A DNA stretch of 39,618 bases from positions 1-39,618 of the forward strand of contig CAJQPO010000095.1 of NCBI GenBank assembly GCA_905480225.1, given 5' to 3'. The notes below the pieces were generated by a model. It made no database searches and was not told the DNA's origin. It saw nothing but the letters and a program-made list of their open reading frames with translations. The translations under genes were made by a program, and so were the position numbers. This stretch comes from an uncultured Flavobacteriales bacterium (GTDB lineage Bacteria; Bacteroidota; Bacteroidia; Flavobacteriales_D; Parvicellaceae). Every line of letters starts with the position of its first letter. Position 1 is the stretch's first letter. This document shows, in pieces, positions 1 through 39,618 of the stretch.

Positions 1-1
1 A

Positions 2-955
2 TTGGATTCCAAAAAGTTAGGTAGTTATGATGAGCTGAAGGGTGAGATTAAGTCTAAAATTTCAAAGGATGCAAGAAATACAAAGACGAAGGCTTCTTTT
101 ATTTCTCAATTAAAGGACGAATACAATTACACCGTTAATAAAAAAGTCATGGATGCTTTCACTAAGTCTGTTGATTCCTCGATTGTTAAAGGAAAATACA
201 GTTATGAAAAAAATAATCAGGATAAGAAATGGCTAATTGAGTTTGCCGATATCAAATTAACAGTCGCAGATTTTGGTGAATATCTTGAAAAAAAACAAAA
301 GAAAAGTAAGACGAAAACTAAGGTTGAGATTGTGCAAATTAATTTCAATAAATGGGTAGATAAGGCTATCATTAACTTTGAAAAGTCTCAGTTAGAAAGG
401 AAATATGTAAAATATAAAATGCTAATGAAAGAATACAGAGACGGTATTCTTCTGTTTGAGCTCACCGATGAAATGGTTTGGGCAAAAGCAGTAAAAGACA
501 CCACTGGATTAAAATCTTATTATGAGGAAAATAAAGGTGATTTTATTTGGAAAGAACGCATTGATGCAGATTTCTATCATTGCATTGATGAAAAAGCTTT
601 CAAACAAGTAAAGTCGCTTCTAAAGGTCGGAAAAGAACGTGATTCAATTGCGATTGTTGTGAATGCCGATTCGCCTTTAAATGTTAACGTGAAGAGTATG
701 AAAGAGGAGATCTCTTCACTGGAATACGTTAATTCGAAATTAAAAGTAGGCGCAAATGGACCATTTGAATTTAATGGGCAGTTAGTTCTTATCAATGTGA
801 AAGAAAAAATAGCTCCTGGAAATAAAGACTTTAAGGAAGCCAAAGGGATTATTACTGCTGCATATCAGGATCATTTAGAGAAAAAATGGATCAAAGAATT
901 AAAAGGGCGATTTGCAGTTGAAATCAATAAAGACGTGCTTTACACGATTCACTAA
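2..955 (+). CDS. SurA/PpiC-type peptidylprolyl isomerase, C-terminal part (5' end cut)
   Basis: This is the C-terminal part of a periplasmic foldase related to the parvulin/SurA family; the start lies before the window, so the TTG at position 2 is not a real start. The visible 317 residues are lysine- and glutamate-rich and helical. The last third has the pattern seen at the end of long Bacteroidota PpiC proteins: a segment ending in NGPFEFNGQLVLINVKEKI, then a helix reading KDFKEAKGIITAAYQDHLEKKW, in which a pre-stop helix packs against the chaperone core. No complete rotamase active site is visible in this portion. The stop codon is followed directly by the TTG start of the next foldase-like gene, and a third SurA-like gene follows, so the three probably form one operon for outer-membrane protein maturation. 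The family assignment rests on this context and on the sequence pattern. Confidence 0.7.
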   Translation: MDSKKLGSYDELKGEIKSKISKDARNTKTKASFISQLKDEYNYTVNKKVMDAFTKSVDSSIVKGKYSYEKNNQDKKWLIEFADIKLTVADFGEYLEKKQKKSKTKTKVEIVQINFNKWVDKAIINFEKSQLERKYVKYKMLMKEYRDGILLFELTDEMVWAKAVKDTTGLKSYYEENKGDFIWKERIDADFYHCIDEKAFKQVKSLLKVGKERDSIAIVVNADSPLNVNVKSMKEEISSLEYVNSKLKVGANGPFEFNGQLVLINVKEKIAPGNKDFKEAKGIITAAYQDHLEKKWIKELKGRFAVEINKDVLYTIH

Positions 956-1798
956 TTGAAGCATCGTCATTTAATACTTGTTCTTTTATTAGGGGTTAGC
1001 TGCATGGAATTAGATCCTGAGACAGAGCGCCCTAAGTTAGCTCGAGTGGGTGAAGAAATATTATATTTTGATGAGGTAGAAAAAGAACGAGCACAAAACT
1101 TGGTAGGAGAGGACAGTATACGATTTGTTGCCCAATACACGGATAAATGGATTAGAGACCAAGTAATTATTCAAAAGGCCAAAGAGGAATTACAAGAAGA
1201 GGCACTTAATGTAGAAAACCAGCTTAGAGATTATGAAAAGTCTCTTATTATTTATGCCTATGAGAAGGAGCTGATAAAGAAAAAATTAGACACGCTTGTA
1301 AGTAATGATGCTATTATTCAATACTATGAGGAACATTTAGAAAACTTTAAGCTGCAAGATTACATTGTCAAAGTTTTTTATTTGAAGGTAAGTAAAGAGG
1401 TACCTAAACTTGAAGAAGTTAAAGTTTGGTACAAGCTGAAAAACGATGAAGATGCTGAGAAATTATTGAGCTACGCCCCTTTACACGGTGTTAATTATTA
1501 TTATGATGAGCAAAAGTGGGTATATTTTGAGGATGTTTTAAAAGTAGTTCCGTTAACGGATATTAACAAGTCTTCCTTCATACGAAACAAGAGAAAGGTA
1601 ACGTTTCAAGAAGGTGAGTTTGTTTATTTTCTCAATATAATGGATTATCGATTAAAAGATGCCGTTTCGCCTATTAGTCTTGAAAAGGAAAAAATAAAGA
1701 GTATAATCCTGAATATACGTGGGAACGAATTGAAAAAGAAAATAAGACAAGAACTTTACAATGAAGCAAATCGCAAACAAATTATTGAAACTTTCTAG
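956..1798 (+). CDS. SurA-N-like lipoprotein without a recognisable rotamase domain
   Basis: A 280-residue predicted lipoprotein. The short hydrophobic leader ends in a lipobox-like LLGVSC (Cys 16), so it is probably lipid-anchored. Residues from about 30 resemble the N-terminal chaperone domain of SurA: a short segment reading LARVGEEILYFDEVEKE, then long amphipathic helices. The later region (about 130-240) does not show the usual parvulin pattern of a G-G-D-L-G-type loop and F/M-x-F core, so it looks like a degenerate or non-catalytic foldase. The start is TTG, placed zero bases after the previous stop. No later in-frame ATG would keep the signal peptide, so TTG is the best choice. The 3' end overlaps the next gene by 38 bases. 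A role as an accessory chaperone for outer-membrane proteins is inferred from its position between two PpiC/SurA-type genes. Confidence 0.65.
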   Translation: MKHRHLILVLLLGVSCMELDPETERPKLARVGEEILYFDEVEKERAQNLVGEDSIRFVAQYTDKWIRDQVIIQKAKEELQEEALNVENQLRDYEKSLIIYAYEKELIKKKLDTLVSNDAIIQYYEEHLENFKLQDYIVKVFYLKVSKEVPKLEEVKVWYKLKNDEDAEKLLSYAPLHGVNYYYDEQKWVYFEDVLKVVPLTDINKSSFIRNKRKVTFQEGEFVYFLNIMDYRLKDAVSPISLEKEKIKSIILNIRGNELKKKIRQELYNEANRKQIIETF

Positions 1799-3146
1799 CC
1801 TTTTAATTTTACTGGTCTCATTTGGTCCGAATTGGATAATGGCACAGGAAGAAAGGGTCATAGACAAAGTTGTTGCTGTAATAGGTGAACAGATTATTAT
1901 GCTCTCAGACATTGAGAGACAAAAATTCCAGCTCGAACGGGAGTCGGGAGCACCCTTGCCTGCCAATATCTATTGTGAAATATTTGAAGAGCTATTGTTT
2001 CAGGGGTTATTGCTTCATCAGGCAGAAGTTGATACCATAGAAATTAATGAGAGTCAAGTTACAGCAGAATTGGATAGAAGGTTGCGCTATTTTATCGGTC
2101 TTTTTAATGGAGATGAAAAGAAGCTGGAGGCCGAGTATGGAAAATCGATTTCAGAAATAAAAGATGAATTTTACGAACAGATTGAAGATCAACTTAAAAG
2201 TCAGCAAATGCAAGGACAGATAACAGCTGATGTCAAGCTAACTCCAAAGGAAACCAAAGATTTTTTCAAGAAACAGCCTACAGATAGTTTGCCGCTTATA
2301 GATGCAAAGGTTGAGTTAGCACATTTAGTCCGATATGCCGAAATTGGAGAAAACCAGAAGAAGGAAATGTTTGATAAGATGGTCAAATGGAAGAAAGAAA
2401 TTATTGAAAAGCAAGTTTCGTTTGCGACTAAGGCAATTTTTGAGAGCGAAGATCCGGGTTCCGCCTCTAAAGGTGGGGATTTAGGTTGGGTTTCACGTGG
2501 TACTTTTGTGCCAGAATTCGAAGCTCTAGCCTACAGCTTAGCAATTGGTCAGATTAGTGATCCTTTTGAATCTCAATTTGGTATGCACATGTTAGAAGTG
2601 CTAGAAAGAAGAGGCGACCAAGTGCATTGCCGGCATATTTTGCGAAAATTTAAAGTGGGAACGGAAGAGTTGATTAAGATAAGAATGAAAACGGATAGCA
2701 TTTACTCCTTAATCAAGTCTGACAGTTTGGGCTTTAATGGTGCTGTCATGCGCTTTTCAGAAGATAAGGACACAAAAAACTCAGAAGGTGTAGTGTACAA
2801 CCCTCAAACAGGTGAGAGGAAATGGGGCATGGATGAAATTGATCCATATACGTTCGCTGGAATAGAGAACCTAAAAGAAGGAGAGGTCTCGTCGCCATCC
2901 CTTTATGAAGATGCGGGAAGTGGCAAACAAGCGTACCGATTAATCAAATTATTATCTAGAATAGAGCCGCATAAAGCGAATTTAAAGCAAGATTATCAAT
3001 TGATTCAGATGATGGCTAAAAGAGAAAAAGAAGATGCTGCTATAGATGCATGGGTAAAAGCCAAAATTGCAGCTTCGTTCATTCGTATTGATGAAGAGTT
3101 CCAATCATGCAACTTTAGGTTTGTATGGTTTAATAGAGCGGATTAA
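1761..3146 (+). CDS. SurA-like periplasmic peptidylprolyl isomerase
   Basis: A 461-residue SurA-type chaperone and peptidyl-prolyl cis-trans isomerase, expected to escort unfolded outer-membrane proteins through the periplasm. A signal peptide of about 28 residues ends near IMAQ. A SurA_N domain follows, starting VIDKVVAVIGEQIIMLSDIE. A parvulin rotamase domain covers roughly residues 175-290 and shows the typical features: a VELAHLV strand, FATKAIFESEDPGSASKGGDLGW, and a PFESQFGMHMLEV strand. A second, more divergent rotamase-like domain follows, beginning VHCRHILRKF. The length and two-domain layout match Bacteroidota SurA homologues of about 450 residues. The ATG start lies inside the 3' end of the preceding gene (38-base overlap), implying translational coupling. 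The substrate range cannot be read from the sequence. Confidence 0.88.
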   Translation: MKQIANKLLKLSSLLILLVSFGPNWIMAQEERVIDKVVAVIGEQIIMLSDIERQKFQLERESGAPLPANIYCEIFEELLFQGLLLHQAEVDTIEINESQVTAELDRRLRYFIGLFNGDEKKLEAEYGKSISEIKDEFYEQIEDQLKSQQMQGQITADVKLTPKETKDFFKKQPTDSLPLIDAKVELAHLVRYAEIGENQKKEMFDKMVKWKKEIIEKQVSFATKAIFESEDPGSASKGGDLGWVSRGTFVPEFEALAYSLAIGQISDPFESQFGMHMLEVLERRGDQVHCRHILRKFKVGTEELIKIRMKTDSIYSLIKSDSLGFNGAVMRFSEDKDTKNSEGVVYNPQTGERKWGMDEIDPYTFAGIENLKEGEVSSPSLYEDAGSGKQAYRLIKLLSRIEPHKANLKQDYQLIQMMAKREKEDAAIDAWVKAKIAASFIRIDEEFQSCNFRFVWFNRAD

Positions 3147-3160
3147 GTTTAACTAATTAT

Positions 3161-3191
3161 TTAGTGAAATGTAAATGGTTACATTCGCTAA
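3161..3191 (+). other. Hairpin between the surA-like gene and moxR
   Basis: An inverted repeat in the 63-base gap. AATGTAA and TTACATT enclose a 4-base ATGG loop, and the stem extends outward through one bulged A, a G-C and a T-G pair to TTAG/CTAA. There is no T-tract after it, so it is not a classical intrinsic terminator for the upstream operon. It could be an attenuator, a processing site or a protein-binding dyad before moxR. Confidence 0.4.
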
Positions 3192-3209
3192 GAATCTAAA
3201 AAGAGATGC

Positions 3210-4175
3210 ATGAGAAAATTTGAATCTGATGTGGAGGCCGTAGACTTTTTCAGGGAAAAGTATGCAGCGCTTAGAAGTGAAATCGCTAAAGTCATTGTTG
3301 GACAGGATCAGGTGGTTAAGGAGGTAGTCATTGGTATCTTTTCAAGAGGACATTGTCTTCTTGTTGGTGTTCCAGGCCTCGCAAAAACTTTATTAGTTAA
3401 CACGATTGCGGATTCTTTGGGACTTTCTTTTAATAGGATCCAATTTACGCCAGATTTAATGCCTTCAGACATCATTGGTTCTGAAATTTTAGACGAGAAT
3501 AGGCAGTTTAAATTTGTGAAAGGTCCATTATTTGCTAATGTGATTTTGGCAGATGAAATCAACCGAACGCCACCCAAGACTCAAGCAGCATTATTGGAGG
3601 CAATGCAGGAGAGTACGGTTACGACTTCTGGAAAGAGTTTCCCTTTAGATAAACCGTTTTTCGTTCTTGCTACACAAAACCCAATTGAACAAGAAGGAAC
3701 TTACCCGTTGCCTGAAGCTCAATTGGATAGATTCATGTTCAATGTTTGGGTAGACTATCCGCAATATGAGGAAGAGTTGGCTATAATTAAACGAACGACT
3801 ACGGACCATGAAGTTTCTGTCGATCCTGTTTTATCTGGCGAAGAAATTCTTTTCTTTCAGAATTTAATTCGGAAAATTCCTGTTCCAGATAATGTTTATG
3901 AATACGCGGTGCGATTAGCGAGTAAAACAAGGCCGAATACGCCTGAGGCGCACCAATTGACAAATAAGTTTATTTCGTGGGGAGCTGGGCCAAGAGCCTC
4001 ACAGTATTTAATTATAGGCGCTAAATGTCATGCTGCCTTATCTGGTAAGTATTCTCCTGATATTGAAGATGTTCAAGCCGTCGCATTACCCATACTGAGG
4101 CATAGGATTGTTCGCAATTACATGGCTGAGGCGGAAGGGTATTCAGTAGAAAGAATTATAAGTGAAATCTTATAA
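3210..4175 (+). CDS. MoxR-family AAA+ ATPase
   Basis: A 321-residue AAA+ ATPase of the MoxR family, chaperone-like enzymes that remodel or activate partner proteins, often with von Willebrand A-domain proteins. The Walker A region is GVPGLAKT (residues 53-60) and the Walker B region is ILADEINRTPPKTQ (from about 112). The sensor-1/second-region motif ATQNPIEQEGTYPLPEAQLDRF (about 154-175) is diagnostic of the family. The C-terminal helical lid is complete and the length is normal. The usual partners (a DUF58 protein and BatA/BatB-like VWA proteins) are not next to it here; the adjacent gene is convergent. A SurA-type gene lies upstream. The 3' end overlaps the convergent gene by 6 bases. The physiological target is unknown. 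Confidence 0.92.
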   Translation: MRKFESDVEAVDFFREKYAALRSEIAKVIVGQDQVVKEVVIGIFSRGHCLLVGVPGLAKTLLVNTIADSLGLSFNRIQFTPDLMPSDIIGSEILDENRQFKFVKGPLFANVILADEINRTPPKTQAALLEAMQESTVTTSGKSFPLDKPFFVLATQNPIEQEGTYPLPEAQLDRFMFNVWVDYPQYEEELAIIKRTTTDHEVSVDPVLSGEEILFFQNLIRKIPVPDNVYEYAVRLASKTRPNTPEAHQLTNKFISWGAGPRASQYLIIGAKCHAALSGKYSPDIEDVQAVALPILRHRIVRNYMAEAEGYSVERIISEIL

Positions 4176-4424
4176 GATTGGTCTGGATAGACGATTAATT
4201 CCTTTAGCCAGTCTGTAGTCTTTAATTGTTAAATTGTTCCCTGATTCTGTGGTGCTAAGTGTAATTTTCACTTGATTGTAATTATGCATTAGAATATTGG
4301 GGTGATGATTTTGAATCTCGGCTAATTTCCCAACCATATTTACGAATTTAAGTGCTTCTTGAAATGAATTAAATTCGAAGTTAGCCTCCATCTTATTTGT
4401 TAATTCTTTCCAATTGTTTTTCAT
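4170..4424 (-). CDS. 4a-hydroxytetrahydrobiopterin dehydratase (pterin-4a-carbinolamine dehydratase family)
   Basis: A small 84-residue protein of the PCD/DCoH family, which dehydrates 4a-hydroxytetrahydropterin during pterin cofactor recycling, classically alongside aromatic amino-acid hydroxylases. The family pattern is clear: W5, an F-x-F pair near residues 16-18, the helix FQEALKFVNMVGKLAE, the active-site EIQNHHPN (histidines 40 and 41), a strand QVKITLST and a terminal IKDYRLAKGIN helix. It is slightly shorter than the usual 90-110 residues but has every core element. It is convergent with moxR (the stop codons overlap) and has no pathway partner in the window. Some bacterial homologues have roles other than phenylalanine hydroxylase support, such as molybdopterin-related ones, so the exact substrate is uncertain. 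Confidence 0.85.
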   Translation of the reverse strand: MKNNWKELTNKMEANFEFNSFQEALKFVNMVGKLAEIQNHHPNILMHNYNQVKITLSTTESGNNLTIKDYRLAKGINRLSRPIL

Positions 4425-4608
4425 TGATTTGGGTTCTGTGTAGTAGTACGTAGTTTACCTAAAATGGTTATTTCCAACAGAGTATACACTTATCCAACTT
4501 GAAACTACTAACTACAAATCATAGGTTGTTAATAAGTGACTATCACGTATATTGGGGATAGATTAAACATTTCGGTTCTTTGTTTACAGAACAAATAACA
4601 AACACTTG

Positions 4609-5076
4609 ATGAAGCATTTAAAAGTTGGAGACGAAGCACCAGAAATTCGCGCCTTAGATGAAAATAACAACGAAATTACTTTAGAAAAATATCGTGGTAA
4701 GAAAGTTATTTTATTTTTTTACCCGCGAGACAATACACCGACTTGTACCGTGGAAGCCTGCAACCTCCGGGACAATTATTCCGACTTGTTGGATCAAGGA
4801 ATAGAAATCATTGGTATAAGTGCAGATTCTAGTAAAAAGCACCTGGGTTTTATTAGTAAATTCAACTTGCCTTTTCCCTTAATAGCAGATGTTGAGAAAA
4901 AAGTAATTAAGGATTATGGAGTTTGGGGACCTAAAAAGTTCATGGGTAGAGAATTCGATGGAATTCATAGGACTACTTTTGTAATTGATGAAAATGGTTT
5001 AGTTCAAGCCATAATTGAAAAGGTAAAAGCTAAGGACCATGCATCACAGATTTTAGCAGAAATAGTTGCAACGTAA
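4609..5076 (+). CDS. bcp: Bcp/PrxQ-type thioredoxin-dependent thiol peroxidase
   Basis: A 155-residue atypical 2-Cys peroxiredoxin that reduces hydrogen peroxide and organic hydroperoxides in the cytoplasm, using thioredoxin. The peroxidatic motif reads FFYPRDNTPTCTVEACNLRD, with the peroxidatic Cys 46 and the resolving Cys 51 five residues later, the spacing typical of PrxQ/BCP. The conserved ISADSSKKHLGFISKFNLPFPLIAD and RTTFVIDENG segments are present. Length is normal. A TTG three bases upstream is in frame, but the ATG at 4609 gives the usual family N-terminus. The gene sits 52 bases before recA in the same direction; the two may share a transcript, but nothing shows this directly. Confidence 0.93.
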   Translation: MKHLKVGDEAPEIRALDENNNEITLEKYRGKKVILFFYPRDNTPTCTVEACNLRDNYSDLLDQGIEIIGISADSSKKHLGFISKFNLPFPLIADVEKKVIKDYGVWGPKKFMGREFDGIHRTTFVIDENGLVQAIIEKVKAKDHASQILAEIVAT

Positions 5077-5128
5077 ATAGTTTACGATCATTAAATAGAC
5101 ATTTGGGATAACAATAAAATTAACAATC

Positions 5129-6124
5129 ATGGCAGAAGTAAAAGATGAGAAATTAAAAGCGTTGCAAGTGACGTTAGATCGACTTGACAAAACCTTTGGA
5201 AAAGGTACAGTTATGAAATTGGGGGATAATCCGATCAAGGATTTAGATGTCATTCCTTCAGGTTCTTTAACATTAGATTTGGCCTTAGGTGTGGGCGGTT
5301 TTCCTAAAGGACGGGTTGTTGAAATCTACGGACCTGAATCGTCTGGAAAAACAACATTGGCTATTCACGCGATTGCTGAAGTGCAAAAGCAAGGAGGTAT
5401 AGCTGCAATGGTAGATGCTGAGCATGCGTTTGATCAATTTTATGCAAAGTCCTTAGGTGTTGATGTGGATAATTTATTAATCTCACAACCGGATAATGGT
5501 GAACAAGCGCTAGAAATTGCAGACAACCTTATTCGTTCAGGTGCTATAGACTTGATAATTATAGATTCTGTAGCTGCCTTAACTCCTCGAGCTGAAATTG
5601 AAGGTGAAATGGGTGATTCACAAATGGGATTGCAAGCAAGGTTGATGTCTAAAGCATTGAGAAAATTGACTGCTTCGATTAGTAAAGCGGGCTGTTGTTG
5701 TATTTTCATTAATCAGCTCAGAGAAAAGATTGGTGTTATGTTTGGTAATCCTGAAACGACAACTGGAGGAAATGCGCTTAAGTTTTATGCTTCAGTAAGG
5801 TTAGATATTAGAAGGTCCAGTGCTATTAAAGATGGAGATAAAATTTTAGGTAATCGCACCAGAGTTAAAGTAGTCAAGAACAAAGTTGCCCCCCCATTTA
5901 AAAAAGCTGAATTTGACATTATGTATGGCAAGGGTATTTCTAAAGTTGGTGAAATTATTGATATCGGCGTCGAGCACGAAATCATAAAGAAAAGCGGTTC
6001 CTGGTTCAGTTATGAAGATACTAAGCTTGGGCAGGGAAGAGATGCTGTAAAATTATTGATTAGTGATAATCCAGAGTTGATGGAAGAGCTAGAACAAAAA
6101 ATTAAAGAGGCTATAGAAGCATAA
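5129..6124 (+). CDS. recA: Recombinase RecA
   Basis: RecA, the DNA-dependent ATPase that forms filaments on single-stranded DNA for homologous recombination and triggers LexA-type autocleavage where present. The 331 residues include Walker A GPESSGKT (68-75), the Walker B region [10 protein letters not shown], the [27 protein letters not shown] stretch spanning the L2 DNA-binding loop, and the C-terminal segment [18 protein letters not shown]. The acidic C-terminal tail is short. The ATG start gives a standard N-terminal helix. A strong intrinsic terminator lies 11 bases after the stop. I do not recognise an SOS-type operator in the 52-base upstream gap. Confidence 0.97.
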
Positions 6125-6135
6125 TTTTATTGTTT

Positions 6136-6171
6136 CCTAAGTGGTTTTGCCTTCAGGCAAAACCACTTAGG
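6136..6171 (+). terminator. Intrinsic terminator after recA
   Basis: A perfect 16-bp inverted repeat, CCTAAGTGGTTTTGCC and its complement, around a 4-base TTCA loop. It begins 11 bases after the recA stop. The flanks are AT-rich, with a T-rich stretch slightly further downstream, but there is no long immediate U-tract. Stem length and position make it the most convincing terminator in the window. Confidence 0.85.
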
Positions 6172-6236
6172 ATATAGCTTTTGTGATTTTTATTAAACCG
6201 ATTGATTTTGAATGTTTGAAAGGCAATAAATGGTTC

Positions 6237-6271
6237 TTTGACGCATGAAATTAACCGTTTAATAAATTTAG
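6237..6271 (+). promoter_or_regulatory. Candidate promoter of the TPR lipoprotein gene
   Basis: TTTG at 6237-6240 and TAAATTTA at 6263-6270 resemble the Bacteroidota -33 and -7 elements (TAnnTTTG), with a 22-base spacer and one mismatch in the -7 element. It lies about 50 bases before the ATG and just downstream of the recA terminator. Weak evidence. Confidence 0.28.
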
Positions 6272-6317
6272 TACTAAGGCCTTTTTAAATTCCCTATTTT
6301 TATTGCCAAATGGCATT

Positions 6318-7382
6318 ATGAAGTATTTTTTATATTCTTTCGTTTTGATATTTTTCGGTGGATGCTATGTTGATAATGACAACGTTACTAAGAAGAATAT
6401 TATCGGAAATTTGAGTGATGAAACTATCCTTTCTGAACGGCAAAATATGGAGCTGCTGAACAAGGAAATAAGAGAAAACCCAGACAGTCCCAATGGTTAT
6501 TTCATACGATACAAACATTATCTGGATATTGGAGAAATTCAAAAAGCGAGAGAAGATATCAATATGTGTATCAATATGAGCCCTGAGACTCCCATTTTTT
6601 ATCAGGAAAAAGCAAAATTATTATATAATCTGGCTGAATTCGATAATTGTGAACAGTATGCATTGAAATCAATAGAGTTGGATAGTTCAGCCAAAGAAAG
6701 TCATCTTTTATTAGGGAAAATCTATTTAGCCATTCCGAATTACGGTATGGCTATGGATCAATTTAATGCGGCATTAAGAATTGATAAATTTTACCATGAA
6801 CCCTATTTTTATAAAGGCCTAACTTATACACGGGCTGGAGATACTGTCAATGCGGTATCTTCTTTTATTACAGCTACTGAACAATTTTCAGATTATTACG
6901 AAGCATACGTTGAATTAGGGATATTGTATTCAAATCATGAAGGTGCGGATAGAAATCGAGCTTTACTATATTTTGATAATGCGCTTCAGATTGAACCTAA
7001 TAGTATTGAAGCACTATTGGCGAAAGGAATTTATTTGCAAAATAATCAGAACCTTGAACTAGCAGATTCTTGTTATAACCAAATTTTGAATTTACAATCA
7101 GATTTTGAAGTAGCTTATTACAACAAAGGATACATACATTTATTGTCTTATCAAAACAATTGGAATGTAGAAAAAAGGGACAGTGTTCTGACTTTGGCGA
7201 TAGAAGATTTTACAAGTGCCCTTAATATCAACAGTCAGTATGTTCAATCGTATCATAACCGTGGAGTATGTCATGAGTTGATGGGTGATGTTTTGTCTGC
7301 AAAAGTAGATTATTCAACAGCTCTAAAAATTGATCCGTTTTTCGCTCTTTCAGAAAATGCCCTGAAATCGCTTAATAATTGA
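6318..7382 (+). CDS. TPR-repeat lipoprotein
   Basis: A predicted envelope lipoprotein of 354 residues made almost entirely of tetratricopeptide repeats, helical scaffolds for protein-protein contacts. The N-terminus has a lipobox-like FFGGC, giving a lipid-anchored Cys near residue 16. About seven to eight TPR units follow, with recognisable signatures such as AYVELGILYSNHEGADRNRALLYFDNAL, EVAYYNKGYIHL and SYHNRGVCHELMGDVLSAKVDYSTAL. A TTG at 6303 is in frame, but ATG 6318 places the signal peptide correctly. The gene is isolated between the recA terminator and a convergent DUF1801 gene. The function cannot be read from sequence; TPR lipoproteins in this phylum often assist gliding, secretion or cell-wall complexes. 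Confidence 0.83.
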   Translation: MKYFLYSFVLIFFGGCYVDNDNVTKKNIIGNLSDETILSERQNMELLNKEIRENPDSPNGYFIRYKHYLDIGEIQKAREDINMCINMSPETPIFYQEKAKLLYNLAEFDNCEQYALKSIELDSSAKESHLLLGKIYLAIPNYGMAMDQFNAALRIDKFYHEPYFYKGLTYTRAGDTVNAVSSFITATEQFSDYYEAYVELGILYSNHEGADRNRALLYFDNALQIEPNSIEALLAKGIYLQNNQNLELADSCYNQILNLQSDFEVAYYNKGYIHLLSYQNNWNVEKRDSVLTLAIEDFTSALNINSQYVQSYHNRGVCHELMGDVLSAKVDYSTALKIDPFFALSENALKSLNN

Positions 7383-7404
7383 ACAATAAATCTTCAGTAA
7401 GCAA

Positions 7405-7447
7405 AATTGAATATTAAGTTTGATCAGGATACTGATTTGTTTCAATT
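7405..7447. terminator. Possible bidirectional terminator between convergent genes
   Basis: Nested inverted repeats in the 86-base convergent gap: an inner ATCAG-GATA-CTGAT hairpin (7423-7436) inside an outer AATTGAA/TTCAATT pair (7405-7411 and 7441-7447). It is AT-rich with a short T-run after it. Position supports a terminator role, but the inner stem is short. Confidence 0.35.
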
Positions 7448-7468
7448 CTTTTATGATATGCTTATTAT

Positions 7469-7924
7469 TTAACGCTTTATCGCTTGTTCATAAAGGCTAA
7501 TCCATTCATCTACACTCATTTTTTTGATAAGTTGTTTAATGAGCTCAAAAGGAATTTCATCTGGTTTTTTAAATCGGATGCAACTTTTTCCCATATCAAT
7601 TTTACGCTTACAATGTTTGGGGTATTCTTCTGTAAACCATGTCATTAAGCTTGTGTTGGCATAAATGCCCATGTGGTAAATAGCAATAAAATTTTTTTGC
7701 GCTGCAATACTTATAAAAGGTAACGGCAGTTTAGGATCACAATGATACCCAAGCTTGTATAAGCTATGTGGAACGACGTAACTCGGCATCCCGTAATTTA
7801 TAATTTCTGTAAAACCGATAGGGATATTTTCCAAAATTACTGACCTTAACTGTAGGAATGCATCCTTTCGGTTTTCGCTAATGTTATCAATATAATTAGC
7901 TACTGTTTTTACTTTAGCTTCCAT
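7469..7924 (-). CDS. DUF1801 (YdhG-like) protein
   Basis: A 151-residue cytoplasmic protein of the DUF1801/YdhG superfamily, a small alpha/beta fold related to frataxin-like iron chaperones in some annotations but without a settled biochemical role. Characteristic patterns are the opening VANYIDNISENRKDAFLQLRSVI, then IINYGMPSYVVP (the usual 'xYGMPxY' motif), FIAIYHMGIY, and the late GKSCIRFKKPDEIPFELI. The length matches the family. The ATG start is supported by the normal N-terminus. It is convergent with the TPR lipoprotein gene and has no partner in the same direction, so context adds nothing. Confident on family, low on function. Confidence 0.82.
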   Translation of the reverse strand: MEAKVKTVANYIDNISENRKDAFLQLRSVILENIPIGFTEIINYGMPSYVVPHSLYKLGYHCDPKLPLPFISIAAQKNFIAIYHMGIYANTSLMTWFTEEYPKHCKRKIDMGKSCIRFKKPDEIPFELIKQLIKKMSVDEWISLYEQAIKR

Positions 7925-8066
7925 AAGACATTGATTGCGTTAAAATAAATTTATCAAGTACTTTCACTAAATTATATTTCAGACGACTTCTGATGTCTTT
8001 AGTATTTGTCAATAATTTTCTTTAACCGTTTCTTGTTATTTCAAGTAATGTGAACAAGAATTTAAA

Positions 8067-9020
8067 TCATTTAAATGCTGGACAATCGTATACTCGATTT
8101 CTTTGATTCCATTGCTGACCACCACCGCTTTTTCGTTTGTTGGTTTTAAAAATTAATACAAGTTCATGAGAACCACCATTGTATTTGCTCAAGCTCGATA
8201 TATTCATGTCATACGAGTAACCTATTCCAAAGGAACCTCTTTCAACTCCGAGTAATAATGCAACTGCGTCAAGGTATCGGTAAGATAATCCTGCCCACAT
8301 TTGGTGGTTGTATATGATTCGAGTATTTACATCAAAAGTCAAAGGAGCATTAAACATCATTCTCAACATACCAGAAGGTTCTATCGCTATGACACTTGTA
8401 GAGCTCCCAATTAAGTAACTACCTGTAACATATATTGCTCTATCAAGAGTGCTCGTGACAGGCAATGAAACTGCATATAGATCTGTTTTTGATTGGAGCA
8501 GATTATGAATAGAAACCCCAACATGATGATAGCCTCCATACCAATGCATTCCTGCTGATATGTCTGGTATTAATTCATTCGACGTGTATTGGTCCACAGT
8601 TATGTCATTAGGCTCTTCAGTAAATATTCTATTTTTATCCATTACAAATTGAGTAAAAGAACCTGCAATGCCAAATGAAAGTCGAGTTCCATATGATGTG
8701 GCTACTTGTGTGCTTAAGGCTGCCATCAGACCGGTTCTTCTAACTGGACCAGCTACATCATTGAATAAATAACCTCCAGCACCAATTTGTTTATGGACAT
8801 GACCGTGGTAGGAAAGGTGCTGTGCAGCGGGTGCTTCTCTAATACCAACCCACTGTCTGCGAAGGTCAATGGTGATTGGAGCATAATTTTTTGTTCCAGC
8901 AACTGCAGGATTAATGGCGAAGTCATTAAACATATATTGACTGTTCATTACAATTTGCTGTCCGTAATTGGGCATTACAGATAAAACTATCAGAATGACT
9001 ATATATGTTCCACGCAGCAT
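8067..9020 (-). CDS. PorP/SprF-family outer-membrane protein
   Basis: A 317-residue outer-membrane beta-barrel of the PorP/SprF family. Members act with the type IX secretion system and are often encoded next to the giant CHU_C-type protein they help to export or anchor. The signal peptide ends near YGQ. The mature start QQIVMNSQYMFNDFAINPAVAGTKNY is the family hallmark, followed by LRRQWVGIREAPAAQHLSYHGHV and a later YSYDMNISSLSKYNGGSHELVLIF end. The ATG at 9020 shares one base with the TGA of the upstream surface-protein gene (TGATG), implying translational coupling; a GTG one codon earlier is possible but less likely. The pairing with the Ig-repeat protein strongly suggests that protein is its dedicated partner. 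Confidence 0.93.
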   Translation of the reverse strand: MLRGTYIVILIVLSVMPNYGQQIVMNSQYMFNDFAINPAVAGTKNYAPITIDLRRQWVGIREAPAAQHLSYHGHVHKQIGAGGYLFNDVAGPVRRTGLMAALSTQVATSYGTRLSFGIAGSFTQFVMDKNRIFTEEPNDITVDQYTSNELIPDISAGMHWYGGYHHVGVSIHNLLQSKTDLYAVSLPVTSTLDRAIYVTGSYLIGSSTSVIAIEPSGMLRMMFNAPLTFDVNTRIIYNHQMWAGLSYRYLDAVALLLGVERGSFGIGYSYDMNISSLSKYNGGSHELVLIFKTNKRKSGGGQQWNQRNRVYDCPAFK

Positions 9021-12000
9021 CACCTGAGAATAATTATTGGACCACTTTGATTTATCGAACCATTGTTCAATTCCAAAACATAATAATAGGTGTCAGCAGG
9101 AAGTGGTTGTCCGAATGCATTCCCGTCCCATGCTATGTTGAGTTCTGTTGATTGCATTACAACTCTTCCCCACCTAGAGAATACTTTTAAATGGGCATCC
9201 TCGTATTTTGAAAAATCAAGGTTCCAGGTATCGTTTTTATTATCGCCATTTGGCGTAATTGTGTTGGGGATTTCAATACAAGACATCTGATCAGTTACTG
9301 ATATTTCTTCTGATATAGCCTGACAATCATCAGCATCTTTAACAACAATGTAGTAAGTTCCTTCCTGCACAAAGTAGCGTGGATTATCAATTTCACCATC
9401 AGACCAGTAAAAGTCATAGTATCCAGTACCTCCAGCAACAGAAGCGTCCAAAATAACACCACCTTCGGCACATGGAAGCTGTTCTATTTCGACGCTTACC
9501 GATAATTCAGATGGAAGGACGTTGACGAAATCAGATACCATACTCGTACAGCCATCATTGTTGATATACGTGTATGTAATTTGATGACTTCCTGTACCAA
9601 CTGAAATAGGGTCGAAAGAATTTCCAGTTACACCAGGGCCAGAATAGGTGCCACCTGATGGAATACCATTGGTTAGTGTAATCGATTCAGCAAGTCCACA
9701 AATATCATCGAATGGAACTAAATAAATGTGATTTTCTAGAACAGTGATTTGAATATTGACACAAGCAGTATTACCGCAAGCCCCGCCTTCGGCCCGCACA
9801 TAATAAGAAGTTGTAGCGGAAGGTGTCACCGTTATTGTTGGTCCTGTATTTATAGGAATTCCTGCACAACTATTTTCGTACCAAACCCAATTTGCTCCGG
9901 TAGAAAGGTATCCACCAACAATAGAAAGAATCGTACTCTCTCCTTCACAAAATCCATTATTACTTGCGGTGATGCCATTTGCAGGAAGTGAGCCATCTAT
10001 GACATCAACGGTCACTTCTTCGCAAGAAGTCATCCCACATGTACCAACTGCTGCAACATAATAAGTAGTTGTTTCTGATGGGGTTATACTAAGTGTGTCT
10101 CCAACACCTACGGGCACAGCACCGCATGATCCTGTATACCAAACCCATGTATAAGCTGGTGGTAGAGGGCTCCCAACTACGTATAAATCAGTTGTTTCAT
10201 TTGGGCAAAGTCCATTTGTCAAAACGTTAGCACTTGAAGGAGCCGGAACTCCTGCGCCAACGTCAATTGTAATTTGCACACAGTTAGAGTTGCCACAAGA
10301 ACCCTCTGCTCTTACAAAATAGGTAGTTGTTGCCGATGGTGCAACACTAATGGAATTACCAGAACCCAAGATTGCGCCGCCGCATGAACTGCTGTACCAT
10401 CTCCAGTTAGCTCCAGTTCCAAGTGATCCTCCCGAAACAGATAGTACTGCTGATTGGCCAAGGCAAATGGATGTTGTCGAAGTAATAATGGAAGACGGAT
10501 CTGTAGATAATTGATCGATATTAATGGTTACACTTGCGCAAGTGGTAGTTCCACAAATTCCTTCGGCTCTAACGAAGTAAATTGTTGGCGACGATGGATT
10601 GACGTTAATAGAATTTCCCGTACCAATAGTTGTTCCAAATCCACAGCCTCCCTCATACCAAAACCAATTATCACCTGTAGCCAGAGAGCCTCCAGAAACG
10701 GTTAAGTTTGAAATACCACCGGGGCAGACATTTAAATTCGTTGCATTTACAAATGTTGGCGCAGTAGAAATAGGATCAACAAGGATTGTTTTAGAAAAAC
10801 ACGTCGTTGTATTGCAGGGCCCCTCAGCTCGAACATAATAAGTCGTAGTTGTTGCAGGTGAAACAGTAATCGATGTACCAGAACCTTCATAAATACCACC
10901 ACAAGAATTACTGTACCACTCCCAATTTGCGCCTGGTCCTAAATACCCTCCAACGACATCTAAAGTAGCATTTCCACCAGGGCAAATACTTGATGCGCTC
11001 GAAGAAATGTTTCCTGCACTTGTGGATAAGTCGTCTACGGTTATCGTTGTGTTAACGCAAACTGTAGTGTTGCAAGTGCCCTCAGCTCGCACAAAATATG
11101 TCGTTGTAATTAATGGATTTACAGCAAGCGTAGGACCTGAACTAATAAAAGTTCCACCACAGGAGGTCGCATACCAATTCCAGCTCGCACCTGCTCCTAA
11201 ACTTCCTCCAGCAACTGACAATATGCTGAGGTCTCCAGGACAAACGGTAGAAGGTGAGCTAATTGCAGCAGCTGGAGCTGCAGAAAGGTTTTCAACAAGA
11301 ATTGTAATACTTACGCAGTTAGTTGTATTGCAAGTTCCTTCAGCTCTAACAAAATACGTTGTAGTTGAAGAAGGGCTCACCATTATTGAGCTACCGTTTC
11401 CAATTGCAGCTCCAGCTCCACAACCGCCGGAATACCAATACCAATCGGCACCAGTACCTAGAAATCCACCAGAAATAGTTAAGGTAGTTGGTAGACCTGC
11501 GCAAACAGTTGGGTTCGAAGCATTTAAGCTTGAGGCATCATTAGAATTAGTGTTTACATTGATGGTTAAAGCGGCTACCGCTGAAGTATCACAACCCTCA
11601 GCTCTCACAAAATAAGTAGTTGTAATTGACGGCGACACTCCTGGATACAACGTCGTTGCACTACTAAATACAGGTATCAAAACAGCACTAGTAGGATCAT
11701 TGGTGTACCACGTCCATAGACCTGAGGTGCCTAACGAACCTCCGCTGACCGTTAAATCTACATTGTCACCTTGGCAAATCGTCGTATTGGTTGCCGTAAT
11801 TCCAGCTGGTGAGCCTGTAGGTGTTTCAATTGTAATGATCTGGTTAACTGTTGACGTAGAATCACAATTTCCTTCTGCTCGTAGAAATACATTGGTGGTT
11901 ATAGAAGAATTCAATACAAATGGATCTCCGAAACCTAATAATGTTCCACCAAAATTTGGGTCGCCATTGTACCATGCCCAGGAAGCGCCAGTTCCTAGGG

Positions 12001-12949
12001 TTCCACCAGAAACATATAAGGTGGCTGAGCCAAGCCCACAAATTGAAGTTGGGTTCGCCACAATCGAAGAAGCGGATATCGATGGATCATCAATCAAAAC
12101 AGAAACGGTATTTGAATAGACTGTTGGGCAATTGGTAGATATAGCTGACCGCCTATAGCAAATATCTTGCGATGCTAGGGGTAGAGGAGTGTAAGAACTG
12201 GAATTAGCGGAAAATATATCAACAAAAGAACCAATGCATCCGATATCTTGCTGCCATTGATAAGTGATGTGTGGAGAAGTTCCCGCTGTTCCTGAAATAA
12301 CGTCCCCTAATGTAGACGGATTAGCACCCGGGCATACCGATTGGTCGCCATCAATTTGTCCTGGATCTACGGTTACGTATTCCCAATAAATTTCTAACTC
12401 ACAATAATAATCTTGATTTTGGAATTGATAAGTATTCCAGGTACATGGAGGATCATTAATGAAAACTGAATTGCCAGCGGGAGCCCTGGTATCGTGATTG
12501 TCATCACCGTCAATACACCAATTAGAAGCAAATGGGTTTAATTGAGTAGGATTAACATCGCAATCACTTCCGCATCCATCCTCCTCATGTCCTTCAATTT
12601 CTACAGAAATTTGGGATGCATCAGAATTTAAGATAGTACTGGCTCCTGTAAACCAATTATATGGAATATTTGGTCCTTGATTTGTTGCGCCCGTCCACCA
12701 TGCAGCATAAGGAGTTGTAGCATTAATACAACCTGTTGCTTGCCAAGTATTGATTGAACCAGGTGTTGTGCCATTATCACTAATCCAAATGTACCACGTG
12801 GGTTCTTGTTCACCTACTAATTCGGTTGCATCACCTTGCGCCATTAGTTGAGAGATACGCACTTGATAATTAATATTTTGAGCAACAAAGATGTGGGAGA
12901 CTGAAAGCAGCCCTATTATCAGAGAGAATGATTTAATCTTGAAACGCAT
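9020..12949 (-). CDS. Giant T9SS-secreted Ig-repeat surface protein with CHU_C C-terminal domain
   Basis: A 1309-residue secreted protein, predicted to be exported by the type IX system. From ATG 12949 (a TTG 42 bases upstream would only add a non-signal extension) there is a signal peptide of about 24 residues. A unique N-terminal region with several cysteines and an Ig/PKD-like segment near 196-287 follows. Next come nine tandem Ig-like units (289-1072, about 85-90 residues each) ending in Y[FY]VRAEG-type strands. After them are one further Ig-like domain (about 1073-1146, GTYSGPGV) and a SprB-like repeat (about 1151-1218, GGTGYYDFYWSDG). The C-terminus (about 1224-1309) is a gliding-motility-type CHU_C domain: PNTITPNGDNKNDTW, LKVFSRWGRVV, AWDGNAFGQPLPADTYYYVL. 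It is coupled to the PorP/SprF gene. Likely an adhesin; the ligand is unknown. Confidence 0.93.
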   Translation of the reverse strand: MRFKIKSFSLIIGLLSVSHIFVAQNINYQVRISQLMAQGDATELVGEQEPTWYIWISDNGTTPGSINTWQATGCINATTPYAAWWTGATNQGPNIPYNWFTGASTILNSDASQISVEIEGHEEDGCGSDCDVNPTQLNPFASNWCIDGDDNHDTRAPAGNSVFINDPPCTWNTYQFQNQDYYCELEIYWEYVTVDPGQIDGDQSVCPGANPSTLGDVISGTAGTSPHITYQWQQDIGCIGSFVDIFSANSSSYTPLPLASQDICYRRSAISTNCPTVYSNTVSVLIDDPSISASSIVANPTSICGLGSATLYVSGGTLGTGASWAWYNGDPNFGGTLLGFGDPFVLNSSITTNVFLRAEGNCDSTSTVNQIITIETPTGSPAGITATNTTICQGDNVDLTVSGGSLGTSGLWTWYTNDPTSAVLIPVFSSATTLYPGVSPSITTTYFVRAEGCDTSAVAALTINVNTNSNDASSLNASNPTVCAGLPTTLTISGGFLGTGADWYWYSGGCGAGAAIGNGSSIMVSPSSTTTYFVRAEGTCNTTNCVSITILVENLSAAPAAAISSPSTVCPGDLSILSVAGGSLGAGASWNWYATSCGGTFISSGPTLAVNPLITTTYFVRAEGTCNTTVCVNTTITVDDLSTSAGNISSSASSICPGGNATLDVVGGYLGPGANWEWYSNSCGGIYEGSGTSITVSPATTTTYYVRAEGPCNTTTCFSKTILVDPISTAPTFVNATNLNVCPGGISNLTVSGGSLATGDNWFWYEGGCGFGTTIGTGNSINVNPSSPTIYFVRAEGICGTTTCASVTINIDQLSTDPSSIITSTTSICLGQSAVLSVSGGSLGTGANWRWYSSSCGGAILGSGNSISVAPSATTTYFVRAEGSCGNSNCVQITIDVGAGVPAPSSANVLTNGLCPNETTDLYVVGSPLPPAYTWVWYTGSCGAVPVGVGDTLSITPSETTTYYVAAVGTCGMTSCEEVTVDVIDGSLPANGITASNNGFCEGESTILSIVGGYLSTGANWVWYENSCAGIPINTGPTITVTPSATTSYYVRAEGGACGNTACVNIQITVLENHIYLVPFDDICGLAESITLTNGIPSGGTYSGPGVTGNSFDPISVGTGSHQITYTYINNDGCTSMVSDFVNVLPSELSVSVEIEQLPCAEGGVILDASVAGGTGYYDFYWSDGEIDNPRYFVQEGTYYIVVKDADDCQAISEEISVTDQMSCIEIPNTITPNGDNKNDTWNLDFSKYEDAHLKVFSRWGRVVMQSTELNIAWDGNAFGQPLPADTYYYVLELNNGSINQSGPIIILR
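9734..12085 (-). repeat. Nine tandem Ig-like coding repeats
   Basis: Nine units of roughly 255-270 bases encode domains that share C-x-G-x(4-5)-L-x-V-x-GG-x-LG-x-G-x-W-x-WY near the start and TTTY[FY]VRAEG at the end. Units 3-7 and 9 carry a pair of cysteines after the last strand (C-x-T-T-x-C or a variant), and units 1-2 have only one. Protein similarity is high, but DNA has diverged (different codons for the same residues), so this is an old protein-level expansion, not a recent DNA amplification. Confidence 0.9.
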
Positions 12950-12964
12950 AAATAAAGTAGACCA

Positions 12965-12995
12965 TAAAAGTATATCATTATTTGAACACAATCAA
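12965..12995 (-). promoter_or_regulatory. Candidate promoter of the surface-protein/PorP operon
   Basis: On the minus strand, TTG (12995-12993) is followed after 20 bases by TACTTTTA (12972-12965), one mismatch from TAnnTTTG. The expected transcription start would fall about 10 bases before ATG 12949. The positions fit the Bacteroidota promoter pattern; no other candidate is closer. Confidence 0.4.
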
Positions 12996-13033
12996 CAAGA
13001 AAACGCTTGAATGCTAGTTAAACTGCTTAGTGG

Positions 13034-13822
13034 TTAGCTAGTAAAGGCAGATATTTTTTGAAAATCATAAAGTGTTGTATCCAGCATATGTGAAGGGTGA
13101 ATATTTTTAAAAGAAGTAAAAACACTTTCAAGCCGTCCAGGAAACTTTTCTTCCCATTCATGAAGCATCTTTTTTGCAAGCTGTCTTTGCAAACCATCTT
13201 GAGAGCCACATAGATTGCAAGGGATAATTGGAAATTCTTTAAGCGCACTATACGCTTCAATATCCGATTCCTTGCAATAGGCTAATGGTCGAATGACAAT
13301 GTGCTTACCATTGTCGGTTTTAAATTTAGGAGGCATGGTTTCTATTTTTCCATTGAAAAATAAGTTTAGAAAAAAGGTTTCCAAGATGTCATCTCTATGA
13401 TGGCCAAGCGCAATTTTAGTTGCTCCTAATTCGCTTGCTGCTTGGTACAATGTTCCTCTGCGTAGTCTTGAACATAAACTACACATGGTTTTGCCAATAT
13501 CAATCTTGTCCAAAACAATACTATAAGTATCTTTTTCAATGATTTGATAATCAACTTGTAAATCATCTAAGTACGCAGGTAGAATGTGATCTGGATAATT
13601 AGGTTGTTTTTGGTTCAAGTGAACTGCAATAATGCTGAAATTAATATGAGGTGCATTTTGCATCGTGCTTAACAGATCAAGAAGGGTATAGCTGTCTTTA
13701 CCGCCGGATAGACAAACCATAATTTTATCACCTTCTTTAATCAATCCAAATTGCTCGTTGGCCTGCCAAACTTTTTTTCTCAGCTTTTTGGAAGAGATTT
13801 TTATGCGATTCTCAATGTCCAT
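13034..13822 (-). CDS. ttcA: tRNA 2-thiocytidine(32) synthetase TtcA-type
   Basis: A 262-residue PP-loop ATPase of the TtcA/TtuA family that thiolates cytidine 32 (or a related base) in tRNA. The PP-loop [12 protein letters not shown] (from residue 39) adenylates the base. [10 protein letters not shown] (Cys 114 and 117) and the later IPCNLCGSQ (Cys 202 and 205) provide the iron-sulphur and catalytic cysteines. The conserved [22 protein letters not shown] segment is present. The family length is about 260-310. The ATG at 13822 is preferred over a TTG 18 bases upstream because it gives the usual MDIENRIK-like start. It lies 27 bases after the end of the BNR protein gene in the same direction, so it may be read from that promoter. 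A tRNA-lysidine synthase is a less likely alternative because of the cysteine pattern. Confidence 0.9.
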
Positions 13823-13849
13823 TACCTGTAGTTGTATCAATTATCGCTG

Positions 13850-16659
13850 TTACTCTGTCTTCCAATTGGACCCTCTTCCAGGCGTATATGGCACGCCATG
13901 CTTTTCTAGTTCTTCTTCTAAGGCGGTGATTCCAGTTGATGAGGTCTTCAATTTCAATAGTAAAGGTTCAAATTCTTCTTTAGCAATTCTGTATCCTTCT
14001 TTTTGCGTATTTGTAGCAGATGTTGTGGTATACCAAAGCTGATAGACTACTGTTCCGATTCTTCCTGAAATACTAGGGTAAGTTTCAAATTCGCGTTTGG
14101 ATTTACTGCTATTACCAAATAATTTTGTTTCAATTTGGTTCAGTTCAGTTTCTAAGCTTTTGATTCGTGGCATCAGGTCTAACGGTACAGATGGATAGCT
14201 TTGGACGGCAGCTTTGATGTACTTTAATTGTGATGCTGATTCTGACAACAGCGCACCTGCACTTCTAACTCTTCTTCTTAATTCGGCGATTTGATTCTGG
14301 AATTCAAGCAGAGAAGCTTTATTGGTGGCTAGTAAAGATTGATTATTGAGTGGTTCAATATTGAATGGTACGGGTTCATTTAATAATTGCAATTTTCCAT
14401 TGGTTGCTTGGTGAAGTTCTATGGTGTAGGAACCAGGCAAAGCCATTGGACCATCATCTTTCATGCTGTAACGACCCGTTGAACTTTCTTTTAATTGTAT
14501 CGGATTGGTGGATGCCAATCTAAAATTCCAGTTGATTCTGTTTATTCCTGACTTTGGTCCTGTTTTGATTTTTCTTACCGCATTTCCGTCTGAATCTCTA
14601 ATGATAAATAGTAGGTAAGGCTTTTCTTCTTGGTCTTCCGAAATAATTTCTGTAATACTGGGATAAAAGACATCTTTCCCCTGTTTTACTAATAGTTTCT
14701 CTTTTTCTTGTCTCAAATCTTTGAGACTCTTCGCCTTTGATTTAATGTAATACGTGAAGGTTACTCCAAATTCTGGATTTGGTGCTGTATAGTAGCTTTC
14801 TCCTTGGGCTGACTTCCCTCGTAGACCAATTGGATTAGTCGGGATATACATGAGTCCATTTTTGACAGTGAAAATGTGAGATTCTTTTTTTAGTATTTGT
14901 GTTGTTATTTCTCTTAACGGGGCGTAATTGTCTAAGACATAAAACCCTCGACCAAAAGAGGCGACAACAAGGTCACTTTCTCTTTCTTGTATGGCCAAAT
15001 CTCTGGCTGCAATTGTTGGTATGCCACTTTTTAATTGTATCCACTGTTTGCCATCATCAATAGAGAAAAACACGCCAAATTCAGTCCCCACAAATAATAA
15101 ATGGCCATTTACATGATCTTCAACAATACTAAAAACAGAGCCTCTGTCGGGAAGGTTAGATGCAATTGAAGTCCACGTTTTTCCTTTATCATTTGATTGG
15201 AATAAATAGGGTTTGAAATCACCATTTTTATGATTGTTGAAGGCCGCAAAGACAACATTTTCATTATGTTTTGAGGCAATGATTGCATTCACATAAGTGT
15301 TGGGTGGAACTCCTTCAATTTTTTCAATTTTCATCCAGCTCTCACCGTTGTTTTCCGATAAGTGGATTAATCCGTCATCTGTTCCAGCAAACAATACACC
15401 TTCTTGTAAAGGTGATTCATCAAAAGCAACGATATTCCCGTAAATAGAGGTTGATTTATTTTTCATAACTGCATCCATTCCCCAAACACGTCCCATTACT
15501 TTCAGTTTATTTCGATCTATTTGTCTAGAAAGATCACCACTTATAACACTCCATGTATTTCCTCGGTCATCACTTCTAAAAACCTTATTGGCACAGAAAT
15601 ACAATCTTTGATTATTGTGTGGACTAATTAATAGCGGAGCGTCCCAATTCCACCGATAAGGCGCCTCGTCTTTTTCTGGCATTGGCTGAATGCCAATCTT
15701 CTCTCCACTTTTCTTGTCATAACGCACTAACCAACCGTATTGAGCTTGTGCATAAACTATATTCGGATTTGTAGGGTCAATTTGTGACTCAAAACCATCA
15801 CCACCATTTGTAATGTACCAATCTGAATTAATAATTCCTGCATTGTTTAAAGTTCGTGAAGGGCCTCCCATTGAATTATTATCTTGAGTGCCTCCATAAA
15901 TGTTGTAAAATGGTTCGGCATTATCTACAGCAACTCGATAAAATTGTGTAATCGGTAAATTGGGTTTGAAATGCCAATTTTTAGCATGGTCCCAAGTTTC
16001 GTATAAACCACCATCGCATCCAACAATCCAATGTTCGGTGTTGTTTGGGTCTATCCAAATGCAATGATTATCAACATGTTTATGTTTCTCTCCAGTTTTT
16101 TTAAATGTTTTACCACCATCTTCAGAATGGTGCAGCCATGTATTCATACTGAATATTTTATCCCTGTCGTATGGGTCACAAACAATTTCTTGATAATAAT
16201 TACCGGATGTTTGGTAAGCACTCCTTTTTGTCCAGCTCGCTCCTCTGTCTGTACTTCGATAGAATCCGCCGGTTGAACCCGATGCTTTTATAATGGCATA
16301 AACATAGTCTGGGTCTGCAGGTGAAATGGCCAATCCAATTCGACCTATTTGCCCCGATGGAAGACCATTTGATAGTTTTTTCCAAGATTTACCACCGTCA
16401 TCACTTTTATGAATAGCACTTTCTGGTCCGCCGTCTATGTAGGTCCAAACATGCCTTCTTCTTTGGTGAGCTGCTGCATATATGATTTCTGGATTTCTAG
16501 GATCTATGATTAGGTCATTAATCCCAGTATTTTCTGAGATTGACAACACTTTTATCCAGGTATTGCCTCCGTCAGTAGTTTTGTAAACGCCCCTTTCTCC
16601 ACCAGCTGACCAAAGAGGGCCATAAGCAGCTACGTAAACTATTTTTTCGTTTTTTGGAT
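13850..16659 (-). pseudogene. Sortilin-like BNR/Asp-box repeat protein, main C-terminal part of a frameshifted gene
   Basis: The larger part of a secreted beta-propeller protein, usually annotated in Bacteroidota as a 'VPS10/sortilin-domain or BNR glycosyl hydrolase'-like protein. In its own frame the reading runs without a stop from about 16659 to 13850; the first Met is at 16549. At least seven Asp-box/BNR motifs are visible (KSDDGGKSW, RSTDRGASW, HSEDGGKTF, RSDDRGNTW, LSENNGESW, QSNDKGKTW, FSIDDGKQW), forming two propellers. A linker near SHIFTVKNGLMYIPTNP leads to an Ig-like and helical C-terminal region ending HGVPYTPGRGSNW, as in intact relatives. No T9SS sorting domain is visible at the end. 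Joined to the N-terminal part, restoring one base gives 1094 residues. Catalytic activity is not established; the glycosidase label in databases may be historical. Confidence 0.85.
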
Positions 16660-17133
16660 GAATATAATTTTACCAATATGCTCTGACGTTTTTAATCCCA
16701 TATTCTTGAAAGTCTTACCACCATCTTCACTTTTATAAACACCATCACCATATGCAACACTTCTTTGATTATTGTTTTCACCAGAACCAATCCAGATCAG
16801 GTTTTCATTTGTAGGCGAAATGGCGATACAACCAATGGAATAAGAATTTTCATTATCAAAAATAGGTTCATACGTATTCCCGTTATTCTTAGTCTTCCAA
16901 ACACCGCCAGATGCAACAGCAATATAATATTCAAAGGGGTTTTTTGAATTAACAGCTATGTCTGCAACTCGACCTGAAGTGAAAGCAGGTCCTACATTTC
17001 GAAATTTCATCCCCGAGAAAGTAGTGGAGTTTAATTGTTCCGAAGTATTGGAAGGGACTTTGTCTTTTTTTTGGCTGAATGAAACAGAACAAAAAAGAAT
17101 TATTAGGGTAAAAGTAAAGAGAGAAGACTTCAT
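16639..17133 (-). pseudogene. N-terminal part of the frameshifted sortilin-like BNR protein
   Basis: The first 164-residue reading frame of the same gene. It has a signal peptide (about 20 residues, ending VSFSQ), then GMKFRNVGPAFTSGRVADIAV, the standard opening of this family, and the first propeller blades (VWKTKNNGNTY, VYKSEDGGKTF). After HIGKII the frame runs into FIQKTKK and a stop, while the -1 frame reads HPKNEKIVYVAAYGPLW, the expected continuation. The overlap between 16639 and about 16660 is therefore the frameshift site. A single base missing in the ATTATATT stretch would explain it. Flanking runs of six A could also mean a sequencing error. An exact -7 promoter element lies about 47 bases before the ATG. 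Confidence 0.85.
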
Positions 17134-17179
17134 GCAGATTGGTTTTGGTTTATTTTTCGTTGATAGATATTTGGTGATT

Positions 17180-17210
17180 CAAATATATTAATCGATTTGT
17201 AATAATGCAC
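17180..17210 (-). promoter_or_regulatory. Candidate promoter of the BNR protein gene
   Basis: An exact minus-strand TATATTTG (17187-17180) matches the Bacteroidota -7 consensus, with a weak GTG at the -33 position 20 bases upstream (17210-17208). It would give a leader of about 40 bases before ATG 17133. An intact promoter argues against long-term decay of the frameshifted gene. Confidence 0.5.
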
Positions 17211-17245
17211 CATGCCTATAGAATAGCTGCCATTATGTAAGAAAG

Positions 17246-18202
17246 TTGAATAATGCTATTATTTTTGTATTTGTGAATCAAAATGAGTTCAAACAATATC
17301 CACCAAAGCCTGAATTGAAATCTGATAAAGTACAATTAAGGAATTCTATTGCAAAAGTAGGTGTTTTCATTGTGCTGTTTTATTTTCTATCAGGGGGGAG
17401 TATAGACACAGTTCTTGCTATTCTGATTATACTAATGATTCATGAGCTTGGCCATTTAACTGCGATGAAAATTTTTAAAACGAAAGACGATTCAATTTTC
17501 TTTTTTCCAGTATTTAGTGGTGCTGTCGAGCCCCAAGAACCTTTAGTCAGTCAGAAGAAACGCATCATAACATTATTGTCTGGACCTTTGCCAGGAGTTG
17601 TTTTGGGTATAATTCTTATGTCTCATGCTTTTTCTATAGAAAATGAAGTTTTATCTATAGTGGGCCAGGCTTTTATCTTCGTCAATCTGATTAATTTATT
17701 GCCTTTTGATTCAATGGATGGCGGCAAATTGACGGATGCATTTTTTCTTTTATTCAAAGAGCAGATTAAGTTAATATTTCTCTCTTTGGTGGCGCTTTTG
17801 TTTGCTTGGGCGGCTTTTTACAATCTCACCATGGGTGTATTTGCCATTTTTATTGGAATGCGAATTTATTCGATGATTAGAGCGCAAAAATTGAGGGTTG
17901 AGCTTCTGAAAAATGTAAGCGTAGATTTAAGTAAAACGTATCAAGATATTTCGGATCAAGAGTACTGGGAAATTCGCAAGTATTTATTAGAACAATTGCC
18001 AAAAACACCTATTAATCCCGATAGCTATGAGCCATTTGTTAATGAGAATTTATTAATTAATCAAGTGAAATCTCTCATGAAAAGTCCAATACAACTTGAT
18101 TTAAGAGTAGGTCAAAAAGTAATTTTATTTGGCTTGTGGTTTCTTGGAATTGTAATCCCAATTTGGTTTATTTTTTCTAATCTCGATCAATTAATTAATT
18201 GA
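17246..18202 (+). CDS. M50-type site-2 membrane metalloprotease
   Basis: A polytopic intramembrane zinc protease of the M50/S2P family, 318 residues from the TTG start. The zinc-binding HELGH (residues 66-70) lies inside the transmembrane helix LAILIILMIHELGHLTAM. The third ligand region is LPFDSMDGGKL (about 152-161), with an Asn-rich NLINLLPF before it, in the usual order. Further hydrophobic segments lie near residues 36-50, 110-127, 172-200 and at the C-terminus (about 294-312). The start is uncertain: TTG 17246 or GTG 17273 in frame; an exact TATTTTTG promoter-like motif at 17260-17267 would favour GTG. No PDZ domain is visible. The next gene, a TonB-like protein, starts inside its stop codon (TTGA overlap). 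The substrate is unknown; regulated cleavage of an anti-sigma or envelope protein is typical for the family. Confidence 0.82.
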   Translation: MNNAIIFVFVNQNEFKQYPPKPELKSDKVQLRNSIAKVGVFIVLFYFLSGGSIDTVLAILIILMIHELGHLTAMKIFKTKDDSIFFFPVFSGAVEPQEPLVSQKKRIITLLSGPLPGVVLGIILMSHAFSIENEVLSIVGQAFIFVNLINLLPFDSMDGGKLTDAFFLLFKEQIKLIFLSLVALLFAWAAFYNLTMGVFAIFIGMRIYSMIRAQKLRVELLKNVSVDLSKTYQDISDQEYWEIRKYLLEQLPKTPINPDSYEPFVNENLLINQVKSLMKSPIQLDLRVGQKVILFGLWFLGIVIPIWFIFSNLDQLIN

Positions 18203-18930
18203 GTTTTTGGTCAAAATACCAGTGGGTAATTGTTGGAGTTTTGGGCACTTTAGTAATTCATTTGATTGTAATGCTCTTTCTTAGCTATCAATCGTTACAA
18301 CGAGTGGCTGTAGTGAATGAAGTTGTGATTGACTTTGCAGAAGAAATAGATCCAAAGCTAGAAAAACCGAAAGGTGAACTATTGGAAGATCAGTCAGGAA
18401 AACCGCTAACCAATGTTGCTGCAGATGTTAATTCAGAAACAAAATTCACCAGTAAAATTAATAAAACTGATCTAGCAAAGGAGGTTGACAAAATGGTGAA
18501 TGATTTAGAGTCTCAATATGAATCGGAGGCAACTAAAACGAAAAATGCACTGGAAAAATTAAATGATCAACGGCGGGAAAGAGAAGAAAAGAACATGCTT
18601 TACGATGAAAAAGCAAAAAATGTTGATGTTTCAATTGGAGCCAAAGAATTAAATGCTACAGCAGAATGGTCATTAAAAGGAAGAAAAAATTATAGATTGC
18701 CATTACCTTCTTATGTATGCAAAGCAATGGGTAGGGTTCGGATCAATATAAAAGTAAATCGACAAGGTGAAGTAACTTCAGCCACTGTAGATGAAAACCG
18801 AACAAATACTGACAATGATTGTCTCAGAGAAAACGCTACAGCTTATGCCTTGCGATCTCATTTTAATGATGATTTTTCAGCGGGTTCAAATCAAAAAGGA
18901 TGGATTGAATTCTCCTATGCTAGGCAGTAG
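18199..18930 (+). CDS. TonB-like energy-transducer protein
   Basis: A 243-residue inner-membrane-anchored protein. One transmembrane helix (about 8-30, WVIVGVLGTLVIHLIVMLFL) is followed by a charged, coiled-coil-rich periplasmic stretch (about 85-145, KEVDKMVNDLESQYESEATK and on). A C-terminal domain (about 165-240) has a TonB-like pattern GRVRINIKVNRQGEVTSATV, ending in a glycine/aromatic strand (GWIEFSYARQ). The architecture is that of TonB/TolA-like proteins that transmit the proton gradient to outer-membrane receptors, but the Pro-rich linker is missing, so it is divergent. The TTG start overlaps the M50 protease stop by 4 bases and gives a correct N-in topology. ExbB/ExbD are not in the window, and which receptors it serves is unknown. 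Confidence 0.72.
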   Translation: MSFWSKYQWVIVGVLGTLVIHLIVMLFLSYQSLQRVAVVNEVVIDFAEEIDPKLEKPKGELLEDQSGKPLTNVAADVNSETKFTSKINKTDLAKEVDKMVNDLESQYESEATKTKNALEKLNDQRREREEKNMLYDEKAKNVDVSIGAKELNATAEWSLKGRKNYRLPLPSYVCKAMGRVRINIKVNRQGEVTSATVDENRTNTDNDCLRENATAYALRSHFNDDFSAGSNQKGWIEFSYARQ

Positions 18931-19063
18931 GTACTTAAATCAATAGATGTTGATCCTTTATTGATTAGCGTTGATTAGTCATTGATGAAGCAAGGAGATG
19001 AGGACAGGTGTTTAAGTTTTTGCACTCTGTACTCTATCTTATAACTGTCATCAATAACCTCAA

Positions 19064-19456
19064 TTAGTTACAGTGCCTTTTTACCATAAGAGCGGCGTCA
19101 AATCCTAACTTTTCTGCTTTTTTAAAATCTTTGCAGGCACTATCTATTTGTCCCAAAAAAACCTTTGAATTTCCTCTCGCGTAATATACATACGCACGAT
19201 TTGCACCAAGTTTTATTGCTTTATTGTAATCAGATTTCGCACCATTGTAATCTTGGATGTTATTTTTAGCATATCCTCTGTGCTCATATGATAATGCGTA
19301 ATTAGAGTCAAGTTCTATGGCTTGACTGAATTCGGAAATGGCACCTTTGTAATCTTTTAAATTACTTTTTGAAAGTCCTTTTTTAAAATAATCTTCAGCA
19401 GTCTGCCCATAAGTCACGATAGAGCAAAATAAGATAAACGACAATAAGTATTTCAT
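19064..19456 (-). CDS. Secreted TPR-repeat protein
   Basis: A 130-residue exported protein with a signal peptide (about 18 residues, ending TYGQ) and about three TPR units: EDYFKKGLSKSNLKDYKGAISEFSQAIEL, NYALSYEHRGYAKNNIQDYNGAKSDYNKAIKL and RAYVYYARGNSKVFLGQIDSACKDFKKAEKL. The ATG at 19456 is chosen because the upstream extension (to 19525) lacks a signal-like start and overlaps the hbd gene. The last cysteine pair is not a lipobox. It probably follows hbd in the same transcript (41-base gap) or has its own weak promoter. TPR modules bind partner proteins; no partner is evident here. Confidence 0.8.
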   Translation of the reverse strand: MKYLLSFILFCSIVTYGQTAEDYFKKGLSKSNLKDYKGAISEFSQAIELDSNYALSYEHRGYAKNNIQDYNGAKSDYNKAIKLGANRAYVYYARGNSKVFLGQIDSACKDFKKAEKLGFDAALMVKRHCN

Positions 19457-19496
19457 AAGTTCGATTTTTGTAATTTTCCAAGGATAATAAATGTGG

Positions 19497-20390
19497 TTAA
19501 GTTTTTCTGAAATTTTCTGCAACAATTAACTCTTTGGTTCCATGCCCCCAGGAATAAAAGCCCTCTTTAGATTTTACACCTAGGTTTCCAGCGGCAACCA
19601 TGTTGACAAGAAGTGGACAAGGAGCATATTTTGGATTTCCAAAACCATCTTGTAAAACTTTTAAAATAGATAAACAAACATCTAAACCGATAAAATCCGC
19701 TAATTGTAATGGGCCCATTGGGTGAGCCATACCTAATTTCATTACGGTATCTATTTCTTCAACACCTGCAACACCTTCGTGCAGCGTAATAATCGCCTCA
19801 TTAATCATGGGCATCAAAATTTTATTAGCGACGAAACCAGGGTAATCATTAACCTCAGTAGGTACCTTGCCTAGAGCAGCAGATTTTTCCATAATGACTT
19901 GAGTCACTTCGTTTGAAGTAGCATAGCCCCTTATTACTTCAACCAGTTTCATTACTGGAACGGGATTCATGAAATGCATTCCGATTACTTTTTCTGGTCG
20001 AGAAGTAACAGCTGCAATCTTTGTAATAGAAATGGAACTAGTATTAGTGGCGAGAATTGCGCTGGCGTCTGCTGCCGCATCCATTTGCTTGAATATTTTT
20101 AATTTGAGTTCCAAATTTTCAGTTGCAGCCTCAACGATTAATTCACAACCTGCAACACCCTTCTGTAAATCTGTGAATGTTTGAATGTTGTTGATGGTGT
20201 CTATTTTGTCACCCGCAGATATTTTTTCTTTTTTTACCATTCTGTCCAAGTTTTTGGCAATGGTATTCATTCCTTTGTCAATTGCTTCCTGCGATATGTC
20301 AATCAGGTGAACGGTATGGTTTTTTTGTGCAAATACATGTGCAATGCCATTGCCCATTGTACCCGCTCCTATTACTGCTATATTTTTCAT
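19497..20390 (-). CDS. hbd: 3-hydroxybutyryl-CoA dehydrogenase
   Basis: A 297-residue cytoplasmic NAD(P)-dependent 3-hydroxyacyl-CoA dehydrogenase that interconverts acetoacetyl-CoA and 3-hydroxybutyryl-CoA in fatty-acid or butyrate metabolism. It has the Rossmann motif GAGTMGNGIAHVFA (from residue 8), the family signature MHFMNPVPVMKLVEVIRG, the helix DYPGFVANKILMPMINEAIITL, and GMAHPMGPLQLADFIGLD. Its length fits stand-alone short-chain enzymes and it has no enoyl-CoA hydratase fusion. ATG 20390 is preferred over the upstream TTG at 20408. It has a textbook promoter immediately upstream. No thiolase or crotonase gene is in the window, so the pathway context is open (beta-oxidation or polyhydroxyalkanoate metabolism). 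Confidence 0.94.
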   Translation of the reverse strand: MKNIAVIGAGTMGNGIAHVFAQKNHTVHLIDISQEAIDKGMNTIAKNLDRMVKKEKISAGDKIDTINNIQTFTDLQKGVAGCELIVEAATENLELKLKIFKQMDAAADASAILATNTSSISITKIAAVTSRPEKVIGMHFMNPVPVMKLVEVIRGYATSNEVTQVIMEKSAALGKVPTEVNDYPGFVANKILMPMINEAIITLHEGVAGVEEIDTVMKLGMAHPMGPLQLADFIGLDVCLSILKVLQDGFGNPKYAPCPLLVNMVAAGNLGVKSKEGFYSWGHGTKELIVAENFRKT

Positions 20391-20410
20391 GTTAATGGTT
20401 GATTTCAAAT

Positions 20411-20441
20411 CAAAGATAGAAAAGGAGGAACTATGCGCAAA
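20411..20441 (-). promoter_or_regulatory. Promoter of hbd
   Basis: On the minus strand, TTTG (20441-20438), 19 bases, then TATCTTTG (20418-20411): both elements match the Bacteroidota -33/-7 consensus exactly with standard spacing. The -7 element lies 20 bases before ATG 20390 and the -33 element abuts the stop codon of the sugar transferase gene, so hbd has its own start after the upstream operon. Confidence 0.7.
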
Positions 20442-21857
20442 CTATTTGCCTGAACCTTTAAGAACAATTAAAATAGTATAAATTAAGATTTTAAAATCTA
20501 GCGCAATACTCATGTTTTCAATATAAAGTATATCAAACTTTAACCGTTGAATCATTTCTTCTACATTTTCGGCATAACCGTATTTTACTTGTCCCCAAGA
20601 TGTGATTCCTGGACGAACTTTATGCAGGTGACTATAGTGCTCCGCTTGTTGCGTTATTTTATCGATGTAGAATTGCCGTTCAGGCCGCGGTCCAACTACA
20701 GACATGTCGCCTTTTATCACATTCCAAAACTGCGGCAGTTCGTCTAATCTACTTTTCCGCATGAATTTGCCAATTTTAGTAATTCTATCATCATGAGCAC
20801 TGGATAATTGCGGACCTTTTAATTCTGCATCAACAGACATTGATCTGAATTTATAAATCATAAATGGTTTCCCATACCATCCAATTCTCTCTTGTTTGAA
20901 AAATACGGGTCCTTTCGATGTGCATTTGATGGCTATCATAAAAAACAGGTAAACAGGAGAGAAGACTACTAATGCAAAAAATGAAAAAATAATGTCAAGT
21001 ACTCTCTTCAACGTTACCTGCCAGGCTGGCATAATCTGTTTGTTCACTTCAATTAAAGGTGTCCCGAAAATACTATTCATTTTAACCTGTCCCGTCAGAA
21101 TATCGTACATGTCCGGAATAATTTTGACTTTCACATTGTAGTTTTCTAGATCATCAATGATTTTTTTCAAGTATTTGTGTTCACTGGATTCAATAGCAAT
21201 TATTACTTCTGTTATTTCATTAGCACTAATGGTTTTATGAAGCACATCATAGTTGCCAAAATACTTTATGGGTGCAGTTAGCAGTGCTCGGTCAACACCA
21301 TTCGTACTAATAAATCCTAAAAATTTATAACCAGGTGAATTTTTAATGTTTTCAATTTCATTATAAATGGCCATAGCTCTCTCGTTTCCGCCAATCAATA
21401 AGGTATTAAAACCAATTTCCCTTCTATGAATTTTTTTAACTGTTCGAGTTGTTATGATCAGTCGAAGTGTAACCGTTATAAAAAAATGAAGCGAAAATAG
21501 GGCCAGGACACTCTTGTAATAATTTTTATACCGGTCTGCATCATTAAGATCTCCAATTTGGTCATCAAGAATTAAAAAGAAAAATAAGAACAACGTTCCT
21601 AATATGGAAATGAATAAGGTTTGTCCGAATTCCTTTAGTCTGTACTTTCGATAAACATTTTTATAGGATCCAGCTGCTGCATAAAGTATAATCCAGAAAA
21701 AAGGTACGACGGATAATCCAATGTATAAATTTTCGTCAGGTACGAACGCGGCCGCTTCAATGTATTCTTTTCGAAAGAAGTAAAACATTACCCAAACAGT
21801 AGAGGCAGCTATAAAATCGAGCAATACATACGTTAGAACAAGTGATTTTTTCTTCAT
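20442..21857 (-). CDS. Polyprenyl-phosphate sugar-1-phosphate transferase (exopolysaccharide initiation)
   Basis: A 471-residue membrane enzyme of the WcaJ/WbaP type that moves a hexose-1-phosphate from a nucleotide sugar onto undecaprenyl phosphate, starting a capsule or exopolysaccharide repeat unit. The N-terminal part has about four transmembrane helices (from LVLTYVLLDFIAASTVWVMFYFF). A cytoplasmic nucleotide-binding-like middle region follows (TLLIGGNERAMAIYNEIE). The catalytic domain (about 285-471) has a membrane helix KRVLDIIFSFFALVVFSPVYLFF, then GPVFFKQERIGWYGKPFMIYKFRSM, RKSRLDELPQFWNVIKGDMSVVGPRPE, and RPGITSWGQVKYGYAE, all family hallmarks. ATG 21857 is preferred over an upstream start inside the preceding gene. 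It follows a lipoprotein gene by one base, so the two form an operon. The rest of a polysaccharide cluster is not in the window. Confidence 0.94.
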   Translation of the reverse strand: MKKKSLVLTYVLLDFIAASTVWVMFYFFRKEYIEAAAFVPDENLYIGLSVVPFFWIILYAAAGSYKNVYRKYRLKEFGQTLFISILGTLFLFFFLILDDQIGDLNDADRYKNYYKSVLALFSLHFFITVTLRLIITTRTVKKIHRREIGFNTLLIGGNERAMAIYNEIENIKNSPGYKFLGFISTNGVDRALLTAPIKYFGNYDVLHKTISANEITEVIIAIESSEHKYLKKIIDDLENYNVKVKIIPDMYDILTGQVKMNSIFGTPLIEVNKQIMPAWQVTLKRVLDIIFSFFALVVFSPVYLFFMIAIKCTSKGPVFFKQERIGWYGKPFMIYKFRSMSVDAELKGPQLSSAHDDRITKIGKFMRKSRLDELPQFWNVIKGDMSVVGPRPERQFYIDKITQQAEHYSHLHKVRPGITSWGQVKYGYAENVEEMIQRLKFDILYIENMSIALDFKILIYTILIVLKGSGK

Positions 21858-21858
21858 A

Positions 21859-22725
21859 TTAAAATACAATTTTGATATTATCAAATTCTATTTTTGGTGC
21901 GGCGGCCTCACCATTGTTCAGGGCAGAAAAATAAATATCAAATTGATTAGCAGTGCTTAATGAGCTTACGGCGTCAGATAATTTAATGTAAGTTTTATTC
22001 CAATCCGATTTAGGATTAAAGGTGAAAAGAGATAATTGCGCATCAGCGGGCAAGCTCCCATCGTTATTAAATAATCCGAAAACGAATGAAGTATTTGATC
22101 GGTAATTGAGTTCTAAATATATTGGAAGACCTAATTTTGGAAAATCATTAAATAATGGCTCGTTGGTTCTTGACTCGAAGAAGAGGTCTGAACTTGCAAA
22201 TCGAACAATACCTGATTTGTTTCCCTCGAAAGGATCATTGCTGTCTTGAACAAAATTGGTATCGCTAACTACTGTTTTAGAAAAGGCAATCCCGCCATCT
22301 TCGAAATTCTCTTCCCAAATATCGATGTCCGAAATGTATCCAATTTCAGGATTGATAATTACCGTACTATCCGGCACCAGGTCGATAGCCGCATCATAAT
22401 AAGTGTAAAATGGATAACGAACTCGATTATCACTTTGCCCGTTATTCTTAATGCCCGGAAAAATTTTAATGTTTTGAACACCCGTTCGAAGAGTCGGGAC
22501 TCGAGCAGGAAGCTCAAAAACCCCCATTAGTTGATCATCTACAAATATCCACGCGTCCACAATGTTATGGCTATTTGTACCCTCAGTGCTATTAGTAGAC
22601 AGTACAAACTGTTCCACCTCTATATAGGAAGGAATAGATTGCTCAGTATTCACCTTAGTACATCGGATAGATGCAAGAGTAAAACCGATCAATGTCAATA
22701 AGGTTAGTTTTCTAAATAAACGCAT
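21859..22725 (-). CDS. Predicted lipoprotein of unknown function
   Basis: A 288-residue lipoprotein: a hydrophobic leader from MRLFRK and a lipobox-like ASIRC (Cys 22). I do not recognise the family with certainty. The first third has an Ig-like strand pattern (VDAWIFVDDQLMGVFELPARVPTL), followed by a region of acidic strands. The C-terminal half (about 155-285, IAFSKTVVSDTNFVQ and on) resembles a jelly-roll carbohydrate-binding fold (LYFE-, YLELNYRSNTSFVFGLF, IEFDNIKIVF). It ends one base before the sugar transferase start codon, so the two genes are one operon behind an exact TACATTTG promoter element. It may act in surface polysaccharide anchoring or assembly, but that is inference from position. 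Confidence 0.7.
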   Translation of the reverse strand: MRLFRKLTLLTLIGFTLASIRCTKVNTEQSIPSYIEVEQFVLSTNSTEGTNSHNIVDAWIFVDDQLMGVFELPARVPTLRTGVQNIKIFPGIKNNGQSDNRVRYPFYTYYDAAIDLVPDSTVIINPEIGYISDIDIWEENFEDGGIAFSKTVVSDTNFVQDSNDPFEGNKSGIVRFASSDLFFESRTNEPLFNDFPKLGLPIYLELNYRSNTSFVFGLFNNDGSLPADAQLSLFTFNPKSDWNKTYIKLSDAVSSLSTANQFDIYFSALNNGEAAAPKIEFDNIKIVF

Positions 22726-22750
22726 TCGCAGTACGTATTAAAAAAAAACG

Positions 22751-22758
22751 CAAATGTA
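22751..22758 (-). promoter_or_regulatory. Candidate -7 element of the lipoprotein/sugar transferase operon
   Basis: An exact minus-strand TACATTTG (22758-22751), 26 bases before ATG 22725. The -33 position lacks a clean TTG; TTTC is the nearest. Immediately downstream is a run of nine A on the plus strand (U-rich leader). Confidence 0.42.
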
Positions 22759-22784
22759 TTAGAAATATTATACTTGATTAGAAA

Positions 22785-23762
22785 TTAACTTAAAGCACTC
22801 ACTGAGCCTAGCTTTTCTAGGATTGTATTTGCTACTTTTAGCGCGTTATAACCATCCTCTAATGGAACAATTGGTATACTGTTTGTAACAATTGAATGAT
22901 GAAATGCTTGCAATTCCTCCTTGATTGCATTGGTTGAATTTACTTCAGGTTGATTAATCAAGATTTTCTTTTTTCGATTATCTGGAAGGTCGACACATAA
23001 ATCAAAAGGCCCTGGCTCACCATGAACTTCTTCCATTTGTATTATTTCCGTTTTCTTTTCAAGGAAATCAACAGAAATGTATGCATCCTTTTGAAAAAAC
23101 CTGGACTTACGCATATTTTTAAGAGAAATTCGACTTGCAGTTAAATTGGCTACACAACCGTTATCAAACTCAATCCTGGCATTAGCTATGTCAGGTGTTT
23201 CACTTACAACAGCAACACCACTGGCAGAAACTTTGCGGACATTAGACTTCACAACTTTTAGTACAATGTCAAGATCATGAATCATTAAGTCCAAAACAAC
23301 GGGTACATCTGTTCCTCTTGGATTAAACTGAGCTAAGCGATGTGTTTCGATGAACATGGGGTGCGTAAAATATTCTTGAGCTGCCTTGAATGCTGGATTA
23401 AAGCGTTCAACATGTCCTACTTGAACTTTCACATTTGCTTCGTGCACAATATCTAAAAGAGACTTGGCTTCTAAAACCGTATTCGTTACCGGTTTCTCTA
23501 TGAAAGCGTGTTTGAAATTTTTGATGGCCTCTATGGCTAAGTCATAGTGCGATAATGTCGGTGTTACGATATCAACTGCATCAACTTCTTGCACCATGGC
23601 TGAATAGTTGTCAAATGCTTTTATGTTGTACTCATTTGCAACTGCACGGCAATTATCTTGGTCAAGATCATAAATGCCGACAAGATCAAAATCAGGAATC
23701 TCTGAGATAAGTTTTATGTGAATTTTGCCAAGATGTCCGGCTCCCGCTACACCAATTTTCAT
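22785..23762 (-). CDS. Gfo/Idh/MocA-family NAD(P)-dependent oxidoreductase
   Basis: A 325-residue oxidoreductase of the glucose-fructose/inositol dehydrogenase family. It has the N-terminal Rossmann motif GVAGAGHLG (residues 4-12), a family-specific EKP (89-91) in the second sugar-binding helix, VQVGHVERFNPAF, and the C-terminal sugar-binding alpha/beta domain (about 120-320, including DLMIHDLDIVLKVV). Such enzymes oxidise or epimerise sugar derivatives. It is transcribed just upstream of the lipoprotein/sugar transferase pair, which suggests making a nucleotide-sugar precursor for a surface polysaccharide, but a general metabolic role is equally possible. The ATG start is preceded by a palindrome and an exact -7 element. 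Confidence 0.88.
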   Translation of the reverse strand: MKIGVAGAGHLGKIHIKLISEIPDFDLVGIYDLDQDNCRAVANEYNIKAFDNYSAMVQEVDAVDIVTPTLSHYDLAIEAIKNFKHAFIEKPVTNTVLEAKSLLDIVHEANVKVQVGHVERFNPAFKAAQEYFTHPMFIETHRLAQFNPRGTDVPVVLDLMIHDLDIVLKVVKSNVRKVSASGVAVVSETPDIANARIEFDNGCVANLTASRISLKNMRKSRFFQKDAYISVDFLEKKTEIIQMEEVHGEPGPFDLCVDLPDNRKKKILINQPEVNSTNAIKEELQAFHHSIVTNSIPIVPLEDGYNALKVANTILEKLGSVSALS

Positions 23763-23776
23763 AGTTGTCTAGTTGT

Positions 23777-23792
23777 TGTTTGTACAAACATA
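23777..23792 (-). promoter_or_regulatory. -7 element overlapping a 14-bp palindrome before the Gfo/Idh gene
   Basis: TGTTTGTACAAACA (23777-23790) is a perfect 14-bp palindrome 15 bases upstream of the start codon. Overlapping it, the minus strand reads TATGTTTG (23792-23785), an exact -7 match. No good -33 element is present at 19-21 bases. A palindrome over a -7 element suits a repressor site. Confidence 0.42.
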
Positions 23793-23905
23793 AATGAGGG
23801 AATCCTTGACACGATGAAATCAAAATTTAATTATCAACATAAAAACTCCAATATCTCTTCACTGAAAAGTTTTAAATGAATTTTAAATAGGGGTATTATT
23901 GTATC

Positions 23906-24553
23906 GTGCAAGATTCCAATAAACATAAAGGTATGCGTAATAGGCTAATCAGCGAATTACGATTAAAAGACTTATATGCAGATGACGTATTAGATGCAAT
24001 GAGTCGCATACCCAGACATCATTTTATTGACAGTAGTGCTTTCTTGGAGTTCGCATACCAAGACACGGCTTTCCCGATAGGTGCTGGTCAAACAATTTCC
24101 CATCCATCAACTGTTGCTTTTCAGACTACTTTGCTTAACATTAAGAAAGGAGATAAGGTTCTAGAAATTGGCACAGGTTGCGGATTTCAAACTGCTGTTC
24201 TTTGCGAGCTGAAGGCAAAAGTTTATTCTATTGAAAGGCAAAGAGAGTTGTATGATAAAACCAAAGTCTTTTTAGAAGAAAAACGGTACAATGCACGATT
24301 GTTTTTTGGAGATGGTTATAAAGGTTTGCCGCAATGGGCACCATTTGATAAAATAATAATCACATGCGGTGCGCCTGAAATACCCAAAGCCGTTTTAGCG
24401 CAATTATCAATCGGGGGAGAAATGGTTGTGCCCATTGGAGGGGAATCACAAACAATGGTTTATGTCTATAAGAACGGATTAGATGATTTTCGAATAGAAA
24501 AATGCGGAGACTTTTCTTTCGTTCCAATGTTACCCAATCGCAATCAGCAATAA
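23906..24553 (+). CDS. pcm: Protein-L-isoaspartate(D-aspartate) O-methyltransferase
   Basis: A 215-residue SAM-dependent methyltransferase that repairs isoaspartyl residues in ageing proteins. It has the PCMT N-terminal helices (HKGMRNRLISELRLKDLYADDVLDAMSRIPRHHF), the conserved PIGAGQTISHP loop (from residue 57), motif I LEIGTGCGFQTAVL (86-99), and later FFGDGYKGLP and PFDKIIITCGAPEIP motifs. The normal C-terminal part ends DFSFVPMLP. The GTG start is chosen because related proteins begin with a DxxKHKGxR-type sequence at this distance; the first in-frame ATG (23933) would remove it. It stands alone, divergent from the Gfo/Idh gene. Confidence 0.92.
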   Translation: MQDSNKHKGMRNRLISELRLKDLYADDVLDAMSRIPRHHFIDSSAFLEFAYQDTAFPIGAGQTISHPSTVAFQTTLLNIKKGDKVLEIGTGCGFQTAVLCELKAKVYSIERQRELYDKTKVFLEEKRYNARLFFGDGYKGLPQWAPFDKIIITCGAPEIPKAVLAQLSIGGEMVVPIGGESQTMVYVYKNGLDDFRIEKCGDFSFVPMLPNRNQQ

Positions 24554-24690
24554 ACGACATCTGCTTATTTTAATCAGTTTTTTAGGTTGAGTCGAAACAT
24601 TTTGCATCAAGGTGCCGTAATAGGTCTGCTTTTATCATTACTTATTTGCCTTCGAAGAAAATTCGATTTTGTGGTTTTTTTCTATTGGTA

Positions 24691-24721
24691 TTTGATTAAA
24701 GCGATAGTGGTTATTGATTTA
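24691..24721 (+). promoter_or_regulatory. Candidate promoter of the outer-membrane protein gene
   Basis: TTTG (24691-24694), a 19-base spacer and TTGATTTA (24714-24721), two mismatches from TAnnTTTG, located 30 bases before ATG 24751. An AAAGAG Shine-Dalgarno-like stretch sits at 24743-24748. Spacing is ideal but the -7 match is poor. Confidence 0.3.
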
Positions 24722-24750
24722 GTTAACAATTAAATAAAAAACAAAGAGTT

Positions 24751-25602
24751 ATGAAAAAGAAAGTAGTTTTATGTGCCTTGTTATTTTCTAGTGCAAGTTT
24801 TTTTGCGCAAGATCTGACATCTAAAAAAGGCGAAGCCATTCTTCCTGAAGCAGGTGATTGGGCCATTCAGTTTGATGCTGCACCGTTTTTAAATTACGCA
24901 GGTAATTTATTTAATTCTGGTACTACAGCTCCAGGTGCTGATTTTGTAAATAGTGGAACAATTGTAGGTAAATATTTTAAAGATGCGACAACCGCTTACA
25001 GAGTAAAATTAAACATCGGGTTAAATTCTTTTACAGACAAAGCATTGGTGCCAGATTTGGTTGCTTTAGATAATGACCCAGCATCTACTGCTACGGTGGA
25101 AGATTCCAAGAAAAGTTCTGCTAGTTTCATCGCTGTTGGTGGTGGAATGGAGTGGAGAAGAGGTAAAGGAAGACTTCAGGGTTTTTATGGAGGAGAACTG
25201 TTATTTATGTTGAGTACGGCTAAAACATCGTATACTTATGGTAATACCTATTCTCCTGCTGGTACACCTGCAATATCTAGTCAGGTTCATGGTGTAGATG
25301 GTTCTACGGATGCGAAAGGTAGTATATCAGGATCAACAATTGGTTTCCAATTAAGAGGATTTGTTGGATGTGAATATTTTATTGCACCGAAAATTTCTAT
25401 TGGGGCTGAGTATGGTTGGGGTCTAGGCTTGTCGAGTCAAGGTACTGGCTCATCTACATCGCAACAGGTGAATAGTGGCGGAACGTCTATGGAAGATGTC
25501 GTTACGGAGACTGCCGGCAGCAATGGTTTTGCATTAGGTGCTGACATAAATGGTGGTAATCAATTGGGTACTGCGTCTTTAGTAGCAACGTTTCATTTTT
25601 AA
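24751..25602 (+). CDS. Outer-membrane beta-barrel protein
   Basis: A 283-residue exported protein: signal peptide of about 20 residues ending SFFAQ, then an amphipathic, strand-rich sequence (FDAAPFLNYAGNLF, YRVKLNIGLNSF, SFIAVGGGMEWRRGKGRLQGFYGGELLFML, GFQLRGFVGCEYFIAPKISIGAEYGWGLGL). It ends with a terminal Phe after a strand (TASLVATFHF), the C-terminal signature of outer-membrane barrels folded by BAM. The glycine/serine-rich loops (about 165-185 and 230-250) look surface-exposed. I do not recognise the specific family; it resembles small Bacteroidota outer-membrane proteins of the OmpW/porin-like kind with eight strands or more. A hairpin terminator follows. The transported substrate, if any, is unknown. 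Confidence 0.75.
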   Translation: MKKKVVLCALLFSSASFFAQDLTSKKGEAILPEAGDWAIQFDAAPFLNYAGNLFNSGTTAPGADFVNSGTIVGKYFKDATTAYRVKLNIGLNSFTDKALVPDLVALDNDPASTATVEDSKKSSASFIAVGGGMEWRRGKGRLQGFYGGELLFMLSTAKTSYTYGNTYSPAGTPAISSQVHGVDGSTDAKGSISGSTIGFQLRGFVGCEYFIAPKISIGAEYGWGLGLSSQGTGSSTSQQVNSGGTSMEDVVTETAGSNGFALGADINGGNQLGTASLVATFHF

Positions 25603-25623
25603 GCAGAACCTTATAAATTATTT

Positions 25624-25653
25624 AAAAGCCTGCCATTATGGTGGGCTTTTTTT
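25624..25653 (+). terminator. Intrinsic terminator between the outer-membrane protein gene and smpB
   Basis: A hairpin of AAAAGCC-TG-CCA, loop TTA, TGG-TG-GGCTTTT with two G-U wobbles, followed by a T-run to 25653. The hairpin is symmetric and A-runs precede it, so it can terminate in both directions for the convergent smpB. Confidence 0.75.
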
Positions 25654-26110
25654 ATCTATAATCTTTTTTTATTCTATCTAAGGACCTTTTATTATCTCGG
25701 TCTTTGATAGTTTCTCTTTTGTCATGAAGCTTTTTACCTTGGGCCAGACCAATTTTTATTTTTGCTAAGCCTTTACTGTTTATGAATAAACTCAAGGGTA
25801 TTAATGTAAATCCTTTCGTTTTTAGATTTTTGTGAATTTTCGTTATTTCTGATCTATTCAATAAAAGCTTACGATCTCTTCTTACTTCATGATTGTAGTG
25901 ACCGCCATTTTCATATTCATCAATGTATGCATTTCTTAAAAAAACTTCTTCTTTTTGGATTACACAATACGCTTCACCAATACTTGCCTTACCTTGTCGA
26001 ATAGACTTGATTTCTGTACCCAATAATTGAATTCCAGCTATAAATTCATCGATGATAAGGTACTCGAATCGAGCTTTTTTGTTTTTTATGTTGATGTTAT
26101 CGGAAGACAT
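25652..26110 (-). CDS. smpB: SsrA-binding protein SmpB
   Basis: SmpB, the 152-residue RNA-binding partner of tmRNA (SsrA) in trans-translation, which frees stalled ribosomes and tags the truncated protein. The conserved core is visible: NIKNKKARFEYLIIDEFIAGIQLLGTEIKSIRQGKASIGEAYC, then VRRDRKLLLNRSEI, GFTLIPLSLFINSKGLAKIKIGLAQGKKLHDKRETIKDRD, and a basic tail (KRSLDRIKKDYR) that enters the ribosomal A site. The tmRNA gene is not in the window. An exact -7 element ends five bases before the ATG, so the transcript may be leaderless. It is convergent with the outer-membrane protein gene across a shared terminator. Confidence 0.97.
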   Translation of the reverse strand: MSSDNINIKNKKARFEYLIIDEFIAGIQLLGTEIKSIRQGKASIGEAYCVIQKEEVFLRNAYIDEYENGGHYNHEVRRDRKLLLNRSEITKIHKNLKTKGFTLIPLSLFINSKGLAKIKIGLAQGKKLHDKRETIKDRDNKRSLDRIKKDYR

Positions 26111-26114
26111 AGTT

Positions 26115-26122
26115 CAAAGGTA
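26115..26122 (-). promoter_or_regulatory. -7 element of smpB, possibly giving a leaderless mRNA
   Basis: An exact minus-strand TACCTTTG (26122-26115), five bases before the smpB ATG. With a start point 5-7 bases downstream, transcription would begin at or inside the start codon. No clean -33 TTG is at the usual distance. Confidence 0.4.
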
Positions 26123-26136
26123 ATAAACTAGGGTTT

Positions 26137-26961
26137 TCAACCTAATACAACGTCTAAGACCATCATGAGTATAAAACCAAGGATAAATCCCATCGTTGCG
26201 ATATCGGTGTATTTGTCCCTTTGTGTTTCTGGAATCACTTCTTCTACAACTACATATATCATAGCCCCGGCAGCAAAAGCCAAGGCATATGGTAGAATTG
26301 GCTCAAATGACGTGACAGCCCAAGCACCGCAAACGCCGGCTATTGGTTCTACAATTGCAGAGAGCTGACCGTACCAAAAGCTCTTTCTTTTTGAAACACC
26401 TTGTCTTCTAAGTGGCATTGCGACCGCAATTCCTTCCGGAAAATTTTGAATACCTATGCCAATTGCGATAACTACAGCCGCAGAAATTAATTCGATATCA
26501 CCACCAGCTGCTCCAAATATTACGCCTACGGCAAGACCTTCAGGAATATTGTGTAAAGTAATTGCCAATACCAGAAGTGTTGTGCTGTGCCAATCTGTTT
26601 GGATACCCTCTTTCTCATCTTTCGAGAAATTAATATGTAAATGAGGTAATAGCTTGTCCAGCCCAAATAAAAACACGGCGCCTAATAGGAATCCGACTGC
26701 AGCTGGCATGACTTCCCATCCATCAGACATGCCCATATCTGATGCTTGTTCTATTGCGGGCATTAGAAGGCCAAAACAGCTTGCCGCAACCATTACACCT
26801 CCTGTGAATCCCAACAAACCGTCTAGCAATGATCTTTTGAGCTCTTTAAAGAAAAATACTAACGCGGCTCCTGCAGCTGTTAGCAGCCAAGTAAATGTGG
26901 TTGCAATTAGTGCTGCAAGAATTGGATCAATATTAGCAAACCACTTATAAAGAGACTCCAT
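26137..26961 (-). CDS. ZIP-family divalent metal transporter
   Basis: A 274-residue inner-membrane transporter of the ZIP family (ZupT-like), which imports zinc, iron or manganese into the cytoplasm. About eight transmembrane helices are apparent. The signature motifs are HNIPEGLAVGVIFG (137-150) in the fourth helix and QNFPEGIAVAMPLR (172-185) in the fifth, with VEP at 204-206 and a short His/Asp-rich loop (PHLHINF) near 106-112. Its ATG overlaps the last base of the upstream DtxR gene's stop (TAATG), so the two are translationally coupled and the regulator probably controls the transporter. The exact metal is uncertain; DtxR regulation suggests manganese or iron. Confidence 0.93.
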   Translation of the reverse strand: MESLYKWFANIDPILAALIATTFTWLLTAAGAALVFFFKELKRSLLDGLLGFTGGVMVAASCFGLLMPAIEQASDMGMSDGWEVMPAAVGFLLGAVFLFGLDKLLPHLHINFSKDEKEGIQTDWHSTTLLVLAITLHNIPEGLAVGVIFGAAGGDIELISAAVVIAIGIGIQNFPEGIAVAMPLRRQGVSKRKSFWYGQLSAIVEPIAGVCGAWAVTSFEPILPYALAFAAGAMIYVVVEEVIPETQRDKYTDIATMGFILGFILMMVLDVVLG

Positions 26962-27629
26962 TATAATGGCTTAACAATTAAATTATCGGCAACTCTGTTG
27001 GAGATACTTCTTTGGATATTTGCTACTTCAATACTCAAAGAGCGATCATATTCAAAAACATTAATTAGACGTATTTCAGAACCTAGTTTTAATTGACTCT
27101 TTTCTAAATGTTTTAAAAATACACTTGAGGAATCGGCAACACCAACAAGCGTGCAAAACGTACCTGTTTCTATTTCGGACAAAAGTAATGTATCGTGATA
27201 GTTTTCTATTTCACCATGACTATTTGGAATAGGATCTCCATGGGGGTCAAATTTTGGATTGCCTAGAAAAATATCGAGTCTATTGGTTAATTCAGAGGAT
27301 TGAATGTGTTCCAATTGTTCTGCTATATCGTGCACTTCATCCCAGTTGAAGCTAAGTTTATCAACTAAGAAAACTTCCCAAAGTCTGTGTTTCCTGATGG
27401 TGTTGAGGGCAATTAACTGTCCACTATCGGTCAATTGAACACCGTAATATTTTTTATAGCTTACCAAGCCTTTTTCTGCCAATTTCTTCATCATGTCTGT
27501 AACACTTGAAGCTTTTGTATTTAATGATTTAGCAATCGCATTGGTACTAACTCCTTGATTAGATGTCTGAGATAAACTGAAAATGGCTTTTAAATAATTC
27601 TCTTCTGTATGGTTGATGAAATGCCTCAT
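26961..27629 (-). CDS. DtxR/MntR-family metal-dependent transcriptional regulator
   Basis: A 222-residue metal-sensing repressor. The N-terminal winged helix (about 10-65) includes a recognition helix in NAIAKSLNTKASSVTDMMKKLAEKGLVSYKKYYGVQLTD. The dimerisation and metal-binding domain (about 70-140) has RKHRLWEVFLVDKLSFNWDEVHDIAEQLEHIQS with conserved E-x-x-H-x-x-A-E-x-L-E-H ligands and the FDPHGDPIP loop. A C-terminal FeoA/SH3-like domain (about 145-222) is present. The family uses Mn2+ or Fe2+ as co-repressor. It is divergent from a TonB receptor, with a DtxR-like palindrome in the 72-base gap, and it is the first gene of an operon with the ZIP transporter. It likely autoregulates. Confidence 0.94.
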   Translation of the reverse strand: MRHFINHTEENYLKAIFSLSQTSNQGVSTNAIAKSLNTKASSVTDMMKKLAEKGLVSYKKYYGVQLTDSGQLIALNTIRKHRLWEVFLVDKLSFNWDEVHDIAEQLEHIQSSELTNRLDIFLGNPKFDPHGDPIPNSHGEIENYHDTLLLSEIETGTFCTLVGVADSSSVFLKHLEKSQLKLGSEIRLINVFEYDRSLSIEVANIQRSISNRVADNLIVKPL

Positions 27630-27671
27630 TTGTGCGCAATTTACAGAATTATTTAGATGTTAAGTATATAT

Positions 27672-27691
27672 TTTTTAGATTAGCCTAAAAA
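27672..27691. promoter_or_regulatory. DtxR-type operator between the regulator and TonB-receptor genes
   Basis: A perfect 7-bp inverted repeat, TTTTTAG / CTAAAAA, with a 6-base ATTAGC spacer (20 bp total). The core TTAGATTAGCCTAA differs from the classical DtxR/IdeR box half TTAGGTTAGCCTAA at one base. It lies 10 bases upstream of the GTG of the receptor gene and about 43 bases from the regulator ATG, so binding would block receptor expression and perhaps the regulator's own promoter. Confidence 0.65.
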
Positions 27692-27701
27692 TTTATTTAT
27701 A

Positions 27702-29942
27702 GTGTATAAAATAATTGGTGTTTTATCTCTGTTTATTTCGTTTGCTGTACAAAGTCAAGTTCGTGTCGAATTCAGTGTTTTTGATGCAGATGGTGCTGTG
27801 ATTCCTTACGTTGATCTGAGAATAGATAGTGCTGTTTTTGTTCAAACGAATGAGCTGGGGAAAGTTTCAACAATTGTGAATTCAGGATCACATAATTTAG
27901 AACTCTCCGCTTTTGGTTATCGCGACAAACAAGTGATTTTTTCAACGAGTCAATCACCCATAGCATATTCCCTAACTTCCATTAAAGAACTGGATGAGGT
28001 AGTAATTTCTGGTACTTTATCTGAGGTTTCAAAATCAAAATCACCTGTCGCAATTACGGTATTAAGGCCGGCTTTCTTTAAGAAGAATCCTTCACCTAGC
28101 ATATTTGGTGTCATTGAACAAGTAAACGGAATTCGAACTCAAATGAACTGTAATGTGTGTAACACTGGGGATATTCATATCAATGGCATGGAAGGCGCGT
28201 ATACGATGATTACCATTGACGGTATGCCCATAGTCGGTGGTTTATCGACTGTTTATGGATTACAAGGGATTCCAAGTAGTTTAATTGAACGCATAGAAAT
28301 AATAAAGGGACCAGCATCAACGCTCTACGGATCGGAAGCGGTCGGTGGCCTTATAAACGTAATCACTCAAAACCCAAATTCGAGTAAAAAACTAAACCTC
28401 GACATGAGCTTATCTTCTTATCTGGAGAATAACATTGACTTTGGTACTTCTGTTCAATTAGGTAGAGTTAGTACATTATTAGGAGTTAATTACTTTAAAT
28501 ACGATAATCCTACTGATTTTAATGGCGATAACTTCACAGATTTAACACTGCAAAATCGCATTTCTATTTTTAATAAGTGGAATATTAAAAGAAGTAAAAA
28601 TAGAATTGCAAATGTTGCTTTCAGATATGTATATGAAGATCGCTGGGGCGGGGAGATGCAATGGACCAAGGCGCACAGGGGTGGTGATGCAGTATATGGA
28701 GAATCAATATGGACCAGTAGGTATGAATTTATAGGGAATTATCAATTTCCCTTTAAAGAACGTATAATCCTGCAGACATCGGCTTCTAGTCACGAACAAA
28801 ATTCTGCTTATGGAGATCTGAAATTTGATGCAACTCAGAAAATTATATTCAATCAGCTTAACTGGAGCAAGGAGCTCGGTAAAAACAACCTGTCTGCAGG
28901 ACTTGCTTACAGACATACATTTTACGACGACAATACAGTTGCAACCAGCGAATTATTAGATAATATTTTATTGAACCATCCGTCGGTAATTGGATTACCT
29001 GGTGCTTTTATTCAGAATCTAACTTTCTTTTCAGAAAGGAGTCAATTGTTAATGGGTATGCGTGTGGATTACCACCCCATTCACGGTAGTGTTCTTTCGC
29101 CCCGTTTCAATTATAAAAATTCACCGAGCGACAAGGTTGATATGCGATTTGCGCTAGGTAATGGATTCAGAGTAGTCAATCTTTTTGCAGAGGAACATGC
29201 CGCTTTGACTGGAGCTCGAGAAGTTATCATAAAAGAAACGCTGAATCCTGAAACATGCTACAATGCCTCTTTCAATTTAACACGGAGGATCTTTACTCGA
29301 TTAGGAATGCTGACTTTGGATGGTCATTTATTTTATACTTATTTCACCAATAAGATTAATCCTAACTATGAAGAAGACGACGACAAAATTATCTATGAGA
29401 ATTTAAATGGTTATGCGATTTATAGAGGATTGAATATAGACGCTAGATATAAATTTGAATTTCCATTGACTATTAATTTAGGTTTTTCACTTTTAGATGC
29501 TTTTCAAATGATTAAAATGAGCGAAGGCTCTTATTCCAAAGGATACCCCATGCTTACTGAACGTGTGTCTAGCACGGCAGCTATCAGCTACCATTTCAGG
29601 AAATCAAAAATGACTTTGGATTATACTTCTGTAAGCTATGGTAAAATGAGGCTTCCTATTTTAGAAAATGATTTTAGACCAGCTTATTCACAACCCTTTG
29701 CTATTCATAATCTTAAATTAACAAAAGCGATCAATCAGAAGTTCGATTTATATCTGGGGATTAAAAATATTTTCAATTTTAGACCTCCAGCCAACTCAAT
29801 CATGCGGCCGTTTGACCCTTTTGATAGGGAAGTTGATGATCCGGTCAACAATCCTTTTGGTTATACTTTTGACCCATCGTATGTTTATGCACCCAATCAG
29901 GGAACAAGAGGTTATTTCGGACTCACATTTCACTTGGAATGA
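27702..29942 (+). CDS. TonB-dependent receptor, probably for a metal
   Basis: A 746-residue outer-membrane receptor. The signal peptide (about 19 residues, ending VQSQ) is followed by a carboxypeptidase-regulatory-like domain (to about 90). A TonB-box-like LDEVVISGT sits at 97-105, and a plug domain (about 105-230) contains INGMEGAYTMITIDGMPIVGGLSTVYGL and IERIEIIKGPASTLYGSEAVGGLINVIT. The beta-barrel ends in GTRGYFGLTFHLE. The plug carries a cysteine pair, CNVC (150-153), just before GDIHINGMEG. The GTG start fits the signal peptide; no upstream alternative is open. Control by the adjacent DtxR protein is inferred from the operator. The next gene, a thioredoxin-like protein, overlaps it by 4 bases. 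Substrate: likely an iron or manganese complex, not proven by sequence. Confidence 0.93.
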   Translation: MYKIIGVLSLFISFAVQSQVRVEFSVFDADGAVIPYVDLRIDSAVFVQTNELGKVSTIVNSGSHNLELSAFGYRDKQVIFSTSQSPIAYSLTSIKELDEVVISGTLSEVSKSKSPVAITVLRPAFFKKNPSPSIFGVIEQVNGIRTQMNCNVCNTGDIHINGMEGAYTMITIDGMPIVGGLSTVYGLQGIPSSLIERIEIIKGPASTLYGSEAVGGLINVITQNPNSSKKLNLDMSLSSYLENNIDFGTSVQLGRVSTLLGVNYFKYDNPTDFNGDNFTDLTLQNRISIFNKWNIKRSKNRIANVAFRYVYEDRWGGEMQWTKAHRGGDAVYGESIWTSRYEFIGNYQFPFKERIILQTSASSHEQNSAYGDLKFDATQKIIFNQLNWSKELGKNNLSAGLAYRHTFYDDNTVATSELLDNILLNHPSVIGLPGAFIQNLTFFSERSQLLMGMRVDYHPIHGSVLSPRFNYKNSPSDKVDMRFALGNGFRVVNLFAEEHAALTGAREVIIKETLNPETCYNASFNLTRRIFTRLGMLTLDGHLFYTYFTNKINPNYEEDDDKIIYENLNGYAIYRGLNIDARYKFEFPLTINLGFSLLDAFQMIKMSEGSYSKGYPMLTERVSSTAAISYHFRKSKMTLDYTSVSYGKMRLPILENDFRPAYSQPFAIHNLKLTKAINQKFDLYLGIKNIFNFRPPANSIMRPFDPFDREVDDPVNNPFGYTFDPSYVYAPNQGTRGYFGLTFHLE

Positions 29943-30403
29943 AGGCAATACTTGTTCTGATATCAATACTTGTTATGGGAAATTCGGCAAGGGCTCAAGT
30001 AGATTGGATTAGATTCGCAAGTTTGTCAGACAGTATGCGGGAAACGCCTAAGCCCATTGTTGTTTTCATTCACGCTCCTTGGTGTAATTACTGCAAAATG
30101 ATGCAGAAATTTGTTTTTAAGGATGACGTAATTTCTAGACAACTCAATCAAAACTTTTACTCGATTGCTTTAGATGCAGAAGCAAAAGATACCGTTAGAT
30201 TTAAAGGGGTGAGTTTTGCGCCTGAAAGGCAACCAAATGGAAAATTGCTTCATGAGCTTGCCGTGAAAATTGGGGCAGTTGATGGTAAGTTATCTTATCC
30301 AACAACCGTATTTTTAGATAGTAGTTCTGAGGTTGTCGCCCAATTTCAAGGCTATTTGAATAAGGATGAGTTTGGAATTGTTTTAAAAACATTAACAAAG
30401 TAA
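29939..30403 (+). CDS. Secreted thioredoxin-like protein
   Basis: A 154-residue periplasmic thioredoxin-fold protein. The signal peptide (about 19 residues, ending ARAQ) is followed by a short helix, the active site FIHAPWCNYCKMM (Cys 49 and 52), and a cis-proline segment SYPTTVFLDSSSEVVAQFQGYL typical of thioredoxins. The insertion between (about 75-110, DTVRFKGVSFAPERQPNGK) resembles other Bacteroidota thioredoxin-like proteins. The ATG overlaps the TGA of the TonB receptor (ATGA), so it is its dedicated downstream partner and shares the DtxR-type control. It may keep thiols reduced in the receptor or help metal handling; that role is inference. Confidence 0.88.
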   Translation: MKAILVLISILVMGNSARAQVDWIRFASLSDSMRETPKPIVVFIHAPWCNYCKMMQKFVFKDDVISRQLNQNFYSIALDAEAKDTVRFKGVSFAPERQPNGKLLHELAVKIGAVDGKLSYPTTVFLDSSSEVVAQFQGYLNKDEFGIVLKTLTK

Positions 30404-30412
30404 TTGTTATCG

Positions 30413-30446
30413 CATTTAGGATTTTATGTAAACTTGTTCCTAAATG
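30413..30446. repeat. 34-bp dyad with 9-bp perfect arms before pqiA
   Basis: CATTTAGGA (30413-30421) and its exact complement TCCTAAATG (30438-30446) enclose a 16-base AT-rich spacer. The arm centres are 25 bp apart. It fills most of the 56-base gap between the thioredoxin-like gene and pqiA. It has no T-tract, so a regulatory protein site or an RNA hairpin with a large loop is more likely than a terminator. Confidence 0.5.
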
Positions 30447-30459
30447 GTCTATTCTTGAG

Positions 30460-31392
30460 ATGAAAGCACGAAACTTAATTTACCTATTTGTTCTTTTCAC
30501 ATTTGTGTTAACAAGTGCTTATGGCTCATACAAAATGTTAGGTTCCGCAAAGGAATTTCTTTTAAATCGTGAAAAGTATACCGAGGCGGTTGTTTTAACA
30601 GAGGGGATTTTAGATCCTGTTAGTTGGATACCAAATGGAAGTTGGGAAGAAAAAGTAGCACGTGCCGATGTTTTCAAGGCAAGATCAAATAGGGCACATG
30701 GTACCATAGTGAAATATGGTTTATGGATGTCTTTAATCGCATTTCTATTAATAGCTGCTCCAATTGTTCTTTTTTTGAGGAAAAGAGTAGTCTGGAGATA
30801 CTTGGCTTATTCTATTTTGTCAATAGCTGTATTTGCGCTAATAATTGGAGTCTCAACCCCGATGATGGAAATGGCGGCATTCAATACTGATTTGACCATT
30901 CCATTCGATTTTTCAGAAGCTGCTACAGATTTTCCAATGCTTAGTTCCGGTATGTTAGAACTTATTAGTTTCGATGTAACTTTTGAGGGTAGAATGTATT
31001 ATTTCTATCAAAGCAAGTCAATAATGGGTCTTATTCAAATACTGCTTGCTCAAGGCAATTACTTCGTAGGCATAGCCATTCTAATCTTTTCATTAATACT
31101 TCCGGTTACCAAATTATTTTGTTCTTTTTCACAGCTGTTTAGTACTCGGTTCGCAGCCAATCGTATTGTTCTTTTTATTACGAATTATTTGGGCAAGTGG
31201 AGTATGGCAGATGTTTTTGTGGTGGCTTTATTTTTAGGCTATTTTTCTTTTGCAAATATGAATGTGGGAATTGAAACGCAAACAAAACCTCTTTTTGGAT
31301 TATATTGCTTCGCAGCATACGTAATCCTGTCTTTGCTGTCTTCACATTTTATTAATCTAGCTCTGAAATCAGAAAGTAATAATGATGGATAA
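30460..31392 (+). CDS. PqiA-family inner-membrane protein
   Basis: A 310-residue polytopic membrane protein of the paraquat-inducible protein A family. The C-terminal half (about 190-300) has the family pattern: FVGIAILIFSLILPVTKLFCSFSQL, NYLGKWSMADVFVVALFLGYFSF (the GKWSMADVFVVAL core is diagnostic), then a final helix YVILSLLSSHFINLAL. The N-terminal half is unlike classical PqiA: a membrane anchor, a hydrophilic segment and two further helices (about 85-130). No CxxC zinc-ribbon is visible. PqiA works with PqiB/C MCE-type proteins in lipid transport between membranes; those partners are absent here. It shares an 11-base overlap with the next lipoprotein gene. Its link to the metal operon upstream is only directional. 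Confidence 0.85.
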   Translation: MKARNLIYLFVLFTFVLTSAYGSYKMLGSAKEFLLNREKYTEAVVLTEGILDPVSWIPNGSWEEKVARADVFKARSNRAHGTIVKYGLWMSLIAFLLIAAPIVLFLRKRVVWRYLAYSILSIAVFALIIGVSTPMMEMAAFNTDLTIPFDFSEAATDFPMLSSGMLELISFDVTFEGRMYYFYQSKSIMGLIQILLAQGNYFVGIAILIFSLILPVTKLFCSFSQLFSTRFAANRIVLFITNYLGKWSMADVFVVALFLGYFSFANMNVGIETQTKPLFGLYCFAAYVILSLLSSHFINLALKSESNNDG

Positions 31393-31981
31393 TCGTATTC
31401 TTGTTTGGATGCTTATTTTACTTTTATGTAATCGGTGTCAAAGCAATTCAGAAAACCAGAAGCATACGGCACTTAATGTGCTTCCTGCTGAAGAGCACGT
31501 ACCAAATGAATCGAATGATTCTACTTATTTCGTGAATACCGAGTTATACAAAATATTCTTTCCCGATTCAATTATTCAAAAGAATAGCTCAATCTCTTCA
31601 CCTCAAGGCAAAATTGAGTCATATGCAACGATTTGTAGGCCAAAAAAGCACGAAGTGTATATTGTGAGGTGTTTAGCATTTCCTCCAGAAGTTTTTGAAA
31701 ATCAGGCTGATTCATTTGGCCACTTATTGCTTGAGAATAGCATAATAGAAATTAAAAGAGAATATGGATTAGATACTATAAGTATTGATGAAAATCGATT
31801 AATAGCTGGACAGCAAGGGCATTATTTACAAGGTAATAACGAATCAGACTATCTATCTTGTTTTCACAGTTTGTATAATCATGTGCTCTATCAATTGGTC
31901 GTTTCGTCTGACTCCGGTCGCGTTCAACAGTCTGCGAAGGATGTTTTTTTCAATTCATTCCGAATTATGAAAAATGAATAA
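31385..31981 (+). CDS. Small predicted lipoprotein
   Basis: A 198-residue putative lipoprotein that I cannot assign to a family. A hydrophobic leader (ILVWMLILLLCNRC) ends in a Cys at about 18, compatible with lipidation although the lipobox is not ideal. The body (about 45-195) looks like a single mixed alpha/beta domain, with segments KIFFPDSIIQKNSSI, YIVRCLAFPPEVF and YNHVLYQLVVSSDSGRVQQSAKDVFFNSF, reminiscent of bacterial DUF-type single-domain lipoproteins. The ATG at 31385 or 31382 (tandem ATGATG) lies inside the end of pqiA, so it is co-transcribed and coupled to it. It is probably a pqiA-linked envelope protein. Confidence 0.65.
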   Translation: MDNRILVWMLILLLCNRCQSNSENQKHTALNVLPAEEHVPNESNDSTYFVNTELYKIFFPDSIIQKNSSISSPQGKIESYATICRPKKHEVYIVRCLAFPPEVFENQADSFGHLLLENSIIEIKREYGLDTISIDENRLIAGQQGHYLQGNNESDYLSCFHSLYNHVLYQLVVSSDSGRVQQSAKDVFFNSFRIMKNE

Positions 31982-32051
31982 GGCACTTTGCTTAAAGTTT
32001 ATAACATTGCCTGATTGTCTTTTCTTTTCTATACTTCCTTATACAGCTTCT

Positions 32052-32663
32052 TTAATGAGTCGTTTTGTAGAGCAATTTTTCTCCCGCCTCAATTTTCGCG
32101 TTTAGAAAATTTTCTTTCGGGGGAATCGGGCAATTATATCCTGTTGAATAATGGCAGTATGGATTGAAACTTTTGTTAAAATCAAGTTCTAACAATTCAC
32201 CTTTTTTGGGAATGCGGGCTTCTATATACCTGCCACCACCATAAGTAGTTCCACCATTGGTTAGGTCTGTAAATGGAATGAACAAATAGTCTCGGTAGAT
32301 TGGATTCTTCATTAATTTTATATTTTGATAAATGGGCAATTTGAATTTATTGCCATTGAGCACAAATTTTAGCACAGCATACTGACGAAACTCTTTCAGA
32401 TTTCCAGAACTGGTTGCCATTGTAAAAGGAGCTCCTATTTTTTTTTTAACCTTTATGACTAATCGATAGCTTTCATCAACGTCGTAATATTTTAAACCAG
32501 TAAAAGAGCGTATTGAGTCTGGATGTAGAGGAGATGTTACAGAATCCTGGTAATCTGAATCTAACTTTATTCTTCTTTGATGCTCATTTGAATTGTAATC
32601 TGTTTGTGCAAATCCAGCTAGGAACCATAGCATTAGTATGATGGTTGAAAATACATTAGTCAT
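32052..32663 (-). CDS. DUF1684 secreted protein
   Basis: A 203-residue exported protein of the DUF1684 family, with a signal peptide ending GFAQ. The family core is clear in the C-terminal half: LFIPFTDLTNGGTTYGGGRYIEARIPKKGELLELDFNKSFNPYCHYSTGYNCPIPPKENFLNAKIEAGEKL, with the conserved GGGRY, NPYC and CPIPPKEN motifs. An earlier YRLVIKVKKKIGAPFTMATSSG segment also fits. The domain is about 150 residues, as in relatives. Biochemical function is undefined for the family. It is convergent with the pqiA/lipoprotein genes, 43 bases downstream of an unknown secreted protein in the same direction, with which it may be co-transcribed. Confidence 0.88.
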   Translation of the reverse strand: MTNVFSTIILMLWFLAGFAQTDYNSNEHQRRIKLDSDYQDSVTSPLHPDSIRSFTGLKYYDVDESYRLVIKVKKKIGAPFTMATSSGNLKEFRQYAVLKFVLNGNKFKLPIYQNIKLMKNPIYRDYLFIPFTDLTNGGTTYGGGRYIEARIPKKGELLELDFNKSFNPYCHYSTGYNCPIPPKENFLNAKIEAGEKLLYKTTH

Positions 32664-32706
32664 TTCTAAAAAGAATTTTGAAATGGTACGAAAGAATAGT
32701 AGAAAT

Positions 32707-33339
32707 TTATTTCCCTAATTTTTTTCCAATTTCATGAATTAAAACACCGTTGTGGTCCAACGTTGCCGTCCACTTATAATGTTCTTTATTTTGAATAGCG
32801 GTTTTATCTGGTTGAACTGTCCCGGTCATATTCAGTCTCTTTCCATCGCTATGCAGCACAATTGTATTGCAATGTCTGTGATAGTGATTATCCTTTTGTT
32901 CCAGAGCAATGTCCCATTTGATTTTACCTGAATGATCAATTTTTACAACCCGCTCTCTTGTGTCATTCTCTTTAACTTTATCATGTGTTTCCATAATACC
33001 GTAGAAATGCCCGTTGCGGTCTTCAATTATTCCTTGAGCTTCAAGATTATCGGCGAAGGGACCGAAAAAGTGAGTGAAAATAATTTCAGATTTTTCATTT
33101 AAAACAACAATTTTAACACCTTCTGTTTCAACTTCAATGTAGTCGCCAATAATAGCTATACCACCATTTCTAGTTAGAATAATTGGCGCTGCGTGATCTT
33201 TTATGCCAATATCAACTTCGTATTTGGGAGAAAGAATCAGATTGTGCTCGGTAGCCCAGCTTATGCCGTCTTTTAAACTCAATTGAGAAAAAATAGGGGA
33301 ACACAATAAACAGATAACAATTACTAAAAGATGTCTCAT
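32707..33339 (-). CDS. Secreted protein of unknown function, propeller-like repeats
   Basis: A 210-residue exported protein with a signal peptide (about 18 residues, ending IFSQ). I do not recognise a named family. The body has repeating strand motifs of the kind seen in beta-propellers of the Kelch/WD40-like or NHL type (IILTRNGGIAIIGDYIEVE, GIIEDRNGHFYGIMETHDKVKENDT, NTIVLHSDGKRLNMTGTVQPD, KWTATLDHNGVLIHEIGKK), about four units, too short for a full propeller. It is followed by the DUF1684 gene after a 43-base gap. It could be a remnant or a partial propeller. No function is suggested. Confidence 0.62.
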   Translation of the reverse strand: MRHLLVIVICLLCSPIFSQLSLKDGISWATEHNLILSPKYEVDIGIKDHAAPIILTRNGGIAIIGDYIEVETEGVKIVVLNEKSEIIFTHFFGPFADNLEAQGIIEDRNGHFYGIMETHDKVKENDTRERVVKIDHSGKIKWDIALEQKDNHYHRHCNTIVLHSDGKRLNMTGTVQPDKTAIQNKEHYKWTATLDHNGVLIHEIGKKLGK

Positions 33340-33397
33340 AATTTTGTTCTTTACTTTAAATTACAAAAAATGCTCGTTAATAATTCAAAAAAGAGCA

Positions 33398-34393
33398 TTA
33401 AATTATATTCAATGAAAGGCCCGAAGCAATGCATTGAACGGAGGAGCACAATTGTTCCAGTTCCTTAAGGTCAATTTGTTGACTGGCATCGCTCAGTGCT
33501 TCCAATGGAAATGGATGCGTTTCAATGAGTAAACCATCCACTTCCATGGCTGTTGCAGCTTTGGACAAGTCAATGATGCCATACCTATGACCGAGTGCGT
33601 GACTCGGGTCAACAATAATTGGAAGGTTGCAGTGGTGTTTCAAAAATGCTACTCCACAAAGGTCAAGCGTGAATCTGGTTTTACTTTCGAATGTTCGAAT
33701 ACCCCTTTCACAAAGAATAACATTTTCATTTCCTGCACTCATTATAAATTCTGCTGCTTGCAGAAATTCCTGCAAAGAGCTGCCAAAACCACGTTTTAAC
33801 ATGATGGTCTTGTCAGATTCACCACAAGCTGCTAGAATTCCGTGGTCATACATTGATTTTGTTCCAATTTGAATAACATCTGCATGTTGCAAAACCAAAT
33901 CTATATTCGTTGCGTCTCTTGCTTCAGTAACAATATTAAGGCCGAATTCTTCACGGACCTCATTTAATAAAAGAAGCCCCTCTTTTTCAAGCCCCATGAA
34001 AGAGTAAGGACTTGTCCTTGGTTTGAAGCAACCTGCTCTAATTGATGTGATACCATTTTTTACGAGAGCCTTTGCAACCGTTGTAATTTGTTCTTTGCTT
34101 TCTACGGAACACGGGCCGGCTATTAAGTGTAGGTTTTTCGTATTGCCACCAATAACTTTGTTGCCGATATGAACGGACCTTCTTGGTTTATACTCAATGT
34201 TACCTAATTGAAAATCAGAGTCAAAAGGCCAGGAGTCGATTACATAGGGGGCAATCGAATCGGGAATTATTACGGTATCCTTTGTTGTTACAGCTTGGAT
34301 GTAATCTTCATGGAATATGATTTTAGCAAAATGCTTATTTTCAAGGAATTGAATACAACCACTTGGGGTTTTATTTTCCAAATGCAAAATCAT
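33398..34393 (-). CDS. 3-deoxy-7-phosphoheptulonate (DAHP) synthase, type I-beta
   Basis: A 331-residue enzyme condensing phosphoenolpyruvate and erythrose 4-phosphate, the first step of the shikimate pathway. The catalytic TIM barrel begins LHLIAGPCSVES (about residue 87) and has IRAGCFKPRTSPYSFMGLEKEGL, NIVTEARDATN, IQIGTKSMYDH, LKRGFGSSLQEFL, NVILCERGIRTFE and the closing LPIIVDPSHALGHRYGI. The N-terminal 80 residues look like the ferredoxin-like regulatory domain of Thermotoga-type enzymes, implying feedback control by aromatic amino acids. It has no chorismate mutase fusion. The KPRTSPYSF motif separates it from the related KdsA. It overlaps kdsB by 4 bases (ATGA) as the last gene of a Kdo operon, an unexpected neighbour for an aromatic-pathway enzyme. 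Confidence 0.92.
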   Translation of the reverse strand: MILHLENKTPSGCIQFLENKHFAKIIFHEDYIQAVTTKDTVIIPDSIAPYVIDSWPFDSDFQLGNIEYKPRRSVHIGNKVIGGNTKNLHLIAGPCSVESKEQITTVAKALVKNGITSIRAGCFKPRTSPYSFMGLEKEGLLLLNEVREEFGLNIVTEARDATNIDLVLQHADVIQIGTKSMYDHGILAACGESDKTIMLKRGFGSSLQEFLQAAEFIMSAGNENVILCERGIRTFESKTRFTLDLCGVAFLKHHCNLPIIVDPSHALGHRYGIIDLSKAATAMEVDGLLIETHPFPLEALSDASQQIDLKELEQLCSSVQCIASGLSLNII

Positions 34394-35139
34394 TCTTTCA
34401 ATCTTTTTAAAACACGCTCTAAGTCTTCTGGTGTATCTACTGCAATACCCTTGTCTTCGACTAGAGCCAATTTGATTTTACCGCCGTTTTCTAACCACCT
34501 TAATTGTTCTAAGTTCTCGGCAATTTCTAATTTTGATTTAGGAAGTTTAGCAAATTTTTGTAGTGCACTAACCGTGTAAGCATAAACGCCAATGTGTTTG
34601 AAAAAAGCATGTTGTTTTGTCCAGTTTTCTTTGGAATAATCGCGCACAAATGGAATGATTGATCGGCTGAATAAGATGGCTTCATTGTTTTCTGTCTTGG
34701 TCACGTATACTCCATCACCCGCTTCCAATTTACCTGTATTCGAGTCTATACTTTTGATTAATGTGCCGAATTCAACGGAATTATCTGAAACAAAAATTTG
34801 AAGGAGTGCGATTAAATTTTCTGGGTCAAGTAAGGGCTCATCTCCTTGAATGTTGACTACCAAATTGTGGCTGAAACTTTCTTGAATTTTAATTGAAGCT
34901 TCCAGACATCTGTTGGTTCCTGTTTCGTGGTCAGCATTTGTCATCACGACATTTCCACCAAAAGATTTAACTGCATCGTATATCTGCGGATGATCAGTAG
35001 CAACATACACAACATCAATGGCTTTAATTGCTTGCTCATATACGCGCTGAATCATTGGTTTTCCATAGATGTCTGCAAGAGGTTTACCCTCGAAACGTGC
35101 GCTACCATAACGTGCAGGAATGATACCAAGTACTTTCAT
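34390..35139 (-). CDS. kdsB: 3-deoxy-manno-octulosonate cytidylyltransferase (CMP-Kdo synthetase)
   Basis: A 249-residue cytoplasmic nucleotidyltransferase that activates Kdo with CTP for lipopolysaccharide inner-core assembly. The N-terminal IIPARYGSARFEGKPLADIYGKPMIQRVYEQA is the KdsB signature. VVYVATDHPQI, MTNADHETGTNRCLEA and VNIQGDEPLLDPENL follow, and then IPFVRD and KHIGVYAYTVSAL. The length matches (about 245-250). It overlaps both neighbours by 4 bases (ATGA), in the order kdsD-kdsA-kdsB-DAHP synthase, so it is translated as part of one tight operon. Confident assignment. Confidence 0.96.
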   Translation of the reverse strand: MKVLGIIPARYGSARFEGKPLADIYGKPMIQRVYEQAIKAIDVVYVATDHPQIYDAVKSFGGNVVMTNADHETGTNRCLEASIKIQESFSHNLVVNIQGDEPLLDPENLIALLQIFVSDNSVEFGTLIKSIDSNTGKLEAGDGVYVTKTENNEAILFSRSIIPFVRDYSKENWTKQHAFFKHIGVYAYTVSALQKFAKLPKSKLEIAENLEQLRWLENGGKIKLALVEDKGIAVDTPEDLERVLKRLKE

Positions 35140-35921
35140 GAAACCGCTTGTTTAACTTTGATGCATTTTGTAATAATATCTTCGAGTCGGTCCATTTGTA
35201 GCATGGTCATTGGGTCGCTTAAAGCGGATTTTGGATCGGGGTGAATCTCCATGAATAAACCTGCTGCTCCAGTTGCCATTGCATGAAGTGCTAATGTCGA
35301 AATCATTTCTGGATCCCCCCCAGTAACCCCACTTGAAGTATTTGGTTTTTGGACAGCATGTGTGCAGTCCATTACAACTGGATGTCCAAATTCATTCATT
35401 CTAGCTATAGACGTCGCATCTACTACCAGATCGGAATATCCAAATGTAGTTCCTCTTTCACAAAGCCAGACATTTTTATTTCCGGTTGATTTAATTTTTT
35501 CTAGACCAAAAGAGATTGCTTCTGGTGAAATGAATTGTCCCTTTTTTAAGTTTACGGTACATCCTGTATTTCCAGCTGCGATTAGTAGGTCAGTTTGGCG
35601 GCATAAAAAAGCAGGAATTTGGATATGCGTCACATACTTTGCAACCATTTCTGGTTCATGGCTTTCATGAACATCAGTAATTGTTTCCAAATCCAGCTCT
35701 TTGCCAATATTACTTAATATTCTTAACGCTTTTTCGTCACCAATACCCGTGAAACTAGATAATTTACTTCGATTGGCTTTCTTGTAGCTGCCTTTAAAAA
35801 TGAGTTTAATGCCGTATTTTTCACAGATCGATTTTGCATGTGTTGCTATTTCAAAAGCTGTCGATTCATCTTCAATGGCGCAAGGGCCTGCGATTAAAAA
35901 AAAGGGGCTATCTATTTTCAT
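35136..35921 (-). CDS. kdsA: 3-deoxy-8-phosphooctulonate (Kdo-8-phosphate) synthase
   Basis: A 261-residue aldolase-like enzyme joining arabinose 5-phosphate and phosphoenolpyruvate. It begins FFLIAGPCAIEDEST, then LIFKGSYKKANRSKLSSFTGIG, TITDVHESHEPEMVAKYV, IPAFLCRQTDLLIAA, VWLCERGTTFGYSDLVVD and VMDCTHAVQKP, all family hallmarks. The KANRS motif and absence of KPRTSPYSF separate it from DAHP synthase. The Cys in GPC is present, so it could be metal-dependent or not; I cannot tell. ATG 35921 is preferred over the upstream start at 35948 because it gives the normal N-terminus. It overlaps kdsD by 14 bases and kdsB by 4. Confidence 0.96.
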   Translation of the reverse strand: MKIDSPFFLIAGPCAIEDESTAFEIATHAKSICEKYGIKLIFKGSYKKANRSKLSSFTGIGDEKALRILSNIGKELDLETITDVHESHEPEMVAKYVTHIQIPAFLCRQTDLLIAAGNTGCTVNLKKGQFISPEAISFGLEKIKSTGNKNVWLCERGTTFGYSDLVVDATSIARMNEFGHPVVMDCTHAVQKPNTSSGVTGGDPEMISTLALHAMATGAAGLFMEIHPDPKSALSDPMTMLQMDRLEDIITKCIKVKQAVS

Positions 35922-36543
35922 TTCTTGCTTTTTCTCCAAGGTAACCACTGTGGTGTCTTTTGGCGTAATCTTCTTTTGTAAATTTTATTTTTTCCATCAT
36001 CAGCACTACTAAAACATCGCCAACTATAGTCATGCATGTCGTTGATGTAGTAGGGGTTAGTCCTAAAGGGCAAACCTCTTTTGGATTCCCTGTCGATAAC
36101 GTAAGGTCAGCGCGTTTAGACAACTCGCTGTCTGTTTTGCCAGAGAGGCAGATTATTTTCAATTTAGGTTGAAGGCCTTTGGCTAATTGAGTTAATTCTA
36201 TAAGTTCTCGTGTTTTTCCTGAATTCGAAATCACAAATAGTAGATCATTTTCTTGTATCAAACCCAAATCTCCATGCTGTGCTTCTGATGGGTGAAGAAA
36301 AATGGCAGGTGTACCTGTAGAGCTGAATGTAGTGGCAATATTTAACCCAATTTGGCCAGCTTTCCCCATTCCGCTCACTACCAACTTACCACCATTAACG
36401 TGAACTGCTTTATGAATCATTTCAATGGCAATTTGTGAAATGCCGTCAATAGGCATTTGGTTTATGGCAGCAATTTGTTTTTCAATGATAGATTTTATTT
36501 TTTCTTTCAACTCGGATATTTTTTCATTGGTGAAATTAATCAA
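35908..36543 (-). CDS. kdsD: Arabinose-5-phosphate isomerase, SIS-domain only
   Basis: A 211-residue SIS-domain isomerase of the KdsD/KpsF family, converting ribulose 5-phosphate to arabinose 5-phosphate, the first dedicated step to Kdo. It has GGKLVVSGMGKAGQIGLNIATTFSSTGTPAIFLHPSEAQHGDLGLI, DLLFVISNSGKTRELIEL, and CPLGLTPTTSTTCMTIVGDVLVV. It stops after HHSGYLGEKA, so it lacks the C-terminal pair of CBS domains of the usual 320-residue enzymes. CBS-free KdsD forms occur in Bacteroidota, so this need not be truncation. The TTG start at 36543 is the only one available: an in-frame TGA is two codons upstream and no ATG is near. It leads the operon and is divergent from the hydrolase. Confidence 0.9.
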   Translation of the reverse strand: MINFTNEKISELKEKIKSIIEKQIAAINQMPIDGISQIAIEMIHKAVHVNGGKLVVSGMGKAGQIGLNIATTFSSTGTPAIFLHPSEAQHGDLGLIQENDLLFVISNSGKTRELIELTQLAKGLQPKLKIICLSGKTDSELSKRADLTLSTGNPKEVCPLGLTPTTSTTCMTIVGDVLVVLMMEKIKFTKEDYAKRHHSGYLGEKARNENR

Positions 36544-36584
36544 AACTCAACCAATCTTTACTATGATATCTATTATATTGCACT

Positions 36585-37397
36585 ATGAATTCAGAAGATT
36601 TAATAATTGATCGCGAAAGCAGTCGTTCAATCTTACTGGATGTAAGGGGGCCAGTTGGCGGACATACAGTTATTTTTTGTCACGGTTATAAGGGGTTTAA
36701 AGATTGGGGTTGCTGGAATTTAATGGCAGATTATTTAGCGAATCACCATATCTGCGTTGTAAAATTTAATTTTTCATGTAATGGCGGAACCCTTTCTAAT
36801 CCAATAGACTTTCCGGATCTTAAAGCTTTTGGGGAAAACAACTATTCAACAGAAATCCAAGATTTAAATGATGTAATCGATGTTATTGACCAAGAATATG
36901 GGTATGCTTCTTTGACTCTAATTGGCCATAGTAGAGGAGGAGGAATTGTTAGCTTAGTTGGTGCAGCTGATAACCGAATATCAAAAGTTATTTCATGGGC
37001 AGGAGTCTCTGATTTTTCAACACGATTTCCAAAAGATAAATTTTTATCAAAATGGAAAGAAAAGGGTGTTTTTTACGTTAAAAACGGAAGAACTGGACAG
37101 GAAATGCCACATTTTTGGCAATTTTATGAGGATTTTGATGAAAACAGGGATAGGCTCTGTATTCAAAAATCAGTAAGTTCTATGTCTATACCATTCTTAA
37201 TTATTCATGGTTCAGAAGATGAGGCTGTTAACGTAAATGAGGCTTTTAACTTAAAGAAATGGGGTGCTACTTCTAGATTGCAATTAATTCATGGCACAGG
37301 ACATACATTTGGTGCTTCAGAGCCTTGGAATAAAACTGAATTGCCAGAGGCTTTAACGGAAGTTTTAGTTCATACAGTTAAGTTCATTTTAAATTGA
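36585..37397 (+). CDS. Alpha/beta-hydrolase
   Basis: A 270-residue cytoplasmic alpha/beta-hydrolase. The nucleophile elbow is IGHSRGGGIVSL (Ser 116), the acid is in HGSEDEAVN (Asp 212) and the histidine in HGTGHTFGASEPW (His 240). The oxyanion region FCHGYKGFKDWGCW, near residues 31-44, is well formed. Family relatives are annotated as dienelactone-hydrolase-like or YqiA-type esterases; the real substrate is unknown. It is divergent from the kdsD operon across 41 bases, which leaves little room for separate promoters. No signal peptide. The downstream phosphohexomutase is 118 bases away. Confidence 0.85.
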   Translation: MNSEDLIIDRESSRSILLDVRGPVGGHTVIFCHGYKGFKDWGCWNLMADYLANHHICVVKFNFSCNGGTLSNPIDFPDLKAFGENNYSTEIQDLNDVIDVIDQEYGYASLTLIGHSRGGGIVSLVGAADNRISKVISWAGVSDFSTRFPKDKFLSKWKEKGVFYVKNGRTGQEMPHFWQFYEDFDENRDRLCIQKSVSSMSIPFLIIHGSEDEAVNVNEAFNLKKWGATSRLQLIHGTGHTFGASEPWNKTELPEALTEVLVHTVKFILN

Positions 37398-37515
37398 CTT
37401 TGAGGTCAAAACCTGGATTAGTTTCTTCTTTTATGTACAATACCTCGTTTTGCACTAAAAATGAAAACGAAAAATTCTTATTTTCAGCGCTTCAAATAGA
37501 AATTATAAATACTAG

Positions 37516-38922
37516 ATGGTTAAAATTAGATTTGGAACTGATGGTTGGAGAGCCATAATTGCTAAAGAATTCACGGTAGATAATGTCGCAAGAGTTGCTG
37601 TGGCGACTTCTTTATGGGTGAAACAGAATTTTGATTCACCTGCTATTGTTTTAGGTTACGATTGTAGGTTTGGTGGAGAGATGTTTGCTGAAGTAGTTGC
37701 AAAAGTATGTGTAGCACATGGTGTTAAAGTTAAAATGTCGAGAGGGTTTGTTTCGACACCTATGGTAAGTTACGGTACAAAACATTTTAATGCTTCTATG
37801 GGCGTCGTGTTAACAGCAAGTCATAATCCTCCAGATTATAATGGGTACAAGCTTAAAAGCCATCATGGTGGACCACTTATAGAAGAGCATGTAAAAGAAG
37901 TTGAAGCGATTATTCCTACTGAACACAAAGTAGATTTGGATTCGATGAGCTTTGATGAGATGGTCAAAGCTGGAAGTATTGAAATCATTGATTTGGAATC
38001 CATGTATGTTTCTGCAATAGAAAGCAATTTTGATTTGGATGCAATCAGAAACTCAGGATTAAATTTTGCATATGATGCCATGTTTGGTTCGGGTCAAAAC
38101 GTATTGAAACGTATTTTTCCAGAAATGACTTTTCTACATTGTGAGCATAATCCATCTTTTATGGGGCAAGCACCAGAACCAATTCATAAAAATTTAACTG
38201 AATTTTCTGAATTAATTAAGGCACGAGGGGACATAGCTTGCGGATTAGCAACAGATGGAGATGCAGACCGTATAGGTTTGTATAATAGTCTCGGGGAGTT
38301 TGTAGATTCTCATCACATTATTTTGCTGTTGCTTAATTATTTGCACAAAGACAAAGGAATGACAGGCAAAGTCTGCGTTGCCGCATCGACAACTCCACGC
38401 GTTACTAAATTAGCAGAACAATGGGGTCTTGAGCATGATACGGTGAAAATTGGTTTTAAATACATTGCCAAACAAATGATCTCAGAGGACGTGTTGATAG
38501 GCGGAGAAGAGTCTGGGGGAATCGCGATAAAAGGTCATATCCCTGAACGAGATGGTATATGGATGGGGTTAGTTATCTGGGAGTACATGGCTAAGTCTGG
38601 GAAATCTTTAGAGAATTTAATCCAGGAAATTTATGATTTAGTTGGAGAGTTCAAATATTGGCGTGATGATCTTCATCTAGATGAAGCTCTAAAGCAAGAA
38701 ATTGTTGAAAATTGTAAAAGCGGTTATTACACCGAATTCGGACCTTATAAAGTTGAAAAAATAGATACAACCGATGGGTACAAGTTTTTTCTGGGAGATG
38801 ATCAATGGATGATGATTCGGCCTTCTGGCACTGAGCCTGTATTAAGATGCTATGCAGAGAGTAAGGACTTAGCTGGTGCACTTCGAATATTAGAAGCATG
38901 TAAATCAACAATAGGTGTTTGA
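37516..38922 (+). CDS. Phosphoglucomutase/phosphomannomutase-family enzyme
   Basis: A 468-residue alpha-D-phosphohexomutase that interconverts sugar 1- and 6-phosphates. All four family landmarks are visible: the catalytic phosphoserine loop TASHNPPDYNGYK (Ser 102), the metal loop DGDADR (247-252), the sugar-binding GGEESGG (about 329-335) and the phosphate-binding RPSGTEP (435-441). The N-terminus FGTDGWRAI is typical. The branch (phosphoglucomutase versus phosphomannomutase) cannot be fixed by eye. Its activity would feed nucleotide-sugar and surface-polysaccharide pathways elsewhere in the window. The next gene starts inside its stop codon (TGATG), so they are probably co-transcribed. Confidence 0.95.
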   Translation: MVKIRFGTDGWRAIIAKEFTVDNVARVAVATSLWVKQNFDSPAIVLGYDCRFGGEMFAEVVAKVCVAHGVKVKMSRGFVSTPMVSYGTKHFNASMGVVLTASHNPPDYNGYKLKSHHGGPLIEEHVKEVEAIIPTEHKVDLDSMSFDEMVKAGSIEIIDLESMYVSAIESNFDLDAIRNSGLNFAYDAMFGSGQNVLKRIFPEMTFLHCEHNPSFMGQAPEPIHKNLTEFSELIKARGDIACGLATDGDADRIGLYNSLGEFVDSHHIILLLLNYLHKDKGMTGKVCVAASTTPRVTKLAEQWGLEHDTVKIGFKYIAKQMISEDVLIGGEESGGIAIKGHIPERDGIWMGLVIWEYMAKSGKSLENLIQEIYDLVGEFKYWRDDLHLDEALKQEIVENCKSGYYTEFGPYKVEKIDTTDGYKFFLGDDQWMMIRPSGTEPVLRCYAESKDLAGALRILEACKSTIGV

Positions 38923-39618
38923 TGTATGCTAAGTGTATCATATTAATGCTGATCTTATCCATTAGCTCTAGATCTCACACCCAATTACTATTAGAAGATA
39001 GTTGTTCTATCAACATATGCAGCTTTAACTTATATCTTTTGGGAGGTGTCGCTAATAAATACAAAGAGGTTAGCAATCAATACAAGGATGCGCAGTACAT
39101 TCGGACTGAGTCGAGCTATCAGACCCCAGATAGAATTGTTAATTGCGCTTCTTTACTTGCTCAAGGAGATTTCAGTATAATCGTACTCCAGGAAGTTCTG
39201 GATGGAGTTAGAGGAGATTCTGCAGTTGCTGATTTAACAGCTTCTCTCAATCGCATGTCGTTGAAGGGGTATAAATGGTTTACTTCGGAAAGGATTGGAA
39301 AAGGTATGCGCATGGAGTCTATGGCTTTTATTTATGACTCATTAAGGATTGAGCTACAGAAAATTGAAGGTGAAAATTCGGCATTGATTGCTTGTGCTGA
39401 ATCTAGAAATAGAAAATATGTTCAAACACAATGGAAGTCAGGAGATTTTGATTTTACAGTGATAAGCTGTCATTTTGCTTGGAACGATTCAGACTATTTC
39501 AGGCGACAAGCCGATTACAAAGAGCTCAATAATATCTTGCACAACCCAAAGGAATACTCGATAGACCCAGACGTCATTGTGCTTGGAGATTTTAATCGAT
39601 TTGGAGGTAATTTTAATG
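38922..39618 (+). CDS. Secreted endonuclease/exonuclease/phosphatase-family protein (3' end cut)
   Basis: The first 232 residues of a gene that continues past the window, with no stop before the end. The signal peptide (about 20 residues, MYAKCIILMLILSISSRSHT) is followed by an EEP-fold: ICSFNLYLLGG (strand with the first catalytic Asn), IIVLQEVLDGVRGD (catalytic Glu 91), AFIYDSL, FTVISCHFAWND (catalytic His 184), and VIVLGDFNRFGG (the GDFN motif, Asp and Asn at 222-225). Members are secreted nucleases or phosphatases/phosphodiesterases acting on DNA, RNA or phospholipids; the substrate cannot be told here. The ATG overlaps the phosphohexomutase TGA (TGATG). The C-terminal part and any sorting domain lie outside the window. 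Confidence 0.85.
   Translation, partial: MYAKCIILMLILSISSRSHTQLLLEDSCSINICSFNLYLLGGVANKYKEVSNQYKDAQYIRTESSYQTPDRIVNCASLLAQGDFSIIVLQEVLDGVRGDSAVADLTASLNRMSLKGYKWFTSERIGKGMRMESMAFIYDSLRIELQKIEGENSALIACAESRNRKYVQTQWKSGDFDFTVISCHFAWNDSDYFRRQADYKELNNILHNPKEYSIDPDVIVLGDFNRFGGNFN

Follow-up and report, generated by a model that had tools for sequence, protein, structure and literature searches.

The window, the whole stretch of 39,618 nucleotides analysed here, was contig C95 of a draft genome (G000; 2.76 Mb, 129 contigs, 96% complete). An Asp-box gene on its minus strand was found in two pieces. The upstream piece (16639..17133, minus strand) was a frame of 164 codons, which ran from an ATG at 17133 to a TAG at 16641–16639 and ended in the residues HIGKIIFIQKTKK. 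It contained two Asp-box-like motifs and began with an N-terminal hydrophobic stretch that, judged by eye, looks like a putative signal peptide. The downstream piece (13850..16660, minus strand) was read in the −1 register, which gave HPKNEKIVYVAAYGPLW from base 16660 and stayed open for 936 codons to a stop at 13850; it carried eight Asp-box-like motifs and represented most of the propeller protein. This register comprised 939 open codons in total, compared with 936 from HPK, and it opened just three codons before HPK. Any shift between the two frames must thus fall between that point and the stop.

The frame-change site (16658..16672, minus strand) had one base fewer than the sister genome G002, and BLASTN against G002 placed the missing base at ~16664. 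The frame translations and this alignment together confirmed the single-base frameshift that the initial annotation had reported at 16639–16680. Genome G002 was the nearest relative, with 94% protein identity over the downstream piece. The DNA of the two genomes was 91% identical over 3.7 kb and differed by two one-base gaps, the second of which was at 13845, in the short spacer ahead of the next gene. The G002 gene had one base more at the break site and was open in a single frame for 1094 codons, counted from its ATG, the same length as had been predicted for the window gene (1094 residues) if one base was restored.

The missing base was located within an ATT-repeat stretch that precedes two runs of six A, and no run of at least three identical bases was found there. 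The two six-A runs (16655–16650 and 16647–16642, minus strand) were directly before the premature stop at 16641–16639. The first run was also present in G002. The second, which abutted the stop, was absent from G002, whose sequence differs at this position. A sequencing error near the two six-A runs had been suggested earlier; the runs were indeed present, but the missing base was outside them, in the ATT-repeat stretch, so they give no homopolymer-error explanation.

The split gene was flanked by a divergent M50-family peptidase gene (17246..18202, plus strand; 41.6 bits, cut-off 27.2), and the next gene downstream belonged to the PP-loop ATPase family (13034..13840, minus strand; 59.5 bits, cut-off 27). 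At 8067–12991 of the window (minus strand), the gene for a large Ig_7 protein adjoined a PorP/SprF gene; the Ig_7 protein carried a type IX secretion signal domain (CHU_C). The pairing of a type IX signal-domain protein with a PorP/SprF gene is known from Bacteroidota. A promoter-like octamer, TATATTTG, was located at 17180..17187 on the minus strand. The initial annotation had described it as an exact −7 promoter element (TANNTTTG, 17187–17180). The octamer was present and identical in G002, but its pattern had 46 exact matches in the window vs. 52.7 expected from shuffles. At this chance frequency, it is by itself no evidence for an intact promoter.

The downstream piece matched Sortilin-Vps10 (Pfam PF15902) with 94.3 bits, above the gathering score of 33, which agreed with the earlier description of the gene as sortilin-like. 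The upstream piece alone reached 23.7 bits and was under this cut-off. The best NCBIfam model, glycosyl_F510_1955, scored 118 bits, which was below its cut-off of 175. The Asp-box (S-X-D-X-G-X-T-W) is described in propellers of sialidases, GH74 enzymes and Vps10 receptors in the part of PMC2716378 used here. With a loose pattern, ten Asp-box-like motifs were found across both pieces, and the break was positioned between the second and the third, within the repeats. A fragment of 164 residues broken inside the repeats would probably be too short for a propeller domain. The solved relatives were distant by sequence; the best was 3b7f (E 7.4e-9), and 5jwz and four more were also found.

The gene was searched for in 60 genomes, the window's own included, with a match threshold of E 0.001. 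Among the matches listed, a full-length uninterrupted copy was found in 27 of the 60 genomes, with stop-to-stop frames of 1079–1170 codons and no internal stop. Both other members of the genus in the search, G001 and G002, carried a full-length copy. Ten of the 60 genomes had no match at E 0.001 or better among the matches listed, and some of these ten genomes were incomplete. The gene fragments in G014, G028, and G052 were truncated at contig ends. No second intact copy was found in the assembly of the window's own genome, where the next best match had 38% identity to the downstream piece and 41% to the upstream piece. Two other copies also appeared to be interrupted. Locus L088 (G013:C1:317000-322500), from a relative in another genus of the family, consisted of three collinear pieces in three frames, possibly an independent loss or errors in the G013 assembly. 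A more distant copy, L092 (G050:C102, ~5545–5550 of the contig), apparently consisted of two frames, of 1003 and 124 codons, with the split close to its end.

When the same codons were compared in the relatives, as had been proposed with the initial annotation, the gene was intact. Directly past the site, the relatives read [IV][HDS]P, and the proline was kept in all 30 usable aligned rows. These rows were derived from 32 loci, from which L047 was omitted by the length filter and L046 was dropped because its longest frame was another gene; they included one identical pair, L025 and L043. The correct frame of L046 also showed HP, in a comparison that listed motif-fitting frames only.

The two pieces were compared separately with G002, and differences were placed on branches with the help of G001 (75% identical); 14 upstream and 86 downstream differences were left without assignment. 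In the downstream piece, the window branch had 27 nonsynonymous and 63 synonymous changes, distributed as 12/12/66 over the codon positions (pN/pS 0.124). The G002 branch had 27 nonsynonymous and 50 synonymous changes (pN/pS 0.156), and the difference between the branches was not significant (Fisher p = 0.51). In the upstream piece, the window branch had nine nonsynonymous and 11 synonymous changes, and its pN/pS of 0.244 was higher than that downstream, but not significantly (p = 0.20). If the window branch had been fully neutral, so few nonsynonymous changes would be expected with a probability of ~1e-21; the upper bound on its neutral share was 0.03–0.10, depending on the baseline and confidence level. 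Relaxed constraint after the break, sought by branch-wise pN/pS, was thus not found (0.124 vs. 0.156), and the downstream piece showed no measurable loss of constraint, in line with the earlier view that the rest of the gene looks intact. An old pseudogene was rejected on these counts. The lack of relaxed constraint, as read from the substitution pattern, excludes a long-decaying pseudogene, but not a new one. Since constraint was unbroken downstream, the break is either very recent or absent from the cell.

The quality of the assembly was assessed by aligning sampled stretches of G000 and G002 (69.5 kb, then 137 kb, the latter being summed alignment lengths). The test took those G002 frames that were 100 aa or longer and had a counterpart of ≥70% identity in the sampled stretches of the window's genome. 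There were 113 such frames, of which 104 were covered at ≥95%, four at 85–95%, and five below. The five poorly covered frames were the split gene, one that was truncated where a sampled stretch ended, and three that lay opposite longer frames. The split gene was the sole one of the 113 sampled frames seen broken by a frameshift, although shifts near frame ends could escape this comparison. In the reverse direction, 106 of 114 G000 frames were covered at ≥95%, two at 85–95%, and six below; judged by coordinates, five of the six were read as edge cases, and the remaining one, L063_3638, differed from its partner in both start and end. Frame-changing gaps within frames, inspected by eye in the 69.5 kb sample, were mostly compensated nearby or located at frame ends. 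With the split gene as the only frame in the sample seen to be frameshifted, the sampled part of the assembly does not seem noisy in indels. A noisy assembly with many indels was unsupported in the sampled alignment and was rejected as a candidate.

Here, two explanations account for most of the weight: a real, very recent one-base mutation, or an isolated error of the consensus, with the organism itself carrying an undamaged gene. That one or the other applies, with no programmed device, is very probable when the two are taken together, and this outcome bears out the earlier reading of the site as a recent event or a sequencing error, given the intact relatives and the lack of measurable constraint loss downstream. 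The weighing of the two against each other is a matter of judgement. We lean slightly toward the real mutation on the sequence comparisons, and the consensus error is a serious contender at somewhat under an even chance. Intact copies are found among the relatives, including G001 and G002, and the frame is disrupted relative to these orthologues, which counts for a real deletion. The consensus error is favoured by the missing sign of relaxed constraint downstream, by the split gene being the only event of its kind in the sample, and by the draft state of the genome (129 contigs); a break too young for visible decay looks identical to an error, which counts against the real deletion. Homopolymer runs are the usual place where indel-biased technologies fail. 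Against an error, the missing base was outside such runs, and a clear split by a shift was seen in none of the other frames of the sampled stretches. The low indel noise and the position of the missing base outside any run of at least three identical bases give a slight tilt to the real mutation, which does not settle the question. By the real-mutation reading, a single-base deletion, present in the cell's DNA as well as in the consensus, would very recently have broken this sortilin/Vps10-like Asp-box propeller gene in the window's lineage. Translation would then stop after 157 native and seven altered residues, and because the fragment would be too short for a propeller, the result would be a null allele. 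The gene may be dispensable, as suggested by the ten of 60 genomes without a match among the matches listed and by the three-piece copy in G013.

Two explanations by recoding were given little weight. In the first, a real shift is partly rescued by slippage of RNA polymerase or of the ribosome on one of the two six-A runs, so that some full-length protein with a few altered residues is made. The shift and the stop are indeed separated by two six-A runs, and 0.5% of the 30-base stretches of the gene contain such a pair, but this one was picked out after the fact. The second run is absent from G002, the downstream constraint is unbroken, and poly(A) rescue of frameshifted genes has been described in Buchnera and Blochmannia (PMC3017870, as far as its available part goes). 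In Blochmannia, according to the same part of that paper, the indels occurred inside poly(A)/poly(T) tracts, and the genomes were rich in coding tracts of nine or more. An indel inside a long homopolymer tract was not found in the window gene, where the runs were only six long and the indel was outside any run. The rate of insertion during transcription increases exponentially as runs become longer, and no frame-restoring transcription error was observed in that study, according to the available part of PMC5574713. Most known cases of corrective frameshifting are mitochondrial, as stated in the accessible part of a review (PMC5009743). The first run coexists with an intact frame in G002. It had been argued with the initial annotation that slippage on the A-runs would produce FIQ and not the expected HP, and the alignment agreed: the slipped product would read FIQ where the relatives have [IV][HDS]P, with proline in 30 of 30 rows. 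Partial rescue is thus considered improbable. Slightly less probable again is a real frameshift that would be tolerated in a bacterial genome of ordinary size because the two runs slip often enough to yield sufficient full-length protein and keep the constraint in place.

In the other recoding explanation, programmed ribosomal −1 frameshifting would make two products from one gene. In its favour, the downstream frame is under constraint and is read in the −1 register. However, all 27 full-length copies among the matches listed in the 60 genomes were single frames, so that no shift conserved among the relatives was found, and the shift would need to fall between the third codon before HPK and the stop. 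The stretch open in both frames contained no zero-frame slippery heptamer (X XXY YYZ); the upstream piece had three of them, at codons 22, 64, and 65. The initial annotation had not favoured a programmed shift, and with the relatives intact and no shift site conserved, neither do we, rating its chance as very remote. As a candidate it was rejected, since the sister genome has a single frame, there is no conservation, and the site has no heptamer.

The cause is ordinary: either one base was lost very recently or the sequence carries an isolated error, in a gene that many relatives keep. Little follows beyond annotation: in this assembly, the gene should be marked as split rather than recorded as two proteins. 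If the deletion is real, the window would offer a snapshot at the moment of gene loss, in a gene that ten of the 60 genomes seem to lack among the matches listed.

In comparison with known systems, the gene resembles Asp-box propellers of the sortilin/Vps10 type (PF15902; PMC2716378, in its available part) in the 94.3-bit match of its downstream piece and in its ten Asp-box-like motifs; it differs in that the solved relatives of its putative propeller are distant by sequence and the best NCBIfam model is matched below its cut-off. The cases of poly(A) slippage in Blochmannia and Buchnera, as presented in the available part of PMC3017870, share with the window gene the A-runs near the shift and the lack of accelerated evolution downstream, whereas the indel outside the runs, the run length of six, and a slipped product that mismatches the family set the window gene apart. 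From recent bacterial frameshift pseudogenes, it differs in having no measurable decay yet and in that an assembly error remains the alternative. It is like them in that its frame is broken relative to the orthologues and its pieces are still collinear and recognisable.
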